A DNA stretch of 64,000 nt from Bifidobacterium asteroides (GTDB taxonomy: Bacteria; Actinomycetota; Actinomycetes; Actinomycetales; Bifidobacteriaceae), in the NCBI RefSeq assembly GCF_030758775.1, contig NZ_CP132384.1, positions 558,001-622,000 of the forward strand, in the 5' to 3' direction. This document shows, one piece after another, positions 1 to 64,000 of this stretch. The position numbers were made by a program, and so were the translations under genes. The notes beneath the pieces were generated by a model, which was not told the DNA's origin, ran no database searches, and worked only from the letters and a program-made list of their open reading frames with translations. Within the stretch, counting starts at the first letter, position 1, and the number at the start of each line of letters is the position of its first letter.

Positions 1-2942
1 CCCCATGTGTACACGTTGCCGTCGGCGTCTAGGGCCATGACGAAGCTCCAGTTGAGGCTGACCTGGACCGCACGCAAGCTCTGTCCCGGATTGTCCGGGT
101 CGGCGGCTGGTGCCGGGTTCTTCCTGGTTGTGCTGTATGCAGGCGTCTGCCCCTTGCCTGTGCTTTCGCTGCCCCAGGTGTAGACGCGGCTTTCAGAGTC
201 GATGGCGGCCGAGTCGGCGACGCCGGCGCTGACCTGTACGGCTTTGAATGGCTGGCCGCTGGTGTCCTTGACGGGCTGAGGCTGGTACCGATCCGTGGTG
301 GTGCCGTCACCAAGCTGACCATGATCGTTGTGTCCCCAGCTGTAGAGGATGCCATTGGATCCGATGGCCAGAACATGCGAGTCGCCAGCTGCAACCTGCA
401 TGTAGGTAAAGCTGGAATCCACGCCGTCGGGCAGGGGGACTCTGACAGGGGCCTTCTGCATGCTGGCATCGGCCGGTTTCTGAGCCAGCTGCCCGTACTT
501 GTTGCTTCCCCATGCATAGGCGTTTCCGTCGCTGGCGACTCCTATGGAGAAACTGTCGACGCTCGCGGTCTGGTAGCCTCCGGCGCTGACCTGGTTGAAG
601 CGGATGCCTCGGTTGATTGTGGGCGGGGTGATGGTCACATGTTGTCCGCCGAGCACATTGCCTTTTTCGGGGTTCAGGGCCCAGTGCGTGTCCATCTTGG
701 TCCAGTGGGCAGCCAGGGTGATGTTGCCGGTGACGGTCTGGCTGAAGTCGTAGGCGATCTTGGAGTCGTTGTTGGTGTCTTTGATGAACCATCCGTCGAA
801 TAGGCAGCCGTTTGCTTTCGGGTCGGGGGAGGGACGTTTGGCCTGTTTGTTCTCGGCGAGGGTCTGGTTTTGAGGCATCCCGGAGGGTGCAGGGCAGGAG
901 GTGTCCGCACTAGTAAAGGTGACTGTGTAGGAGTCCAGGTACCTGTAGGGGAAGTGAGCGTCCGGCTGTTGGCCGTTCAAAGTCCATGTGACTGCCGTGT
1001 CGACTTTTCCTCGCGCATGCGCGGGCGTGTTGACACTCCACGTGCCGTCCGCGTTCTTGGCTATGTTTGTGCCTGCTGACCCGCCGAAGCTGACAGCAGT
1101 GATTTTGGTAGTCCCAGGTATGTTTACCCGCACGGGGATATACCGCTCTGTGGTAGTGTTGTCACCCAATTGGCCATCGTCGTTGCTGCCCCATGAGTAG
1201 AGGTTCCCATCTGAAGCCAAGCCGAAGGAGGTGTTGTCCCATCCCGAGCTAGCCTGAATCCAGGTCAATCCGGTTGGTGCGTTTTGCGGCGCAGAAACCC
1301 GGACAGGAGTGTTTCGTTGCTCAGTGGTACCGTCGCCTAGCTGGCCGTTTTCATTGCCACCCCAAGAGTACAGGTTCCCGTCATTTCCTATGCCTAGTGA
1401 TGTTTGGGATCGGTTACTTACCTGTTTCCAAGAGAATTGTGGAGATACCCCGTAGGGTTTGGTTGTCCGAGTTGGACCGTATGAATCTTTAGCAAGCCCA
1501 TCGCCAAGACATCCGTTGGGGCCAGCTCCCCATCCATATGCGTTGCCATCAGATCCGATGGCTATAGAAGAGTAGTCCCCCATTTGGAATTGTCTCCAGG
1601 TGAAATTGGAGGGAACCCCTTGCGGTGTGGCAATTCGGACAGCGGTGAGTATGTCGCTAGATATTGATCCGGTACCCACTTCACCGCGGGTATTTGTGCC
1701 CCAGCTGTAGAGCAAGTTATCCGATCCCAATGCCAGAGAATGCCATCCCCAGCCGTTCATTTGCTGCCATGTGAATCCGGAAGGCACTCCTTTTGGTAAC
1801 TTCACTTGGACGGGGGTATGCCGTTCGGTGGTGGTGCCGTCTCCCAGGAATCCATGTATATTGCTACCCCAGCTGTAGAGATTGCCGTCAGATCCTAGGC
1901 CAAGAGTATGCAGGCTACCTGCTGCTGCCTGCTTCCATATGAACCCAGATGGGACATTCGGGGGCGTGTTAACAGGTTCGGGGGTGTGATGCTCGGTTGT
2001 AGTGTTGTTCCCCAACTGGCCATAGGTGTTGTCGCCCCAACAGTAAATTTGACCATTTGATCCTAGGGCCACGGAGAACATGTATCCGGCTGAGGCTTGG
2101 ACCCAGCTGAAATCCTGAGATACGCCCTGTGGTTTTTTCACTTTAGTCGGCTCGTGACGTTCAGTGGTGGTCCCATCGCCTAGCTGGCCATGCTCATTGC
2201 GTCCCCAGCTGTAGATGTTGCCGTCTGAGGCGACTGCAACGTTGTGTCCTCTGCCGGCGCTGATCTGGCTGAAGCGTACTCCCGGTCCGGGAGGGGTTAG
2301 GGTGACTTTCGTGCCACCGGCTACCGGCCCCTGAACAGGGCTCATGCTCCAATTATTGGTCCAATGGGCGGTGAGTTTCAGATCTCCGGTGACGGGCTGG
2401 CTGAAATCGTAGGCGACTGGTGTTGAGCCGATGAACCAGCCGTTGAAGAAGTAACCGTCTCGGGTTGGATCCGCTGGGCGCTTCGCACGCTCTCCGTCCA
2501 TTACTGTTTGTGTCGTGTCGGTGCCTTGGGGACTGCTGAAGGTTACGGTGTGCGGTGTGGAGGCGCGTGCCTGTAGCTTGGCGTTGTCTTTGTCTAGCGA
2601 GGGAGCGATGGAGGGGGTCGGCTGTGTGGGATTCAGCGGGGAAGATGTAGCGAGGGGGAATGGCGAAGTAGGAGTTGTTGCTGTATCTGTTGGCTGGGTG
2701 GCTGTTGGCTGGGTGGTGATATCGGGAGAGTTACTGGATTGTTGTTGAGCTTCACGATCCGCCTCCTCCCCGCTATTTGCTTGTGTGGTCGGTGCTACCG
2801 TGTGGGTTGCGCTGGACTCGTTTGCGGTGTTGTCTGCCGTGGCATAGGTGCAGACTAGGAGACTTGCGGGCAAGATGATGGCCAGCAGGATGCTGATCAA
2901 CAAGGCCGGTCGAGCCTCTATATTCGAGTGCTGACGAGGCAT
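1..2942 (-). CDS. Secreted RCC1-repeat / InlB B-repeat surface protein (C-terminus beyond window)
   Basis: The frame is open from ATG at 2942 to the window edge (about 980 codons), so the gene is 3'-truncated here. Residues 1-38 form a signal peptide (basic start, hydrophobic LLISILLAIILPASLLV, then ATA-D). A Thr/Ser/Pro/Gln-rich spacer follows, then an InlB-type B-repeat at about 132-195 (DGYFFNGWF...AYDFSQPVTG...AHW). Seven RCC1 repeats follow, with signatures such as YSWGRNEHGQLGDGTTTERH. A linker at about 610-675, a second B-repeat (GCLFDGWF...AHW) and at least four more RCC1 repeats come next. RCC1 repeats form beta-propellers and InlB B-repeats are small extracellular modules, so an exported adhesin or binding protein is inferred. 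A sortase signal, if present, lies outside the window. A purine-rich ribosome site (GGGAAGGGG) precedes the ATG. Confidence 0.88.
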   Translation of the reverse strand, partial: MPRQHSNIEARPALLISILLAIILPASLLVCTYATADNTANESSATHTVAPTTQANSGEEADREAQQQSSNSPDITTQPTATQPTDTATTPTSPFPLATSSPLNPTQPTPSIAPSLDKDNAKLQARASTPHTVTFSSPQGTDTTQTVMDGERAKRPADPTRDGYFFNGWFIGSTPVAYDFSQPVTGDLKLTAHWTNNWSMSPVQGPVAGGTKVTLTPPGPGVRFSQISAGRGHNVAVASDGNIYSWGRNEHGQLGDGTTTERHEPTKVKKPQGVSQDFSWVQASAGYMFSVALGSNGQIYCWGDNTYGQLGNNTTTEHHTPEPVNTPPNVPSGFIWKQAAAGSLHTLGLGSDGNLYSWGSNIHGFLGDGTTTERHTPVQVKLPKGVPSGFTWQQMNGWGWHSLALGSDNLLYSWGTNTRGEVGTGSISSDILTAVRIATPQGVPSNFTWRQFQMGDYSSIAIGSDGNAYGWGAGPNGCLGDGLAKDSYGPTRTTKPYGVSPQFSWKQVSNRSQTSLGIGNDGNLYSWGGNENGQLGDGTTEQRNTPVRVSAPQNAPTGLTWIQASSGWDNTSFGLASDGNLYSWGSNDDGQLGDNTTTERYIPVRVNIPGTTKITAVSFGGSAGTNIAKNADGTWSVNTPAHARGKVDTAVTWTLNGQQPDAHFPYRYLDSYTVTFTSADTSCPAPSGMPQNQTLAENKQAKRPSPDPKANGCLFDGWFIKDTNNDSKIAYDFSQTVTGNITLAAHWTKMDTHWALNPEKGNVLGGQHVTITPPTINRGIRFNQVSAGGYQTASVDSFSIGVASDGNAYAWGSNKYGQLAQKPADASMQKAPVRVPLPDGVDSSFTYMQVAAGDSHVLAIGSNGILYSWGHNDHGQLGDGTTTDRYQPQPVKDTSGQPFKAVQVSAGVADSAAIDSESRVYTWGSESTGKGQTPAYSTTRKNPAPAADPDNPGQSLRAVQVSLNWSFVMALDADGNVYTW

Positions 2943-3339
2943 AAATGGATCCCCTTCCCCAGGAATCGCAGCCGCGTTGTCATGAATCCCCAACATTCGG
3001 CGAGTCACGCGCCGAAGACAACCTTGGCTACTTATATAAATTTACCATATATGTGAAGGCAAAGTGAAAATGAAATATGGAAAAATGTCGCCAGTCATAC
3101 AGTGTATGACTGTATTTTTGCCTCTTATGTGTAAATGAATACGTGATTTCAAGTTGTTGGCGATTATGGATCCATCCTATTGGTCGGACCGCTTACTTGA
3201 TGTAGCCGCGGGCTGTTGCAACAGTCACGGAGAGAAGCCCAAAAAGGAGCTGAAGAAGGATTCCGATGCTGTCCGTATGGCCCGTTGCCCTCCTAGGCAT
3301 AAGGCTAATTGGGCTGGAGCATGATTGCAAGGCGCTTGA

Positions 3340-3563
3340 AGGCCTACACAACCGTTCCGATGTTAAATGGACCTACATCAGCCCTGCCGCTGATTTCCAA
3401 GCCGATGGAAAACGTACCGGTTCATACGGGTGCAGGCGAAGAATTGACGACAAATGCCAAGGGGGAGAGTTACGCCAGCTATGCCGATTATGCAATTGCT
3501 GTGGTGGATGAGGCCGAGTCAGGCAAACATGTAGGTGAACGCATTTCCGTTTATGCCGAGTAG
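3340..3563 (+). pseudogene. Frameshifted fragment of a possible surface protein
   Basis: One plus frame reads as ordinary protein around 3351-3432 (DVKWTYISPAADFQADGK, then RTGSYG) and then degenerates. A different plus frame becomes protein-like from about 3420 (EELTTNAKGESYASYADYA...GERISVYAE) and ends at TAG 3561-3563. The switch of frame inside a coherent reading suggests a decayed gene. It has no plausible start with a ribosome site. The style resembles extracellular proteins of Gram-positives, but the family is not recognised and the call is weak. Confidence 0.3.
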
Positions 3564-3724
3564 CTGCATCGAATTGAAGCCCTTCACTTGAGAAACCGGT
3601 ATTAATCTGCTTCTTTTCCGACAGCGCCGATTCCGTCGTGAGAAGTTGAAGGAGATGCCTATACCAAGATACCTTCGTAGATGTATCCCATTAGTGCGGT
3701 CGTCTGTAAGGCTCGGTCTAAGGT

Positions 3725-3985
3725 TCAGTCGATGGTCATGCCGACAGATCCTGCGTTGCGAGGCGGGTCGGTGATGCCCCGGGTACCGTCGGTGTTTCGG
3801 TAAAGGCCGGTACCAGATATGCCGCCGAACTTGATACTAGTGAGAACTACAGGTGTCATTTCGAATATCGCTTGGGCGGACATAAGGCTGTTCGCTGCAT
3901 TCCCGATTCCAAATTTGCCTGTACTAGTTGTCAACACAGGCCCAGATTGTAAGCCTTCTACGCTGATAATGGCTGCTGGGAACTA
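3725..3985 (-). pseudogene. C-terminal relic of an unidentified protein
   Basis: On the minus strand a frame is open from about 3983 to a TGA at 3725-3727. It ends with FGGISGTGLYRNTDGTRG and ITDPPRNAGSVGMTID, written in the GC-rich codons typical of this genome (ACC, GGC, ATC, GAC). There is no good start codon and a TAG lies just upstream, so it looks like the tail of a truncated gene. Function unknown. Confidence 0.3.
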
Positions 3986-4353
3986 GTTGACTGGCGGAGG
4001 GCTTCCACTCCTCTTCAGACACTGATGTATCCCTCATCCTTTTGATGCCTGATTTGTTACGATAGTCAACTTCTCACACGCTGTTTTTGCTGATGCATCC
4101 TCTTGAAAAGTTCTGGGGCGTTGTTTGCTTGGTACCCTCGACGCTGTCCTGGTTGAAGTGGATAAAAGATTGATTGCGCGCGCGGTGGCGTTCAATGTGT
4201 GTCCGCGTTTTAGCTGTGTCCGTGCCTGCCGATTCGCCGAGTCCGGTGGACTTTGAATCACCATTTTGCGCAAGATCTGACTCTTGAGAACAATATCTGT
4301 CCGTTAATATGTTTTGTCTATTTCCAAATAATTGATCAACGTACAGTAAGTGT

Positions 4354-5172
4354 ATGGATAGAAAGATAGTACGGAGCAGAAAAGCTCGAAGAAGGGCTGC
4401 ACGAAAATGGGGAGCACGCAGGACGATCGTACCGAGCGTACAAGGACGAGTGCTTGATCGATTCAGGGATAGCGTGAAATTGAAGGGGAAGAGTCGTTCG
4501 GAAAAAGCAGAGGCGATAAGCTTTATCAACGACATTGTGATCGCCGTTCTAGCAGGTATTTTGATTATATTTATGTTTATCTTGCAAGCTAGCCTGGTCT
4601 CGCAGCTGAGCTACCGTCTCATGATCGCAATAACCTATCTTTTACCGCTAGTTCTTCTGGTTTGTCTTTTTCTAACCCTCATAACGCCTATGGATCTGAC
4701 TGTCGATTTGTCTTTTGCTGCCCACAGCCTCTATGCGTTTTGCCTTACAATTTCTGGGATTGATTTTGTTAATCTATTTACTGACAAGCTAGTAAAATTG
4801 AATCATCAAAAGGAATCTGCAGCTTTGCTGAATCTTCTGGCGCCTTGTATGTGTTTTACGTTAATGGAGTTGGTCGAAGTGGTCGCCTTGTTTTGCTGTC
4901 TTTATGATGTCGTTCATGGTCGAGTTGGGCGGTCATGGGATAGGTGGTGGATTCAGACTGCTGTTTACCCCCTTTTGGGTGTAATACTCTTAATGGTCTT
5001 CTGGATATTGTTCGAGGATAGGGGGGAAGCAGGCGTTTATAGTTCAAATATTTGCTCTGTCCTCATTTCTTTGCTTGTTGTCGGCTTTCTACTACAGATC
5101 ATCAAACAGCGCCTATCCTTTAAAGATGATAAATTCAAGCAGAAACAAATTAACCTGCTCTCTATTCGTTAA
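4354..5172 (+). CDS. Orphan polytopic membrane protein
   Basis: The product is 272 aa. The first 55 residues are very basic (RKARRRAARKWGARR, then VKLKGKSRSEKAE). About six hydrophobic segments follow, for example FINDIVIAVLAGILIIFMFI, ITYLLPLVLLVCLFLTLI, YPLLGVILLMVFWILF and CSVLISLLVVGFLLQII, and the tail is basic. The positive N-terminus suggests it lies in the cytoplasm. No family is recognised. The AT-rich composition and the flanking relics suggest acquired DNA. The ribosome site is weak, so the exact start is uncertain. Confidence 0.6.
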   Translation: MDRKIVRSRKARRRAARKWGARRTIVPSVQGRVLDRFRDSVKLKGKSRSEKAEAISFINDIVIAVLAGILIIFMFILQASLVSQLSYRLMIAITYLLPLVLLVCLFLTLITPMDLTVDLSFAAHSLYAFCLTISGIDFVNLFTDKLVKLNHQKESAALLNLLAPCMCFTLMELVEVVALFCCLYDVVHGRVGRSWDRWWIQTAVYPLLGVILLMVFWILFEDRGEAGVYSSNICSVLISLLVVGFLLQIIKQRLSFKDDKFKQKQINLLSIR

Positions 5173-5551
5173 CCTTTGAGACAACGCGAGTTCATCCTTG
5201 ACTTAAGGTTGGTCAGAATGCTGCTGCACAGACTGATGGTTTGTCTGGAATTCTAGAGCAGAGAATGACTAGAAGCCTTGACGCTCTTAACGATGTGACT
5301 TGTCTTAGATACTTTTCGCCTACGAAGGTTTCGAGACTCAGCTCAAGGACTATGGTCTTTTCCTGATGGCAGCGATGATATCGGTAGGTCAGTACGTTGC
5401 CGGGGTACATTTTATTGCTGAGAACTTGAATCACAACCAATACATAAGGGAGCGAAACCAGGGGTTACCAGCATCTTGGCTGGATAGTAATAGCCAACGG
5501 TATGAGCAATTTCAGCATAAGATATCACTTTCCCAAAGGAGCTCTCAATAA

Positions 5552-5797
5552 TGCAATAATGTCCCGGGTCAAATGGTGTTCAACAGCATGGATACAGATC
5601 TGGTTGATGCAAACATCCAGTTCGAGATGCACAGAGACTTCCAGCCCACAGTCAGCACCGAGACATCGTCCAAAGAGCTCCCGCGCGGGCAGAAGATGAC
5701 CGATCGGGTCATTTCCGGCGTCAATGCCGCCAATGGGGACGAGCAGGTGATCGACCAGCAGATCTTCGTCGTGGCTAAAGTTGGGGCAGTGGTGTGA
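5552..5797 (+). pseudogene. Fragment of an LPXTG-type surface protein
   Basis: The open frame after TAA 5549-5551 contains DFQPTVSTETSSKELPRGQK followed by MTDRVISGVNAANGD. This resembles a repeat motif (F-x-P-x-V-x-T plus K-x-x-x-x-G-x-x-x-x-D-x-V) that I recall from large cell-wall-anchored bifidobacterial proteins. It ends after IFVVAKVGAVV. There is no signal peptide, no sortase motif and no convincing start, so it is a relic of a much larger gene. Confidence 0.4.
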
Positions 5798-6364
5798 CTT
5801 TACATGCGCGGGTGCTGTTCTTGTGATTCATGGAGGTGGGGAGGTTGACGGCTGCCTAGCTTGGCGGGCGCGGGTGTGCTCTTGAGGAATCCAGGCTGGT
5901 CCTTGTCGTCCTGGTCGGACCCCAGTCGTTGTCGATCTCGGCCATGGCGAGCGGATTCTGATCGTCGTCCGTGCCGGTATCCTGCCGCGGATCAACGTCC
6001 GACTGAGAATCTTGCTCCGGCATCCAGACAAGGTCGCCGTTTTCGGGGAACTGCTCCCAGGGAGCTTCGTCTTTCTTTCAGATCAGCTCCGGATCCTTTC
6101 CAGTTCTATGATCTTTGCCTCGTCCTAAATCAGCGCTGTTAGATGGCTGCTCGGCAGATCCCTGCTTTCTTTGACCTGGATGAGCCCAAACTTGTTTCAA
6201 CGGGTCCTGGTGAGGTCCCAATCGTTGCGTTACGAGGATTGTAGAGGGGATAATTGCTCTCTTCTGTCTGCGTTGCGGCCAACCGACAGAGGCAGAACCA
6301 GAGCAAAATAAGTTTTTGACACTGGATAAAACAACTAATATAATAAGTGCTGGAGGCGATAAAA
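5798..6364. other. Intergenic region, possible minus-strand relic
   Basis: Nothing intact. A minus frame from ATG at 6023 reads MPEQDSQSDVDPRQDTGTDD and continues through LAMAEIDNDWGP to a stop near 5858, about 55 codons in typical codon usage. In the same frame upstream, beyond a stop, lies DEAPWEQFPENGDLVW. It may be the remains of an acidic protein tail; function unknown. The ribosome site for the next gene (GGAGG, 6352-6356) is at the right end. Confidence 0.3.
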
Positions 6365-6919
6365 ATGAAAAAAACAGTTATCAAATCGGTGGAAGAGTCG
6401 AGGGGAAATCTTGATGAGGCTATGAAGCGGGCGTATGAGGAGCGGGTGACCATCGAGAGTATTGCCGAAGCCGCTGGTCTGTCAAAAGCTGAGGTGGAAC
6501 GAGTTGTTAAGGATATGGATCTGTCCTGGAAAAACGTATCGCTGGTAGTGAAAGCGCTAGCTTGCCAAAAGCCTCCACAACTGACTACATACTCTGCGGT
6601 CGCCAAGGCGCTGGGCAGAAAAGGGCAGGCGGCGATCGCCGTCGGGCGAGCTCTGGCTACTAAAGGTAAGGCGACTCCTCTGGAAGGGGCTATTGTACTT
6701 ACTTCCAACTGGAGGAATCCTGACTACGGTGGCTATCTAGTTCCCCTCGAGGAGCCAGACTGGGACATTGTCCGCGGCTCTGATTGTCCCCGCTACAAGG
6801 TGCTCATTCACCACGGCGTCGACGTGCGCGAAGGGCCGGACTCCGACCACTATCTGATCCCTGATGATCTGGTTATCACCATACCTAACGAGTTGCGCAA
6901 GATCGCTAAATTGGATTAA
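6365..6919 (+). CDS. HTH plus alkyltransferase-like (MGMT-fold) DNA-binding protein
   Basis: A GGAGG site eight bases upstream supports ATG 6365 (MKKTVIKS; 184 aa) over the ATG at 6347. Residues 27-50 look like a helix-turn-helix (TIESIAEAAGLSKAEVERVV). Residues 73-99 (QLTTYSAVAKALGR, GQAAIAVGRAL) match the DNA-binding helices of the O6-methylguanine methyltransferase and alkyltransferase-like family, whose usual form is TTYGEIA...ARAVG. The Pro-Cys-His-Arg methyl-acceptor motif is absent, so methyl transfer is not expected. The C-terminal 80 residues (NPDYGGYLVPLEEPDWD, VREGPDSDHYLIPDD) are unfamiliar. A role in sensing damaged or modified DNA, or in regulation, is inferred. Confidence 0.6.
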   Translation: MKKTVIKSVEESRGNLDEAMKRAYEERVTIESIAEAAGLSKAEVERVVKDMDLSWKNVSLVVKALACQKPPQLTTYSAVAKALGRKGQAAIAVGRALATKGKATPLEGAIVLTSNWRNPDYGGYLVPLEEPDWDIVRGSDCPRYKVLIHHGVDVREGPDSDHYLIPDDLVITIPNELRKIAKLD

Positions 6920-6942
6920 AACCGGTAGATTTTGGCGCATTC

Positions 6943-7051
6943 CTGCCGATCATATGATGGATGCTGGATGGTTGATCTGTCCGTCGTGGCCTATTTCTTA
7001 CGTGCGTGATGGACAGACTGATCAGCCATCCTGCATTCATATGATCGGCAG
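6943..7051. repeat. Long imperfect inverted repeat (hairpin)
   Basis: The left arm 6943-6985 and right arm 7008-7051 are near-complementary over about 43 bases, with a few mismatches or single-base bulges, around a 22-base loop. The outer part of each arm (CTGCCGATCATATGA) is perfect. There is no T-run, so a simple terminator is unlikely. It could be a structured RNA, a small non-autonomous element or a protein-binding site between the two flanking genes. Confidence 0.7.
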
Positions 7052-7109
7052 AAATCATGATTTACAGATTCTGAAACGAGGTAGGGGTTGAGGGCAAGAA
7101 GGAGTGTTT

Positions 7110-8108
7110 ATGGCGGATCAAGGAGAGGATGGGAACACGGGTCTGCAGAGCGTATCTGATCCTGTAGAAGGCGAGTCCTCGGACCTGCCGGCGATTGTGC
7201 CTGAGGTTGGGGGAGACTCTTCGGGTGGGGGGCATCGTTCGAAGTGGCTAGTCCCGGTGATTGTCGCTGTCGTGGTGGTCATTGCGGCTGTGGCTGGTCT
7301 TGTGGGTTGGCGCGTGCTTGAGTCCCGCCGGCATGATGCGGCGCTGGACTCCTGCAGCCGGGCTGTCAAAGTCCTGCAGGGAAAGACCGGCCCGGCCCGG
7401 ATAGCCGTTTACCGCGAAGCATCCGGAGTGAGGGAGAATCAGGTCAAGGAAGCTCAGGCCGTCAGGGCCTTGGCCAGCAGCGTGAAGGCAGCCGGTGGGC
7501 TCAGGCCGCAGACTGTGCAATGCAAGGCTTCCATGTCCACGGATGCTTTGAACGCTGTCGTCGGCAAGGCCCGCCAGGAGAGCGGCGCATATGCTGCTGT
7601 GGGCAGGGATGCCAGGGCGGTTTTGGCTTCCCGGGATGCGAAGGTCCTGGATGATGCGAAGGCGGCCTTGAATGCGAAGAAGGATGAGGCGGCCAGGCTG
7701 CTGGATGATTCGGATGGTAAGGTGGCTGACAATGCGACTCGTGACGGCTTGCAGAAGGCTATAGACCGGGCCGGCCAGGTCAAGGGGGCTGAGGCGAAGA
7801 CCTACCGGGATGCTGTGAACGACTTGCAGGTGGCCATCGACCAGGTGAACGCCTCCGTGCAAGCCAAGAGCCGGGCTGACCAGCTGGCCGCCCAGCAGGC
7901 GGCATCCTCCAATAACAGCGGCCGAAGCGGCTACACGCCCTCCTACCGGCCGTCCTACGGGCGGGGCGGCAGTGGAGGCGGATATGCACCAGCACATGAG
8001 TCGGCGGCGCCACAAAGCGGCGGTAGTGGGATTAACTGGGATCAATGGGTCCACGACCATCAGACCCCTAGCCAATGTCGTGCCGGGGAAGCATGCCCTA
8101 TTGGCTGA
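7110..8108 (+). CDS. Membrane-anchored coiled-coil protein, unknown function
   Basis: The product is 332 aa from ATG 7110, preceded by AAGAAGGAG; a GTG six bases earlier is less well placed. A hydrophilic acidic N-terminus of about 45 residues precedes one membrane segment (WLVPVIVAVVVVIAAVAGLV). Next comes an Ala/Lys/Asp-rich region at about 80-260 with helical heptad character (DAKVLDDAKAALNAKKDEA, YRDAVNDLQVAIDQVNAS). A Gly/Ser/Tyr/Pro-rich tail (SGYTPSYRPSYGRGG) ends with a short segment carrying two cysteines (QCRAGEACPIG). The layout implies a type II membrane protein with an extracellular helical stalk. The helical part resembles FIVAR-type wall-associated modules, but this is not certain. 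Confidence 0.7.
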   Translation: MADQGEDGNTGLQSVSDPVEGESSDLPAIVPEVGGDSSGGGHRSKWLVPVIVAVVVVIAAVAGLVGWRVLESRRHDAALDSCSRAVKVLQGKTGPARIAVYREASGVRENQVKEAQAVRALASSVKAAGGLRPQTVQCKASMSTDALNAVVGKARQESGAYAAVGRDARAVLASRDAKVLDDAKAALNAKKDEAARLLDDSDGKVADNATRDGLQKAIDRAGQVKGAEAKTYRDAVNDLQVAIDQVNASVQAKSRADQLAAQQAASSNNSGRSGYTPSYRPSYGRGGSGGGYAPAHESAAPQSGGSGINWDQWVHDHQTPSQCRAGEACPIG

Positions 8109-8650
8109 CTGATTCGAAAATTGAAGAATTTGCCAGTAGAAACGGTTGCTTGGTAGGTCTCCTGTCCCGCTGGTTCTGTTTGCGGGCGACCAAATGGATT
8201 GGCTATCCCTTCATGGTATGGGGAGGGAAACATAAATGATGACACCAGGAAAGATCAGGTGCTGTTTCTGTGCCTGGGAACTGGATGGGCCAGCAGGGTG
8301 GCGGCCACGACTACCGCCGCCACGTAGGTGCTGAATCGCCAGTATATTTTTCACAATAGAATTTCAGCCATTCATTGCTGCATTCGCCGGAGAATGCGAT
8401 ATGGTTCGGTTTACGTCTAAATATTGTAGACGTGGATTCTTTATGTTTGATGGTTTCTTCAGATACTATTTCGTTTTTACCACAAGCCTTAATTCAAGAA
8501 AACCTATTTGAAGCATACTGATTGACCCATGAATCGGGAAAGACCCAGCGACAAGAGATTCATTGTTTATAGAGGCACTTACTGATAGGACTCGAGCGAT
8601 TAAAGCCGGAATCGACGTGTCGTAACAGCGAGGAAAAGCAATAACCGGAA
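8109..8650. other. Intergenic, nothing recognised
   Basis: This is about 540 bases between a plus-strand and a minus-strand gene that converge here. The short frames present have no motif, no good start and mutual overlap. No clear hairpin or repeat is seen. Confidence 0.5.
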
Positions 8651-9229
8651 TTATGCGGCTTGCTTTGGCAGGCTTCGAACATGAGGATCGAGCAATGCAA
8701 TCATTTCGACACCATCTGGCTGGTTGCATGAGAGCTTGTGCGAGTTGCCCTTTTTAATGTCGATTTGTGCAAATGGGAAGAAATTCTGCCCGTCGCCTGC
8801 AGGATAATTCAAGTTTGAAGAAGATCGCTGCATGGATTGCCCATTTACCTTGCATTGCTCGGGTTTTGCCTGCTTAAGGTCGGCCCGCCGTGCAAGTACA
8901 TACATGGTTCCTGATTTGTTTGCAGAGATGGTTTTGACGCTGCCGTCACCAGAAACGTCGTACTTTGTCAAAGATGAAAAATAATCGGAGACCTGTTCCA
9001 CTGACGGCTCTGACTGATTCGCCCCCTGGCAGCCGGAAAACAGTGCCACGCTCATCAATACTGCTATCAGGGCAATTATTTGTTTTTTCCAAATAGCCGC
9101 AGCCGTCCTTGCTTCGCTATGGAATCGGGCTGGCAATGCCGCCAACTGTCCCACGCGTCCATGGGAATCCCCCTGAGGTGCCTCTGCTGGATCAAAGTCC
9201 GTCTGTCCAAAAGCCTTTGCCTTCTTCAT
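8651..9229 (-). CDS. Single-pass membrane or lipoprotein-like protein, unknown function
   Basis: The product is 192 aa. AAGGAG upstream of ATG 9229 supports the start. A 46-residue hydrophilic N-terminus precedes WKKQ and a hydrophobic segment IIALIAVLMSVALFSGC, with Cys67 in a lipobox-like setting. If the gene began just before WKK this would be a standard lipoprotein, but the good ribosome site lies at the longer start, so it may instead be a signal-anchored protein. The exterior part (about 125 aa) has two further cysteines (EQCKVNG, LSCNQPDG) that could pair. No family recognised. Confidence 0.65.
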   Translation of the reverse strand: MKKAKAFGQTDFDPAEAPQGDSHGRVGQLAALPARFHSEARTAAAIWKKQIIALIAVLMSVALFSGCQGANQSEPSVEQVSDYFSSLTKYDVSGDGSVKTISANKSGTMYVLARRADLKQAKPEQCKVNGQSMQRSSSNLNYPAGDGQNFFPFAQIDIKKGNSHKLSCNQPDGVEMIALLDPHVRSLPKQAA

Positions 9230-9414
9230 CAGTTCTCCTTAGGTAGGTGGAGGAGGTTTCACAACACTGTTAATTAGATTTAGGTTTCATAACCTAGAAG
9301 AGCGATTATTGGCTGAAGCAGGTTTAACTCTTTATCTAAAGTATACAAATATTTGCCGACTTGTATCATCATTGGTCGAATGCTGGCTATGTTTGCCTGT
9401 TATTAGCATGACGC

Positions 9415-9873
9415 GTGCGATCTCCACCGTCTGCAGACCCGAAGTCACAGCGCCTGCTCAAGGGTCTGGCCGTCGGGTTGTTTCCGCTGGCACAGGTCAT
9501 CGCAGGCCTGGCGCTGACCAAACATTTCAATCTGAATGCCGTCATCACCCTCGCCTTCTTCACGCCGACCATGCCCGCCCTGATTCTGGATGGGAGCGGA
9601 TCCTCCGGCTACTCCCTCTGGTTGATGCTTATCTACCATGCCTTCATGGACCTGTCCAACCAGCAGGTCTATCTCTTCCCCATCATGGCTGTGGCCCTGG
9701 TGGCCGTTGCACTGGCACTGAGTTTTCAGCCGTCGCCTAGAGAGGCAGATGGTGGTATGAGTGAGAGATTCAATATGAGCAGCTCTATCAATATCGGCCG
9801 GTCCCTTCGCAGATCATGCATGCATAATGACAGGTTGTGCCTGGGCATTGATGGCTGTATGCGCTTCCGATAG
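9415..9873 (+). pseudogene. Truncated tail of a polytopic membrane protein
   Basis: The frame from GTG 9415 contains hydrophobic segments LLKGLAVGLFPLAQVIAGLA, AVITLAFFTPTMPALIL, LWLMLIYHAFMDL and FPIMAVALVAVALALSF in the GC-rich codons of the core genome. This contrasts with the AT-rich DNA just upstream. The N-terminus seems lost: no ribosome site is present and the first membrane segment starts abruptly. The reading after about 9740 looks random. Likely the 3' remainder of a membrane-protein or permease gene. Confidence 0.45.
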
Positions 9874-9996
9874 TGTTGGCTTCTACAGACATAACTTTTC
9901 GAAGTCTCCTGGCCATCTGTGTTGATGGCTTTGGGGCTGTGACATTGCATTGGTCCGGCCGCATGGGAGCTTCATTTCAACGAGGAGGTTAACAGC

Positions 9997-12945
9997 ATGC
10001 TTCAAATAGCATGGTCAGACGTGGTGGGAGTCATAGATGCCATCAAATGGTATCTGGTGGTCTTTGCGCTCATCGTCATTGCCGCCATTATTGTTGCGGC
10101 GCTCGCTCATCTTTGGTCTGTTCCGATCCGCAAACTGGTCCGGTCCAACGCCATAGCTGTGCCCTTGGTGGCCCTGGTTGCTGTGATCAGCATGATACTG
10201 ACAGGGCCCATGTCCACGCTGTTGAATTTGTCCATGAACTCGGATGCGGCAGGAAAGGCGACGATTTCGGACGCGACCACCGCCAAGGCTGGCAAGGTGG
10301 CCAAATCCATCGCAGGAGAAGGATTCGTACTGCTGAAGAACGATGATGGCCTTCTGCCACTCACCGACACCAAGAAGCTCAATCTCTTTGGCTGGGCCTC
10401 GGAGAATCCCGTTTACGGAGGCACCGGGTCGGGCGCCATCAATGCCAGCTATGATATCCAATCCCTCAAGGACGGTCTGCATAAGGCCGGTTTCCAGACC
10501 AATGATGACTTGAGCGCGTTGTATTCCAAACTTGGCAAGCGAGATTCCTCAAACAGCACCTTCAACAAGGGTTGGTCGCTGCCTGAAGTCACTGCAGACC
10601 GCTACACCGATGAAATCATGACCAAGGCCAAGGCTTTCTCGGATACTGCGGTGATCACACTGGCCAGAGTCGGTGGTGAGGGCTACAACGACATGCCCCA
10701 GGATATGAGCCAGCTGCCTGCTGACAAGTATCGCAACAATTCCGACAAATATGCCGACTTCCAATCAGGTGAATCGTATCTGCAGACCTCCCGTACCGAG
10801 CGCGACATGATCGACCTGGTCTGCAGAAACTTCGACAAGGTCATTTTCCTCTATAACGGATCAAACCCCATGCAGTTGGGATTCCTCAGAGATCATCCTC
10901 AGATTCGTGCCGCCCTCTGGGTTCCTGCTCCCGGCAATGTTGGATTCGATTCCCTGGGGGAAATTCTGTCCGGTCGCATCAATCCGTCTGGACGTACGAC
11001 CGACACCTTCCTCTATGACATGCGCAAGGCGCCGTGGTGGAACAATGCCGCAGCCACCGACTATGAGAATCTGAAAAGCAAGGCTGTCAGCCTGCCGGTG
11101 GCCAAGGGCGTCACCTTCAAGCTCAAGCCGTCATACATCAACTACGTGGAGGGCATCTACGTCGGGTACAAGTATTACGAGACGGCCGCTTCTGAAGGTG
11201 CCATCGACTACGACTCCACGGTTCAGTTCCCATTCGGCTACGGACTGAGCTACACCAGCTTCAGCCAGCAGATGTCCGACATCAAGGACGAGGGCAATTC
11301 GCTCTGGTTCACCGTCACTGTCACCAATACCGGATCAGTTGCAGGCAAGGATACGGTCGAGGTCTACTCCAACCCGCCTTACACCAACGGCGGTCTGGAG
11401 AAAGCTACGGCCAACCTGATCGCATTGAAAAAGACCCGACTGCTTGATCCCAAGCAGTCCCAGACCATCAAGGTGTCCATTCCCAAGGAACGGCTGGCCT
11501 CCTATGACTATCTGGGCCACAAGGCCTATGTGCTTGAGCGCGGAGCTTACGAGATCTCCATCAAGTCCGACTCCCACCACGTGATCGACCACAAGGATTA
11601 TACGGTTGATAAGGACGTGGTATATGGCAAGGGCAATCCCAGGCCCAGCGACAAGACAGTGGCGACCAATCATATCGACGAAGTTGCCGGTGACGTCCAC
11701 TACCTGTCCCGCAAGGATCATTTCGCCAACTATGAGCAGGCGACTACTGCCCCTGCGCTGAAGGAGCTGCCCAAGAAGTATGTCGACCAGTACCATACGA
11801 ACGCCGACTTCGACAGGGCCACTTACAGCCGCAAGCAGGACACCATGCCCACCACAGGTGCTAGGAACAATCTGAAGTTGGCCCAGCTGCGCGGCGCGTC
11901 GGCTGACGACCCCCGCTGGGACAAGCTGCTTGATCAGATGTCCGTCAAGGACATGTCCGATCTCACTTCGATGGCTGGCTTCCAGACGGCTGCTGTCGAC
12001 TCCATCGGCAAGGTGGCGACGACGGATGCGGATGGTCCTGCAGCCATCAACAACAACTTCACGAAGAAGGGTTCGCTCGGATTCCCGGTAGCCGTGGTTC
12101 TGGCCAATACTTGGAGTGCGGACCTGGCGCGGCAGTACGGCGAGATCATGGGGAAGATGGCACGTGAGATGGGCATCGTTGGCTGGTATGCGCCGGCGAT
12201 GAACACTCATAGGACATCTATTGGCGGCCGAAACTTTGAGTACTTCTCAGAGGATGGCGAACTTGCCGGAGTCATTGGTGCCAATGCAGTGGCAGGAGCC
12301 AAATCCAAGGGTGTATACGCCTATATCAAGCATTTCGCCCTCTACGATTCGAATGCGATGATGGTCAGCATCTGGTCCAATGAGCAGGCAGCCAGGGAGA
12401 TTTACCTGCGGCCCTTTGAGATGTCCGTCAAGCAAGGCAAGGCCGACGCGACCATGGTCGGCTGGGACTACGTAGGCACCAAGTGGTCCGGAGAACAGGG
12501 GTGGATCAACACGATCATGCGCAACGAATGGGGTTTCAAGGGCATGGCTCTTACGGACTCCTTCGGGGCTGACGGCCGTGGCTTCATGAATGCAGACAAC
12601 GCTCTGCCCAATGGAGTGGACGCCATGCTCTCGACGTATGGGAATGGCCCCAATGTGGTCGACAATCCCAGGTCCCCGTCCTCGGTGAAGTATCTGCGTC
12701 AAGCCAGCAAGCACATCCTCTACACGGTGGTGAACAGCGGCGCCTATGACGACGGTGGAGCCAAGGCGAATGCCATGCCAGCATGGAAGAAGATGGTGAT
12801 CGGCGTGGATGTCCTCACGGCCATACTCGCGATTGCCGCCGAGGTTCTATTCATTAGACGCTATCTGCGTCGGCGCTCGCAGGCTGACGCGGTCGTCGCT
12901 GGTCGTGGTGACCTGACGGACCAGAATGGGCAGCAGGAATCCTGA
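9997..12945 (+). CDS. Membrane-anchored, domain-permuted GH3 beta-glycosidase
   Basis: The product is 982 aa with GAGGAGG upstream of ATG 9997. Two N-terminal membrane segments (YLVVFALIVIAAIIVAALA; VPLVALVAVISMILTG) and one C-terminal segment (VDVLTAILAIAAEVLFI) anchor it. The GH3 alpha/beta sandwich comes first (GEGFVLLKNDDGLLPL, YGGTGSGAIN). It is followed by a fibronectin-III-like domain (FPFGYGLSYTSF, VTVTNTGSVAGKDTVEVY) and then the TIM-barrel domain (GWYAPAMNTHRTSIGGRNFE, YIKHFALYD). The probable nucleophile is Asp854 in GMALTDSFGADG. This reversed order occurs in some known GH3 enzymes. Substrate is unknown; a plant or host beta-glycoside is plausible. The nearby LacI-ABC locus may import the product. 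Confidence 0.88.
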   Translation: MLQIAWSDVVGVIDAIKWYLVVFALIVIAAIIVAALAHLWSVPIRKLVRSNAIAVPLVALVAVISMILTGPMSTLLNLSMNSDAAGKATISDATTAKAGKVAKSIAGEGFVLLKNDDGLLPLTDTKKLNLFGWASENPVYGGTGSGAINASYDIQSLKDGLHKAGFQTNDDLSALYSKLGKRDSSNSTFNKGWSLPEVTADRYTDEIMTKAKAFSDTAVITLARVGGEGYNDMPQDMSQLPADKYRNNSDKYADFQSGESYLQTSRTERDMIDLVCRNFDKVIFLYNGSNPMQLGFLRDHPQIRAALWVPAPGNVGFDSLGEILSGRINPSGRTTDTFLYDMRKAPWWNNAAATDYENLKSKAVSLPVAKGVTFKLKPSYINYVEGIYVGYKYYETAASEGAIDYDSTVQFPFGYGLSYTSFSQQMSDIKDEGNSLWFTVTVTNTGSVAGKDTVEVYSNPPYTNGGLEKATANLIALKKTRLLDPKQSQTIKVSIPKERLASYDYLGHKAYVLERGAYEISIKSDSHHVIDHKDYTVDKDVVYGKGNPRPSDKTVATNHIDEVAGDVHYLSRKDHFANYEQATTAPALKELPKKYVDQYHTNADFDRATYSRKQDTMPTTGARNNLKLAQLRGASADDPRWDKLLDQMSVKDMSDLTSMAGFQTAAVDSIGKVATTDADGPAAINNNFTKKGSLGFPVAVVLANTWSADLARQYGEIMGKMAREMGIVGWYAPAMNTHRTSIGGRNFEYFSEDGELAGVIGANAVAGAKSKGVYAYIKHFALYDSNAMMVSIWSNEQAAREIYLRPFEMSVKQGKADATMVGWDYVGTKWSGEQGWINTIMRNEWGFKGMALTDSFGADGRGFMNADNALPNGVDAMLSTYGNGPNVVDNPRSPSSVKYLRQASKHILYTVVNSGAYDDGGAKANAMPAWKKMVIGVDVLTAILAIAAEVLFIRRYLRRRSQADAVVAGRGDLTDQNGQQES

Positions 12946-12959
12946 CGATTCGGGTCTCC

Positions 12960-12997
12960 AAGGCGGGGCAGGGGCATGATGGCTCCTGCCCCGCCTT
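12960..12997 (+). terminator. Strong hairpin after the permuted GH3 gene
   Basis: AAGGCGGGGCAGG and CCTGCCCCGCCTT are perfect 13-base complements around a short loop, 15 bases after the stop codon. No clear T-run follows, so termination efficiency is uncertain. Confidence 0.7.
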
Positions 12998-13109
12998 AGT
13001 ATTGATATCAGAATCGGAGGCTTAACCTTACTTGGCCTGCTTGTTTGGGATCGATGCCCGAGGGGCTCGGCTTTCCCTGGTCTGCACGACATGATTCGGG
13101 CATTGGATA

Positions 13110-13332
13110 TTAATTCCACTGCGGTTTCTGAAAGCGGGGTGATGGAGACGACGACCAGCAGGTAGAGGGTGGTCATCCATTGCATGCTGGAGGTCCTGAT
13201 ACCGAAATGGCTCATGAGGGCCGGGAAGGTGATGTTCATGGCCGTTTCCACAATCACGCCGTAGAAGGACATGATGCCAGTGGCCACTACCGCGCCGATG
13301 ACCCTGCGGGGGCTTGCCTGGGTTGCGCTCAT
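13110..13332 (-). pseudogene. N-terminal relic of an MFS multidrug transporter
   Basis: From ATG 13332 the reading is MSATQASPRR, then membrane segment VIGAVVATGIMSFYGVIVET, then MNITFPALMSHFGIRTSSMQ and WMTTLYLLVVVSITPLSE. This is the start of the DHA2 (14-TM) drug-exporter family, whose first helices carry NVTFPTL...QW..T.YLL. After the second helix the match stops and an unrelated tail runs into the end of the GH3 gene, so roughly 85 percent of the gene is missing. A second minus frame upstream (13360-13443) is also protein-like but unidentified. Confidence 0.65.
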
Positions 13333-13549
13333 GAGCGAGACTTTTTCCGGCCAGGGAGGAATCATCGGAGTTCAGAGTGATGAAATAGGCCAGCATGCGG
13401 TCGAAAGCAGCCAGATCACGTTGGTCGAACCGGCGTTCCATGGCTGTTTGCTGCCCGGCTAGGCACCAGTGATCTGACATCTACTTGGGCCAAGGCAATG
13501 ATGCTGAATCGGGATGGTTTAGGGGAGGGGGTCGCCGACCTTACCTCGA

Positions 13550-14572
13550 TTATTCCCGACGCTGGCTGATGTCGCTGACCGATCCGCGCTGGATCAACTT
13601 CGCCGGAATAAGCGTCTTGGTGTTTGTAGGAACGTATTCTCCCTCGCACTGAAGCTTGACTTTGGCGAAGGCCTCGCGCCCGATGGTTTCGAAGTCCATG
13701 CGCATGGTGGTCAGGCTCAATCTGGGGACTGTCCCGGTCAGAGAATCGTCGACACCGATCACGCTGACATCTTCAGGCACTCTTTTGCCGGAATCCTTGA
13801 GGCCTTCAACGGCTCCATAAGCCATCTGGTCGTTGGCTGCATAGATGGCTGTGCAATCAGCTTCATGCGCCAAGGCTCGCCCTGCCTCATATCCGCTGTC
13901 TGCTTCCCAGTCGCCTATATAGGTCGGCGGCACTGGGATGCTATGAGCTTGAAGAACGTCTCTCCAACCCTTGGCCCGGCTTTCCGCAGCTCGTGAAGTC
14001 GAGGGGCCTGAGATGTGGTAAACAGTGCGGTGGCCTTTCTTAAGCAGGTATTCGACAGCCGAAGTAGAGCACCCGTATTGGTCGGCATCAATAGTGGGGC
14101 AATGAGGGGAAGGTTTCTCGGTGATGAGTACCACGGGAAGCTCCTTGCTGGGTCTAAAACGATCAAAATCGGCGACTCTTTGTTCAAGCACCACTATGAC
14201 GCCGTCCACAGGCAACTGCTTCATTTGCTCTACGATGTCCGCCAAGGTGATTTCCGATGAGTGGTTCACGATGTGCACGGTCGCCGCATATCCGAATTCT
14301 GATGCGGCTTCCACAGCGCCGTCCAGGATGCGCGCATTGCCAAATGTGGTGATGTTGAACAGGACGATGCCAATATTGTTGAACCGGCCGTGCTTCAGCG
14401 CCCTGGCGGCATAATTCGGTCGGTAGCCCAAGGCTTCCATGGCGTTCAGTACTTTTTGTCTGGTGTTCGGGCGCACAGCCGTGCTGTCATTGACGACTCG
14501 CGACACAGTTTGCGGCGATACCTCGGCAAACTGTGCAACGTCCTGTATCGATACCTGTTTCTTCCGTCCCAT
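13550..14572 (-). CDS. LacI-family transcriptional repressor
   Basis: About 340 aa from ATG 14572 (MGRKKQVS); an in-frame TTG at 14638 would add 22 residues. The N-terminal helix-turn-helix is typical (DVAQFAEVSPQTVSRVVND), with the hinge helix ALGYRPNYAARALK. The sugar-binding periplasmic-fold domain follows (IGIVLFN, VDGVIVVLEQ, AIYAANDQMAYGAVEGLK, VIGVDDS). It is divergent from the ABC sugar-importer genes, so it probably represses them and perhaps the upstream GH3 gene until the imported sugar binds. Effector unknown. Confidence 0.92.
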   Translation of the reverse strand: MGRKKQVSIQDVAQFAEVSPQTVSRVVNDSTAVRPNTRQKVLNAMEALGYRPNYAARALKHGRFNNIGIVLFNITTFGNARILDGAVEAASEFGYAATVHIVNHSSEITLADIVEQMKQLPVDGVIVVLEQRVADFDRFRPSKELPVVLITEKPSPHCPTIDADQYGCSTSAVEYLLKKGHRTVYHISGPSTSRAAESRAKGWRDVLQAHSIPVPPTYIGDWEADSGYEAGRALAHEADCTAIYAANDQMAYGAVEGLKDSGKRVPEDVSVIGVDDSLTGTVPRLSLTTMRMDFETIGREAFAKVKLQCEGEYVPTNTKTLIPAKLIQRGSVSDISQRRE

Positions 14573-14814
14573 GCCTACCTGATCCAGCTCATGGGAGCTT
14601 GCCGTCCTTAGCGTCGGTTGCTCCTTGGTGGCAGACAATATGTTTGCGACACCATTTTTATAAACACCATTATATCAAAGATTCAGAGAATATTTGATTC
14701 GCAGATACGTGCTATTATGATAACGAAAACATCCGGTGAACGTCCATTGCAGTTCGATATGGTCGGAGCTTGATTGTTTGTGTTGTTGCAGAGCTTCGAG
14801 GGAGAAGGTCAGAT
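14573..14814. promoter_or_regulatory. Divergent promoter region between LacI gene and ABC operon
   Basis: This AT-rich spacer separates the repressor and the importer. Two imperfect CG-centred sites could be LacI-type operators: TGTTTGCGACA (about 14641-14651) and TGATAACGAAAACA (14718-14731). The ribosome site GGGAGAAGG precedes ATG 14815. Operator assignment is by resemblance only. Confidence 0.4.
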
Positions 14815-15738
14815 ATGGCTGCTGTTGCTAGCGGCGATGCTACCCGGTCAAGCAGTGCACCCCGGGGCCACGTGAGTTCTCGTTGGCGTGGTTGGTTGTT
14901 TATGGGGCCGTTTGCTGTGGTGTTTGTGGTGGTGTTTGTGGTGCCGGTGGTGTATGCGGTGTGGATTTCGTTGTTCCAGCATCGGATGGTCGGGGGGACG
15001 GTGTTTGTTGGGTTGGCGAATTATCGTCGTCTGCTGGCTGACGGGCAGTTCTGGTCGTCGGTGCGCCGGGTGGTGGTGTTCACGGTGGTGCAGGTGCCGA
15101 TCATGCTGTGCCTGTCGGCGTTGATGGCCCTGGCCTTGGATTCGCTGCGTCTGCATGGGATGCGGTTCTTCCGTATTTCGACGTTTCTGCCGTATGCGGT
15201 GCCGGCGGTGGTGTCGGCCCTGGTGTGGGGGTTCATGTACGGGGCGAAGTACGGGCTGGTGGGCTCGTTGAACGCGTGGCTGGGCACGCATGTGGACGTG
15301 CTGCAGCCGTCGGTGCTTTTGGCGGCGATCGGGAACATCAATACGTGGGAGTTCACGGGGTATAACATGCTGATCTTCTATTCGTCGCTGTCGACGGTGC
15401 CGCGCTCCTTGTACGAGGCGGCGGCGATCGACGGGGCGGGCGAGTGGCAGGTGGTGCGCCGGGTGAAGCTGCCGGAGCTGCGGGGCTCGCTGGCGATCAC
15501 GGTGATTTTCAGCATCATCGGCTCGTTCCAGCTGTTCAACGAGCCGAGCGTGATGCAGAACATGGTGCCGGGCAATGCGATCACGACGTATTACACGCCG
15601 AACATGTATGCGTATAATCTGAGTTTTTCGGGCAATCAGTCCAATTATGCGGCTGCGCTGGCCATCGTGATGGCGGCGCTGACGATGCTGGTGGCGTATG
15701 CGGTGCAGCTGCGGAGCATGAGGGAGCAGATGCGATGA
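14815..15738 (+). CDS. ABC sugar transporter permease 1 (MalF/UgpA-like)
   Basis: About 307 aa from ATG 14815, chosen over an upstream TTG because GAGAAGG lies just before it. Six membrane segments are visible, beginning GWLFMGPFAVVFVVVFVVPV. The ATPase-coupling EAA loop reads YEAAAIDGAGEWQVVRRVKL. It belongs to the CUT1 carbohydrate importers and would pair with the next gene. Codon use is striking: Val is nearly always GTG and Leu often TTG, with many TCG and GCG, unlike the GTC/GCC/TCC preference nearby. This produces long meaningless open frames on the other strand. No ATPase gene is in the cluster; CUT1 systems commonly share an MsmK-type ATPase. Confidence 0.92.
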   Translation: MAAVASGDATRSSSAPRGHVSSRWRGWLFMGPFAVVFVVVFVVPVVYAVWISLFQHRMVGGTVFVGLANYRRLLADGQFWSSVRRVVVFTVVQVPIMLCLSALMALALDSLRLHGMRFFRISTFLPYAVPAVVSALVWGFMYGAKYGLVGSLNAWLGTHVDVLQPSVLLAAIGNINTWEFTGYNMLIFYSSLSTVPRSLYEAAAIDGAGEWQVVRRVKLPELRGSLAITVIFSIIGSFQLFNEPSVMQNMVPGNAITTYYTPNMYAYNLSFSGNQSNYAAALAIVMAALTMLVAYAVQLRSMREQMR

Positions 15739-16703
15739 GCGTGCTGGATGCTGAGGGCCGCCGGGTGCGGGCGGCGGAGCGTGCGCGGGCGCGCCGCGTG
15801 GCGGCGGACGAGCGGGCTGAGCGGCGTCGTGCGGCGTCGAGCGGGTTCTCGAACCCGTCGAATCCGCGCCGGTCGGTGTGGCTGACGCTGGCGTGCGGCG
15901 TGTTCGCCGTGTACTGCCTGTTCCCGTTCGCCTACCTGCTGGTGAACGCGACGAAGACGCAGGCGGATTTCACGAGCACGTTCGGCCTGGGGCCGGGCCG
16001 TTCGTTCGCCTTGTGGGACAACATCCGGGAGGTGTTCTCCTACCAGGACGGGATCTTCGCCCGCTGGCTGGCGAACACGCTCATGTACGTGGTGGTGGGC
16101 GCGGGCGGCGCCACGCTGCTGGCGGTGATGGGCGGGTACGCGCTGGCCAAGTTCCGGTTCCCTGGCCGCAAGGCGGTGTTCGCGGTGGTGCTGGGCGCGA
16201 TCAGCGTGCCGGGCATCGCGCTGGCGGTCCCGCAGTTCCTGCTGTTCGCGAAGCTGGGGCTGACCAACACGCCCTGGGCGATGATCGTCCCCAGCCTGAT
16301 CAGCCCGTTCGGCCTGTACCTGATGTGGATCTTCTCGGACCAGGCCGTGCCCGGGGAGCTGTTGGAGGCGGCGCGCGTGGACGGCGCCTCGGAGTGGCGC
16401 ACCTTCCGCACGATCAGCCTGCCCCTGCTGGCGCCGGGGATCGTGACCTGCGCCCTGTTCACGATCGTGGCGACCTGGAACAACTACTTCCTGCCCCTGA
16501 TCATGCTCAAGGACGCGGACTGGTACCCGCTGACCATCGGCCTGAACCAGTGGAAGGACCAGGCCAGCACCGCGGGCGGGCAGGCCATCCAGAACCTGGT
16601 CATCACCGGCAGCCTGATCACCATCATCCCCCTGGTCATCGCCTTCCTCCTCCTGCAGAAATACTGGCAATCCGGCCTCGCCGCAGGAGCCGTCAAAGAA
16701 TAA
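15735..16703 (+). CDS. ABC sugar transporter permease 2 (MalG/UgpE-like)
   Basis: The product is 322 aa. ATG 15735 overlaps the stop of permease 1 (ATGA), implying translational coupling. The unusually basic N-terminus (RRVRAAERARARRVAADERA) precedes six membrane segments, starting TLACGVFAVYCLFPFAYLLV. The EAA loop is LEAARVDGASEWRTFRTISL. It forms the second half of the importer channel. Third codon positions are almost all G or C with many GCG and CTG codons; this drifts back toward the genome norm near the 3' end. The long open frames on both other readings are by-products of this bias. Confidence 0.93.
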   Translation: MSVLDAEGRRVRAAERARARRVAADERAERRRAASSGFSNPSNPRRSVWLTLACGVFAVYCLFPFAYLLVNATKTQADFTSTFGLGPGRSFALWDNIREVFSYQDGIFARWLANTLMYVVVGAGGATLLAVMGGYALAKFRFPGRKAVFAVVLGAISVPGIALAVPQFLLFAKLGLTNTPWAMIVPSLISPFGLYLMWIFSDQAVPGELLEAARVDGASEWRTFRTISLPLLAPGIVTCALFTIVATWNNYFLPLIMLKDADWYPLTIGLNQWKDQASTAGGQAIQNLVITGSLITIIPLVIAFLLLQKYWQSGLAAGAVKE

Positions 16704-16807
16704 CCAAACAAACCAAACCCGTGCTATAGGCGAAGAGCCATAGAACAGCGAAAGATATCAGTAGTCATGCGTTGTTGCCAAGGACAACAGAAAAGGAGAT
16801 AGGGACA

Positions 16808-18163
16808 ATGAGGTTCGAAAAGATGACGAAGGTCATAGCCCTGACAGGTGCTGTAGCCATGGCGTTCGGACTCGCCGGCTGCGGTGGATCCGGCAGCGGT
16901 TCTTCTGCGTCGGGCAAAGACGGGAAGACCGAAATCTTGGTCTGGTCCTGGGATTCGACCCTTCCTAGGACAGTCAAGGGTTTCGAAGCCAAGAACCCCG
17001 ACATTAAGGTGAAGGTCACTAATGTCGGCACCAACAAAAAAGAGTACACGGCCTTGAACAATGCCCTGTCCGCCAACAAGGGCGCCCCTGACCTTGCACA
17101 GATCGAGTATTATGCTCTGCCCGAATATGCTACTCAGGACAAGCTGCAGGATCTGTCTGACATGGGCGCTTCCGGATACAAGAGCTTCTACACGCCGGGC
17201 ACTTGGGATTCAGTGAATTTGAATGGGGGCGTCTACGCGCTGCCTATGGATTCCGGACCCATGGCCCTGTTCTACAACAAGGAAGTGTTCGACAAGGCCG
17301 GAGTGACCGAAGTGCCCACGACCTGGGATGAGTATTACGAGGCAGCCAAGAAGATCAAGGCCGTCGGTTCCTACATCACTTCGGACTCTGGCGATGCAGG
17401 GTTCTTCGATTCCATGACCTGGCAGGCCGGCGCCAAGCCCTTTGCCACCAGCAAGGACGGCAAGACCGTCACCATCAATCTGACGGGTGACCCCAAGGTC
17501 AAGCAGTGGGACGACTACTGGCAGAAGATGATCAACGAGGACTTGATCAACACGAAGATTCCTGGATGGTCGGACGACTGGAACAAGGGCCTCAACGACG
17601 GATCAATCGCCTCCTTGCTCACTGGCGCCTGGATGCCCTACAACCTGCTGTCCGGTGCCCCTGATGCCTCCGGCAAGTGGCGTGTGGCGCAGATGCCGAC
17701 CTGGGAAAAGGGCGGGACTGAGAATTCCGAGAACGGCGGGTCTTCCCTGGCTATGATCAAGACCAAGGACGATTCCAAGAGCAAGGCCGCGTACAAGTTC
17801 CTGGAGTACGCTTGCCACAACGCGCAGGGCATCAAGACCCGTGTCGATGGCGGCGCCTTCCCGGCTGACAACAACACGCTGAAGTCCAACGAGTTCCTGT
17901 CAATGACCAGCTTGAAGGACGCCAACGGCAAGGATAACGCCTACTTCGGCGGCCAGAAGTTCAACGAGGTCCTGTCGCAGGCCGCCAAGAACGTTCTGCC
18001 TGGCTACAAGTTCCTGCCCTTTGAGGTCTACGCACGTGGAATCTACGGTGACAAGATGACCGCTTTCACTTCTAAGTCGGCCACATTGGATCAAGGGATC
18101 GCGGCTTGGCAGAAGGATCTGCAGAACTACGCCAAGCAGCAGGGCTACACGGTGAAAAAGTAG
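16808..18163 (+). CDS. ABC sugar-binding lipoprotein (extracellular)
   Basis: The product is 451 aa from ATG 16808, with AGGAGATAGGGACA immediately upstream. The signal peptide ends in the lipobox LAGC with Cys25 as the lipidated residue, followed by a Gly/Ser linker (GGSGSGSSASG). The mature part is a family 1 extracellular binding protein (EILVWSWDSTL, LPMDSGPMALFYNKEVFDKA, TTWDEYYEAAKKI, WMPYNLL). It captures the sugar and delivers it to the two permeases. The order permease-permease-binding protein is the reverse of the usual arrangement and there are about 100 bases before it, so it may have its own promoter. Codon use is normal, unlike the permeases. Confidence 0.93.
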   Translation: MRFEKMTKVIALTGAVAMAFGLAGCGGSGSGSSASGKDGKTEILVWSWDSTLPRTVKGFEAKNPDIKVKVTNVGTNKKEYTALNNALSANKGAPDLAQIEYYALPEYATQDKLQDLSDMGASGYKSFYTPGTWDSVNLNGGVYALPMDSGPMALFYNKEVFDKAGVTEVPTTWDEYYEAAKKIKAVGSYITSDSGDAGFFDSMTWQAGAKPFATSKDGKTVTINLTGDPKVKQWDDYWQKMINEDLINTKIPGWSDDWNKGLNDGSIASLLTGAWMPYNLLSGAPDASGKWRVAQMPTWEKGGTENSENGGSSLAMIKTKDDSKSKAAYKFLEYACHNAQGIKTRVDGGAFPADNNTLKSNEFLSMTSLKDANGKDNAYFGGQKFNEVLSQAAKNVLPGYKFLPFEVYARGIYGDKMTAFTSKSATLDQGIAAWQKDLQNYAKQQGYTVKK

Positions 18164-18212
18164 GTAGCTCTCATCAATTTAGCGCTGTAGCGCAGATTCT
18201 TTAATAAGGTAT

Positions 18213-18249
18213 ACTGGCCAGGGAACAAGATGGATTTTCTCTGGCCGGT
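18213..18249 (+). terminator. Candidate terminator hairpin after the ABC operon
   Basis: ACTGGCCAG (18213-18221) pairs with CTGGCCGGT (18241-18249) with one G-U pair around a 19-base loop, 50 bases after the stop codon. A smaller hairpin (GCGC TGTA GCGC) lies at 18182-18193 before a short T-rich stretch. Confidence 0.4.
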
Positions 18250-19472
18250 TCTTGCATGCCCACTGCCGTATCAGGACTGCGCTATTCCTCAGATTTTGGA
18301 CCGCTGAAGCCTTTTGCAGCCTCCGACCAATAACAGGATGTACTGAAAATGGGCTTGCTGTTTCCAGTGAGATACTGCTTTTAAGGATCTGACTTGTAGC
18401 AGTAGCAACATTTCAATGGATGATTGTAATTTGATTTGCTTTGATAAACTGCTTTGAACTATTGGCAAGGACATCAGTTGGCTGGTTTGAGAATGTAAGA
18501 AGATATCAGTTTGAAGTTGACTCGCTTTCGACTCCGATGTCAACTCTGTCGATTGTATCGTTGATCCTCATGGATCGGGCTGATGTGTGGGTAAGATGGA
18601 GCTCTTTGGTGATGCCTGCCGAACATAGAATAGATGCTAGTGCTTTTGACTTCGCGACCTATACCTTCCTTATTGCGCGAACGACGTTTTTCTATCTGCA
18701 GCGGGTGGGAAAATTTTCCCATGAATCCGGCTATAGATTAGAGTGATGATCCTTTGGTAGCTATCTAATTATTCATATCGATAGGGGGAATTTGACTCCG
18801 AATCTGCCTAAAAGCCCATTCGCAGACAAGGAAGATTAGTTTACACCGGCCAGCTGTTATGCATGCCATTTCTATGGCACTTACTGGGATTTGGCGCTCA
18901 TACACAGTATAAAGTTGAGTGTAAAAAATAGTGCGCTTTTTAAAATCCAATCAAATACCTAATTATAAGCATAACATTCAATATAATTAACTTTAATCGA
19001 TTATAGTACAGCAGTTGGTTTGTTCTTTTGGGAAAACCATTCATTCTTCCCAAAAGAAATAACGAATATGTTCATCTCTGCTGCTTCGCCCTGAGCTGCT
19101 GTAAAATGTTAGAATTTTGTCGCTTTTGGTAGCTGAAACTTTTCAATTTGTTTAACGTTTCGTGGGTTAAATTACTTAACTCTTAATGTCAATCTAGTAT
19201 ACACGATATACGTGAATTCATTCCAGATGCTTGTGCTGCCGCACTCATCTAATTTAAACTGAGAAAGGTAATCTCTTAACTTGCTGATCAGCTGTATCGG
19301 ATTTTCTGAAGAAAGCACGTAATACTATTCATATGATCTTTGACTTACCTGTTGGAAACGTCCGCTATGGCGTTGTTGGCGACTAATTGTGTCAATTGCA
19401 TTAGTTGTTTCGGTTATGGTGTTATATAGCAGATGTGCTGGGACTTGGCTTCAGGACCAGGAGGACTTATTA
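18250..19472. other. AT-rich intergenic region at left end of the island
   Basis: About 1.2 kb without a supportable gene. The frames of 60-100 codons on both strands (for example 18441-18746 plus, 18289-18543 minus) overlap each other and have no motif or ribosome site. Composition drops sharply from the GC-rich ABC operon. A perfect 12-base inverted repeat is annotated at 19023-19058. The ribosome site of the next gene, AGGAGG, is at 19459-19464. Confidence 0.5.
19023..19058. repeat. Perfect 12-base inverted repeat
   Basis: TTCTTTTGGGAA (19023-19034) and TTCCCAAAAGAA (19047-19058) are exact complements around a 12-base loop in the AT-rich region upstream of the AlbA_2-like gene. It could be an operator for an island gene or an RNA hairpin; the right arm is not followed by a T-run. 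Confidence 0.65.
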
Positions 19473-20795
19473 ATGCTTGCCAGTGACACTGGGTTGGATT
19501 GCTTCAAACTCCCAAATGGCGAAGATAGTTGGTCAAAGTTTGTGTGTGACGTTTCTCATGAAGGTGATATCGCTGAGCGCGACTATTTAGAGTTGAAAGG
19601 CTCTATGTTCGATATCACCTCTAAAAGAGATAAGCAGAAAATTGCCAAATTTATTCTTGGCTCAGCCAATCGTAATCCAGAAATAGCAAAACGGCATTTT
19701 CAAGGTTCTGCTTTGATGGTACTAGGTGTGGATTTCAACTCAATTTTGGGTGTTAAACGAATTGAAAAGGTTGAGCTCGATCGTGTCATCAACCCGTTTC
19801 TGGGTGCGTCAGGACCGCGGTGGGATATTCAGCGAGTGCCAATAAAGGGCAATCAGGATAAAGAGGTTCTTATAATTATTGTGGATCCTCCTTACGATGG
19901 ACAGCCCCCTTTTCCTTGCCGAGCGGACGGTGAAGGCTTAAAGAACGGGGCACTTTATATAAGGGCTGATGGTGAGACCAGGGAGGTGAAAGCAGATGAA
20001 CTTGATATGTTGATAAATAGAGCTCGACGGCGTTTAAAACGGGTGAAGTTACGCATAAGCGTAAAGGGCTCAGCTAATCAAGTAACTATAGATAGATCTC
20101 GAACCCTTGATGAGTATATAGAAAATACCACGAAAACACTGCTCGAAGCGGCAAAACTTCCTGATCGCTTCTCGTCAATCTCACCAGTTCTAAATAACTC
20201 TATTTTCTATGAAAACCGCACTAGAGATGAATATTCTAGGGAGATAAAGCAGTGGCAAGATGATTGTGTTGATAAGTGGGATGATGCTTGTCGGCGTATA
20301 GGTGCAGCGTACTGCGACCCAATTGATTTCATCGTTGATAACACAACGAAGGTTCACTTGAAAGCTGTAAAAATAAAAATTCATTCAGATTATTGTTTGA
20401 GTTTGATTGATCAGTTCGACAGTGATGAGGTAGACCTAGGATTACCTGAACCACCATCACTTTGGAGAAGTGGAATACAGCCTTTATGTTCTACTTTTGA
20501 TCCTACAGTTTTCATTAATCATAAGTCTAAGATCAACGTGGTCAAAGTGAATAGCGGCATTGATATTATAATCGATGTTGGTGATTTGAGGCCGTTGGAT
20601 AGTATAAATACTAAAATGCTAGATGAAGAGCCGCAAGTTTTGTTAGTTCCCGCAGAAATTAAAAGAGAGTCTATTAACTGTAATTGGACAGCGACGGCCG
20701 ACGGAGTCGATGATGTATTCACAGGTAAATTAACAATCCCAGTAGGCCCTGTTAAAGACCTTACGAAGGTTACACAAATATTATTAAGGGTATAG
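19473..20795 (+). CDS. AlbA_2 / Schlafen-like putative nucleic-acid-binding protein
   Basis: About 440 aa. ATG 19473 follows AGGAGG by eight bases, preferred over a GTG 84 bases upstream. The first 190 residues look like an AlbA_2 domain: ERDYLELKGSMFDITSKRD gives the L-E-x-K core, FILGSANRNP stands where A-x-A-N-T is usual, then ALMVLGVD, EVLIIIVDPPYDGQPPFPC and GALYIRADGETREVKADEL. The glycine pair usual after the SAN motif is missing. A basic segment (INRARRRLKRVKLR), a helical stretch and an unfamiliar beta-rich C-terminal domain follow. AlbA_2 and Schlafen domains bind or cut nucleic acid in regulators and defence proteins. It sits 549 bases upstream of an OLD-type nuclease gene in the same AT-rich DNA, hinting at a shared defence role. 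Confidence 0.65.
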   Translation: MLASDTGLDCFKLPNGEDSWSKFVCDVSHEGDIAERDYLELKGSMFDITSKRDKQKIAKFILGSANRNPEIAKRHFQGSALMVLGVDFNSILGVKRIEKVELDRVINPFLGASGPRWDIQRVPIKGNQDKEVLIIIVDPPYDGQPPFPCRADGEGLKNGALYIRADGETREVKADELDMLINRARRRLKRVKLRISVKGSANQVTIDRSRTLDEYIENTTKTLLEAAKLPDRFSSISPVLNNSIFYENRTRDEYSREIKQWQDDCVDKWDDACRRIGAAYCDPIDFIVDNTTKVHLKAVKIKIHSDYCLSLIDQFDSDEVDLGLPEPPSLWRSGIQPLCSTFDPTVFINHKSKINVVKVNSGIDIIIDVGDLRPLDSINTKMLDEEPQVLLVPAEIKRESINCNWTATADGVDDVFTGKLTIPVGPVKDLTKVTQILLRV

Positions 20796-21344
20796 AAATT
20801 ATCTGGGACCGTTTATTTGCTATTTATTTGATGACCGTTAAATATTTTGATAAAATGTGTTAGAAATTCGCCCTGAGATAGGGGTGTGAGGTAGTACGCA
20901 TTTTTTGTAGCATACCTTCCACTGCTTGATTGAGAGCTGACATGCTTATCTTGTTAACTTATTTGGAATATTATTGCATTTGACTTAACGTGACATCATG
21001 AGCATTCATTCAACTACTAGAGTGCCGCAAAATTAAAGATCACAAAAATATTGCTGCTGAGAAACAATGGGGTCATTTAAATAAAACGTCCAAATTGTAC
21101 TTACGTTTTTCTAAACATCGACTAACGATCCCTTTTAGACCTCAGTAGTATATTTCCTGTGCGATTCTTACTGTTTGGATTGATGATTTACTGATAGCGG
21201 ATCATGTGTTTAGCGGAAATCGAGAAATGGGTTGGGCACACAATTCGACAGTTACTTGAAGTAATGCATTTACGAAGCCTCGGAAGATTCGACGGTGCAA
21301 GTGATGGTTAACTGCTAAGGAAGTTTATGCAGTAAAGTAGAATC
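20796..21344. other. AT-rich gap between the two island genes
   Basis: About 550 bases with no open frame of interest. A short imperfect dyad (ACTGC...GCAGT, about 21311-21333) lies just before the OLD-type gene, whose ribosome site is weak. The gap is long for an operon, so the second gene probably has its own promoter, although a structured RNA here cannot be excluded. Confidence 0.45.
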
Positions 21345-23267
21345 ATGAAATTGACAAAGGTGCAATTACACAAATACAAGAGCATTGACGATAGCACAGC
21401 ATTCGACGTTCAAACAGATGTTACATGTCTAGTTGGGAAAAATGAATCCGGCAAGACGGCTGCCCTAGAGGCCATGTACAAGAGCCGTCCAATCAGTAAC
21501 AATGTAAAATTTGATATGGTCATGGACTATCCGACTCATTTGACCAGAGAAAGAAAGGAATCTGGCAGATCTCAAATAGTGTCGGATTTCGCTTATGAAC
21601 TAGATGAAGAAGATATAGCAGCTGTAGAAAAAGAGTTAGGGCCGAATACTGTCATTAGTAAGACGATGACATGTTCCACACGGTACGATCAATCTGTTGT
21701 CTTTGGCTTAAAAATTGATACCTTGGCTGTCAAAAATAATCTATTAAAAGAGCTTGATCTTTCCGATACTGTGAAATCAGCCGTCCAGGGCGTGAAAACC
21801 CCACAAGAATTAGTGAGTGTGCTTGAAGAGAAAGTAGAAGGAGACGTACCTAGTGTCCAGAACGTGATTCACCGGGTTAAAAACTGGAGGGATTTAGATG
21901 CCACTAATCGGGCTTTTGACATACTTAATGAAAGGAGACCAAAGTTTGTCTATTACGAAGATTATGACATTATGCCCGGCCTTATATCGATTCCCTATCT
22001 CATTAAACAAAAGGAAGATGGAAATCTTACTCGAGGCCAAAAGGCTCTAATCGCTTTAATCCGGATGGCTGGAATTGATCTGGAAGAATTAGAAAAAGCA
22101 GAAACAGCTAATTATGAAAATATTATTCGCGAGCTTGAGAATGCATCGAATGTTCTCTCTGATGAAGTTTTCGAGTATTGGAGTCAGAATCAAGAACTCA
22201 GTGTAGTTTTGAAATTGTTGCCAGGTGTTAATCGCCCAGAGCGATTAAATGAGCAAGGGCCTCTATTGCAAATTCGTATTAGCAATCAGAGACATAAAGT
22301 CACCGTGCCTTTGAGTGAACGGTCCAGAGGTTTTATCTGGTTTTTCTCTTTTCTAGCTTATTTTTCAGACATCGAGGATAATGCACAGCAGCCGCTGATC
22401 CTTCTGTTGGACGAACCCGGCCTCAGCTTGCATGCCACTGCTCAACAAGACTTGCTTAGGTTTATACGAGAACGTTTGGCACCAACCCATCAGGTTATTT
22501 ACACGACGCATTCCCCGTTCATGGTAGATGCTCACAAGTTCAATCAGGTTAGAACAGTCATTGACGCAGACAATACTGGCACAGTCGTATCATCAGACGT
22601 TTTAAAAGCAGATAAGGAATCGGTATTCCCCTTGCATGCTGCAATGGGCGTACAACTGACACAAACGCTTTTTATTGGACCTTACGTTCTTTTCGTCGAA
22701 GGTCCCTCAGATTTAATCTATCTAAATTATCTGTCGGATGCAGTTAGCAGAAGTGGAGGCCAAGGACTTGATACAAAGTGGACTATTACTCCAGGTGGTG
22801 GATTGGCTAAGATTCCATTTATGTTAAATTTGTACGGCGCCAACGATATTACTATTGCAGTGCTTACGGATTCGTCTAAACAGGATAAATCTGTATTGAA
22901 CGCATTAAGACAGGATGGTAGGATCTTCAATAGTAGCTTGGTGTCAGTAGGCGATATTCTTGACAAAACTGAGGCTGACATTGAGGATATCTTTACCCCT
23001 GAATACTATTTAAACTTAGTTAGCAGAGCTTATGCCGGAATGCTCAACAATAGAAAAATAAAAGTACAAGAACTCCCGAGAGGTAATAGAATAGTTAAAC
23101 GTGTGGAACTTTATTTCCAAAAGAATAATATAAATAAAGGTAGGCTTAACCACTACTCGCCTGCGGCGGTTTTATTGCGTGCCAGTGATGAACTTCCACA
23201 ACCTGATCGAGAAACTTTGCAAAATGCGGAAGAACTATTTAAGAGAATAAACTCAATATTACAATGA
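21345..23267 (+). CDS. OLD-family ATPase with TOPRIM-like nuclease domain
   Basis: The product is 640 aa. The N-terminal ABC-type ATPase has Walker A GKNESGKT (31-38), a central helical insertion (about 95-270), a region around LSERSRGFIWFF that resembles the ABC signature, Walker B LILLLDEPGLSLHA (Asp356/Glu357) and the H-loop TTHSP (His389). A TOPRIM domain follows: FVEGPSD with Glu452, then VLTDSSKQDK (Asp509), then the acidic DIEDIF characteristic of OLD nucleases. The usual D-x-D of TOPRIM is replaced by D-S-S, so catalysis may be altered. OLD nucleases include P2 Old and GajA of Gabija and often act in phage defence. No UvrD-type GajB partner is adjacent. AT-rich codon use marks it as acquired. 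Confidence 0.85.
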   Translation: MKLTKVQLHKYKSIDDSTAFDVQTDVTCLVGKNESGKTAALEAMYKSRPISNNVKFDMVMDYPTHLTRERKESGRSQIVSDFAYELDEEDIAAVEKELGPNTVISKTMTCSTRYDQSVVFGLKIDTLAVKNNLLKELDLSDTVKSAVQGVKTPQELVSVLEEKVEGDVPSVQNVIHRVKNWRDLDATNRAFDILNERRPKFVYYEDYDIMPGLISIPYLIKQKEDGNLTRGQKALIALIRMAGIDLEELEKAETANYENIIRELENASNVLSDEVFEYWSQNQELSVVLKLLPGVNRPERLNEQGPLLQIRISNQRHKVTVPLSERSRGFIWFFSFLAYFSDIEDNAQQPLILLLDEPGLSLHATAQQDLLRFIRERLAPTHQVIYTTHSPFMVDAHKFNQVRTVIDADNTGTVVSSDVLKADKESVFPLHAAMGVQLTQTLFIGPYVLFVEGPSDLIYLNYLSDAVSRSGGQGLDTKWTITPGGGLAKIPFMLNLYGANDITIAVLTDSSKQDKSVLNALRQDGRIFNSSLVSVGDILDKTEADIEDIFTPEYYLNLVSRAYAGMLNNRKIKVQELPRGNRIVKRVELYFQKNNINKGRLNHYSPAAVLLRASDELPQPDRETLQNAEELFKRINSILQ

Positions 23268-24572
23268 AAATAGTTGTGCTTCGTGTATGGTGATATATGA
23301 ATATAAACATGTAGGATTAAACTAGCATATAAGATTCAAAGAACTGTCAGTCTATCTCAATGGATTTGTTTAGTGGATTGGATATGTCTTCCAAAAAGAA
23401 AATTGGTTGAAAAAATAATACAGAAGGATAATGCATAAATTAGTAGCTGATGACTGTGAGCGATACCATGTCGTGGTCTTAGTTTTTTTTTTATCATTGA
23501 TTTCATAGAACTCTTTATATCCGTTCGTATTTATAACTAGGCTTAGCGAAGTTTCTCTTTGGCAAAAATCGAGAAGGTGAGAAGTGAGAAGAGTTTTCGG
23601 CTGACTGTGAGGCATGATCCAGCCTTTGGAGTCTGGGTTATATTCAAGCATCGGTAGTGATGTTCAGTCGGTTTTATCTTGCTAGCTGTGGCTTCAATAG
23701 TTAGCTTGGCAGCAAAAAAAGTATTCGTCTTCTGGAAGTCATGAGCTCAATTGCGGTTAATTGTGTGCTCTTTTCGGAACTTTTCCCATTCTCGATTGAG
23801 TCTGCAAATAACTTGCAGGATTGGTCTTTTTATAAATCCTCTCTGTTCCGCTGGAATAGCTCTGAACTACCGTTAAGCCTGCATCATTTAAGGTGGAAAG
23901 CAAGGATGACTGTCGCGAATCATGAATATTCCGCCGTCTTTCAGCAAGAGGGCTATCGACCGAGGTTCATCCTTCATATCGGGTAGCAAAGTGACCATAC
24001 CATTGCTGTTAACGTTCACATCGAACCAACCTATCTGTTCAGACACGGTGTTCGCTACAAGGCGGACATCACTTTGCGTATAGGTGATGGGTGTGCCAGC
24101 CGTTTGAGATAAATTCCTGGCATATGCAGAGCTGTGGAAGAAAAAATCTAGGTCATACACTTCTCGTGTTCCCAGGTGCCACCATGTCAGAGAGTCAACG
24201 CCTATATGGCATTGCTAATGCAATAGATACAATCATCCTCTGATGCCACTTCAGGGAGGTGAGGCTTTAAAATCGCTAGATTGCATTAGTCAATCGGTCA
24301 TAGAGCCTATGGCTTACCGGTAAAAGAGTTCAAATCTCTATCAGCACCGTTGGCATGCACAACTGCCCTGTCATTCCAGTTAAGGAGATTATTCTGAACA
24401 TCCTAATCCTGGTGCATTTTATGAGGGATGGCGCTGCTTTCGGATAGATGCCTATCGAGGTGATCGAACCAGGAAATGTTACGAGTACTTTTTCAAGTGC
24501 AGATGTATCGGTCATATACAAATATGCAACCCTGCTATATCCTGAATACCCACTTCGTTGGTAAATACAGGG
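23268..24572. other. AT-rich right end of the island
   Basis: About 1.3 kb with one possible small gene on the minus strand (23888-24160, listed separately). The remaining frames are short, overlapping and without motifs. No transposase or integrase and no obvious terminator was seen. It ends at the 3' end of a tRNA-Arg gene, a common integration point, but I could not find a second copy of the tRNA end to the left. Confidence 0.45.
23888..24160 (-). CDS. Small unidentified protein or gene fragment
   Basis: A GTG at 24160 gives 90 aa; the frame is open for about 14 more codons upstream (CHIGVDSLTWWHLGTREV). The reading AGTPITYTQSDVRLVANTV then EQIGWFDVNVNSNGMVTLLP then ALLLKDGGIFMIRDSH is well balanced and protein-like. 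There is no ribosome site, so it may be the tail of a truncated gene. A plus-strand frame overlaps but looks random. Function unknown. Confidence 0.35.
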   Translation of the reverse strand: MYDLDFFFHSSAYARNLSQTAGTPITYTQSDVRLVANTVSEQIGWFDVNVNSNGMVTLLPDMKDEPRSIALLLKDGGIFMIRDSHPCFPP

Positions 24573-24645
24573 TGCCCCGGATGCGATTCGAACGCACGAC
24601 ACCTTCTTTAGGAGAGAAGTGCTCTATCCCCTGAGCTACCGGGGC
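24573..24645 (-). tRNA. tRNA-Arg (anticodon CCT)
   Basis: On the minus strand the acceptor arms GCCCCGG and CCGGGGC pair. The anticodon arm is CTTCT - CTCCTAA - AGAAG with CCT at the anticodon, and the T arm contains GTTCGAATC. The discriminator is A and no CCA is encoded. Its 3' end faces the AT-rich island, consistent with a possible integration site. Confidence 0.93.
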
Positions 24646-24812
24646 AACGGAAACTACTGTACCACGAAGTGCGACTCGGGCAGGTCGCTGATGGGCAGGC
24701 TAGGACCGTGTGCCTCCTGGAGAAAGTTAGCCTCCTATCCCGGTACGCCATATGGTCATGGTTTACAATTGCTCAACGGTCAAGCTGACTGTGTATCCCT
24801 TGGGAGGAGACC

Positions 24813-25838
24813 ATGGCGAAATTCAGACAGTCCTTCCTGGTGAAGCATGTCTTTGGGTGGACGGCCAGACTGCTGGCGTTGGCCAGCTTGCTGGCCCTAG
24901 CGGCGCGTGCCTGCCCGGCATGGCTGTCAGCGATACCCTACCTGCCTGATCTGGCCGCTTTGACGCCCTGGTTCATCTTCATGAGTCTACTGGCCCTGGT
25001 CCTGGCTCTGATGGCTTCACGATGGTTCACGGCTTTGGTGCTTATCGCCGCCTTGGCCCTGAATGTCTACTGGCAGTACCCCTTCTACCAGGAAGGATCC
25101 CAGATCGGCGGGCAATTTGATCAGTCCATGGCCCTTGAGCATCCCGACCGGTACGACGATGTGGCGCGGGTCATGACGCTGAACGTCTACAAGGGTCAGG
25201 CCGATGCCGATCAGATAGTCAAGACCGTCAGCGACAACCGGGTCGAGGTGCTGGCTCTGCAGGAGGTCAGCGAGGATTTTGTGGACCGTCTGCACAAGGC
25301 CGGCATCGACCGCTATCTGCCCCACGAGCAGCTTTCCACATCTTCGAAGGAATACGCCAACGGTCTTTGGACAGCCGCGCCAATGCAGTCACCCTCAAAG
25401 GACGACGTAGGTTCCCGCTCTTCCATGATGCCGGCGGCCAGCATCGACTTCGGCAGGGGCAGGACCAGTGTCAGATTCGTCTCGGTCCATACCACCTCGC
25501 CGCAACCGGGCAGTTGGAATGCCTGGCGACGCAGCGTGTCCGACCTGGGAAAACTGCGGAAGCACGAACACACGCGATACGTGCTTTTGGGGGACTTCAA
25601 CGCCACCTGCGATCATGCAGTTTTCCGAGACATGCTGGGGGAGCGGTTCAGTGATGGAGCACGTCAGGCCGGGCATGGCATGAGCATGACCTGGCCAGCC
25701 AACCGAGCTCCATTGCCCAGGTTGGTGGCCATCGATCATGTGGTGGTGGATCGGGACATCAGGGCCAATCGGCTGCAGGTCGTACCTATCGCGGGTTCGG
25801 ATCATGCGGCCCTGCTGGCCACGGTGATGGTGGAGTAG
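24813..25838 (+). CDS. Membrane-anchored endonuclease/exonuclease/phosphatase-fold protein
   Basis: The product is 341 aa; GGGAGGAG precedes ATG 24813. Three membrane segments (TARLLALASLLALAARA, FIFMSLLALVLALMA, ALVLIAALALNVYW) are followed by an EEP domain: MTLNVYKG, LALQEVSEDF (metal-binding Glu), VSVHTTSPQP, LLGDFNATCDH (Asp and Asn) and GSDHAALLATV (terminal Asp-His). The motifs for a metal-dependent phosphoesterase are complete. The catalytic domain is probably outside the membrane. Substrate unknown; actinobacterial relatives are usually annotated only as EEP family proteins. Confidence 0.85.
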   Translation: MAKFRQSFLVKHVFGWTARLLALASLLALAARACPAWLSAIPYLPDLAALTPWFIFMSLLALVLALMASRWFTALVLIAALALNVYWQYPFYQEGSQIGGQFDQSMALEHPDRYDDVARVMTLNVYKGQADADQIVKTVSDNRVEVLALQEVSEDFVDRLHKAGIDRYLPHEQLSTSSKEYANGLWTAAPMQSPSKDDVGSRSSMMPAASIDFGRGRTSVRFVSVHTTSPQPGSWNAWRRSVSDLGKLRKHEHTRYVLLGDFNATCDHAVFRDMLGERFSDGARQAGHGMSMTWPANRAPLPRLVAIDHVVVDRDIRANRLQVVPIAGSDHAALLATVMVE

Positions 25839-25845
25839 TGGATTT

Positions 25846-26157
25846 TCAGGCATCCAAGTTGGACTGGGTGCCAGCCTGGGCCCCGGCGCTGGCCTGCTCC
25901 TGCTGAGCAGCATCAAGTTTGGCCCGCACTTGGCCCAGCAGCTCCTGGGCCCGCTTGGCCAGAGCCTCGCCGATCTCCCACTGACGCATGGAGGCATCCA
26001 GATCCAGGCCGCCGGCCTCCAGCGCCTGAACCGCCTGGATCAGCTGGTCCCGGGCCTGCTCATAGGGCAGTTTGGCGATGGTTTCGCGTTCCTTCTGGCT
26101 CAGGGCCGAGGCCAGTACCGGCTGTTCCTTGCCCTGCTCCTCATCGGTGTCGCTCAT
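25846..26157 (-). CDS. xseB: Exonuclease VII small subunit
   Basis: The product is 103 aa, starting MSDTDEEQ after a GAGGAG site. The core LPYEQARDQLIQAVQALEAG, then LDLDASMRQWEIGEALAKRA is the conserved helical hairpin of XseB. It binds the large subunit XseA encoded just upstream in the same direction (72-base gap). Together they degrade single-stranded DNA from either end. The C-terminal tail is Ala/Gln-rich. Confidence 0.95.
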   Translation of the reverse strand: MSDTDEEQGKEQPVLASALSQKERETIAKLPYEQARDQLIQAVQALEAGGLDLDASMRQWEIGEALAKRAQELLGQVRAKLDAAQQEQASAGAQAGTQSNLDA

Positions 26158-26229
26158 TTATGCTCCTCTTCTTATATAGTGCGTTATCAAATTCCTGATG
26201 ATTATATGTAGCTGACGACGTGGGATCGG

Positions 26230-27540
26230 TCACTGCCCGCTGACGACCCTGGTCTCGATCCTGCCCTCTTTGACGGTCAAGGTCAGATCCTGATCGGCCT
26301 GAACCTGCTGTGGGCTGACGACCACCTTCCCGTCCAGAGTCTGCACGACTGCGTATCCGCGATCCAGCGTGGACTGGGGAGAGAGGGCGGTCAGCGAGGA
26401 CTGGAGCTTCTCCACGGTCAGGGAGGCGTCGTCCACGATCCGCCGAAGGGCGATGTCCAGGCGGACCAGCGACTCGTCAACCAGCCGCTGGGGCTTGTCC
26501 AGCATGGTCTGCGGCTTGGTCAGGCTGGGGCGGTTGGCGTATCCCTCAATCAGCCGTGTCTCGCCCTCGACCATATTTTGGATGCGCGCGTTTATGCGCA
26601 TCCTGGCCTCTTGGATGATGCCCTCCTGCTCGACCAGGTCGGGCACCACCCGCTTGGCGGCGTCAGTGGGGGTGGAGGCACGCAGATCTGCGGCCAGGTC
26701 AATCAAGGTCCAGTCGTCCTCGTGGCCTATGGCCGAGACGATGGGAGTGACACAGGCTGCCGTGGCGCGGACCACGGACTCGTCCGAGAAGCCCAGCAGA
26801 TCCTCGAAGCTGCCGCCGCCCCTGGCCACGATGATCACATCCACAGCCGGATCAGCATCCAGCTTCTGGATGGCTTCGACCACTTCGGGCGGGCACTGGG
26901 GGCCCTGGACGTGGGCGTGTACCACGGAGAATTCGATGGTGGGCCAACGCAGGCGGGCGTTGGTGATCACATCCCCCTCGGCTCTGGCCTTGGGCGCGCA
27001 GATCAGGCCGATGCGCCGGGGGAATTCGGGCAGGGGAACCTTGTTTTCCGCATCGAAGAGGCCCTCGCCCTTGAGCTTGCGCCTGAGCTGGTCAATCTGC
27101 TCCTTCAGGTCACCGGTGCCTACGCGCTTGATCCGGTCGGCCATAAAGCTCAGACGGGTCTGTTTGATCCACAGGTCGGGTCGCCCGTGCACCACCACGC
27201 GGTCGCCCTGACGAAATTCCCTGGCCTGGGTGGCGAAGGCCCGGAAGCCCATGACATTGATGGAGATGTCCTCGAAGTTGTCACGCAGGGTCAGATATGC
27301 CGAACCGGTCCGGCGGGTGTTGATCTCCACGATCTGACCCTCCACCCAGGCTCCGGGCCAACGGGCCACGGCGTCGTGGTACTTCTGGCTGAGCACGCTG
27401 ACCGGCCAAGGGTCTTCCTCGGTGGTGTCACGTGCCAGGCGGGGCAGCTGATCCAATGGTTTGGGAGCCAGTCCTGACGGTGCTGGGCCAGCCGGCGCAC
27501 CCATCGACCCGCGCATGTTCGAACCCATGTATGCTCGCAC
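26230..27540 (-). CDS. xseA: Exonuclease VII large subunit
   Basis: About 436 aa from GTG 27540, chosen because AGGAGG lies exactly six bases upstream; an in-frame TTG at 27654 would add 38 atypical residues. The N-terminal OB-fold domain (WVEGQIVEINTRRTGSAYLT, DRVVVHGRPDLW) binds single-stranded DNA. The catalytic core has the family motifs RRIGLICAPKARAEGDV, VIIVARGGGSFEDLLGFSDE, VVRATAACVTPIVSAIGHE and LIDLAADLRASTPTDAAK. The C-terminal half is helical and contacts XseB. The protein ends with the usual RGYAVV...G beta segment. Confidence 0.95.
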   Translation of the reverse strand: MRAYMGSNMRGSMGAPAGPAPSGLAPKPLDQLPRLARDTTEEDPWPVSVLSQKYHDAVARWPGAWVEGQIVEINTRRTGSAYLTLRDNFEDISINVMGFRAFATQAREFRQGDRVVVHGRPDLWIKQTRLSFMADRIKRVGTGDLKEQIDQLRRKLKGEGLFDAENKVPLPEFPRRIGLICAPKARAEGDVITNARLRWPTIEFSVVHAHVQGPQCPPEVVEAIQKLDADPAVDVIIVARGGGSFEDLLGFSDESVVRATAACVTPIVSAIGHEDDWTLIDLAADLRASTPTDAAKRVVPDLVEQEGIIQEARMRINARIQNMVEGETRLIEGYANRPSLTKPQTMLDKPQRLVDESLVRLDIALRRIVDDASLTVEKLQSSLTALSPQSTLDRGYAVVQTLDGKVVVSPQQVQADQDLTLTVKEGRIETRVVSGQ

Positions 27541-28013
27541 CTGATACCTCCTGACCATCGGTTCCGCCAGTCTGACCAACCTATCTGGCAACGGCCTGTA
27601 CAGGATGGTATGCGGGCTGGTCGGTGAAGGAAACGTTCTCTCAGGGTCTCTCAATACGGGGACAATTCCCTATTCCCTGTAAGTCCTTCGCAGGCCTACT
27701 GTCGACTGCTCCTGAGCCGATTTCGCCAAGGGCACAGCGGCTTTTCTTCCATTTGCGGGCAGGCTGTCATTGAGGCGAAAGCGTGGAGGACGAGGGTTGC
27801 AACCAAGGCCTTGATGCACCTGTCCCAGTCTGTGGCTTGCCTGTATCGGTGGTGGTTCTGCTGGCGGCTGTGTCAAAGGAGACAGTCTTGATTCCCTGAT
27901 ATTGCAAAAGTTATTCACGCTCTGGCGGTAGCATAAATAGGGTAAGCCGGATATGATGTGGTGTCTGCTTTTTGGACCCATCATGCGGCGGTCTCACGGA
28001 TTGAGGTAGTTTC
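27541..28013. other. Divergent intergenic region
   Basis: About 470 bases between xseA (minus) and the dehydratase activator gene (plus). Promoters for both are expected here. A TTGCAA ... CATAAAT pair at about 27902-27937 is a weak candidate for the rightward one. A TTGAGG ribosome site lies before ATG 28014. No other structure seen. Confidence 0.4.
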
Positions 28014-31000
28014 ATGTCTGATGGCGTCGACATAGCGGGTCGATATAAGGGCACAGGACCGCGGGATCTCCTGCGTGTGGGTCTGGACATCGGTTCCACC
28101 ACAGTCAAGGCCGTGGTCCTGGGCGCAGGTGACAGGCTGGATCAGGCGCTGTTCAGCGACTATCGCCGCCATCACGCCAATGTGCGGCAGTGTGTGGCCG
28201 AGCTGGTCACCGACATCAAGCTTTCCCTGTCACGGGTCGGTCTGGCCGGCAATCCCATCAGCCTGGTGATCACCGGTTCGGGCGGGCTGGAACTGGCCAG
28301 CCAGCTGCAGGCCGAGTTCGCCCAGGAGGTCATTGCCGAGACCGAGGCCATCAACGCCACCTACCCCGAGGGGGACGTGATCATCGAGCTGGGCGGCGAG
28401 GATGCCAAGATCACCTATCTGAAGCCCACGCCAGAACAGCGGATGAACGGGTCCTGCGCAGGCGGGACCGGAGCCTTCATCGATCAGATGGCCACCCTGC
28501 TCAACACCGATGCTTCAGGCCTGAACGATATGGCCGCCAAGTACAAGACCATTTATCCTATCGCCTCGCGCTGCGGGGTCTTTGCCAAGTCCGACCTCCA
28601 GCCCCTGATCAACGACGGAGCCGCCAAGGAGGATCTGGCTGCATCCATCTTCAATGCCGTGGCCACACAGACCATTTCCGGTCTGGCCTGCGGACGTCCC
28701 ATTCGTGGCAACGTGATCTTTTTGGGCGGGCCCCTCTTCTTCATGAGCGAGCTCAGGGAAGCCTTCAAGCGGATCCTTCAGGACAGAGTCAGCCGTTACA
28801 TCATCCCTGAGAACGCACACCTCTATGTGGCCTACGGCGCTGCCATCATGGCTGGCCGCCGCGAGCAGGACGACCAGGACAGCGCTGTGCAGGTCAAGAC
28901 CGACTATTCGCCAGAGACCGATGTGAACGACCCCTTCGGCCCGGCCTGGGGGCTGGATCAGGCGGAGGTCGACAAGGCACGGTCCGAGAAGGCCTCGAAC
29001 CTGGACAAGATGGCTCTGCAGGATGCCATGCAGGACGGCCGCACCACCACCTTGGTGGACGGTGAGCATAAGGCTCCCGCGACCGAAACCGCCAAGGATG
29101 CCAGCCACAATCAAGACATGAACTTTGACCTGACTTCCTTGGATGGCGTCCTTTCCGCCCTGAAGGGCCTGGAGAACATGCCCTCCACGGCCAGAACGAT
29201 CCGCCCGCTCTTCCTGAACGAGGAGGAGCGCAGTGAGTTCAACGACCGGCATGGGGCCCAGGTCATCCCCACCGGAGACCTGTCAGGAGCCAAGGGGCCG
29301 CACTTCCTGGGCATCGATGCGGGCAGCACCACCATCAAGGCCGTGCTGATTAACGACGACAAGACCATCGTCTGGTCCACCTACGGGGTGCATAAGGACA
29401 GCCCGCTGATTGCCGCCGCCAACATCGTCAAGGAGGTCAGGAAGTCCCTGCCGGAGGGGGCCTACATCGCCCGTGCCTGCGCTACCGGCTATGGTGAGGG
29501 CCTGGTCAAGGCCGGCCTGCATGTCGACGAGGGCGTGGTCGAGACCATGGCCCACTACCGGGCAGCCGAGGAGATCAGCCCCGGGGTCACCTCGGTCATC
29601 GACATTGGCGGGCAGGACATGAAGTACATCGCCGTCAACGACGGGGTCATCGATTCCATCTGCGTCAACGAGGCCTGCTCGGCCGGCTGCGGGTCCTTCC
29701 TGCAGACCTTCGCCCAGTCCATGGGCATCAGCATCCAGGAGTTCACCAAGCAGGCGTTGGCTTCCGAAGCCCCGACCGATCTGGGTTCACGCTGCACGGT
29801 CTTCATGAACTCCTCGGTCAAGCAGGCTCAGAAGGAGGGCGCCTCCCCGGAGGATATCGCCGCCGGGCTCTGCTACTCGGTGGTCAGAAACGCCCTTTAC
29901 AAGGTCATCAAGCTGCGCGATGCCAACGCCCTGGGGCCTGTGGTCGTGGTCCAGGGAGGCACCTTCCTCAACGATGCCGTCCTGCGGGCCTTTGAGCTCC
30001 TGACTGGTCGCAAGGTGACCAGGCCCAACATCGCCGGGCTCATGGGAGCCTATGGTGCTGCACTGACGGCCCGCATGCACTGCCCGCAGAATGATGAGGT
30101 CGAGGATCTGACCGCTGCCGGCTCCCACATGGCCAACGGGGTGAAGTCCGTGGGCAGTACACCCACCACCCCCAATAAGGCTCCGACTTCCACCAAGCCA
30201 AAGTCGTCACCGGCCGCCGTCAACAAGATTGCCTCCAAGAACGACCAGGGGTTTAAGGCGACCCTGCCTGACCTGAAGGTGCAGGACGGCCATGTGGTCA
30301 GCTCCATCCTGGCAGGGGACGATCTGGACAACCTCTCCATGACCACCACCCACGATGTCTGCAAGCTCTGCCAGAACCACTGCAAGCTGACCATCACCGA
30401 ATTCGAGGACGGCGGCCGCTACGTGACCGGGAATCGCTGCGAACGTGGCGGCGACAAGAACAGGAAGCGCTCCGACAGGCCCAACCTCTACGACTTCAAG
30501 TACAAGCGGGCCTTCGCCTACCGTCGTCTGACCCCGGACAAGGCCACCAGGGGCGACATCGGCATTCCTCGCGTGCTCAACATGTACGAGGACTACCCCT
30601 TCTGGTTCACCCTGCTGACCTCCCTGGGCTTCCGGGTCATGATCTCCGGGCGGTCCAACCACGAGCTCTTCGAGAGCGGGATGGAGTCCATCGCCTCCGA
30701 GAACATCTGCTACCCGGCCAAGCTGGTCCATGGGCACATACACTCCCTGGTCGACAAGGGCATCAAGACCATCTTCTATCCCTGCGTCACCTATGAGCAG
30801 GAGCTGGTTCCCGATACGGACAACCATTACAACTGCCCCATCGTGGCCAACTACCCGGTGGTGATCGAGGCCAATATGGCCGAGCTCAAGGAGAACGGCG
30901 TCCGCTTCATGCGGCCCTACTTCAACCTCTCCAACAAGGAGAAGATGGTCGAGCGGATCGTCAAGGTCTTCGACTGGGCCAAGGTGAGCGAGGATGAGGC

Positions 31001-33485
31001 CAGGACGGCCGTCCAGGAGGCCTACCGTGAGGATGCCCGCTTCAAGGAGGACGTCCGCCAGGAGGGGCTCCGTGCCCTGGCCTACATGCAGGAGTATGGA
31101 GTCAAGGGCGTGGTTCTGTCGGGCCGTCCCTACCATGTGGATCCCGAGGTCAACCACGGCATTCCCGAGACCATCTGCTCCCTGGGCATGGCCGTGCTCT
31201 CCGAGGACTCCATATGCGAGCTGGACGTGCATAAACTGCCCAAGCTGAGCGACTATATCATCCCGGCGGCGGGGGAGCGGGCCCTGGCCTCCAACAACCC
31301 CACGGCCGCCAAGTTCCGCAAGACCGTGCCGAGCTTCGGCGACGACCATCAGAAGATGCCCTTGAGGGTGACCGACCAGTGGGCCTACCATTCCAGGCTC
31401 TATTCCGCAGCCAGGTTTGTCTCCGAGTATCCCGACCTGCAGCTGGTCCAGCTGGTCAGTTTTGGGTGCGGCGTGGATGCCATCACCACTGACCAGGTTC
31501 AGGAGATTCTGGCCGACAAGGGCGATGTCTATACGCAGCTGAAGATCGACGAGGTCTCCAACCTGGGTGCAGCCAAGATCCGTCTGCGCTCGCTGAAGGC
31601 CGCCATGGATGAACGCCATCAACGGGATGTGGCCCAAGAGAATGGCGAAGGCCAGAAGGAAGCCCCCGTCAAGGAGCAGGCGCCTGCCAAGGTCGCGGTC
31701 AAGGATGCTGATCCGTTGCCTGACCTGGTTCAGGCGGAGGAATCATCTGATTCTCAGGGTTCTCAAGAGTCTGCAGACCGCATTGAAGCAGTGGATGCGA
31801 ATGCGTCTGACAAGCCGGCATCCGATGGGTTCCGGTCCACCAACGCGCAGAAGATCAGCCTGTCCCAGCGCAAGTCCGACATTGTGGCTCTGGCGCGGTT
31901 TGTGGCTCTGCACGACAAGAGTGATCAGGGTCTGATAGGTCTTCACCCTATGGGCATCCGGCCCATTCGGGAGACCATAGCCTCGCGGCAGAAGGATCAG
32001 GAAGTCGAAACCAAGTCGGCAGAGCCTCCGGCCGAACACGGCCAAGCTGCTCAGCCCAGCGGGGCCGCCGCCAAACCGACCCTGTCCAAGTACGCCACTG
32101 AGCATCGCTTCACCAAGGAGATGGGTCACAAATTCACAGTGGTGGCGCCGCAGATGTCGCCTGTGCACTTCTCCCTCCTGGAGGCGGTCTTCTCCAGCGC
32201 CGACTACCACTTCGAGCTCCTGAAGCATGCCACGGCCGAAGACATCAACACCGGTGTCAAGTATGTCAACAATGATGCCTGCTTCCCGGCCATCATCGTG
32301 GTGGGGCAGCTGGTCAACGCCTTCCTGTCCGGCAGGTTCGACCCACACAAGTGCGCGGTCATTGTTACCCAGACCGGTGGCATGTGCAGGGCCACCAACT
32401 ACTATGGCCTCCTGCGCAAGGCCCTGGCTGATGCGGGCTACGGCTACGTGCCGATCATCACGCTGAGCGTGCAGGGGTTCAAGGCCAATCCGGGCCTTCA
32501 GGTAACCCCGGCCCTGCTGCACCGCGCGGTCAAGGCCTTCTACCTGGGCGATGCCATGATTGAGTGCCTGCTCAGGGTCCGCCCCTACGAGCAGAAGCCC
32601 GGCTCGGCCAACAGGCTCTACAAGCTTTGGGACACGATCTGCAAGGAGACCATCGAACACCACGGGTACTCCAAGACCGCCAAGAAGGTCTACGGCCATG
32701 GATATCTGCCTTACCGCACGCTGATGAAGCGGATGATCCGGGCCTTTGACCAGCTGCCCCTGCGCAATATCCCCCGCAAGCCTCGAGTGGGTGTAGTCGG
32801 AGAGATCCTGGTCAAGTACCATCCTGATGCCAACAACCACGTGGTCGACCTGATCGAAAGCCAGGGCTGCGAGGCTGTACTCCCCGGTGTCTGCGACTTC
32901 ATGGTCAACGGCATCTCCAATGCTGAATGGAACGAGGAGATGCTGGGCACAGGCGGACCAGTAGGTGTCAAGAAGATCGTCCTCAAGGCGGCGGATGCCT
33001 ACCGTGCCCCCATGATCGCCGGCTTCAAGGCCTCCCATGGGAAGTTCGACATTCCCGCTCATATCACCGACCTGAGGGATAAGGCCGCTTCGGTCACCTC
33101 CCTGGGCGTTCAGGCGGGAGAGGGCTGGCTTCTGACCGGCGAGATCATCGAGCTGATCCAGTCCGGCGCCCCAAACATCGTCTGTGCGCAGCCCTTCGCC
33201 TGCCTGCCCAACCATGTGACAGGACGCGGCATGTTCGGCAAGATCCGCAGGACCTACCCTGAGGCCAACATCGTCTCCATCGACTACGATCCCGGCGCAT
33301 CGGAGGCCAACCAGCTCAACAGGATCAAGCTGATGATCGCCGCCGCCAAGAAGCCGGGCGGCCAGCAAAAGCTCAGCCAGGACCACAGGGCCAACGTCGA
33401 ATCCCAGGCATCTGGATCGACCGGTCGGGATGCTGGGCAGGCAGCACCCGTCCAGGACGAGGAGAAGGTTCTGGAGAGCCTGTAG
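28014..33485 (+). CDS. Giant 2-hydroxyacyl-CoA dehydratase activator fusion protein
   Basis: The product is 1823 aa. It joins two BadF/BadG/HgdC-type ATPase modules (about 20-285, VGLDIGSTTVKAVVLGAGD, and about 425-690, LGIDAGSTTIKAVLIND), a DUF2229 domain (about 765-1240) and an HgdB-like C-terminal part (about 1390-1780). Likely Fe-S cysteines are Cys148 (NGSCAGGTG) and Cys555/Cys559 (NEACSAGCGS) in the activators, and C783-x2-C786-x3-C790 (VCKLCQNHCKL) at the start of DUF2229. Classical activators are about 260-residue homodimers that pass one electron to a dehydratase; here two are fused in tandem. Lys/Glu/Pro-rich linkers separate the parts (about 720-750 and 1205-1370). The reaction in this organism is unknown and no dehydratase subunits lie nearby. 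Confidence 0.88.
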   Translation: MSDGVDIAGRYKGTGPRDLLRVGLDIGSTTVKAVVLGAGDRLDQALFSDYRRHHANVRQCVAELVTDIKLSLSRVGLAGNPISLVITGSGGLELASQLQAEFAQEVIAETEAINATYPEGDVIIELGGEDAKITYLKPTPEQRMNGSCAGGTGAFIDQMATLLNTDASGLNDMAAKYKTIYPIASRCGVFAKSDLQPLINDGAAKEDLAASIFNAVATQTISGLACGRPIRGNVIFLGGPLFFMSELREAFKRILQDRVSRYIIPENAHLYVAYGAAIMAGRREQDDQDSAVQVKTDYSPETDVNDPFGPAWGLDQAEVDKARSEKASNLDKMALQDAMQDGRTTTLVDGEHKAPATETAKDASHNQDMNFDLTSLDGVLSALKGLENMPSTARTIRPLFLNEEERSEFNDRHGAQVIPTGDLSGAKGPHFLGIDAGSTTIKAVLINDDKTIVWSTYGVHKDSPLIAAANIVKEVRKSLPEGAYIARACATGYGEGLVKAGLHVDEGVVETMAHYRAAEEISPGVTSVIDIGGQDMKYIAVNDGVIDSICVNEACSAGCGSFLQTFAQSMGISIQEFTKQALASEAPTDLGSRCTVFMNSSVKQAQKEGASPEDIAAGLCYSVVRNALYKVIKLRDANALGPVVVVQGGTFLNDAVLRAFELLTGRKVTRPNIAGLMGAYGAALTARMHCPQNDEVEDLTAAGSHMANGVKSVGSTPTTPNKAPTSTKPKSSPAAVNKIASKNDQGFKATLPDLKVQDGHVVSSILAGDDLDNLSMTTTHDVCKLCQNHCKLTITEFEDGGRYVTGNRCERGGDKNRKRSDRPNLYDFKYKRAFAYRRLTPDKATRGDIGIPRVLNMYEDYPFWFTLLTSLGFRVMISGRSNHELFESGMESIASENICYPAKLVHGHIHSLVDKGIKTIFYPCVTYEQELVPDTDNHYNCPIVANYPVVIEANMAELKENGVRFMRPYFNLSNKEKMVERIVKVFDWAKVSEDEARTAVQEAYREDARFKEDVRQEGLRALAYMQEYGVKGVVLSGRPYHVDPEVNHGIPETICSLGMAVLSEDSICELDVHKLPKLSDYIIPAAGERALASNNPTAAKFRKTVPSFGDDHQKMPLRVTDQWAYHSRLYSAARFVSEYPDLQLVQLVSFGCGVDAITTDQVQEILADKGDVYTQLKIDEVSNLGAAKIRLRSLKAAMDERHQRDVAQENGEGQKEAPVKEQAPAKVAVKDADPLPDLVQAEESSDSQGSQESADRIEAVDANASDKPASDGFRSTNAQKISLSQRKSDIVALARFVALHDKSDQGLIGLHPMGIRPIRETIASRQKDQEVETKSAEPPAEHGQAAQPSGAAAKPTLSKYATEHRFTKEMGHKFTVVAPQMSPVHFSLLEAVFSSADYHFELLKHATAEDINTGVKYVNNDACFPAIIVVGQLVNAFLSGRFDPHKCAVIVTQTGGMCRATNYYGLLRKALADAGYGYVPIITLSVQGFKANPGLQVTPALLHRAVKAFYLGDAMIECLLRVRPYEQKPGSANRLYKLWDTICKETIEHHGYSKTAKKVYGHGYLPYRTLMKRMIRAFDQLPLRNIPRKPRVGVVGEILVKYHPDANNHVVDLIESQGCEAVLPGVCDFMVNGISNAEWNEEMLGTGGPVGVKKIVLKAADAYRAPMIAGFKASHGKFDIPAHITDLRDKAASVTSLGVQAGEGWLLTGEIIELIQSGAPNIVCAQPFACLPNHVTGRGMFGKIRRTYPEANIVSIDYDPGASEANQLNRIKLMIAAAKKPGGQQKLSQDHRANVESQASGSTGRDAGQAAPVQDEEKVLESL

Positions 33486-33569
33486 CCGCCAGGCCGAGGC
33501 CGGTTCCGGGACTAACCCGCCGGCCTTGGAGCTGCTGAACCACGAAGATCAAGGAAAGAGGGGTTTCCC

Positions 33570-34223
33570 ATGACCAGCCGCGAAAAGATCAAGGCTCTGC
33601 TGGACACCGACCAGATCTACATTGCCGATACACCCGAAATGAAGCAGGTCCAGGACGCCCAGCAGGATCTGGTCTTCGAGTTCAACGCCTGCCGTCCCAG
33701 CCAGGCGGAGAAAAAGCGGGACCTCTGCAAAGAGATGTTCGGTTCATTCGGCGAAGGCAGCTGGATTGAGGGGCCAGTGCGGGCCAATTGGGCCTGCAAC
33801 ACCTACTGGGGGAGCAAATGTTACGCCAACTTCAACCTGGTTCTGGTCGACGACGGACGCATTGACATAGGCGATCACACCATGTTCGGACCCAACGTCA
33901 GCATCGTCACCACGGGGCACACCATTCGCCCCGATATACGCGTATATGGAACGCCCCAGTTCTCGGTTCCGGTCAGCATAGGCAGGAATGTATGGATCGG
34001 AGCAGGCGCCATCGTCATGCCGGGAGTGACCATCGGCGACAACACGGTCATCGGGGCAGGGTCCCTGGTCACCAAGGACATCCCCTCTGATGTGGTCGCC
34101 TACGGCCACCCCTGCAAGGTCGTCCGTCCCATCAGTGACCACGATTATGAATACTACTGGGGGGATCGTCGGTATCAAGCGCCTTACGATGCCCGGCCTT
34201 TCAGGATGGATCAGGAAGGCTGA
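33570..34223 (+). CDS. Maltose/galactoside O-acetyltransferase-like (hexapeptide)
   Basis: The product is 217 aa with AAAGAGGGG upstream of ATG 33570. The N-terminal Mac domain (MTSREKIKALLDTDQIYI, EMKQVQDAQQDLVFEFN) is followed by a left-handed beta helix (IDIGDHTMFGPNVSIVTTGH, then RNVWIGAGAIVMPGVTIGDN, TVIGAGSLVTKDIPSDVVAY). His in TTGHTI is the expected catalytic base. These enzymes transfer acetyl from acetyl-CoA to sugars. It lies 84 bases after the activator gene, so co-transcription is possible. Final residues are charged and somewhat longer than the E. coli LacA core. Confidence 0.92.
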   Translation: MTSREKIKALLDTDQIYIADTPEMKQVQDAQQDLVFEFNACRPSQAEKKRDLCKEMFGSFGEGSWIEGPVRANWACNTYWGSKCYANFNLVLVDDGRIDIGDHTMFGPNVSIVTTGHTIRPDIRVYGTPQFSVPVSIGRNVWIGAGAIVMPGVTIGDNTVIGAGSLVTKDIPSDVVAYGHPCKVVRPISDHDYEYYWGDRRYQAPYDARPFRMDQEG

Positions 34224-34301
34224 TTGGTTGCTGCTTCCTTGGATGTCCCTGTCGGCTGGTGTCCGGCAACTGCGGTTTGGCCACTGCAATGCCTGTGCTG
34301 A

Positions 34302-34919
34302 TCAGCAATATCCATCCCAGAGTGGTGAGGGAAAAATCAGCGCTTTGAACCGGTCCCATTCCTGGATGTAGTCGATTTTCGGCTCACGCAGCAGCCGTAT
34401 CTGTATGCCGTCCATGACTTCCAGACTCATCCTCACCTTGTCCTGCATGTCTGTTGCCCACGCTATGCCATCAGGAAGCAGCCAGGGGAATTCAGAATAG
34501 CGCTTCCAGACCTCTGCCGGCCTGCGGATGAAATAATCATGCAAGGGGTGGCTGGCCGAAATGGCCTCTGTCTCTAGGACCGTATACAGCTGTGTGAGTT
34601 CGGGCTGGTCGGCATTGTGGGCGACCAAATAGTCAAAATAGGCCGGAAGATGCGGATGTTCGGGGTCGGACCCGGGAAGGCCGGTCTGCAGGAATTCCTC
34701 TGGCGTGCCATCGGCATCATAGATATCCGTGACCAAGAGGGAGAGCAGGCCTTCCTTGCTGCCCACATAATGAAGGACGCCCGGTTGCGACATCCCTACC
34801 ATGTCAGCGACGTCTTTGAGCGATATGCCGTTGTACCCATGTTGGCTGATGAGGCGGGCAGCGGCCTGTGTGATTTCCGCACGTCTCACCTCTGGTGATT
34901 TTCTGGTACGGCTCGTCAT
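34302..34919 (-). CDS. TetR-family transcriptional regulator
   Basis: About 205 aa from ATG 34919 (MTSRTRKSPE), the start that places the HTH at the usual position; the open frame extends 75 unlikely residues further. The N-terminal domain is clear: EITQAAARLISQHGYNGIS, LKDVADMVGMSQPGVLHYV, GSKEGLLSLLV. The ligand domain (about 60-205) is of the type seen beside bifidobacterial glycosidase genes. It is divergent from the beta-galactosidase gene, and a palindrome lies between them, so it probably controls that gene and the GH3 gene after it. Confidence 0.9.
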   Translation of the reverse strand: MTSRTRKSPEVRRAEITQAAARLISQHGYNGISLKDVADMVGMSQPGVLHYVGSKEGLLSLLVTDIYDADGTPEEFLQTGLPGSDPEHPHLPAYFDYLVAHNADQPELTQLYTVLETEAISASHPLHDYFIRRPAEVWKRYSEFPWLLPDGIAWATDMQDKVRMSLEVMDGIQIRLLREPKIDYIQEWDRFKALIFPSPLWDGYC

Positions 34920-35108
34920 TTCCTGGTCTTGCGGCTCCTTTTCACAGCTTTTGGATGTCTGGATCCTCCCGGTGGTTTGATACCTATGGTACATGGGGGC
35001 GTATCGGCAACAGCAAAAGGGGTATGGCTCGCCTAAAGCAGGGTTCCGACTCTTCTGGGAAGAGAAAAAGAAGCCGTGGCACTCGTGGACCTGCATTGGG
35101 TCGATGAC

Positions 35109-35155
35109 TTGACAGAACCATTGAAAGCCTGTTAGGTATATCATTATCTAATGAT
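35109..35155 (+). promoter_or_regulatory. Candidate promoter with palindromic operator
   Basis: TTGACA at 35109-35114 is a consensus -35. A weak -10 (TAGGTA) lies 18 bases on. It runs straight into ATCATTA TC TAATGAT (35140-35155), a perfect 7-base inverted repeat. The position between a TetR-type gene and a divergent glycosidase suits a TetR operator that blocks rightward transcription. By inspection only. Confidence 0.45.
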
Positions 35156-35220
35156 CAGTAGATATGGATTTTTCCACCATTGGAAGTGTCAGAGAAGACT
35201 AGTTGAAAGATATCGGCACC

Positions 35221-35379
35221 ATGAGCGACTCAACAACCCTGGCATTGGATGATTCGGAACCGCTGCAGGCGCATAAGGCTGCCTTGGAGCCGTCAACCGA
35301 TCTGGGATGGACTAGGGAAGAAAGCCAAGGCTTCCAGTCAAAGCTGGAGCCGCGATCTTTCAGCACCATCGCTCTATGA
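35221..35379 (+). CDS. Short ORF, possibly a truncated leader or transporter remnant
   Basis: 52 codons from ATG 35221 (MSDSTTLALDDSEPLQAHKA ... SFSTIAL) to TGA 35377-35379, in normal codon usage, 33 bases before the GH42 gene. A hydrophilic N-terminus like this often precedes the first helix of a GPH/MFS sugar symporter, and such a gene commonly sits before GH42 in bifidobacteria, so it may be the stub of a deleted permease. A functional small peptide is also possible. Confidence 0.35.
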   Translation: MSDSTTLALDDSEPLQAHKAALEPSTDLGWTREESQGFQSKLEPRSFSTIAL

Positions 35380-35412
35380 ATTGAGTCCCGTCAATCAAGA
35401 TTGGAGTTCATC

Positions 35413-37503
35413 ATGTCAGACAATGCGGGCAGCACGCGCCTTCCGGACAGGCTGATCTTCGGATGCGCCTACTACGACGAATACATGCCCTATGAGCGGG
35501 TGGACAAGGACATGTCCATGATGAAGTCCGCCGGCATCAACACCATTCGCATCGCCGAATCCACCTGGAGCACCCTGGAGCCCCAGCCTGGCGTATTCGA
35601 CTTCAGCCATGTGGACCGGGTGCTGGATGCTGCTGAACGCTTCGGTATTCAGGTCATCGTGGGCACGCCCACCTATGCCGTCCCCGCCTGGCTGGTCGCC
35701 ATGCATCCGGATGTTCTGGCGGACACCCCCAAGGGTCCCAGCCGGTATGGCGCTCGCCAGATCATGGACATCGTCAACCCCTCCTACCGGTACTATGGCG
35801 AGCGCGTCATCCGCAGGCTGGTGAGCCATGTGGCCGACAACCCCCAGGTGATCGGCTACCAGGTCGACAACGAAACCAAGTACTACGACTGTGTATCGCC
35901 CGACATGCAACGGCTCTTCGTCAAGGATCTGCGACGGCGTTTTGGCAATGACCTGGGCTGTCTCAATGCGGCCTTTGGCCTTGACTACTGGTCAAACAGG
36001 ATCGACTCCTGGGAGGATTTTCCCGATCTGACCGGGACCATCAACGCCTCCCTTGGTTCGGCATTCGACCGCTTCCGCCGCAGCCAGGTCAGCCGCTACC
36101 TGGCCTGGGAGGCTGACATCGTGCGCGAATATGCCCGCGAGGACCAATTCGTCACCCACAACTTCGATTTCGACTGGAGCCCAGGCTGGTCATACGGCCT
36201 TCAGCCCGCCGTCGATCATTTCGAAGCGGCCGAATGCCTGGATGTGGCCGGCGCGGACATTTACCACCCTTCTGAAGATGACCTGACCGGCAAGGAGATC
36301 GCCTTCGGCGGGGACATGACCCGCAGCCTGAAGGGCGGTGCCAACTACCTGGTTCTGGAAACCGACGCCCAGGGGCAGAACGGCTGGCTGCCCTACCCCG
36401 GGCAGCTGAGGCTGCAGGCATACAGCCATCTGGCCTCGGGGGCTGACGGGGTCATGTACTGGCACTGGCATTCCATCCACAACTCCTTTGAAACCTACTG
36501 GAAGGGGCTGCTTTCACAGGACATGGAACCCAACCCCACCTATGAGGAGGCCGGCCAGTTCGGCAGGCAGATAGCGCAGAAGGGTGTGGGTGAGCGCCTG
36601 ATCAACCTTCAAAAGCGCAACAAGGTCGCCATCATGGTGGGCAACGACTCCCTGACCGCCTTGGACTGGTTCTCCCTGGAGACCGGTTTCCCCCGTCAGC
36701 AGGGGCAGATCTCCTACAACGATGTGGTCAGACGGGTCTACGATGCCCTCTTCGAGCTCAACATCGAGTGCGATTTCATCAGCGACAAGGCTGACCGGTC
36801 CCATCTGGACTCTTACGCCATGGTCGTGGTCCCTGCCCTCTACAGCACCGATGAGGATACGTTGACGGCCCTGGCCGACTACGTCCATCAGGGAGGTCAC
36901 CTGGTGGCCACGCTGCGCTCCTTTGTGTCGGACGAGAACCTCAAGGTCTGGCATGAGAAGGCTCCGCACCTGTTGACCGACGTGTTCGGCATCGACTACA
37001 ACCAGTTCACCCGTCCCGGCAAGGGGTTGACCCTGGATCTGCATGGAGCCGAAGCCGACCAGGTTGGACCGGCCTGCCAGGGGCTGATCGAGCTGCTGAA
37101 TCCGCGTTCCGACACGCAGGTCCTGGCATCCTATGACCACCCGGTCTGGGAGCGGTATGCGGCTGTGACCCGTCATGATTACGGCCACGGCAGCGCGGAG
37201 TGGATCGGCACTCTGCCGTCGGCCCAGGGCATGCGGCAGCTGCTTTCGGATGCGGCGGATGCGGCTGGCTTGAGCGGTCCTGCCCGGGATCTGGCTGGCC
37301 TGGTCACCGTGCGTGAGGGCATCAACGCCCTGGGGGAGCAGGTCGCCTACCTGCTCAATTATTCGTCCAAGGAGGTCAAGCTGGACGCGCCCTACGGGGG
37401 GCATCTGCTGGTGGCTGACGGGCAGGCTGATCCAGGGGCTCATGTGGACCAGGGACAGTCCATGACCATCGGACCCTGGGATCTGGCAATCATCGTCCGG
37501 TAG
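35413..37503 (+). CDS. Beta-galactosidase, glycoside hydrolase family 42
   Basis: About 696 aa from ATG 35413 (MSDNAGS) with GGAG upstream. The three GH42 domains are present: a TIM barrel (FGCAYYDEYMPYERVDKDM, MKSAGINTIRIAESTWSTLE), the trimerisation domain (about 395-610, VAIMVGNDSLTALDWFS, HQGGHLVATLRSFV) and a small beta C-terminal domain (YLLNYSSKEVKLD). The acid/base is probably Glu154 in YQVDNETKY and the nucleophile Glu316 in YLVLETDAQ. There is no signal peptide, so it is cytoplasmic and cleaves imported galactosides. The exact linkage cannot be read. It is followed 84 bases later by a GH3 gene. Confidence 0.95.
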   Translation: MSDNAGSTRLPDRLIFGCAYYDEYMPYERVDKDMSMMKSAGINTIRIAESTWSTLEPQPGVFDFSHVDRVLDAAERFGIQVIVGTPTYAVPAWLVAMHPDVLADTPKGPSRYGARQIMDIVNPSYRYYGERVIRRLVSHVADNPQVIGYQVDNETKYYDCVSPDMQRLFVKDLRRRFGNDLGCLNAAFGLDYWSNRIDSWEDFPDLTGTINASLGSAFDRFRRSQVSRYLAWEADIVREYAREDQFVTHNFDFDWSPGWSYGLQPAVDHFEAAECLDVAGADIYHPSEDDLTGKEIAFGGDMTRSLKGGANYLVLETDAQGQNGWLPYPGQLRLQAYSHLASGADGVMYWHWHSIHNSFETYWKGLLSQDMEPNPTYEEAGQFGRQIAQKGVGERLINLQKRNKVAIMVGNDSLTALDWFSLETGFPRQQGQISYNDVVRRVYDALFELNIECDFISDKADRSHLDSYAMVVVPALYSTDEDTLTALADYVHQGGHLVATLRSFVSDENLKVWHEKAPHLLTDVFGIDYNQFTRPGKGLTLDLHGAEADQVGPACQGLIELLNPRSDTQVLASYDHPVWERYAAVTRHDYGHGSAEWIGTLPSAQGMRQLLSDAADAAGLSGPARDLAGLVTVREGINALGEQVAYLLNYSSKEVKLDAPYGGHLLVADGQADPGAHVDQGQSMTIGPWDLAIIVR

Positions 37504-37586
37504 ACCGGCTTCAGTCTGATCGGCTTCAGACTGACCGGACGCAAATATGAGTGGATGAGTGCTCAGTAAGAAAGGAAGGTGCCCAG

Positions 37587-39887
37587 ATGGCATCAAGGAA
37601 GTTGACAGGGGATCTGCCCTACCGCAATCCCGACCTGAGCGTGGATGAGCGGGTGGCTGATCTGCTGGGACGGATGACCCGGGAGGAGAAGGTGGGCCAG
37701 ATGATGCAGCTCGATGCTCGCCAGGGAGTGGACAAGGAGGTGGTGGACCAGCATGCTGGATCCCTGCTGCATGTCTCTCCGCAGAACATGATCAAGGCTG
37801 ACAAGGCCGTTCATCGCACCCGTCTTGGCATTCCCCTGCTGATCGGGGACGACTGCATCCACGGCCATTCCTTCTTCCGCGGGGCTACTATTTTTCCCGA
37901 GCAGCTGGGCATGGCAGCATCCTTCGATCCTGAACTGGTTCAGCGGATGGGGCGGGCCACAGCCCAGGAGGTCGCCACGACAGGCGTCCACTGGACCTTC
38001 TCCCCGGTGCTATGCATCGCCAGGGACACCCGCTGGGGCCGGGTGGACGAGACCTTCGGCGAGGACCCCTTCCTGATCGGCGAGATGGCCTCGGCCATGG
38101 TGCGCGGCTACCAGGGCGGATCAGCCATGACCGGGACCCTGCCCAAGGATGCTGTGCTGGCCACGGCCAAGCACTTCGCCGGCTATTCCGAGACCCAGGG
38201 TGGGCGTGACGCCTCCGAGGCCGACCTCTCGCACCGTAAGCTGCTCTCCTGGTTCCTGCCGCCCTTCGAGCGCCTGGCCAAGGAGGGTGTGGCCACCTTC
38301 ATGCTGGGCTACGAGTCCATCGACGGGGTACCGGTCACCATCAACAACTGGCTGCTCAACGACGTGCTTCGAGGGGAGTGGGGCTACCAGGGCACCCTGA
38401 TCACCGACTGGGACAATGTGGGCCGGATGGTCTGGGAGCAGAAGGTGCAGCCCGACTACACCAGGGCCGCTGCAGCCGCCGTCAAGGCCGGCAACGATCT
38501 GATCATGACCACGCCCGGCTTCTACCAGGGGGCCTTGGATGCGCTGGATGCCGGGCTGCTGCGTGAGGAGGACCTCGACCGGGCGGTCAGGCACATCCTG
38601 GCCCTGAAATTCCGCATGGGGCTCTTCGAGGATCCGCGTCTGCCCGACCCCGAGGCCCAGAAGGCGGTCATCAACTCACCGGAGCACCAGGAGCTCAACC
38701 TCCAGGTGGCCCAGGAGTCGGCAGTCCTTTTGAAGAATGACGGCATCCTGCCCCTGTTCGGCGGGGTGGATGCCGATGGCCGCCCCGGTGATGACTCAGC
38801 GCACAGCATCGCCCTGGTCGGTCCGCTGATCGACGATGCCCAGAACCAGCTGGGGGACTGGGCCGGCGGTTCGGGTCAGTGCGACTGGATCAAGGACCAG
38901 CCTCGGGAGATGATCTCGACCGTGGCCGACGGTCTGCGCCAGGAGCTGCCTGAAAACTGGCGGCTCGGCTGCGAGCAGGGCGTCGACATGCTCCGTCTGG
39001 TTGACGATCCCGCGGGTCCGCTCTTCCCTGATGGCCAGCCCAGGCCCAGGGTGGCGGCCCCGGCCAGGATCGATCAGGGCCGCTTCGACAGGGCCGTAGG
39101 CCTGGCCAGGCAAAGCGACCTGGTGGTTGCTGTGGTAGGCGACGTGGTCCAGCTGGTGGGCGAGGGCCGTTCGACTGCCACCCTGGAGCTCTACGGTCCT
39201 CAGCGCGATCTGCTGGACGCCCTGGCACAGACGGGCAAGCCCATGGTCATCGTGCTCATGTCCTCCAAGCCCCTGGTCCTGCCTCCGTCCGCACAGTCGG
39301 CCAAGGCTCTGATCTGGCAGCCCGATCCTGGTATGCAGGGCGGTCGTGCCTTGGCCAGGATTCTGACCGGCATGGTTGAGCCCACAGGCAGACTGCCTAT
39401 CACTTTTCCCAGGCACGCAGGCCAGCTGCCGGTCTACTACAACCAGATCCGGGGCCAGCATGGTGACCGCTATGCCGACCTGACCCAGGAGCCGGCCTTC
39501 GCCTTCGGCCAGGGGATGGGCTACACCACCTTTGCCTACGGAAAGCCCCAGGTCGACGGATCGGATGCCGTCGGCCCTGAAGACAGGGTCAGGGTGACTG
39601 TGGACCTGACCAACACCGGCCAGCGGCCAGGCACCGAGGTGGTCCAGGCCTACATCAGCGACCTGGTGACCTCGGTCAGCTGGGCTGACCGCGAGCTCAA
39701 GGCCTTCCAAAGGATTCAGCTGGATCCAGGGCAGACCCGGAAGGTGGTTTTCGATCTTCCGGTGGCCGAGTGGGCCCTGGTTGATGCCGACTGCAATCGC
39801 AGGGTCGAGCCCGGTCAATTCCAGGTGCTGGTGGGATCCTCCTCGCGCAGGGAAGACCTGCAGGCTGTGACGGTGACCGTGGGCTGA
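37587..39887 (+). CDS. Cytoplasmic beta-glucosidase-type GH3 enzyme
   Basis: About 766 aa from ATG 37587 (AAGGAAGGTGCCC upstream). The domain order is standard. The TIM barrel comes first (LLGRMTREEKVGQMMQLDAR, TRWGRVDETFGEDPFLIG, KHFAGYSETQGGRD) with nucleophile Asp274 in GTLITDWDN. The alpha/beta sandwich follows (ESAVLLKNDGILPLF, DVVQLVGEGRSTATLEL) and then a fibronectin-III-like domain (FAFGQGMGYTTFAYGKPQV, VDLTNTGQRPGTEVVQAYI). No signal or membrane segment, unlike the permuted GH3 enzyme at 10-13 kb. Such enzymes remove terminal beta-glucose, xylose or arabinose units. Close spacing suggests an operon with GH42. Confidence 0.95.
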   Translation: MASRKLTGDLPYRNPDLSVDERVADLLGRMTREEKVGQMMQLDARQGVDKEVVDQHAGSLLHVSPQNMIKADKAVHRTRLGIPLLIGDDCIHGHSFFRGATIFPEQLGMAASFDPELVQRMGRATAQEVATTGVHWTFSPVLCIARDTRWGRVDETFGEDPFLIGEMASAMVRGYQGGSAMTGTLPKDAVLATAKHFAGYSETQGGRDASEADLSHRKLLSWFLPPFERLAKEGVATFMLGYESIDGVPVTINNWLLNDVLRGEWGYQGTLITDWDNVGRMVWEQKVQPDYTRAAAAAVKAGNDLIMTTPGFYQGALDALDAGLLREEDLDRAVRHILALKFRMGLFEDPRLPDPEAQKAVINSPEHQELNLQVAQESAVLLKNDGILPLFGGVDADGRPGDDSAHSIALVGPLIDDAQNQLGDWAGGSGQCDWIKDQPREMISTVADGLRQELPENWRLGCEQGVDMLRLVDDPAGPLFPDGQPRPRVAAPARIDQGRFDRAVGLARQSDLVVAVVGDVVQLVGEGRSTATLELYGPQRDLLDALAQTGKPMVIVLMSSKPLVLPPSAQSAKALIWQPDPGMQGGRALARILTGMVEPTGRLPITFPRHAGQLPVYYNQIRGQHGDRYADLTQEPAFAFGQGMGYTTFAYGKPQVDGSDAVGPEDRVRVTVDLTNTGQRPGTEVVQAYISDLVTSVSWADRELKAFQRIQLDPGQTRKVVFDLPVAEWALVDADCNRRVEPGQFQVLVGSSSRREDLQAVTVTVG

Positions 39888-39957
39888 CGGCCCTCCGATA
39901 GCGCAACTCCTCGCGTGTTGGTTGCCCATGGCCCTCGCCCGCTTCTACCATTGCAGC

Positions 39958-41232
39958 ATGAGGAAAAGCGTAGGCGCTGGGTATGCGCACCTGTTGACGG
40001 TCCCAAATCCTCGGCATGTGGCCAGCCTGGTCGACTACTTCACACGCGGATCCAAACCACGGTCCCAGTGGCGGTTCGGTATTGAGATCGAGCATCTGCC
40101 GGTGCGCAACGACGGGTCCGACGCTCCGGTTCCCTATGAGGGGGAGCGGGGCATCGAGGCTCTGCTGTCGGCCTTGGAGCCCTGCTACGACGGTGATAAG
40201 GAATACCGGGAGGATGGCCACCTGGTCGGGCTGAGCAGGCCGGGCTGCGTGGTTTCCCTGGAGCCCGGAAGCCAGGTGGAGTGCTCCCTGGGCGTGGTGC
40301 GCGACAGCCGGGAATTCGAGGATCTCTACCGTCGTTTCCGTGCCGAGGCCGACCCCATCGCCGAGCGGCTGGGGTTCCGTCTGGTCGAATATGGGTACCG
40401 TCCGGCTGGGTCCTATGCGGATGTGGGCCTCAATCCCAAGGAACGCTATGCGGTCATGAACACCTACCTGGGCCGCATCGGCCAGTGCGGGCCCATGATG
40501 ATGCGCAGCACCGCCTCCACCCAGATAAGCATCGATTACCGGGATGAGGACGATGCCATCGCCAAGATCCGTCTGGGTACGGCTATCGGGCCCATTTTGG
40601 CCTACTTCTTCCGCAATACTCCGATCTTTGAGGGGAAGCCCAACCGCATGCCCCTGCGACGCCAGCGGATCTGGGATTGGCTCGACACCCAGCGCACAGG
40701 CCTGATTCCGGGGCTGTTCGAGGACGGCTTCGGCTGGGAGGACTACGCCGTGGATATGCTCTCCACCCCGCTCATGGTGGCGGATGTCTCCCACACCCCT
40801 GAGGTGGACGGGCCGCAGGGTCGGCAGTTCTTCATTGCCTGGCATGAGAACGCCGGGGAGATCTATCCTGACCGCCGGCTCAACGATGCCGAGATAGCGC
40901 ACATCCTGACCACGCACTTCAACGACGTCCGTTTGAAGAATTACATCGAGCTCAGGCACTGGGATTCCCTGCCTATGAAACGGGCCAGCCGACTTCTGGA
41001 GATCGTCGGCGGTATCTTCTACGACTCGGATCGATTCGCCGGACTTGTCGGGCTTTTGGACGGGGTGAGCGAGGAGGACGTGCTCCAGGCCAAGGCCGAC
41101 CTGCAGGCCCACGGCGGGCAGGCCAGCCCCTATGGGCACTCTCTGGACTTCTGGCGGCAGGCGCTAGGTGCCGAGAACACTCTGGATGATCTGCCGGGCG
41201 ATCCGCGCCATCCTGAACGCTTCCAGTCCTGA
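39958..41232 (+). CDS. Glutamate-cysteine ligase family protein (GCS2/EgtA-like)
   Basis: About 424 aa from ATG 39958; ATG 39928 or TTG 39922 are alternatives, none with a good ribosome site. Family motifs are visible: WRFGIEIEHLPV (metal and ATP-binding glutamates), SLEPGSQVECSLG, GYRPAGSYADVGLNPKERY, MMRSTASTQISIDYRDEDD and LRHWDSLPM. Enzymes of this plant/actinobacterial type join glutamate and cysteine to gamma-glutamylcysteine. No gshB or ergothioneine genes are in the window, and bifidobacteria are not known for glutathione synthesis as far as I recall, so the product's use is unclear. Confidence 0.85.
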   Translation: MRKSVGAGYAHLLTVPNPRHVASLVDYFTRGSKPRSQWRFGIEIEHLPVRNDGSDAPVPYEGERGIEALLSALEPCYDGDKEYREDGHLVGLSRPGCVVSLEPGSQVECSLGVVRDSREFEDLYRRFRAEADPIAERLGFRLVEYGYRPAGSYADVGLNPKERYAVMNTYLGRIGQCGPMMMRSTASTQISIDYRDEDDAIAKIRLGTAIGPILAYFFRNTPIFEGKPNRMPLRRQRIWDWLDTQRTGLIPGLFEDGFGWEDYAVDMLSTPLMVADVSHTPEVDGPQGRQFFIAWHENAGEIYPDRRLNDAEIAHILTTHFNDVRLKNYIELRHWDSLPMKRASRLLEIVGGIFYDSDRFAGLVGLLDGVSEEDVLQAKADLQAHGGQASPYGHSLDFWRQALGAENTLDDLPGDPRHPERFQS

Positions 41233-41279
41233 CGACTGTTTCGTTATGCGAACGGGCAGATCAGGTTTCCTGAGGATGG

Positions 41280-41507
41280 TATAATCTGGTCACCAATGGG
41301 CCTTGATCCGTCATCAGCGGGGAGCCCTCGGAAGAACGGGTTCGCTTGCGGCGATCCTCAGTAGAACCGACGGGCGGGCCCGCATAGCCCAGTTCAAGCG
41401 GTCCGGCGCAGGTCATTGGCCGGGCAAGCGAGGTGGTACCGCGGTGGGCCCCATGGGTCCCTCGTCCTCGACATGGCGACATGAACGACCAGCGAGGAGC
41501 GTGAACG
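41280..41507 (+). promoter_or_regulatory. T-box riboswitch leader of ileS (translational type)
   Basis: TATAAT at 41280-41285 is a consensus -10. The canonical T-box AGGTGGTACCGCGG is at 41431-41444. Upstream, GGGTTC and GAACC pair around a loop containing ATC (41354-41356), the likely isoleucine specifier codon. Downstream there is no T-run terminator. Instead TCCTCG (41465-41470) can pair with CGAGGA (41493-41498), which overlaps the ribosome site of ileS, so uncharged tRNA-Ile would expose the site and turn on translation. Actinobacterial ileS T-boxes are known to work this way. Confidence 0.9.
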
Positions 41508-44500
41508 GTGAATCAGACCACTGATACCTCAGATGCGACAAAACGGGATGGCGCAGTCTATCCCAAGGCGGTGGTGGACCCGGCTCTGGCCAAGGTGAAG
41601 CCCAATCCCTCCTTCCCCCATATGGAGGAGTCCGTTCTGGACTACTGGGACCATGACGACACCTTCAACAAGTCAGTAGACCGTCGCCCTTCCGGCGATC
41701 ATGCCGACAACGAGTTCGTCTTCTTCGATGGCCCGCCCTTCGCCAACGGCCTGCCCCACTATGGGCACCTGCTGACCGGCTACGTCAAGGATGTCATTCC
41801 CCGCTACCAGACCATGAAGGGTCACAAGGTCAAGAGGGTCTTCGGCTGGGACACCCACGGCCTGCCCGCCGAGTTGGAGGCTCAGCGCGAGCTCGGCATC
41901 GACAGCGTGGATCAGATCGAGCAGATGGGCATCGAGAAGTTCAACGACGCCTGCCGCGCTTCAGTGCTCAAGTACACCAGCGAGTGGAAGGACTACGTCC
42001 ACCGTCAGGCCCGCTGGGTGGACTTCGACCACGGATACAAGACCCTGGATGTCTCCTACATGGAGTCGGTCATGTGGGCCTTCAAGACCCTCTACGAGAA
42101 GGGCCTGGCCTATGAGGGCTACCGGGTGCTGCCCTATTGCTGGAAGGATCAGACCCCGCTGTCCAACCATGAGCTGCGCATGGATGCCGATGTCTACCAG
42201 GACCGCCAGGACACCACCGTCTCCGTGGCCGTCAAGCTCAGGGACGAGGACGCCTATGCCGTCTTCTGGACCACCACCCCCTGGACCGTCCCCACCAACC
42301 TGGCCATCGTGGTCGGCGCTGATATCGAGTACTCGGAGGTCAGTCCGGTCTCCGGGCCCTTCGCCGGCAAGCGCTTCTACATCGCCACGGCCCGTCTGGG
42401 CGATTACGCCAAGCAGCTGGGGGAGGACTACCAGGTGGTCCGCACCCTCAAAGGGTCAGAGATGGAGGGCTGGCGGTACTGGCCGGTCTTCCCCTACTTC
42501 GCCGGAGAGCAGGCTGAATCCGAGGGCGGCACCCCCGGCCCCAATGCCTATACCATCTACACGGCCGATTACGTCGACACCGTGGAGGGCACCGGCCTGG
42601 TCCACCAGGCTCCCTATGGCGAGGACGATATGAACACCCTGAACGCCAAGGGCATCCGCAGCGTGGACGTGCTCGATGCAGGCGCAGTCTTCACCGAGCA
42701 GTGCCCTGACTACCAGGGCCTGCAGGCCTTCGAGGCCAACATGCCCATCGTCCGCAACCTGCGCGCAGGCGATGGCCCCCTGGCACAGATCCCAGCCGAG
42801 CACCGGGCCCTCCTCTTCCAGGAGAAGAGCTACGTCCACTCCTACCCCCACTGCTGGCGTTGCGGCACCCCGCTGATCTACAAGCCGGTCTCCAGCTGGT
42901 TCGTCTCCGTGACCAAGATCAAGGACCGTCTGCTGGAGCTCAACCAGCAGATCAACTGGATCCCCGGAAACGTCAAGGACGGCCAGTTCGGCAAGTGGCT
43001 GGCCAATGCCCGCGACTGGTCCATCTCCCGCAACAGGTTCTGGGGCTCGCCCATCCCGGTCTGGGTCTCGGACGATCCCAAGTATCCTCGGGTGGACGTC
43101 TACGGGTCCTTGGATGAGCTCAAGAAGGACTTCGGCCGCTACCCGACTGATGACAAGGGGCAGATCAACATGCATCGGCCCTGGATCGACCAGCTGACCA
43201 GGCCCAACCCTGACGACCCCACCGGCAAATCCACCATGCACAGGATCACCGATGTGCTGGACTGCTGGTTCGAGTCGGGCTCCATGCCCTTCGCCCAGTT
43301 CCACTACCCCTTCGAAAACAAGCAGTACTTCGAGGACAGGGATCCCTGTGATTTTGTGGTCGAGTACATAGGCCAGACCCGCGGCTGGTTCTACACCATG
43401 CACATCATGTCCACGGCCCTCTTCGACCGCCCGGCCTTCAAGAACGTGATCTGCCATGGCATCGTCCTGGGCTCCGACGGCCAGAAGATGAGCAAGCACC
43501 TGCGCAACTATCCGGATGTGAACGAGGTCTTCGACAAGTACGGATCCGACGCCATGCGCTGGTTCCTGATGAGCTCGTCCATCCTGCGCGGCGGCAACCT
43601 GGTCGTCACCGCCGATGGCATCCGCGACACGGTCCGCCAGGTCATGCTGCCGGTCTGGAGCTCCTACTACTTCTACACGCTCTATGCCAACGCGGCCAAC
43701 AAGGGCGCCGGCTACCAGGCCCAGGCGCTGACGCCGGAGCGTGTGGCCGACCTGCCGGAGATGGACCGCTTCCTGCTGGCACGCACCCGTCGGTTGATCC
43801 AGTCGGTGCAGAAGGCCCTGGACGACTTCGCCATCTCGGAGGCCTGCGATGCGGTGACCGACTTCATCGATGTGCTGACCAACTGGTACATCCGCAACAA
43901 CCGTGACCGCTTCTGGGGCGAGGACCACCAGGCCTTCGACGCCCTCTACACGGTTCTGGAGGCCTTCGCCCGCCTTCTGGCCCCCCTGGCGCCCATGGAA
44001 GCCGAGCAGATCTGGCGGGGCCTGACCGGTGGCGAGTCGGTCCATCTGGCCGACTGGCCCTTCCTGGCCGACGAGGCCACCGGGCAGGAGACCGAACTGG
44101 GACAGGTCCTGCGTGACGATCCTGCCCTGGTAGCCGCCATGGAGAAGGTCCGCGAGGTGGTTTCGGCCACCCTGGCCCTGCGCAAGGCCGAGCAGATTCG
44201 CGTCCGCCAGCCCCTGTCCCTGCTGACCGTGGTGGTTCGTGACCCCGACGCGGCCCGCCCCTACGTGGACGTGCTCAAGTCCGAGCTCAACATCAAGGAG
44301 GTGGAGTTCTGCACCCTGGACCAGGCCGGTCAGCATGGTCTGCGGATCATCCACGATCTCAAGGTCAACGCCCGTGCGGCCGGACCCCGGCTGGGCAAGC
44401 AGGTCCAGTTCGTCATCAAGGCTTCCAAGCAGGGCGACTGGTCCGAGCAGGACGGCCAGGTGGTCGTCACCACCCCCGACGGAGCGGTGGCCCTGGAACC

Positions 44501-44852
44501 CGGCGAATACGAGCTGGACAACCGGATCGAGCAGGAGGATGGTTCCCAGGCTGATCGTTCGGCCTCCGCAGCCCTGCCCACCGGCGGCTTCGTCATTCTC
44601 GACACCCAGCTGGACGACGATCTCCTGGCGGAGGGCTATGCCAGGGATCTGATCCGCCAGGTTCAGGATGCTCGGAAGACCGCTGGCCTGGACATCGCTG
44701 ACCGGATTCGGCTGACCCTGACCCTCCCCAAGGAGGATGCCTCCAAGGCTCAGCAGTTCAGCGACCTGATCGCCCGCGAGACCCTAGCCACCAGTCTGAC
44801 CGTCAATGCTGGCGATATGGACCAGCCGCAGGTCGACCTGGTCAAAGCCTGA
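41508..44852 (+). CDS. ileS: Isoleucine-tRNA ligase
   Basis: The product is 1114 aa from GTG 41508, preceded by GAGGAGCGTGAAC. It charges tRNA-Ile with isoleucine. The class I signatures are GPPFANGLPHYGHLL (HIGH-type) and GQKMSKHLRN (KMSKS-type). Between them lies the CP1 editing domain (VFWTTTPWTVPTNLAI, GTGLVHQAPYGEDD), and further on the DWSISRNRFWGSPIPVW motif. The C-terminal anticodon-binding region (FIDVLTNWYIRNNRDRFWG) and tail match the long actinobacterial form, which is eukaryote-like in architecture and typically about 1100 residues. Controlled by the T-box leader; a strong terminator follows. Confidence 0.98.
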   Translation: MNQTTDTSDATKRDGAVYPKAVVDPALAKVKPNPSFPHMEESVLDYWDHDDTFNKSVDRRPSGDHADNEFVFFDGPPFANGLPHYGHLLTGYVKDVIPRYQTMKGHKVKRVFGWDTHGLPAELEAQRELGIDSVDQIEQMGIEKFNDACRASVLKYTSEWKDYVHRQARWVDFDHGYKTLDVSYMESVMWAFKTLYEKGLAYEGYRVLPYCWKDQTPLSNHELRMDADVYQDRQDTTVSVAVKLRDEDAYAVFWTTTPWTVPTNLAIVVGADIEYSEVSPVSGPFAGKRFYIATARLGDYAKQLGEDYQVVRTLKGSEMEGWRYWPVFPYFAGEQAESEGGTPGPNAYTIYTADYVDTVEGTGLVHQAPYGEDDMNTLNAKGIRSVDVLDAGAVFTEQCPDYQGLQAFEANMPIVRNLRAGDGPLAQIPAEHRALLFQEKSYVHSYPHCWRCGTPLIYKPVSSWFVSVTKIKDRLLELNQQINWIPGNVKDGQFGKWLANARDWSISRNRFWGSPIPVWVSDDPKYPRVDVYGSLDELKKDFGRYPTDDKGQINMHRPWIDQLTRPNPDDPTGKSTMHRITDVLDCWFESGSMPFAQFHYPFENKQYFEDRDPCDFVVEYIGQTRGWFYTMHIMSTALFDRPAFKNVICHGIVLGSDGQKMSKHLRNYPDVNEVFDKYGSDAMRWFLMSSSILRGGNLVVTADGIRDTVRQVMLPVWSSYYFYTLYANAANKGAGYQAQALTPERVADLPEMDRFLLARTRRLIQSVQKALDDFAISEACDAVTDFIDVLTNWYIRNNRDRFWGEDHQAFDALYTVLEAFARLLAPLAPMEAEQIWRGLTGGESVHLADWPFLADEATGQETELGQVLRDDPALVAAMEKVREVVSATLALRKAEQIRVRQPLSLLTVVVRDPDAARPYVDVLKSELNIKEVEFCTLDQAGQHGLRIIHDLKVNARAAGPRLGKQVQFVIKASKQGDWSEQDGQVVVTTPDGAVALEPGEYELDNRIEQEDGSQADRSASAALPTGGFVILDTQLDDDLLAEGYARDLIRQVQDARKTAGLDIADRIRLTLTLPKEDASKAQQFSDLIARETLATSLTVNAGDMDQPQVDLVKA

Positions 44853-44864
44853 TCATAATTGCAT

Positions 44865-44905
44865 GAAAAGGGCTTCCATCTGACAGGAGATGGAAGCCCT
44901 TTTTC
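44865..44905 (+). terminator. Rho-independent terminator of ileS
   Basis: GAAAAGGGCTTCCATC (44865-44880) pairs perfectly with GATGGAAGCCCTTTTTC (44889-44905) across an 8-base loop and ends in a T-run, 12 bases after the stop codon. Confidence 0.93.
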
Positions 44906-44988
44906 ATACGACCTGCCTGGCTAGGTGCTCGTCTGCGCCACGCTTGGCCGTGCGGCTGGCAATATTGCGATGGAGCGCCGGCTGTTGA

Positions 44989-45936
44989 TCAGCCCTTGAC
45001 CTTGTCGCTGACCTGGTCCAGGGTCTGTATATCCTGGTCGCTCAGTTCCAGATGGGCAGCGGCCAGAAGGGCCGGCAGCTGCTCGGGGGTGCGTGCAGAG
45101 GCGATGGGGGCTGCGATCCCAGGCCTGTGGTTGAGCCAGGCCAGGGCTACGGTGGCCAGCTCGACCCCGTGGGCCTTGGCGATGCCGTCCATGGCAGCGA
45201 CCACGTCCAGTCCCTCCTGGGTGAAGAAGTCCTTGACCATGCCCTCGCGCTGCTTGCCCTTGAGGTCGTCCATGGTCCGGTACTTGCCCGTCAGGAAGCC
45301 CGAAGCCAGTGAGAAGTAGGGGAAGACCGCCAGATCCTCGTCCTTGGCAACTGGCATAAGGCCATTCTCATAGTCCTTGCGGTAGACCAGGTTGTACTGG
45401 GGCTCCAGAGCCACCGGCAGGGTCAGGCCCTCCTTGCGTGCAATGCTGAACCATTCGCGGATCCGGTCAGGCGTGTAGTTGGACAGGCCGATGGCCCGGA
45501 CCTTGCCCTCCTTGACCAGCTTGTCGAAGGCTGCCGCAGTCTCCTCCAAGGGGGTGGAGCTGTCGTCGTAGTGGGCGTAGTAGAGATCGATCACATCCAG
45601 GCCCAGCCTGAGCAGCGAGGCGTCGGCGGCGGCCTCGATGTTCTTGGCTGACAGGCCTGAGTACTGGGGGTGCTGGCTGACCTTGGTAGCCACCAGGACC
45701 TTGTCTCGGTTGCCGTTCTTGGCCAGCCAGCGGCCCAGGACGATCTCGGACTCGCCGCCGGAGTGGCCTGGGGCCCAGGCCGAGTAAACGTCGGCTGTAT
45801 CGATCAGGTTGCCCCCGGCTTGCGTGTAAGCGTCCAGGACCTGGTCAGACTCGGATTCGTCGCTGGTCCATCCGAAAGTGTTGCCGCCCAGGACCAGGGG
45901 GAAGATTTCGGCGTCGATGCCGCGTAGTTTTGCCAT
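44989..45936 (-). CDS. Aldo/keto reductase
   Basis: About 315 aa from ATG 45936 (MAKLRGID): GAAAGG is correctly spaced for this ATG and touches the one at 45942. The barrel begins FPLVLGGNTFGWTSDE. The catalytic Asp46 and Tyr51 are in LIDTADVYSAW, Lys is in VLVATKVSQHP and His in LYYAHYDD. The cofactor-binding end reads PIASARTPEQLPALL. It is an NADPH-dependent reductase of aldehydes or ketones, in the YajO/Tas-like group; substrate not predictable. Convergent with ileS across the terminator. Confidence 0.93.
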   Translation of the reverse strand: MAKLRGIDAEIFPLVLGGNTFGWTSDESESDQVLDAYTQAGGNLIDTADVYSAWAPGHSGGESEIVLGRWLAKNGNRDKVLVATKVSQHPQYSGLSAKNIEAAADASLLRLGLDVIDLYYAHYDDSSTPLEETAAAFDKLVKEGKVRAIGLSNYTPDRIREWFSIARKEGLTLPVALEPQYNLVYRKDYENGLMPVAKDEDLAVFPYFSLASGFLTGKYRTMDDLKGKQREGMVKDFFTQEGLDVVAAMDGIAKAHGVELATVALAWLNHRPGIAAPIASARTPEQLPALLAAAHLELSDQDIQTLDQVSDKVKG

Positions 45937-46102
45937 ATTCATCCTTTCGGGTTGAAGGCTCGTAAAGCCGAGTCTATTACGGCTTATGCGCCCGAACCGA
46001 TTGTTCAGACGAGTCCATCATGTATGGTGATGAGAGGAAAGGCCGGAATGGTGCGGTTCTCAGGTCCGGCCCCAAGGGTTTTAAGCTCGAAGGAGAACAC
46101 TC

Positions 46103-47071
46103 ATGCATCTGGGCATCGCCATTGTGATCGCCGTGCTGGTCCTGGCGCTGATCATCTTCCTTCTGGGGATTTTCGTGGTGCCCCAGCAGCAGGCGGACGT
46201 CATCGAGCGCTTCGGCAAATACCATCGGGTGGCGCTGGCGGGCATCCACGCCAAGATCCCCCTGGTGGACCGGATAGCCGCCAAGACCAACCTGCGGGTC
46301 AACCAGCTGAACGTCAAGCTGGAGACCAAGACCAAGGACAACGTCTTCGTCACCGTGGAGGTCTCCGCACAGTTCCGGGTGGAGGCGGCCAACGTGTCTA
46401 CGGCCTACTACGAGCTGGTCGACCCGGCGGGCCAGCTGCGCTCCTATATGGAGGACGCCCTCAGGTCGGCCATTCCCGCCCTGAGCCTGGATGACGCCTT
46501 CGCCCGCAAGGACGACATCGCCTCCGACGTGCAGCAGACCGTGGGCCAGGAGATGCAGCGCTTCGGGTTCTCGGTCATCAAGACCCTGGTCACGGCTATC
46601 GACCCCTCCACCCAGGTCAAGCAGGCCATGGACTCCATCAACGCGGCCCAGCGTGAGAAGGAGGCCACCAGGGAGCGTGCCGAGGCCCGTCGGATCGAGA
46701 TCGAGACCCAGGCCAGGGCCGATGCCGAGAAGACCAGGATGCAGGGCGAGGGCCAGGCCAACTACCGACGGGAGATCGCCAACGGCATTGTGGACCAGAT
46801 CAACAGTCTGCGGGCCGTGGGCATGGATATCGATGCGGTCAACAATGTGGTGCTCTTCAACCAATATCTGGATGTGATGCGCTCGCTGGCCGAGTCCGAC
46901 AATGCCAAGACCCTGGTTCTGCCTGCGGCGACCCCTGGGGGTTACAACGAGCTCTTCAACCAGATGACCGCAGCGCTGATGACCGCCCAGAGCACCCAGG
47001 GCAGTGCGGATCCCCGCCACGGCCGCAGGAGTGCGGGCGCAGAGGGCGGGGCCGGGACGCCGGCTCTGTAA
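46103..47071 (+). CDS. SPFH/Band 7 (stomatin-like) membrane protein
   Basis: The product is 322 aa with GAAGGAG before ATG 46103. An N-terminal membrane segment (IVIAVLVLALIIFLLGIFVV) precedes the SPFH domain (VPQQQADVIERFGKYHRVAL, GIHAKIPLVDRIAAKTNLRV, KDNVFVTVEVSAQFRVE, LVTAIDPSTQVKQAMDSINA). A charged coiled coil follows (EKEATRERAEARRIEIETQA). Such proteins oligomerise into membrane scaffolds that organise other proteins. The C-terminal tail is Gly/Ala/Arg-rich. The usual NfeD partner gene is not next to it. Confidence 0.93.
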   Translation: MHLGIAIVIAVLVLALIIFLLGIFVVPQQQADVIERFGKYHRVALAGIHAKIPLVDRIAAKTNLRVNQLNVKLETKTKDNVFVTVEVSAQFRVEAANVSTAYYELVDPAGQLRSYMEDALRSAIPALSLDDAFARKDDIASDVQQTVGQEMQRFGFSVIKTLVTAIDPSTQVKQAMDSINAAQREKEATRERAEARRIEIETQARADAEKTRMQGEGQANYRREIANGIVDQINSLRAVGMDIDAVNNVVLFNQYLDVMRSLAESDNAKTLVLPAATPGGYNELFNQMTAALMTAQSTQGSADPRHGRRSAGAEGGAGTPAL

Positions 47072-47123
47072 GGCCGTGTCCTAAGAAGCAATTTCCGCAT
47101 GGCAGGTCCTGCGGGGTCGGGGT

Positions 47124-47975
47124 TCAGCTTTTCAGGAAGTCGGCTATGGCCTCGGCGGCCCGATAGCCCTTGTCGTACATGGCGTTGAGTCCCTTGAGCG
47201 ACTTGCTCAGCGTGGTCAGTCCGCACAGGCTGTCAGGGGCCAGGATCAGCACCCGACCCTCCTTTTCGGCCTGCTTGGCCAGGGCCACCTCGTCGTTGTA
47301 GGTGCGGTAGCGCTCCATCAGGCGCTCGCCGGCCGCCGGATAAGTTCTGGCCAGGATCCGGGCCGGCAGGACATCCTTCTTCTGTTCGCGCAGAATATCC
47401 CTCTGGCGGGTCAGAACCAGGACGATGCGCTCGTAGCCCTCGTCCATGGCCTTGCGGACCGGGACCGGGTCGGCGATGCCGCCGTCCAGATAGGGCACCC
47501 CATCGATCATGTAGGGCTTGTTGGCCACCGGCACGGTGGATGAGGCCTTGAGGATGTCATAGTTGTCCTGGGCCAGGTCGGACTTGTCAAAGTAGACGGT
47601 GGATCCGTCAGTGGCCTTGCAGGCGACTACGGTGAACAGGGCCGGATTGGCCTTCAGAGCCTGGTAATCCAGCGGGCATTCCCCGTCGTGGGCCGACAGT
47701 TTGCCATAGACGTAGTCCAGGTCGACGAAGGTGTGCTTGGTCAGGAAGTTGCTCACGCTCGCGTACTCCTTGCGGGAGGAGTAGACGGTGTAGAAGCGGT
47801 AGCAGCGTCTGAGCTGGCCCGACAGGAATGAGGCCAGATTGGCGCTGCCGGCCGAGACCCCGTAGCAGTGATCGAAGGTGATGCCCTGCTCCATGCAGCG
47901 GTCGAAGACGCCGGCGCCGAAGATGGACCGGTAGCCGCCGCCTACGTCGATGACGGCTGTTCTTTTGCGTGCCAT
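47124..47975 (-). CDS. Patatin-like phospholipase
   Basis: The product is 283 aa, starting MARKRTAVIDVGGGYRSIFG after GAGGTGCC. The oxyanion glycine stretch is near residues 11-21. The nucleophile is Ser41 in GVSAGS and the dyad Asp is Asp164 in YLDGGIADP, as in YjjU/RssA-type lipases. It probably hydrolyses acyl esters of lipids in the cytoplasm or at the inner membrane face. The C-terminal third is helical and specific to this group. Convergent with the SPFH gene. Confidence 0.93.
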   Translation of the reverse strand: MARKRTAVIDVGGGYRSIFGAGVFDRCMEQGITFDHCYGVSAGSANLASFLSGQLRRCYRFYTVYSSRKEYASVSNFLTKHTFVDLDYVYGKLSAHDGECPLDYQALKANPALFTVVACKATDGSTVYFDKSDLAQDNYDILKASSTVPVANKPYMIDGVPYLDGGIADPVPVRKAMDEGYERIVLVLTRQRDILREQKKDVLPARILARTYPAAGERLMERYRTYNDEVALAKQAEKEGRVLILAPDSLCGLTTLSKSLKGLNAMYDKGYRAAEAIADFLKS

Positions 47976-48042
47976 GGCACCTCGTTTCCTGACAGATATC
48001 CGAGCTTGATGACAGCTTATGCGCGAACGTTGGACAAGCCGT

Positions 48043-48828
48043 TCAGGGGCGGCAGGAGGCCAGCAGCCGCTTGGACAAATCCAGCATGGCCGGTGAGGGA
48101 TCGGAGTTGGCGATCTCTACTCTGCCGGTGCCGGGGCCCGGGTTGAGGGCATCGGCCTGGGCCAGCAGATCCTTGAGGTGGCGGGCCGTTCCAGGGTTGC
48201 CGTCGATCAGCGCCAGGCCTGGCGGGCAGATGCGGGCGATGGACTGGCGGAAGAAGACGAAGTGGGTGCAGCCCAGGACCAGGGCATCCAGGGTCTGCAG
48301 GTCATAGGGGTCCAAATAATGGTGCAGGGTGGCATCGACCAGGGCCTGGTCATTCAGCCTGTCAGACTCCACAATGGTCACCAGATCCGGGCAGGGCTGG
48401 GTCAGGATGGTGTGCTTGCCGGAGAAACGTGCCATCAGGCGTGAGAACTTGGCCTCCTTCAAGGTCAGCGGGGTGGCCGTGACCAGTACCCGTTGGGGTC
48501 GGCCTCCGCCACGTGTGCAAGCCAGCTTCAGGGCCGGCTCCATGCCGATGACCGGGACCGGGTAGCGTCGGCGCATTTCATCCACGCAGACGCTGGTGGC
48601 GGTGTTGCAGGCGATGACCATGGCCTTGACGCCCTGGTCCATGAACCGGTCGCCAATGACCTGGCAGCGCTGGGTGATCTGATCCGGCTTCTTGATGCCG
48701 TAGGGGGCGTAGGCGGAATCGCCAAAGTAGAGCAGGTTTTCTTGAGGAAGGAGGTTGCGGATGGCTGCAGTGACGCTCAGACCGCCGAGTCCGGAGTCGA
48801 AGATCCCGATCGGTGCATCTGATGTCAT
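48043..48828 (-). CDS. murI: Glutamate racemase
   Basis: The product is 261 aa, with GGAGC upstream of ATG 48828. It makes D-glutamate for peptidoglycan. Motifs are GIFDSGLGGLSV, YFGDSAYAPYG, and the two catalytic cysteines Cys74 (VIACNTATS) and Cys187 (LGCTHF). Length is normal for the family. It is divergent from dapF, another wall-precursor gene, across a 67-base spacer that likely holds both promoters. Confidence 0.97.
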   Translation of the reverse strand: MTSDAPIGIFDSGLGGLSVTAAIRNLLPQENLLYFGDSAYAPYGIKKPDQITQRCQVIGDRFMDQGVKAMVIACNTATSVCVDEMRRRYPVPVIGMEPALKLACTRGGGRPQRVLVTATPLTLKEAKFSRLMARFSGKHTILTQPCPDLVTIVESDRLNDQALVDATLHHYLDPYDLQTLDALVLGCTHFVFFRQSIARICPPGLALIDGNPGTARHLKDLLAQADALNPGPGTGRVEIANSDPSPAMLDLSKRLLASCRP

Positions 48829-48895
48829 CTGATCCGCTCCTTTCGCAGCCGAAGAACCACCCTAGCCTGTCGCCGAAGGGCCGTACGCTACAAAC

Positions 48896-49861
48896 ATGAG
48901 TATTCCCCGGACTGTTTACAAAATGCAAGCCACCGGTAACGATTTCGTGGTCTACGCCGATCCCCGGGGGGATCTGGAGCCTACGGCCGACCAGGTGCGC
49001 TGGCTGTGCGACCGTCATTTCGGGGTCGGAGCCGACGGGGTCATCCGGCTGACCCACCCGGCCGATGTCAGCGACCTGAACCAGGAGCAGGTGGATGCCT
49101 GCGACCGTTTCGGCTGCCAGTGGTTCATGGACTATCGCAATGCGGACGGTTCCTTGGCTCAGATGTGCGGCAACGGGACCCGGGCCATCACCCTCTTCGC
49201 CCAGAAGCAGGGGCTGACGCCGACTATGGAAGGCGCCTCCTTCCTGCTGGGTACCCGGGCCGGGGTCAAGCGGATCGTCTCGCGCAGTCCGATGAAGTGC
49301 GACGGCGATCATGTGTTCAAGGTCAAGGTCGGGGCCTGGCGGATGGGGCCGGTGGGGCAGCAGCTTGTCGATGGCGGAGCCTTGGGAGGCTCGGCTCCTG
49401 GCACCATGGTGGATATGGGCAATCCTCATGCAGTCGTCCTGACTGCAGTCGCTGCCGAATTGGAGGCCGGTGGACTGCCCGGGACCGTGACCGAACTACT
49501 GGCTAGGACCGACCTGCCCGATCCGGGCGATCTGGATCTGTCGGCCCCGCCGCGGGTCAGGCCCGGGCTGGCTGAGGGGCAGAATGTGGAATTCCTGCGT
49601 CTGGATGCCCTGGATGCCGACAATGGCAGCGGTCGGGCCACCATGAGGGTCTATGAGCGTGGGGTGGGCGAGACCCTGTCCTGCGGTACCGGTCTGTGCG
49701 CCAGCGGCGTGCTCTTGCGAGCCCTGACCGGGGTCGACCATTGGACCATCCAGGTGGGCGGGGGCCGTCTGAAGGTGGATGTGGATTCGCAGGATGTGTG
49801 GCTGACTGGACCGGCCAGAATGGTCGCCCGTCTGACCCTGGAGCATGTGCCAGACTGCTGA
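48896..49861 (+). CDS. dapF: Diaminopimelate epimerase
   Basis: The product is 321 aa. It converts LL- to meso-diaminopimelate in lysine and wall synthesis. Motifs are YKMQATGNDFVVY, FGVGADGVIRL, the catalytic Cys91 in MCGNGTRAI, MGNPHAVVL, and Cys263 in LSCGTGLCASGV. Extra residues at about 50-65 (VSDLNQEQVDACDRFGCQ) make it somewhat longer than the E. coli enzyme (about 274 aa). Many bifidobacteria have lysine- or ornithine-type peptidoglycan, so the main role may be lysine supply; that is inference. Confidence 0.96.
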   Translation: MSIPRTVYKMQATGNDFVVYADPRGDLEPTADQVRWLCDRHFGVGADGVIRLTHPADVSDLNQEQVDACDRFGCQWFMDYRNADGSLAQMCGNGTRAITLFAQKQGLTPTMEGASFLLGTRAGVKRIVSRSPMKCDGDHVFKVKVGAWRMGPVGQQLVDGGALGGSAPGTMVDMGNPHAVVLTAVAAELEAGGLPGTVTELLARTDLPDPGDLDLSAPPRVRPGLAEGQNVEFLRLDALDADNGSGRATMRVYERGVGETLSCGTGLCASGVLLRALTGVDHWTIQVGGGRLKVDVDSQDVWLTGPARMVARLTLEHVPDC

Positions 49862-50470
49862 TCAGCCGAAGAGGGCGGATCCCTCCACAGCCAGGACGAT
49901 AGTGGCCAGGGCGACCAGCCAGACCAGGTCGACCATCAGATCGAAGTGCCGCTGATAGTAGGTCAGCAGCCATCCCGACCTCTTGCGCGGCAGACCCTGC
50001 TGGATGACCGTGGCATGGCTGAAGGCCATGAACTGCAGGCTGGTGGCGAAGGTCATGACCAGGCACCAGGGGCAGAGGGCGTGGATGACGAAGAGCGACT
50101 GCGTGAACAGCCAAAGCGCATAGGCCAGGGCGGCAAGCGAGGCCAGCCAGGTCCCTGCCGCCAGCAGCGCAGGCATCTTGATACGGCACAGACCCACTAC
50201 GGCCAGCGTCAGGAAGACAGCCTCAGCGACCAGCCCCAGAAAGGCATTGGGGATCGGCAGTGTGCCCAGGCGGATCAGCTCGGCTTGGGGGGACTGGGCC
50301 ACGGCTGAGCAGGAGACCACCGAGTTGATGTCACAGCTGAGCTGGCCCTGGGGGTGACGCGCCAGTTGCAGGGTTTCCGCTGACAGGACCAGGCTGGCGT
50401 AGAGCGCCGCAAACGAGGTCAGGGCGGCGATCAGATAGCTGGAAGGGGCTGACGAGGTCGGTTCGCTCAT
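49862..50470 (-). CDS. Vitamin K epoxide reductase family (VKOR) membrane protein
   Basis: About 202 aa from ATG 50470 (MSEPTSS) with GAGGTG nine bases upstream; ATG 50479 and GTG 50524 are alternatives. Five hydrophobic segments are seen. Four cysteines match the VKOR pattern: Cys46 and Cys54 in the external loop (LSCDINSVVSCS) and the active-site pair Cys133/Cys136 (CPWC). In actinobacteria VKOR reoxidises DsbA-like thiol oxidases outside the membrane using quinone. No DsbA partner is adjacent. Its stop directly abuts that of dapF. Confidence 0.9.
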   Translation of the reverse strand: MSEPTSSAPSSYLIAALTSFAALYASLVLSAETLQLARHPQGQLSCDINSVVSCSAVAQSPQAELIRLGTLPIPNAFLGLVAEAVFLTLAVVGLCRIKMPALLAAGTWLASLAALAYALWLFTQSLFVIHALCPWCLVMTFATSLQFMAFSHATVIQQGLPRKRSGWLLTYYQRHFDLMVDLVWLVALATIVLAVEGSALFG

Positions 50471-50541
50471 GGGGTCCATCACCTCAATGGTCGGGAGGGT
50501 TCTCTGAGACGGGAACGCGTTCACGAGTTTAGGATGGAGGC

Positions 50542-51429
50542 ATGACGCATGAGGATACTGTCACGGTCTCCGGCTGGGACCTGCACTGCCACACCGTGTT
50601 CTCCGACGGCACCGTGACGCCCCGGGGAATGGTCGAGCAGGCGCAACAGTTGGGACTGGAGGGTCTGGCCATCACCGACCATGACACCAATGCGGGCTGG
50701 GATGAGGCCCGTCAGGCGGCCCAGGACCTGGGAATGCCCCTGCTGCCAGGCACCGAAATCACCGCCCAGGATGGCCATGTCTCGGTTCACATGCTGGCCT
50801 ACCTCTATGATCCTGAGGATCCGGTCATCGCCGGGCTCTTCGCCAAGACCAGGGAGGCCAGGCTGACCAGAACCAGGACCATGGTCGAGCGGATCTCCCG
50901 GGATTACCCGATCACCTGGCAGGATGTGCTGGATCAGGTCAAGGAGGGGTCGAAGACCACGGTGGGCCGCCCGCATATCGCCGATGCATTGGTCAAGGCC
51001 GGTGTCTATGCCGACCGCAGCCAGGCCTTCGCCGGGGTCTGCTCCTCCGGAAGCGCCTACTACCTGCCAACGCCCTCGCCGACCACCCACCAGGTGCTGG
51101 CAGCCGTCAACCATGCAGGCGGCGTCCTGGTCGTCGCCCACCCCGGTGCAGTCAGTCGCAATCCCGTCCTGCTCTCCGATCAGCAGATCGCCGCTCTGGC
51201 CGGGGAGGGACTGGGAGGCCTGGAGGTCTGGCATCGGGACAATCCGCCCGAGCAGCGCCGACGGCTGCTGGCCCTGGCCCAGCGCTGGGGGCTGCTGGTG
51301 ACCGGAGGATCGGACTGGCACGGCCAAGGCAAGCCCAATCGCATGGGGGAGAACAGCACCAGTGACGAGGTGGTGGCCCGAATCGTGGACAGGGCCCGGG
51401 GGAGCCGTCCGGTGGCCTGGAAGGGTTAG
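50542..51429 (+). CDS. PHP-domain phosphoesterase (TrpH/RNase AM-like)
   Basis: The product is 295 aa from ATG 50542. The metal-binding motifs are complete: DLHCHTVFSDGT (His15, His17), AITDHDTNAGWDEA, PGTEITAQDGHVSVHMLAY, VVAHPGAVS and VTGGSDWHGQGKPN. Family members hydrolyse 3',5'-nucleoside bisphosphate or 5'-phosphorylated RNA ends. Cytoplasmic. Divergent from the VKOR gene, and separated from the convergent DUF3107 gene by a strong hairpin. Confidence 0.92.
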   Translation: MTHEDTVTVSGWDLHCHTVFSDGTVTPRGMVEQAQQLGLEGLAITDHDTNAGWDEARQAAQDLGMPLLPGTEITAQDGHVSVHMLAYLYDPEDPVIAGLFAKTREARLTRTRTMVERISRDYPITWQDVLDQVKEGSKTTVGRPHIADALVKAGVYADRSQAFAGVCSSGSAYYLPTPSPTTHQVLAAVNHAGGVLVVAHPGAVSRNPVLLSDQQIAALAGEGLGGLEVWHRDNPPEQRRRLLALAQRWGLLVTGGSDWHGQGKPNRMGENSTSDEVVARIVDRARGSRPVAWKG

Positions 51430-51441
51430 CGGATACGAATC

Positions 51442-51476
51442 GGGGGCGGTCGGACCACAAGGACCCGGCCGCCCCC
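51442..51476. terminator. Hairpin between convergent genes
   Basis: GGGGGCGG (51442-51449) pairs with CCGCCCCC (51469-51476) between the stop codons of the PHP and DUF3107 genes. It is GC-rich without a T-run; likely a bidirectional terminator. Confidence 0.65.
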
Positions 51477-51493
51477 GTCAGGCGATCACAGCC

Positions 51494-51733
51494 TCAGTCG
51501 GAGGAGCCTCCCAGGACACCGAAGCCGACCGGATGGGTGGTGTCCGAACCGACCACTGCGTAGCCCAGGGATTCCTTAGGAACAATGATGTGCCGGCCCT
51601 TGTCGTCCACCAGATCGATGGGTCCGCCCTCGTTCAGGGCCTGGGCGATGTGGGCAGCCACCTCGTCCGCCTTGGCATTGGTGCTGAAGTTGACCGTCCG
51701 GGCCACATTTTTGATGCCGAATTCGATATCCAT
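51494..51733 (-). CDS. DUF3107 family protein
   Basis: 79 aa from ATG 51733, supported by GGAGGTAGCA just upstream (the open frame extends 21 residues further). The sequence MDIEFGIKNVARTVNFSTNA, then VAAHIAQALNEGGPIDLVDD, then IIVPKESLGYAVVGSD is the small actinobacterial DUF3107 family, a compact alpha/beta protein. Function unknown; its usual neighbourhood is the UvrD-like helicase cluster, as here. Confidence 0.9.
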   Translation of the reverse strand: MDIEFGIKNVARTVNFSTNAKADEVAAHIAQALNEGGPIDLVDDKGRHIIVPKESLGYAVVGSDTTHPVGFGVLGGSSD

Positions 51734-51822
51734 TGCTACCTCCAAGGTTGTTTTCCGTCGCCCAGACCTGCCGGCCCACGGTTCTTCCGGTCTCATTATT
51801 CGCTGGCCCGGGTGATTACGCT

Positions 51823-53484
51823 CTAAGCGTCTCCCTGATGCCCCTCCGGGGAAGAGCCGCTTTCCGGCGGTGATGCCGATGCCTGTCCGTCTGCAGTGAG
51901 CGTGGGGGTCTGCTCGGGCAGGGGCTTTCTGGGAATGACGACGGTCTCAGCCTGATCGCTGGCGAGGGCTTGAGCTGACGAGGCATCATGCGGCTGGGAA
52001 GCGGCCTCTCCTGCCCCAGCGGGGTTCGAGGACTGGCTGTCTACGGACGGGTCGCTCGTTGCAGCCTCTGGGTTCGCCTCGCCATCCGTATCCTTGTCGC
52101 TGGTGGCTGGACTGCCGATGCCGCGGAAATGATCGCTCAGGCCTGATTCCTCTTCTTTGGCAACAGGAGCAACAGCTGGTGGCCTGGGTTGATTGTCGCT
52201 GCCAAGGTTTGTGCTCTGGGCCTGTCTGATGGGCTTGTTCCTGGCTTCGGAATGGTCCATGGCGGTCTGGGTCTGAGCCAGGTCAGCCATTTCTGCCCTG
52301 CTGATGGCGATGGTGGCCGAGCTCTCATCCGAGGGTTCAAAGGAGGGTTCCTTAGGTGAGGTTGCCGCATCAGCCGCGGCGAGGCCCTGTTCTGATGCCG
52401 GATTCTCCTGTATTTTCGCAGCGGAGGGATCTTCAGCTTTGTCGTCGCCGAGCAAAGTGCCCACGGTGATGGTGGAGGGTGCCCCAGTGGGTGACGAACC
52501 GGAAGTCTGCTGCTGACGACGGGCGCGCTGGTTCTGCTCGTGGTCGCCCAACTGCTGGGCCAGACGCTCCACCTGGGCCTTGAATTGGATGATCCGTTCG
52601 TTGTCGGCATGATCCAGGGCGGTGATGAAGTCGCCCACCTGCTCCATCTGCAGCCAGAGATTGGCTCGGAGCATGATCAGGTCGTCCAGCCGAGCCCCCA
52701 TCATCCTGCCGTAGGCTGCAATGACTGCGTTGCGGCGGGATCCATCCAGCTTGGCGAAGATCCAAGCCAGGTCACGGGCAGGATCGTTGACCTGCATGTC
52801 CTGCCAGCCGTAGACACCGCTCAGCCCGGAGCCTGCATAGAGCAGGTCGCCGTCGGAGAAGCCTCCATGCACGGTGCATGTTTCAAAGGACCAGAGTCCC
52901 TCGGTCGCCACGATGGATGCCCAGGAATCGGTGATTTCCTTGGGCACGTGGCCGTCCATCCGCAGCCGCTTGATCCATCCCCGCAGTTGGGCCGCGATCT
53001 GGGCAGTGGAGAAGGCTGGGTATCCGTGGGTTTTCAGAAAATCAGGGCGCACCCGGTGGATGGCGCCGATGGCGGTGCCTGCGGCGGTGCATTCGTTCAA
53101 AGTCAGCAGATGGAGGGGACGGATTCGGCCTGGGCAGTGGGTCATGACGGCAACAGCTGTGGTGCCGGTCGGACTATCGGCCTTCTCGCCGGGCTGGTAG
53201 GCCAGGATGTGCTCGACCCTGAAGCCCATGGCCGCCATCTCCTTGGCATCGGCCAGAGCCTGAGCCGCCTTGACCCGAGCGGCCAACCGGCGCTTGCCGG
53301 CTTCCGAGCTGGTGGCCCAGACGTCGTAGACGTTGCCGGTCGCGTCCTGGACCACCGCACAGTCCACGCCCTGTGCGCGGTCAAGGCTGCTGAGCTGGTC
53401 GCAGTCCCGCGCGCCGGTCATGGGCACCTCGGGCATGGCGGCCGACGCCAGGGCGGCCAGGGTCAGCTTCGTTCGTTCACTCAC
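51823..53484 (-). CDS. Phosphotransferase-like (kinase-fold) protein with long low-complexity tail
   Basis: About 553 aa from GTG 53484 (VSERTKLTL); the upstream open frame lacks sensible sequence. Residues 1-330 have the aminoglycoside/macrolide phosphotransferase fold (VDCAVVQDATGNVYDVWA; RLAARVKAAQALADAK; GTAIGAIHRV). The catalytic loop normally written H-G-D is VHGGFSDGDLLYAG, followed by GVYGWQDMQVNDPARDLAW, where an acidic metal ligand is expected. The missing Asp suggests weak or no kinase activity. The last ~200 residues are Ser/Ala/Pro/Glu-rich and probably disordered (PSFEPSDESSATIAISRAEM). It is divergent from the helicase gene, a pairing I recall as conserved in actinobacteria. 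Confidence 0.8.
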   Translation of the reverse strand: MSERTKLTLAALASAAMPEVPMTGARDCDQLSSLDRAQGVDCAVVQDATGNVYDVWATSSEAGKRRLAARVKAAQALADAKEMAAMGFRVEHILAYQPGEKADSPTGTTAVAVMTHCPGRIRPLHLLTLNECTAAGTAIGAIHRVRPDFLKTHGYPAFSTAQIAAQLRGWIKRLRMDGHVPKEITDSWASIVATEGLWSFETCTVHGGFSDGDLLYAGSGLSGVYGWQDMQVNDPARDLAWIFAKLDGSRRNAVIAAYGRMMGARLDDLIMLRANLWLQMEQVGDFITALDHADNERIIQFKAQVERLAQQLGDHEQNQRARRQQQTSGSSPTGAPSTITVGTLLGDDKAEDPSAAKIQENPASEQGLAAADAATSPKEPSFEPSDESSATIAISRAEMADLAQTQTAMDHSEARNKPIRQAQSTNLGSDNQPRPPAVAPVAKEEESGLSDHFRGIGSPATSDKDTDGEANPEAATSDPSVDSQSSNPAGAGEAASQPHDASSAQALASDQAETVVIPRKPLPEQTPTLTADGQASASPPESGSSPEGHQGDA

Positions 53485-53587
53485 ATTCTCAAGGATAATA
53501 CAAGGACTGTTGTGAATACGGTTGTCCACTTGACCACATGGGCACGCCGCAGCGGGTTCCGGTACCGGCCTTTGACACAATGGGGGT

Positions 53588-55078
53588 GTGCATGAGGATG
53601 AGGAACGATTGCTGCAGGGTCTGGATCCTGCCCAGCGGCAGGCGGCCACTGTGCTTGACGGGCCTGTGCGGATCGTCGCAGGGGCCGGGGCTGGCAAGAC
53701 CAGGACCATCACCCGGCGGATGGCCTATGCCTGCGCCAGTGGCAGCTGGGAGCCCTCCAGAACCTTGGCAGTGACTTTTTCGGTCCGTGCCGCAGCCGAG
53801 ATGCGTGATCGTCTGACCAAGCTTGGCGTGTCGGCCTCCCTGCAGGCGGCGACCTTTCACTCGGCGGCCCTGCGCCAGCTCAGGCGGGTCTGGCCCCAGG
53901 TCAGCGAGACCTATCTTCCGGATCTGATCGAGGATGTGGCCCCCCTGGTGTCCTCCGCCTGCCAGCGGGTCTGCGGTGAGGAGGCCGACCCGGGCCAGGT
54001 CAGGGACCTGACTGCGGAGATCAACTGGGCCAAGGTGGGGCTGATCGCCCCTCAGGACTACGTTCGGGTCTGCGCGGCCAGTCACCGTCTGCCGCCGGCT
54101 GGTCTGGAGGCTGAGCGGATGGCCGACCTGTACACCGTCTTCGAGAGCTCCAAGGCCGCCCATAATCAGATGGACTTTAACGATATTCTTCTGCTGGTTT
54201 GCCACATTTTGGAAGAGGGCGGCCAGGCTGCTGCTGACATTCGAGACCGCATCGGCTGGCTGACCGTGGACGAGTACCAGGATGTCTCGCCCCTGCAGCA
54301 TCGGTTGCTCAAGCTCTGGCTCAACGGCAGGCAGAACCTGTGCGTGGTGGGGGACCCGGCCCAGACTATTTACTCCTTTGCGGGGGCCACCTCCTACTAC
54401 CTGCTGAACTTCCCCCAGGAATTCCCGGGAATCAAGGCCGATCTGGACCTGTCCACCGACTACCGGTCCACGGGAAGAGTGGTTCACTACGCTAATGGCA
54501 TTCTGGCTCGCTCGCCGGTGCGTGGCGACTACCTGAAGCTGGCATCAGCCCGCCAGGAGGGCAGCAGGGTCGCGATGACCCGTTACGAGGACGATGGTGA
54601 AGAGGCTGGGGCAGTGGCCTCCCGTATATCCTCCATGATCCGGAAGGGGGCCCGCCCCGGCCAGTTCGCAATCCTGACCCGGATCAACGCCCAGCAGACC
54701 CTGATCTGCCGTGCCCTGCACGAATGCGGGATCGGCTACCGGGTGCGCACGGAGTCGGGCTGGCAGAACCAGTCGGTCGATCTGAGCAAACATGAGGTGC
54801 TGGAGCAGCTGGAGAGCGGCATGGGCCAGGGGAGGGTCACGGTCTCCACCATTCATGCTGCCAAGGGGCTGGAGTTCGCCCATGTCTTCATCGTGGGCTG
54901 TGCCGAGGGGCTGATTCCCTTTGGCTCACCGCCCGAGGGGGATGCTCTGGAGGAGGAGCGCCGCCTTATGTATGTAGGGGTGACCCGAGCAGAGGACACC
55001 CTGCATCTTTCCTATGCGGAGCACAAGGACGGCAGTGCCTTTGCCCGGCGTGCTCCCAGCCGGTTCATTCACCGCTGA
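53588..55078 (+). CDS. UvrD/Rep-type superfamily 1 helicase (UvrD2-like, short)
   Basis: The product is 496 aa from GTG 53588. Helicase motifs: LDPAQRQAATVLDGP (Q motif), GAGAGKTRTI (Walker A, 32-38), VTFSVRAAAEMRDRL, DEYQDVSPLQ (228-232), VVGDPAQTIYSFAGA, DYRSTGRVV, TIHAAKGLEFAHVFIVG and RRLMYVGVTRAEDTLHL. All core motifs are present. It unwinds DNA 3'-5' in repair. At under 500 residues it is far shorter than mycobacterial UvrD2 (about 700) and ends soon after motif VI, so the C-terminal HRDC and cysteine-rich parts are missing. The domain-2B insertion is also small. Confidence 0.92.
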   Translation: MHEDEERLLQGLDPAQRQAATVLDGPVRIVAGAGAGKTRTITRRMAYACASGSWEPSRTLAVTFSVRAAAEMRDRLTKLGVSASLQAATFHSAALRQLRRVWPQVSETYLPDLIEDVAPLVSSACQRVCGEEADPGQVRDLTAEINWAKVGLIAPQDYVRVCAASHRLPPAGLEAERMADLYTVFESSKAAHNQMDFNDILLLVCHILEEGGQAAADIRDRIGWLTVDEYQDVSPLQHRLLKLWLNGRQNLCVVGDPAQTIYSFAGATSYYLLNFPQEFPGIKADLDLSTDYRSTGRVVHYANGILARSPVRGDYLKLASARQEGSRVAMTRYEDDGEEAGAVASRISSMIRKGARPGQFAILTRINAQQTLICRALHECGIGYRVRTESGWQNQSVDLSKHEVLEQLESGMGQGRVTVSTIHAAKGLEFAHVFIVGCAEGLIPFGSPPEGDALEEERRLMYVGVTRAEDTLHLSYAEHKDGSAFARRAPSRFIHR

Positions 55079-55124
55079 GCGCTGTCGATCCGGCCCCTCG
55101 GAACGCGGGGAGAGGGAGTGCGAT

Positions 55125-56738
55125 TCAAGCTTGGTTGCCGTCCGAATCGCCCTTGTCTGAGTTGTTCTGGTCCGGGTGACCGCTGTCGGGGTCCTTGGGA
55201 TCGGTGCCGGCGCTTTTCTGATTGCCGGGGGCTTCGTGGTCTGAATGCTCCTGGTCATTTGAAGCGTCGGAATCGGAAGCGTCGGCAGAGGAATCCTTGT
55301 CTTCGGCATTCAGCAGTTTGTCCAGCTCGGCATCCCAGTCCACCGAGGTGGCGGAAGTGGAGGCCTTCTGCTCGGATTGCCCATCTGCAGAGGTGGATGC
55401 TCCGCCCTGGCCGCCTTCGACCTTGACAGGCAGGGAAGGCAGCAGGTCAGGATGGGACCAGTGGCCGTCACGGCCCTGGACTCCCTCCTCGGCGGTGATG
55501 CGCTCCCAGAGGTCGGCGGCCTCGCGCAGCCGCTTGGGGTGAAGATGCAGGCCCAGCAGGGACTCGAAGGTCTGCTCGGCCGGCCCCCCCACGGCGCGCT
55601 CGCGTCGGGTCATCTCCCGCAGCTGCTCCAGGTGGGGCAGGTGGGCCATGCCGGCATTCCAGACCACGCAATCCACCCAGCCGTCCACCAGGGCCAGCAG
55701 GTCGCCCAGGCTGTGCAGGGCCTCCTTCTGCTCAGGGGTGTCCTCGATGCCGACATTGCTGAGGTTGATGGCGCCGGCGATGGATTCGGGATTGATCTGG
55801 TCGGCGTCGCGCAGCTGATCCTCCACCGCGTCCAGGTCGATGGAGACCCCCCGGGCGTACTTGCCGATCAGGGCCTCGAAGCGCGGCATCAGCCAGGGGA
55901 CGGCGGCGTAGAGCCGGGCGTGGGCGGCCTCCTTGAGGGCCATGTAACGGGTGACCTCGTCCAGATCCAGTTCCAATGATTTGGCGTAGGCCTTGATGTT
56001 CTGCGGTATAAGGGCTCCGGCGGGGTTCTTCAGCAGCGGGATGCCCTGGTCGAATCCTCCGCGGACCTCCTTGGCCAGCTCGCCGGCGGCCTGCCCCAGC
56101 TGCATGGCGAATGAGGTGTTCCCCAGCAGTCTCATCAGCGTGGTCGGATCCTTGAGATTGTCGGGCAGGGGGATGGGCACAGGTCCGGCGAACATCCCCG
56201 AAATCTCGCCCTGGCCGAAACCTTGGAAGCGCTGGTTTATGACGGAGGTCAGGGCCTCGCTGACCGCCTGGGCCACAGGCGAGGCGAACTGGACCCAGGC
56301 GTCTATGCTGCCCTCGATCCATCCGGCACGGGTCAAGGCTTCGGTCTGGCCTGGGGCGGGGTCGAAGGAGCAGACGGTGTCCAGCCAGAGGTTGGCCTCG
56401 CTCATGACCCGGGCCACCCGGTCGCCGTCCTCGGCTGTGACGGCGGTATCGGACTGGTCGGCCCTGGTGCGTCCCAGGGCGATGTTCTTGGCCAGCACAA
56501 GGTTGATGGGCCCCTGGTCGGCCTGGGCCTGCATGTCAGCCGGCGTGTTCAGCCCTCCGGCCGTGAAAGCCTGAATCAGGGCCTGAACCTCGGCGGGTTT
56601 GGGCAGCTGATCGGCTCCCTGGGCCGCCATCTGCGAGCGGATGGACTCAGGCAGCTGTGAGAACTGACTCCAGGCCAGCTCGCCCTGCACCGGGCCGAAG
56701 CACTCGATGAGCCATTGGTGGATTGCATTCTCGTCCAT
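55125..56738 (-). CDS. DUF2342 family (predicted zinc-dependent hydrolase/metalloprotease-like)
   Basis: About 537 aa from ATG 56738 (MDENAIHQWL); ATG 56816 is an alternative. The family core is seen in LLGNTSFAMQLGQAAGELAK, NIKAYAKSLELDLDEVTRYM, ALKEAAHARLYAAVPWLMPR, LLALVDGWVDCVVWNAG and LLGLHLHPKRLREAADLWE. The segment EAAHARLYA has the E-x-x-H spacing that may bind metal, though I see no classical HExxH. The tail (about 440-537) is Asp/Ser/Asn-rich and likely disordered. This gene accompanies UvrD2 and a Lon-like protease in actinobacteria. Molecular function not established. Confidence 0.88.
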   Translation of the reverse strand: MDENAIHQWLIECFGPVQGELAWSQFSQLPESIRSQMAAQGADQLPKPAEVQALIQAFTAGGLNTPADMQAQADQGPINLVLAKNIALGRTRADQSDTAVTAEDGDRVARVMSEANLWLDTVCSFDPAPGQTEALTRAGWIEGSIDAWVQFASPVAQAVSEALTSVINQRFQGFGQGEISGMFAGPVPIPLPDNLKDPTTLMRLLGNTSFAMQLGQAAGELAKEVRGGFDQGIPLLKNPAGALIPQNIKAYAKSLELDLDEVTRYMALKEAAHARLYAAVPWLMPRFEALIGKYARGVSIDLDAVEDQLRDADQINPESIAGAINLSNVGIEDTPEQKEALHSLGDLLALVDGWVDCVVWNAGMAHLPHLEQLREMTRRERAVGGPAEQTFESLLGLHLHPKRLREAADLWERITAEEGVQGRDGHWSHPDLLPSLPVKVEGGQGGASTSADGQSEQKASTSATSVDWDAELDKLLNAEDKDSSADASDSDASNDQEHSDHEAPGNQKSAGTDPKDPDSGHPDQNNSDKGDSDGNQA

Positions 56739-56832
56739 TGCTTTGATTCCAGTCCTCGCCAAGGCAGGCCGTCCGCCATCGAGGTTGACGTCTGCCGGGA
56801 TTATCGTCTTCATCAACCATAATATTGGAGCT

Positions 56833-57699
56833 ATGACACTTCCGCACGGGAAATCGGATCACTGCGCCACAGGCGCACCCGAAAAGCAGATCGGGACGCT
56901 TGGCGGACCCACCCGCAAAATGCTGGCCGGCGGTCTTCTGATCATTCTGGCCCTCCTGGCGCTTTTCCTCCCCTCGCCATATACCATCGAGACGCCCGGA
57001 CCCACCCAGGATGTGCTGGGAAGTTCAAAAGGCTCACCGGTCATCAAGGTCAAGGGCGGCCAGGTCCACCATGACAAGGGCCGTCTGCTGATGACCACGG
57101 TCAATGCCCGCGGAATCCCCGGTTATCCGGCCTCCAATCTGGATGCCCTGGTGGGCTGGGCCGACCCCCACGCCACGGTGCTTCCCCAGGAGGCCGTAGT
57201 GCCTCCCGGGCAGAGTGTGGAGGAGTACAGGCGCCAGGAGCAGGGTGATATGCACGGCTCCCAGAAGGCTGCCTCGGCCCATGCTCTGGCCTTCCTCAAG
57301 GCCCGGGGATATGACGTCTCAGGCCTGCAGTTCAGCATGAGGGTGGCCGACATCGGCGGTCCCTCGGCCGGGCTCATGTACACCCTGGGGGCCATCGACA
57401 AGATCACTCCGGAGCAGGAGACAGGCGGTCTGACCATCGCAGGTACCGGCACTATGGACCAGAAGGGACGGGTCGGTGCCATCGGCGGCATCCAGCTGAA
57501 GATGCTGGGCGCCAGGCGGGACGGCGCCACCTGGTTCCTGGCCCCGGCGGCTAATTGCCCACAGGTGGCGGGTCATGTGCCACAGGGACTGCGCGACGTG
57601 CGGGTATCCACCTTGGACGAGGCCTATAAGGCCCTGGTGGCCATCGGCCATGGCCAGGGGGAGGGGCTGCCCCGCTGCACAGCCACCAAGGGTAGGTAG
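56833..57699 (+). CDS. Membrane-anchored Lon-like (S16) protease lacking a clear PDZ domain
   Basis: About 288 aa from ATG 56833, with TTGGAGCT upstream. One membrane segment (MLAGGLLIILALLALFL, about 28-48) precedes the family start YTIETPGPTQDVLG. The proteolytic domain has Ser178 in DIGGPSAGLMY and Lys223 in AIGGIQLKMLGARRDGATWF, the S16 dyad. Actinobacterial homologues are about 340 residues with a PDZ domain between the anchor and the protease; only about 60 residues fit there (VPPGQSVEEYRRQEQGDMH), so the PDZ seems deleted. It faces outward and probably cleaves membrane or secreted proteins. Divergent from the DUF2342 gene. Confidence 0.88.
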   Translation: MTLPHGKSDHCATGAPEKQIGTLGGPTRKMLAGGLLIILALLALFLPSPYTIETPGPTQDVLGSSKGSPVIKVKGGQVHHDKGRLLMTTVNARGIPGYPASNLDALVGWADPHATVLPQEAVVPPGQSVEEYRRQEQGDMHGSQKAASAHALAFLKARGYDVSGLQFSMRVADIGGPSAGLMYTLGAIDKITPEQETGGLTIAGTGTMDQKGRVGAIGGIQLKMLGARRDGATWFLAPAANCPQVAGHVPQGLRDVRVSTLDEAYKALVAIGHGQGEGLPRCTATKGR

Positions 57700-57749
57700 A
57701 CAAGGCCGGCCCAATTGGTGAATTCCGGCAGTCTTGTTATGCTGAAGCC

Positions 57750-58166
57750 GTGGCTGAGACTACAACCTATACAGCGGAAGAGTTCGGTTTCCATCCCGGC
57801 GATATCGTTCAGGAATGGATGTGGGACGACGATGTCGACGACGGGATCCGGACCAGGATCGAGGATCTGACCGGCGAAGAGCTGGTGGACGAGGACTATG
57901 ACGCAGCCGTGGATGGGGTCATCATCTGGTGGCGGGACGGCGATGCCGAGGACGATTTGGCAGATACCATCATGGATGCCTCGGCCATGGTCAACAAGGG
58001 TGCGCCGTTCTGGGTGCTGACCCCCAAACCCGGCAGACCTGGGGCATCGGCTCCAGGGGTCGTCTCCAATGCGGCCAAGACCGCGGGCATGAACGCCCTG
58101 ATGCCCACCACCGCCAGCAAGGATTGGAACGCCACCCAGCTGCGGGCTTTCGGCAAGGGCAAGTAA
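57750..58166 (+). CDS. DUF3052 family protein
   Basis: 138 aa from GTG 57750. EEFGFHPGDIVQEWMWDDDV, then GIRTRIEDLTGEELVDEDYD, then AAVDGVIIWWRDGDAEDDLA match the small acidic actinobacterial DUF3052 family (about 130-140 aa). The C-terminus (ALMPTTASKDWNATQLRAFG) is basic by contrast. Cytoplasmic; function unknown. It follows the Lon-like gene by 50 bases and ends at a hairpin. Confidence 0.9.
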   Translation: MAETTTYTAEEFGFHPGDIVQEWMWDDDVDDGIRTRIEDLTGEELVDEDYDAAVDGVIIWWRDGDAEDDLADTIMDASAMVNKGAPFWVLTPKPGRPGASAPGVVSNAAKTAGMNALMPTTASKDWNATQLRAFGKGK

Positions 58167-58195
58167 GTTTTTCTGGCTGCAGAAGCGCCAATGAA

Positions 58196-58237
58196 CGAGG
58201 TGGTGGGCATCAGGATCAACCGATGCCCACCACCTCG
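58196..58237. terminator. Bidirectional terminator hairpin
   Basis: CGAGGTGGTGGGCATC (58196-58211) pairs perfectly with GATGCCCACCACCTCG (58222-58237) over a 10-base loop between the convergent DUF3052 and MFS genes. Confidence 0.85.
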
Positions 58238-58259
58238 CTGTCTTTCATAAGGGATTCCC

Positions 58260-59831
58260 TCAGGAATCCAGTTTGGCCAGCGGCCCTTGCTGCTCGCCCT
58301 TCTCAGCAATGGCCGGAGACGCCGTCGTGGCCTTGTTCTGATATTCGGCCAGCAGGGTGCGCGAACGGATGTCGCAGAGGTTGGCCACCAGGGCCATGAT
58401 CAGAATGACCAGGCCTACCAGGAAGATCCAATGAAGGCCGTCGAAGACGATGGTGCGGGCCGGGCCCAGCAGACGCGATGGAATGCTCCCTGCCGTGGCC
58501 GGGTTGATCATGCTGTTCATCATGTCCTCGGTCAGTCCCTTATGTTGAGGCACCTCGCGGGCGATGACCGTGTTCATGACGATGCCGAAGATGGAGACCA
58601 TCAGGGTCTGCCCCAGGGAGCGGGCCAGGGTGTTGAAGCTGGTCGAGGCGCCCACGTCTCCTGAGGGCACCACGCTCTGGGCGGTGATGGTCGAGGTGGT
58701 GATGGTCAGTCCGAAGCCGAAGCCGACCACGGCCGAGATGACCAGGAAGACCCAGTAGGCGGTGGCTTGGGGGACGGCTATGTAGCAGATGCAGGCCGTC
58801 AGGATGAAAGCCAGGCCGATGTTGGTGGCCCGGTGCGGCGGGTGATGCATGGTCAACGGTCCGGCCAGGTAGGCGCCCAGGAGCCAGAGAATGGAGGATG
58901 GGGTGACCACAAAGCCGCCCAGTGAGGGGTTCATTCCCAAAACAGACTGCATCCAGATGGGCATGTAGGTGTCGAAGCCCATCAGGAATCCGGCCACCAG
59001 AAGCATGCAGATGTTCTGGATGACAAAGGTTCTGATGCGAAAGAGCCGCAGAGGCAGGATGGGGTCCTCCTGGCGGCCCTCCACATGAAGCAGCAGGGCA
59101 AAGGTGACCACGGTGGCTGCAGCCAGGATCAGGGTAATTCGCGTATCGCCCGCCGATCCCAGGCTCTGCAGGCAGAGCATCAGGCAGATCAGGCAGACGC
59201 TGAGCAGCCCGATGCCGATGTAGTCGACGCGGGTTTCACGCGCCTTGATATGTTCGCTCAGGAAGATCTGGATCATGATGATGACCAGCAGGCCGATGGG
59301 CACGTTGATGGCGAAGACCCAGTGCCAGCTTATCTGCTGGACGATGAAGCCTCCCAGCAGGGGGGCGATGATGGAGGCGATGCCCCAGGCCGAGCCGTTC
59401 AGGCCGATCATGCCCGCCCGCTTGTCCAGGGGATAGATGTCGGCCAGGACGGTGTAGGTCAGCGGCTGGATGGCGCCGGCCCCCAGGCCCTGCAGAAAAC
59501 GGGCGCCGATCAGCTGGGGCATGGACTGGGAGAGGGCGCACAGGGTGGATCCGATCACGAAGACCAGCAGTCCGATGGTCAGCAGCGGCTTGCGGCCAAA
59601 GCGGTCCGAAAGCTTGCCGTAGATGGGCGTGGTGACCGCCGTCATGAGCAGATAGATGGAGTAGACCCAGTTCATGATGGACAGCCCATGCAGGTCCCCG
59701 ATGATGGTGGGCATGGCGGTGGAGACGATGGTCCCCTCGATGGCCGTCATGAAGGTGGCGATGAAGACCGCCACCGTCACCAGGGTGCGGTTGGTCTTCC
59801 TGCCGCTGCCTGTATCGACTGTCTGTGACAA
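58260..59831 (-). CDS. MFS multidrug exporter, DHA2 (14-TM) family
   Basis: 523 aa from TTG 59831 (after AAGGGGGTTCGGA). The first helix carries TFMTAIEGTIVSTAMPTIIG, followed by NWVYSIYLLMTAVTTPIYGK, LSDRFGRKPLL (loop 2-3 motif) and the drug-proton antiporter motif C (GSAWGIASIIAPLLGGFI). Fourteen membrane segments can be counted. It would export drugs or other hydrophobic compounds with protons (EmrB/QacA type). The cytoplasmic tail is short and hydrophilic. No regulator is adjacent. The relic at 13.1-13.3 kb belongs to the same family. Confidence 0.94.
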   Translation of the reverse strand: MSQTVDTGSGRKTNRTLVTVAVFIATFMTAIEGTIVSTAMPTIIGDLHGLSIMNWVYSIYLLMTAVTTPIYGKLSDRFGRKPLLTIGLLVFVIGSTLCALSQSMPQLIGARFLQGLGAGAIQPLTYTVLADIYPLDKRAGMIGLNGSAWGIASIIAPLLGGFIVQQISWHWVFAINVPIGLLVIIMIQIFLSEHIKARETRVDYIGIGLLSVCLICLMLCLQSLGSAGDTRITLILAAATVVTFALLLHVEGRQEDPILPLRLFRIRTFVIQNICMLLVAGFLMGFDTYMPIWMQSVLGMNPSLGGFVVTPSSILWLLGAYLAGPLTMHHPPHRATNIGLAFILTACICYIAVPQATAYWVFLVISAVVGFGFGLTITTSTITAQSVVPSGDVGASTSFNTLARSLGQTLMVSIFGIVMNTVIAREVPQHKGLTEDMMNSMINPATAGSIPSRLLGPARTIVFDGLHWIFLVGLVILIMALVANLCDIRSRTLLAEYQNKATTASPAIAEKGEQQGPLAKLDS

Positions 59832-59962
59832 TCCGAACCCCCTTTTATACGGTGTATATGGTGTGTTTCTCTTCTTTTTGCGGACAAGGCCCGCGAATTC
59901 CTAGTGGATTATAGCCGCACCGTGCGGCCTTGTCACCGTGTATTCTGCTAAGGTAGTGTGCT

Positions 59963-60036
59963 GGTCCCGTGGCTCAGTTGGTTAGAGCGCCACCTTTACA
60001 CGGTGGATGTCCCCGGTTCGAGTCCGGGCGGGACCA
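59963..60036 (+). tRNA. tRNA-Val (anticodon TAC)
   Basis: Acceptor arms GGTCCCG and CGGGACC pair. The D arm is GGCTCAGTTGGTTAGAGC. The anticodon arm is CCACC - TTTACAC - GGTGG with anticodon TAC, and the T arm has GGTTCGAGTCC. Discriminator A; CCA is not encoded. A TTGTCA about 30 bases upstream is a plausible -35. Confidence 0.94.
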
Positions 60037-60136
60037 CAGGGGTTTTTAGGGGGCGTGCCCGAAGTCGCGTCTTAGCGCTCACGTAGAATCGATGCACGAC
60101 GATCGTTGGCAAGAAAGGTCAGGAGGTCGATGCCTG

Positions 60137-61804
60137 ATGTCAGCTAAGCCTGATGCCCGTGGAACCGAGGCGACCATCGCGCGCTCGGGCAAGCGCAAGT
60201 GGGGGTATGACACCAAGCAGGTGGACGCCTTCCTGGAGCGGGCGCACTCGCTCTATGAGAGCCAGGATCCTGATCTGACCCAGGAGGAGATAGCCAACGC
60301 CTCCTTTGACCTGTGCAAGAACGGCTACATCATCACCCAGGTGGATGCAGCCCTCTCCCGACTGGAGAGGGTGATTTCCGACAGGCAGACCAGCTTGGAG
60401 ATAGCCCGGGTGGGCGTGGATGGTTGGACGACCAGAATGGTCAGTCTGCAATCGGAGCTGACCACTCATGCCGGCAGGCCCTCAGGCAGCGTCTTCAAGC
60501 GCGGGGATCCCGGCATGCCCTCATACGACTGCAAGCAGGTGGAGCGGCTGATCGAGCAGGTCCTCAACAAGACTTCTGACCAGCTCAACCTGCAGGAGGG
60601 GCGGAAGACGGACTCGGGCAAGTCGAAGAACACCGACATCACGGCTGACCGCGTCTCCAACGTCATCTTCACCCAGCGGCGGGGGCCCAAGGGTTATGAC
60701 GAGCGCCAGGTGGACTTCTTCCTGGCCAAGGCCGTCGAGCTTCTGGAGCAGCTGGAGTCCTTCGCCAGGGTCAGCGAGAGGGCCAAGAGAGCAAGCGCGA
60801 GTTCAACGGCGCCTGCCGCTGTTCCTGCGCAATCGCAGCTTCCTGTGCAGGACTCTTCAGCCTCGGGCGTTCAGCCGCTGATCGGACAGAGTCAGGAACC
60901 CGCTTGGAGCATCCCCAATGCTTCCCCTGTTGCGGAGGACCAAAGCAGTCAGGACGATTTCGCTCAACTGCATCAGGCGGAACGGGCCATCTTCGATGCT
61001 CCCGCTGCCAGCACGCAGACGGTGCCGACGGCCCAGCCCAACAGCTCCCTGAGTGCCCTGGCTTCAGCGGTCAACCAGCGACTGGCTCAGGACGGCGCTG
61101 GAGCGGCTGTGGATACCGGTGTTGATACACCTTCAACAGCTTCAGCCCGGTCTGCATCCTCAGTCGATGTCGGCGGCGGAGCGGCCGTTGCTCCTACAAA
61201 TCCGGCTGTCTCCGGTCGGCCTGAATCGGTTATGCCCACCTCTGCGCCATATACTCCTGCAGTCTCCGCTGCAGGCTCGGCTGCACCCGCGCCGGCTGTA
61301 CAATCCGTGCCTTTCAACCCGACGGCCTCTCCTTCGCCTTCCCCCGCACCGCAGACTCCTGAGCCGACGGTATTCCAGCCGACCCCCTCGACACCTGCCG
61401 CATCCGCCCCCGCCACAAGACCGGAATCACCGGTGTCCCCCTCGAACGAGGCTGACGCCGAAGACTCTTCTGTGCCAGGATCCACCTCAGTTATCTCGTC
61501 GCCTTTCGTCGACGGACCTCTGGGCGCAGGCGGGCCCTTGGGCAGCTACGAGGAGCCGGCACCAGCAGCACCTGAGACCCAGGAGCGTCCTTGGGCCGAA
61601 ACAGCCGAAAGCAGCACGGATACGCCCGACTGGGCCAAGCCTCGGTACTCACAAAACACGCAAGGGAACAAGCAGGACCAGGATCCGGATTCCTACCTGA
61701 ACTCCCTGCTCAACCAGGATCTGCCCAAGATGGATCTGGACATCCCTGATATTTCATTCCCGGCCTTCGGCGACGAGGGGGAGCAGGATAAAGGCGGTCG
61801 ATGA
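60137..61804 (+). CDS. DivIVA-repeat protein, possible cell-pole/division factor
   Basis: About 555 aa from ATG 60137 (MSAKPDARG) with AGGAGG ten bases upstream. Three DivIVA-type N-terminal modules are visible: KWGYDTKQVDAFLERAHSLY (about 20-40), PSYDCKQVERLIEQVLNKT (about 125-145) and KGYDERQVDFFLAKAVELLE (about 190-210). In DivIVA/Wag31 this motif binds membranes. The remaining 330 residues are Ala/Pro/Ser/Thr-rich and probably disordered, ending in a short conserved-looking stretch (DSYLNSLLNQDLPKMDLDIP). No long coiled coil is seen, so it is not Wag31 itself. It overlaps dxr (ATGA), so it is translated together with isoprenoid-synthesis genes. Confidence 0.82.
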   Translation: MSAKPDARGTEATIARSGKRKWGYDTKQVDAFLERAHSLYESQDPDLTQEEIANASFDLCKNGYIITQVDAALSRLERVISDRQTSLEIARVGVDGWTTRMVSLQSELTTHAGRPSGSVFKRGDPGMPSYDCKQVERLIEQVLNKTSDQLNLQEGRKTDSGKSKNTDITADRVSNVIFTQRRGPKGYDERQVDFFLAKAVELLEQLESFARVSERAKRASASSTAPAAVPAQSQLPVQDSSASGVQPLIGQSQEPAWSIPNASPVAEDQSSQDDFAQLHQAERAIFDAPAASTQTVPTAQPNSSLSALASAVNQRLAQDGAGAAVDTGVDTPSTASARSASSVDVGGGAAVAPTNPAVSGRPESVMPTSAPYTPAVSAAGSAAPAPAVQSVPFNPTASPSPSPAPQTPEPTVFQPTPSTPAASAPATRPESPVSPSNEADAEDSSVPGSTSVISSPFVDGPLGAGGPLGSYEEPAPAAPETQERPWAETAESSTDTPDWAKPRYSQNTQGNKQDQDPDSYLNSLLNQDLPKMDLDIPDISFPAFGDEGEQDKGGR

Positions 61805-63075
61805 GTCAGTTGGCAGTGATGAGTGAAGGCGTGCAGGCCGGTCTGCCGGTCGAGCGTGAACGTACCCTGGCGGATTGGTCGCCTAGGGACGATGCCGACC
61901 AATCTCGCAGTCTGGTTATCCTGGGTTCCACAGGATCCATCGGTACCCAGGCCTTGGATCTGATCAGTCTTCATAGGGATCGGTTCCAGGTGACTGGATT
62001 GGCCGCTGGTGGTGCGCATGTTGAGCTCCTGGCCCGTCAAGCCCGTGATTTTGGCGTGACCCGTCTGGCTCTGGCCGACAGGGCCCAGGTTCCGGCCCTG
62101 CAGGAGGCGCTCAAGGCCCTGGGATTGACTGGTATCCAAGTAGAAGCAGGCATGGAGGCGGTCCAGGCTCTGGCCGGCTCCGGCAGTGATCTGGTCCTCA
62201 ACGGCATCACCGGATCAGTCGGTCTGCGCCCGTCCATTGCGGCCCTGCAGGCCGGATCCCAGCTGGCTCTGGCCAACAAGGAGTCCGTGGTGGCCGGCGG
62301 CCATCTGCTCTTTGATGCCGAGATACGGCCGGGTCAGATCAACCCGGTCGACTCCGAGCATTCAGCCATCTGGCAGTCTCTGCGTTCGGGGCAGCATGGA
62401 GAGGTGGCCCGTCTGGTGGTCACCGCATCGGGAGGTCCTTTCCGGGGCTGGAGCCGACAAGCCATGCGCGAGGTCACCCCTGAGCAGGCCCTGAATCATC
62501 CGACCTGGTCCATGGGCCCGGTGGTCACCATCAACTCATCCACTATGGTCAACAAAGGGCTGGAGGTCATCGAGGCCAGCCGGCTCTTCCGAATCGAGCC
62601 CGAACGGATCACCGTGGTGGTTCACCCCCAGTCCGTGGTCCACTCCATGGTCCAGTTCCAGGACGGGGCCACCATAAGCCAGGCTTCCCCTCCGGATATG
62701 CGTCTGCCCATCGCCCTGGGCCTGTCGGCGCCCGTCCGTCTCGACCATGTGGCTGCGGCCTGCGACTGGTCCAAGCCCAATACATGGACTTTCGAGCCCC
62801 TGGATGATGAGGCCTTCCCGGCGGTCAACCTGGCCAGGCGGGCCCTGGGCAGCTGCGAGCCCATGACCGCGGTTTTCAATGCCGCCAACGAGCAGGCGGT
62901 CAGGGCCTTCCTGGATCACCGGCTGCCCTACCTGGGCATCGTCGAAACCATCCGTTCGGTCATGGATGCCATGGAAACGCATCTTCCGGGAACATTCACA
63001 TCCGTGGAGGTAATGGAGCAAGTCGAGCATGAGGCACGCCAAAGGGCTGATGCTTTGATAGACATGACAGCGTGA
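61801..63075 (+). CDS. dxr: 1-deoxy-D-xylulose 5-phosphate reductoisomerase
   Basis: The product is 424 aa; ATG 61801 overlaps the previous stop. It makes 2-C-methyl-D-erythritol 4-phosphate, the committed MEP-pathway step for isoprenoids. The NADPH loop [15 protein letters not shown] starts at residue 41, after an N-terminal extension of about 37 residues that may be real or reflect a later start (ATG 61819 is in frame). Active-site motifs: [41 protein letters not shown] and [15 protein letters not shown]. It runs directly into ispG. Confidence 0.97.
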
Positions 63076-64000
63076 GTAGCATTCCCAAGACCGAACAGTC
63101 AACATCCTCTCAGGGGTTCCGCAAGACAGGCGAGCAGGCCATCAGCCAGACTCCGCTGCATCCTCGTCGCCGCTCCCGTCGGATCATGGTGGGGCCTGTG
63201 CCGGTCGGCGGGGGAGCCCCCATATCGGTGCAGTCCATGACCAACACGGTCACCGCTGACATCAATGCCACCCTGCAGCAGATCGCCGAGCTGGCCGCCG
63301 CCGGCTGCGACATCGTACGGGTGGCTGTGCCCAGCCAGGACGATGCCGACGCGCTTCCCATCATTGCCAAGAAGTCGCCCATCCCGGTCATCGCCGACAT
63401 TCACTTCCAGAGCAAGTACGTCTTCCAGGCCATCGATGCGGGCTGCGCAGCCGTCAGGGTCAACCCGGGCAACATCCGCAAGTTTGACCAGGTCGGCCCC
63501 GAGATCTGCAAGGCCGCCACCGATGCAGGCATCTCCCTGCGCATCGGGGTCAATGCCGGCAGCCTTGACAAGGACATTTACGCCCGCTACGGCGGACCCA
63601 CCCCTGAGGCCCTGGTCGCCTCGGCTTTGAAAGAGGCCCACATGTTCGAGGACGTGGGCTTCCATGACTTCAAGATCTCCGTCAAGCACCACGATCCCGT
63701 CACCACGGTCCAGACCTACAGGCTTCTGGCCTCCAAGGGCGACTGGCCCCTGCACCTGGGCGTGACCGAGGCCGGGCCCTCCTGGCAGGGGACCATCAAG
63801 TCCTGTCTGGCCTTCGGCGCGCTTCTGGCCGAGGGCATCGGCGACACCATTCGTGTTTCCCTGTCCGCACCGCCTGTGGAAGAGGTCAAGGTGGGCTGCA
63901 AGATCCTGGAGTACCTGGGGCTGCGCCAGCGCCACTTCGACATCATCTCCTGCCCCTCCTGCGGCAGGGCCCAGGTGGACGTGATCGAGCTGGCCAAGGA
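63072..64000 (+). CDS. ispG: 4-hydroxy-3-methylbut-2-enyl diphosphate synthase (3' end beyond window)
   Basis: GTG 63072 overlaps the dxr stop (GTGA), so the genes are translationally coupled. About 310 codons are inside the window and the frame is still open at 64000. It converts MEcPP to HMBPP, the step before IspH, using a 4Fe-4S cluster. Motifs: [66 protein letters not shown] and the first cluster cysteines in [12 protein letters not shown]. The 40-residue N-terminal extension is Ser/Arg-rich, as in some actinobacterial forms. Confidence 0.96.

Follow-up and report, generated by a model that had tools for sequence, protein, structure and literature searches.

Two candidate single-gene defences, one OLD-type and one Schlafen-like, at a probable accessory-gene turnover site beside tRNA-Arg(CCT) in Bifidobacterium asteroides

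Class 1 OLD proteins (P2 Old, Thermus scotoductus (Ts) OLD, E. coli YbjD) are the products of a single gene and combine an N-terminal ABC/AAA_15 ATPase with a C-terminal TOPRIM domain, in which D433 of Ts OLD is described as the second Asp of the metal-A site (PMC7049728). Single-gene phage protection by isolated OLD proteins is named as an open question in a 2023 review (PMC10568477); an answer is beginning to emerge from subsequent work on E. coli YbjD, whose TOPRIM domain proved dispensable, and on V. cholerae OLD as cited there (PMC13261556). The same ATPase-TOPRIM architecture is found in GajA, the Class 2 OLD protein of the Gabija system, which stands in tandem with the UvrD-like helicase GajB, while PARIS joins the AAA_15 ATPase AriA to a separate TOPRIM subunit, AriB. 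The archaeal OLD-family ATPase Cran1 is reported to have a role in the cell cycle (PMC12796447). Bacterial Schlafen systems, for their part, are described as cutting tRNA in defence (PMC12839542).

The window analysed here is a stretch of 64,000 nucleotides of the B. asteroides contig NZ_CP132384.1. An AT-rich patch ends there at a tRNA-Arg(CCT) gene; its segments have 31-45% GC across 18164-24569, as compared to 58.4% for the window as a whole. It holds two large intact genes, A (440 amino acids) and B (640 amino acids), so that the composition and the gene content proposed in an earlier note on this DNA are both borne out. The features of the locus are as follows.

18606-18881, plus strand: N-terminal remnant of an AraC-family regulator, codons 11-103 of 294, with stops (tblastn with the protein of sister genome G019)
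18882-23548, plus strand: inserted segment with A and B, about 4.67 kb (sister alignment, ORF list, repeats search)
19473-20795, plus strand: gene A, 440 amino acids, candidate RNase effector (ORF, family alignments, SLFN_AlbA_2 matches of relatives)
20796-21344, no strand: intergenic gap between A and B, 549 bp, 37% GC, no ORF of at least 60 amino acids (ORF list, segment GC)
21345-23267, plus strand: gene B, 640 amino acids, OLD-like AAA_15 ATPase with C-terminal TOPRIM (Pfam/PADLOC, PDB profile and fold match)
23549-24429, minus strand: stop-ridden pseudogene of a SAM-dependent methyltransferase (tblastn with the G019 protein, E 8e-54)
24570-24646, minus strand: tRNA-Arg(CCT) (ARAGORN, Rfam)

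The alignment with sister genomes stops at 18881 and picks up again at 23549. The segment in between has a GC content of 31-41%; the ORF list shows no ORF longer than 100 amino acids in it apart from A and B, and the repeats search found no direct repeats bracketing it. To its left, the AraC remnant matches the G019 regulator, in which AraC domains are detected, with 60% identity (tblastn, E 6e-28) and in-frame stops; judged by this match, it is vertical DNA and would form the left edge of the insert. To its right, the methyltransferase pseudogene, whose G019 counterpart matches Methyltransf_25/11, separates the insert from the tRNA and is likewise vertical DNA. This tRNA-adjoining kilobase (about 23.55-24.57 kb) aligns without a break through and past the tRNA in G019, G007, G012 and G009, and is also present, the tRNA excepted, in G003, G008, G010 and G022; neither gene A nor a full-length B occurs in any of these genomes. 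The AT-rich patch thus appears larger than the insert because both flanking genes have decayed. Four short ORFs (18441-18746, 23741-23986, 23888-24160 and 24330-24602) belong to no significant family, the best match being at 0.014; the one at 18441-18746 is in frame with the AraC remnant that it overlaps, and that at 23888-24160 is a fragment of the methyltransferase pseudogene. Between 17500 and 25500, the tRNA is the sole RNA element at Rfam gathering thresholds, and promoter-like and terminator-like sites are no commoner than chance (at or below it).

Gene B matches AAA_15 (1e-25), with OLD-like_TOPRIM just under the cut-off, and its best PDB match is Ts OLD (6p74), both by profile and by fold (structure model pLDDT 83), in keeping with the OLD-type identity first proposed for it. 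It shares the Class 1 architecture but is longer than Ts OLD (640 versus 525 amino acids). In a motif table of 27 rows, including the window and the duplicate loci L017/L068 and L018/L069, the Walker A, Walker B and His motif residues G36, K37, D356, E357 and H389 are present throughout. The TOPRIM residues are conserved as follows: E452 (22/27), D456 (27/27), D509 (26/27) and D545-x-E547 (24/27 and 26/27). In contrast, position 511, the counterpart of Ts OLD D433, is Ser in the window and never Asp in the 27 rows, the residues being mapped by alignment only; B does not possess the full ligand set of Ts OLD (E377, D381, D431, D433, S478, E480). Its metal-A site is one ligand short of that in OLD TOPRIM domains, which makes it uncertain that B is an active nuclease.

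Gabija shares the ATPase-TOPRIM architecture with B, and PARIS the AAA_15 ATPase: GajA structures rank after Ts OLD in the fold search, and the AriA model is the top PADLOC match of B. However, B stands alone in the window, accompanied by neither a helicase nor an RT nor a separate TOPRIM protein. No helicase ORF adjoins it and a GajB-like gene in tandem is absent, which rules out Gabija; its TOPRIM domain lies inside its own polypeptide and A is the only other ORF above 100 amino acids in the insert, a separate AriB gene being absent, which rules out PARIS. The ORF list confirms in this respect the earlier note, which had observed that both partners are lacking.

Gene A starts with an ATG at 19473, immediately preceded by AGGAGG. 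Its product would combine a distant AlbA_2/Schlafen-type N-terminal domain with a C-terminal β-rich domain, making it a candidate RNase. The AlbA_2 likeness is weaker than suggested earlier: AlbA_2 models do not match the window protein, even in a whole-genome search, while SLFN_AlbA_2 is found at E<=0.1 in seven of ten scanned family members, two of which pass the Pfam cut-off. Alignment of the A family with canonical AlbA_2 domains using hhalign returned a probability of 29%, a weak profile-profile match. Residues E35, E40 and K42 are invariant in the seven rows of alignment A4 and the nine rows of A7, while row L010 of alignment A1, read from an internal start, is devoid of E35 and E40; the E35-x4-E40-x-K42 motif (E-x4-E-x-K) is what we take to be the Schlafen active-site stretch. 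D87, which might be the third acid, varies in the family alignment. The domain landmarks E-x-K, Asn and G...Y-x-R are present in the family, but it has a longer loop in place of the canonical Gly-Gly, and the protein ends in a β-rich domain of its own. The structure model is of low confidence (pLDDT 58) and yielded only weak β-sandwich matches in the fold search, so that nothing beyond a β-rich C-terminal domain is supported. PADLOC has no model matching the window A or three of its relatives, and the A family is an unlisted family of defence candidates.

The surroundings of A-family genes were compared in 18 other loci with flanks, G387, G706 and G752 being left out as matches to the C-terminal half only, and L141 and L047, apparently one genome, being counted once; some flanks are short (e.g., L048, L051), and the A match is partial in L067 and L146. 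A gene of PADLOC type lies beside A in nine of the 18 (direct scans, three loci by tblastn), for neighbours that were chosen, not random, and with no control set. The types comprise type I, III or IIG restriction, AbiE, an oligonucleotide cyclase, PDC-S53 and PDC-M19B; four scanned neighbours (two in L064, one each in L066 and L144) have no PADLOC match. The A-family gene directly precedes a PDC-S53 helicase in L046, L048, L049 and L065, and directly follows a full hsdR in L065 and L049, whereas the window A has neither partner. The PDC-S53 protein matches the Pfam Schlafen group-3 helicase (1e-8), with better scores for AAA_30 and Viral_helicase1, and a literature search for PDC-S53 found no paper. 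A doubtful, joint reading would take the A family as unnamed defence effectors of Actinobacteria, a split Schlafen with A as the AlbA_2 part and the adjoining PDC-S53 protein as the helicase part, the pair being associated with type I restriction loci, where it would serve as a second line, and the window A being a version without helicase, together with a B subfamily whose TOPRIM domain has altered metal-A ligands.

Relatives of B are found in 88 of 72,556 plasmid records, and no recurrent neighbour was found across 13 plasmid regions. B directly follows a DUF1156-DUF499 cluster in one region and lies about 1 kb from hsdR in another; a DEAD/DEAH helicase gene adjoins it in only one of the 13, convergent to it. 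Some plasmid copies stand close behind other genes of the same strand.

In the sister genomes, araC is full-length in 8 of 17 loci, as is the methyltransferase gene, and in seven of the 17 both are full-length, with an empty spacer of about 290 bp. The interval left of the tRNA holds a YobI/Tmn-like NTPase gene (YobI-ATPase/Tmn-like) in G004, AbiH in G010, and an HNH_5-like protein with an AbiH remnant in G003, while in several sisters it is empty or occupied by non-defence genes. This cargo lies mostly between the methyltransferase gene and the tRNA, not exactly at the junctions of the A and B insert. Since what the sisters have here ranges from different defence-like genes through genes of other kinds to no gene at all, the patch resembles a site where genes are swapped. 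Among the matches listed by a literature search, none describes a defence hotspot in Bifidobacterium.

For the pair of A and B, the earlier note offered two readings, a new two-gene immune module and two single-gene systems in one hotspot. In a module, B would sense and A, as an RNase, would execute, or the reverse. The two genes are same-strand neighbours of equally low GC (41%) and GC3 (36-37%, versus 74-77% in two neighbouring genes), are inserted between the same pseudogene edges, where they could have arrived in one event, and both families occur on one Streptomyces plasmid. Yet the 549-bp gap argues against tight co-translation, and among 394 genomes of the class, the A family (E<=1e-5) occurs in 12, three of them being the C-terminal-half matches, and the B family (E<=1e-60) in nine, but both only in the window's own genome. 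B lies within only one of the 18 other A-family loci, at a distance of about 9 kb (12 annotated genes) from A, and it is missing from G016, the one further genome of the genus in which A occurs. Unrelated genomes thus did not show the two genes repeatedly together or side by side, and the module, rejected on this ground, is improbable. The lack of co-occurrence, together with the lack of a recurrent B partner and the other cargo in sisters, supports instead two single-gene systems in one hotspot.

Another reading sees in the segment the remains of a mobile element that once integrated at the tRNA, A and B being what is left of its cargo. The AT-rich DNA adjoins a tRNA gene, G016 has an integrase gene about 5 kb away from its A, and an integrase-like ORF, labelled from its translation, adjoins A in L051. 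But the tRNA-proximal kilobase is vertical and common to sisters devoid of A and B, the insert holds no integrase-sized ORF besides these two genes, and neither bracketing repeats nor a second copy of the tRNA 3' end (up to three mismatches, whole window) were found. An integrated island bordered by the tRNA is thereby ruled out, with no integrase and att repeats having the tRNA 3' end as border at this locus, and the single island once drawn up to this end does not stand; the mobile-element reading is largely refuted for the tRNA end and very unlikely overall. A role of either gene, or of both, in maintaining the chromosome or a plasmid instead of in phage defence, after the example of Cran1, is also unlikely: the plasmid relatives of B, adjoining transfer genes in two of the 13 regions, would fit such a role, but occurrence is patchy, with full-length B missing from 26 of 27 genus genomes, and defence-like genes keep company with the sisters' interval and with some plasmid copies of B.

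The likely explanation is therefore that of two independent one-gene defences at a site of accessory-gene turnover left of tRNA-Arg(CCT), A and B each being probably an abortive-infection nuclease. Gene structure, homology, pseudogene flanks, the other cargo of sisters and the lack of co-occurrence are the observations behind it; for both genes we infer a defence role, with triggers, substrates and cell arrest along the following lines. The AT-rich segment would have entered between araC and the methyltransferase gene, with loss of the end of araC, and both flanking genes would have decayed afterwards; no recombinase or repeat accounting for its arrival was seen. B would most likely act as an OLD-type system: some event brought about by the phage would be sensed by the ABC ATPase, which would then allow the C-terminal TOPRIM nuclease to cut nucleic acid (tRNA or DNA), and the infected cell would stop. 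A would most likely act as a Schlafen/AlbA_2-type RNase: once its C-terminal β-rich domain is triggered, the N-terminal domain would cut RNA, probably tRNA.

The locus also carries a caution, as an AT-rich patch beside a tRNA may be no integrated island, and decayed neighbours can mimic one. A and B provide two concrete candidates for single-gene phage protection by such families, and the interval, where defence-like genes appear to be exchanged among sister species, is a place to look for more.

Between positions 18164 and 24569 of the window, GC content by segment is 31-45%, against 58.4% window-wide. As the earlier note had described, this AT-rich stretch carries two large intact genes, termed here A (a distant AlbA_2/Schlafen-type gene) and B (an OLD-like AAA_15 ATPase-TOPRIM gene). 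They are spaced by 549 bp, and their GC3 is 36-37% as compared to 74-77% in two neighbouring chromosomal genes. The features are as follows.

Features of the AT-rich stretch and its edge
18606-18881: AraC-family remnant, codons 11-103, with stops (tblastn)
19473-20795, + strand: gene A, 440 aa, intact, with AGGAGG just 5' of its ATG
21345-23267, + strand: gene B, 640 aa, intact
23549-24429, - strand: methyltransferase pseudogene, stop-ridden
24570-24646, - strand: tRNA-Arg(CCT)

The AT-rich island is a composite. The site was taken from 17 genus genomes for comparison with the window. Several of the sisters align to 18607-18880 and again from ~23549, the second alignment continuing through the tRNA in G019, G007, G012 and G009. 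In the genus genome search, the sisters aligning at both edges have neither A nor a full-length B. The two aligned segments are parts of an AraC-family regulator gene and of a SAM-dependent methyltransferase gene, each full-length in 8 of the 17 loci by tblastn, and both full-length together, ~290 bp apart, in 7. The window's remnants of these genes have 44% GC, whereas the corresponding G019 sequence has 53%. Because both edges are sister-shared araC/methyltransferase DNA, the inserted DNA, as judged from sequence comparison, is about 18882-23548, in place of the remaining araC. It contains no ORF longer than 100 aa other than A and B, and a search of the window found neither a repeat bracketing it nor a further copy of the tRNA end. 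The proposal of a single island abutting the tRNA therefore fails, as the tRNA-side segment is methyltransferase pseudogene DNA common to sisters lacking A and full-length B.

The interval beside tRNA-Arg(CCT) turns over among the sisters, as seen in the 12 loci where identity in the gene to the right of the tRNA reaches 90% or more. Three genomes (G019, G007, G012) have araC and the methyltransferase only, the araC of G007 being visible by tblastn only. A Fic-like gene, labelled from a reading of its translation and not from a tool match, is added before the tRNA in G008 and G022, as well as in G010, G003 and, by tblastn, G020. G010 also harbors AbiH (Pfam 2e-21, L105:10489-11748). G003 encodes an HNH_5-like protein, just under the Pfam cut-off and with no PADLOC match, beside an AbiH remnant (L102:11848-12183) 62% identical to the G010 AbiH; the gene and its remnant suggest that cargo decays and is replaced. 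This AbiH and HNH_5-like cargo sits in the stretch from the methyltransferase to the tRNA rather than at the A and B junctions. In the close sister G004 (L100:8754-12740), a 1328-aa YobI-ATPase (PADLOC Tmn 2e-35) follows araC fragments, and the methyltransferase is absent. A looser case is G025 (L111:7875-9649), whose AbiU/AIPR-like gene (PADLOC AbiU 5e-75), apparently split into two reading frames, is ~4.5 kb left of the tRNA with intervening genes; the left flank of G025 does not align to that of the window. Large ORFs of 1527 and 1238 aa, both read from sequence as putative secreted enzymes, occupy the araC position in G009 (L108:1870-10189) and G020 (L106:1901-10220), and G011 has other genes in the interval. 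The defence-like sister cargo is AT-rich (YobI 40%, AbiH 42%, HNH 42%, AbiU 40% GC), unlike the Fic and enzyme genes (55-58% GC).

A and B do not travel as a pair. Within the genus, A is found in 2 of 27 genomes and full-length B in one, three further genomes giving partial, weak B matches only; the other genome with A (G016) has no B. Among 394 class genomes, the A-family occurs in 12 (E<=1e-5) and the B-family in 9 (E<=1e-60). The window's genome alone has both, which argues against the new two-gene immune module first considered. In the phylum sample, A is present in 4 of 396 genomes, the other three being absent among the 32 with any B match. B lies near A in 1 of 18 other A loci with flanks, a Streptomyces plasmid on which ~9 kb and 12 annotated genes separate the two. 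The absence of shared travel and the turnover of the interval support instead two single-gene systems in one variable site. Overall, the earlier observation stands in part, and its interpretation in this second form.

Pfam, PADLOC and NCBIfam gave no significant match for the window A protein. Seven of ten scanned relatives match SLFN_AlbA_2 (E up to 0.1), two of the ten over the cut-off across the whole domain. In a nine-row alignment the family keeps E35-x4-E40-x-K42. E-x-K likewise occurs in nine genus AlbA_2 domains retrieved with the Pfam model; compared profile to profile, the two sets match weakly (29% probability). The A profile weakly matches one solved protein, CbCash (E 0.009), and the structure model of A is poor. 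The A-family is best regarded as a distant AlbA_2 family carrying a β-rich C-terminal domain. To note, another AlbA_2 protein is encoded elsewhere in the window's genome (L158, G000:C1:1960497-1960856), and AlbA_2 matches exceed the cut-off in 16 of the 27 genus genomes.

A PADLOC-type gene lies near A in 9 of the 18 other A loci, which points to a defence role for the family; this count is uncontrolled and comes from hand-picked neighbours, four of which matched nothing when scanned. Direct scans cover six of the nine loci; L046, L048 and L049 were assigned via tblastn with the L065 proteins. An hsdR gene, or its end, is near A in four loci, and a PDC-S53 helicase directly follows A in four, three of them also with hsdR. 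Other such neighbours are type III and type IIG restriction enzymes, an oligonucleotide cyclase, AbiE and PDC-M19B. The A/PDC-S53 loci appear to represent a defence cluster that recurs in other Actinobacteria.

Loci with A followed by PDC-S53
L065:6048-13430: full hsdR directly before A; PDC-S53 at PADLOC E 0
L049:6858-14249: full hsdR directly before A (tblastn to L065)
L048:9807-14249: hsdR C-terminal end directly before A (tblastn to L065)
L046:9998-14140: A and PDC-S53 (tblastn to L065)

B matches AAA_15 in Pfam (1e-25), with a sub-threshold OLD-like_TOPRIM match, and the AriA, Old and GajA models of PADLOC. Thermus scotoductus (Ts) OLD is the first solved structure for a profile of four B proteins (1.7e-8) and ranks first, ahead of GajA, in a fold search with the B model (mean pLDDT 83). 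Since TM-scores are low (~0.3-0.4), the predicted resemblance is a family-level match only. According to PMC7049728, Ts OLD binds metal A through E377, D431 and D433 and metal B through D381, S478 and E480, ligands described there as conserved across Class 1. Across 27 rows of B relatives, E452 is kept in 22, D456 in 27, D509 in 26, D545 in 24 and E547 in 26, whereas the second metal-A position (window residue 511) is Asp in 0 of 27. By alignment, the B subfamily thus differs from Class 1 OLD in one defining residue, and OLD-like working remains the best guess. P2 Old is described in PMC13261556 as cutting a host tRNA, and YbjD did not need its TOPRIM domain for its anti-phage effect, so B may have a tRNA target and its mechanism may be ATPase-led.

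Searches found relatives of B in 88 of 72,556 plasmid records and in 2 of 50,697 phage records (one phage match is partial), and 13 plasmid regions revealed no recurring partner. Single plasmid regions place a relative ~1 kb from hsdR, ~1.5 kb from a TIR-domain gene or in the vicinity of a caspase-family gene, the last of these relatives being split over two annotated genes. On an Acidovorax plasmid (L124:1-5971), one directly follows a DUF1156-DUF499-hypothetical gene cluster. According to PMC12839542, DUF499-ATPases are the core of BREX-related systems, with TOPRIM/OLD proteins among the backup effectors, and this neighbourhood therefore fits a defence role.

Prokaryotic Schlafen systems are said, in the same paper (PMC12839542), to cleave host and viral tRNAs in defence. 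For all functional steps here, we infer that A would be a Schlafen-type RNase cutting tRNA or other RNA once triggered and B an ATP-gated OLD-type TOPRIM nuclease, each probably acting alone by arresting the infected cell. What is new is the unnamed family of A, with its hsdR and PDC-S53 company, and the apparently altered TOPRIM site of B.
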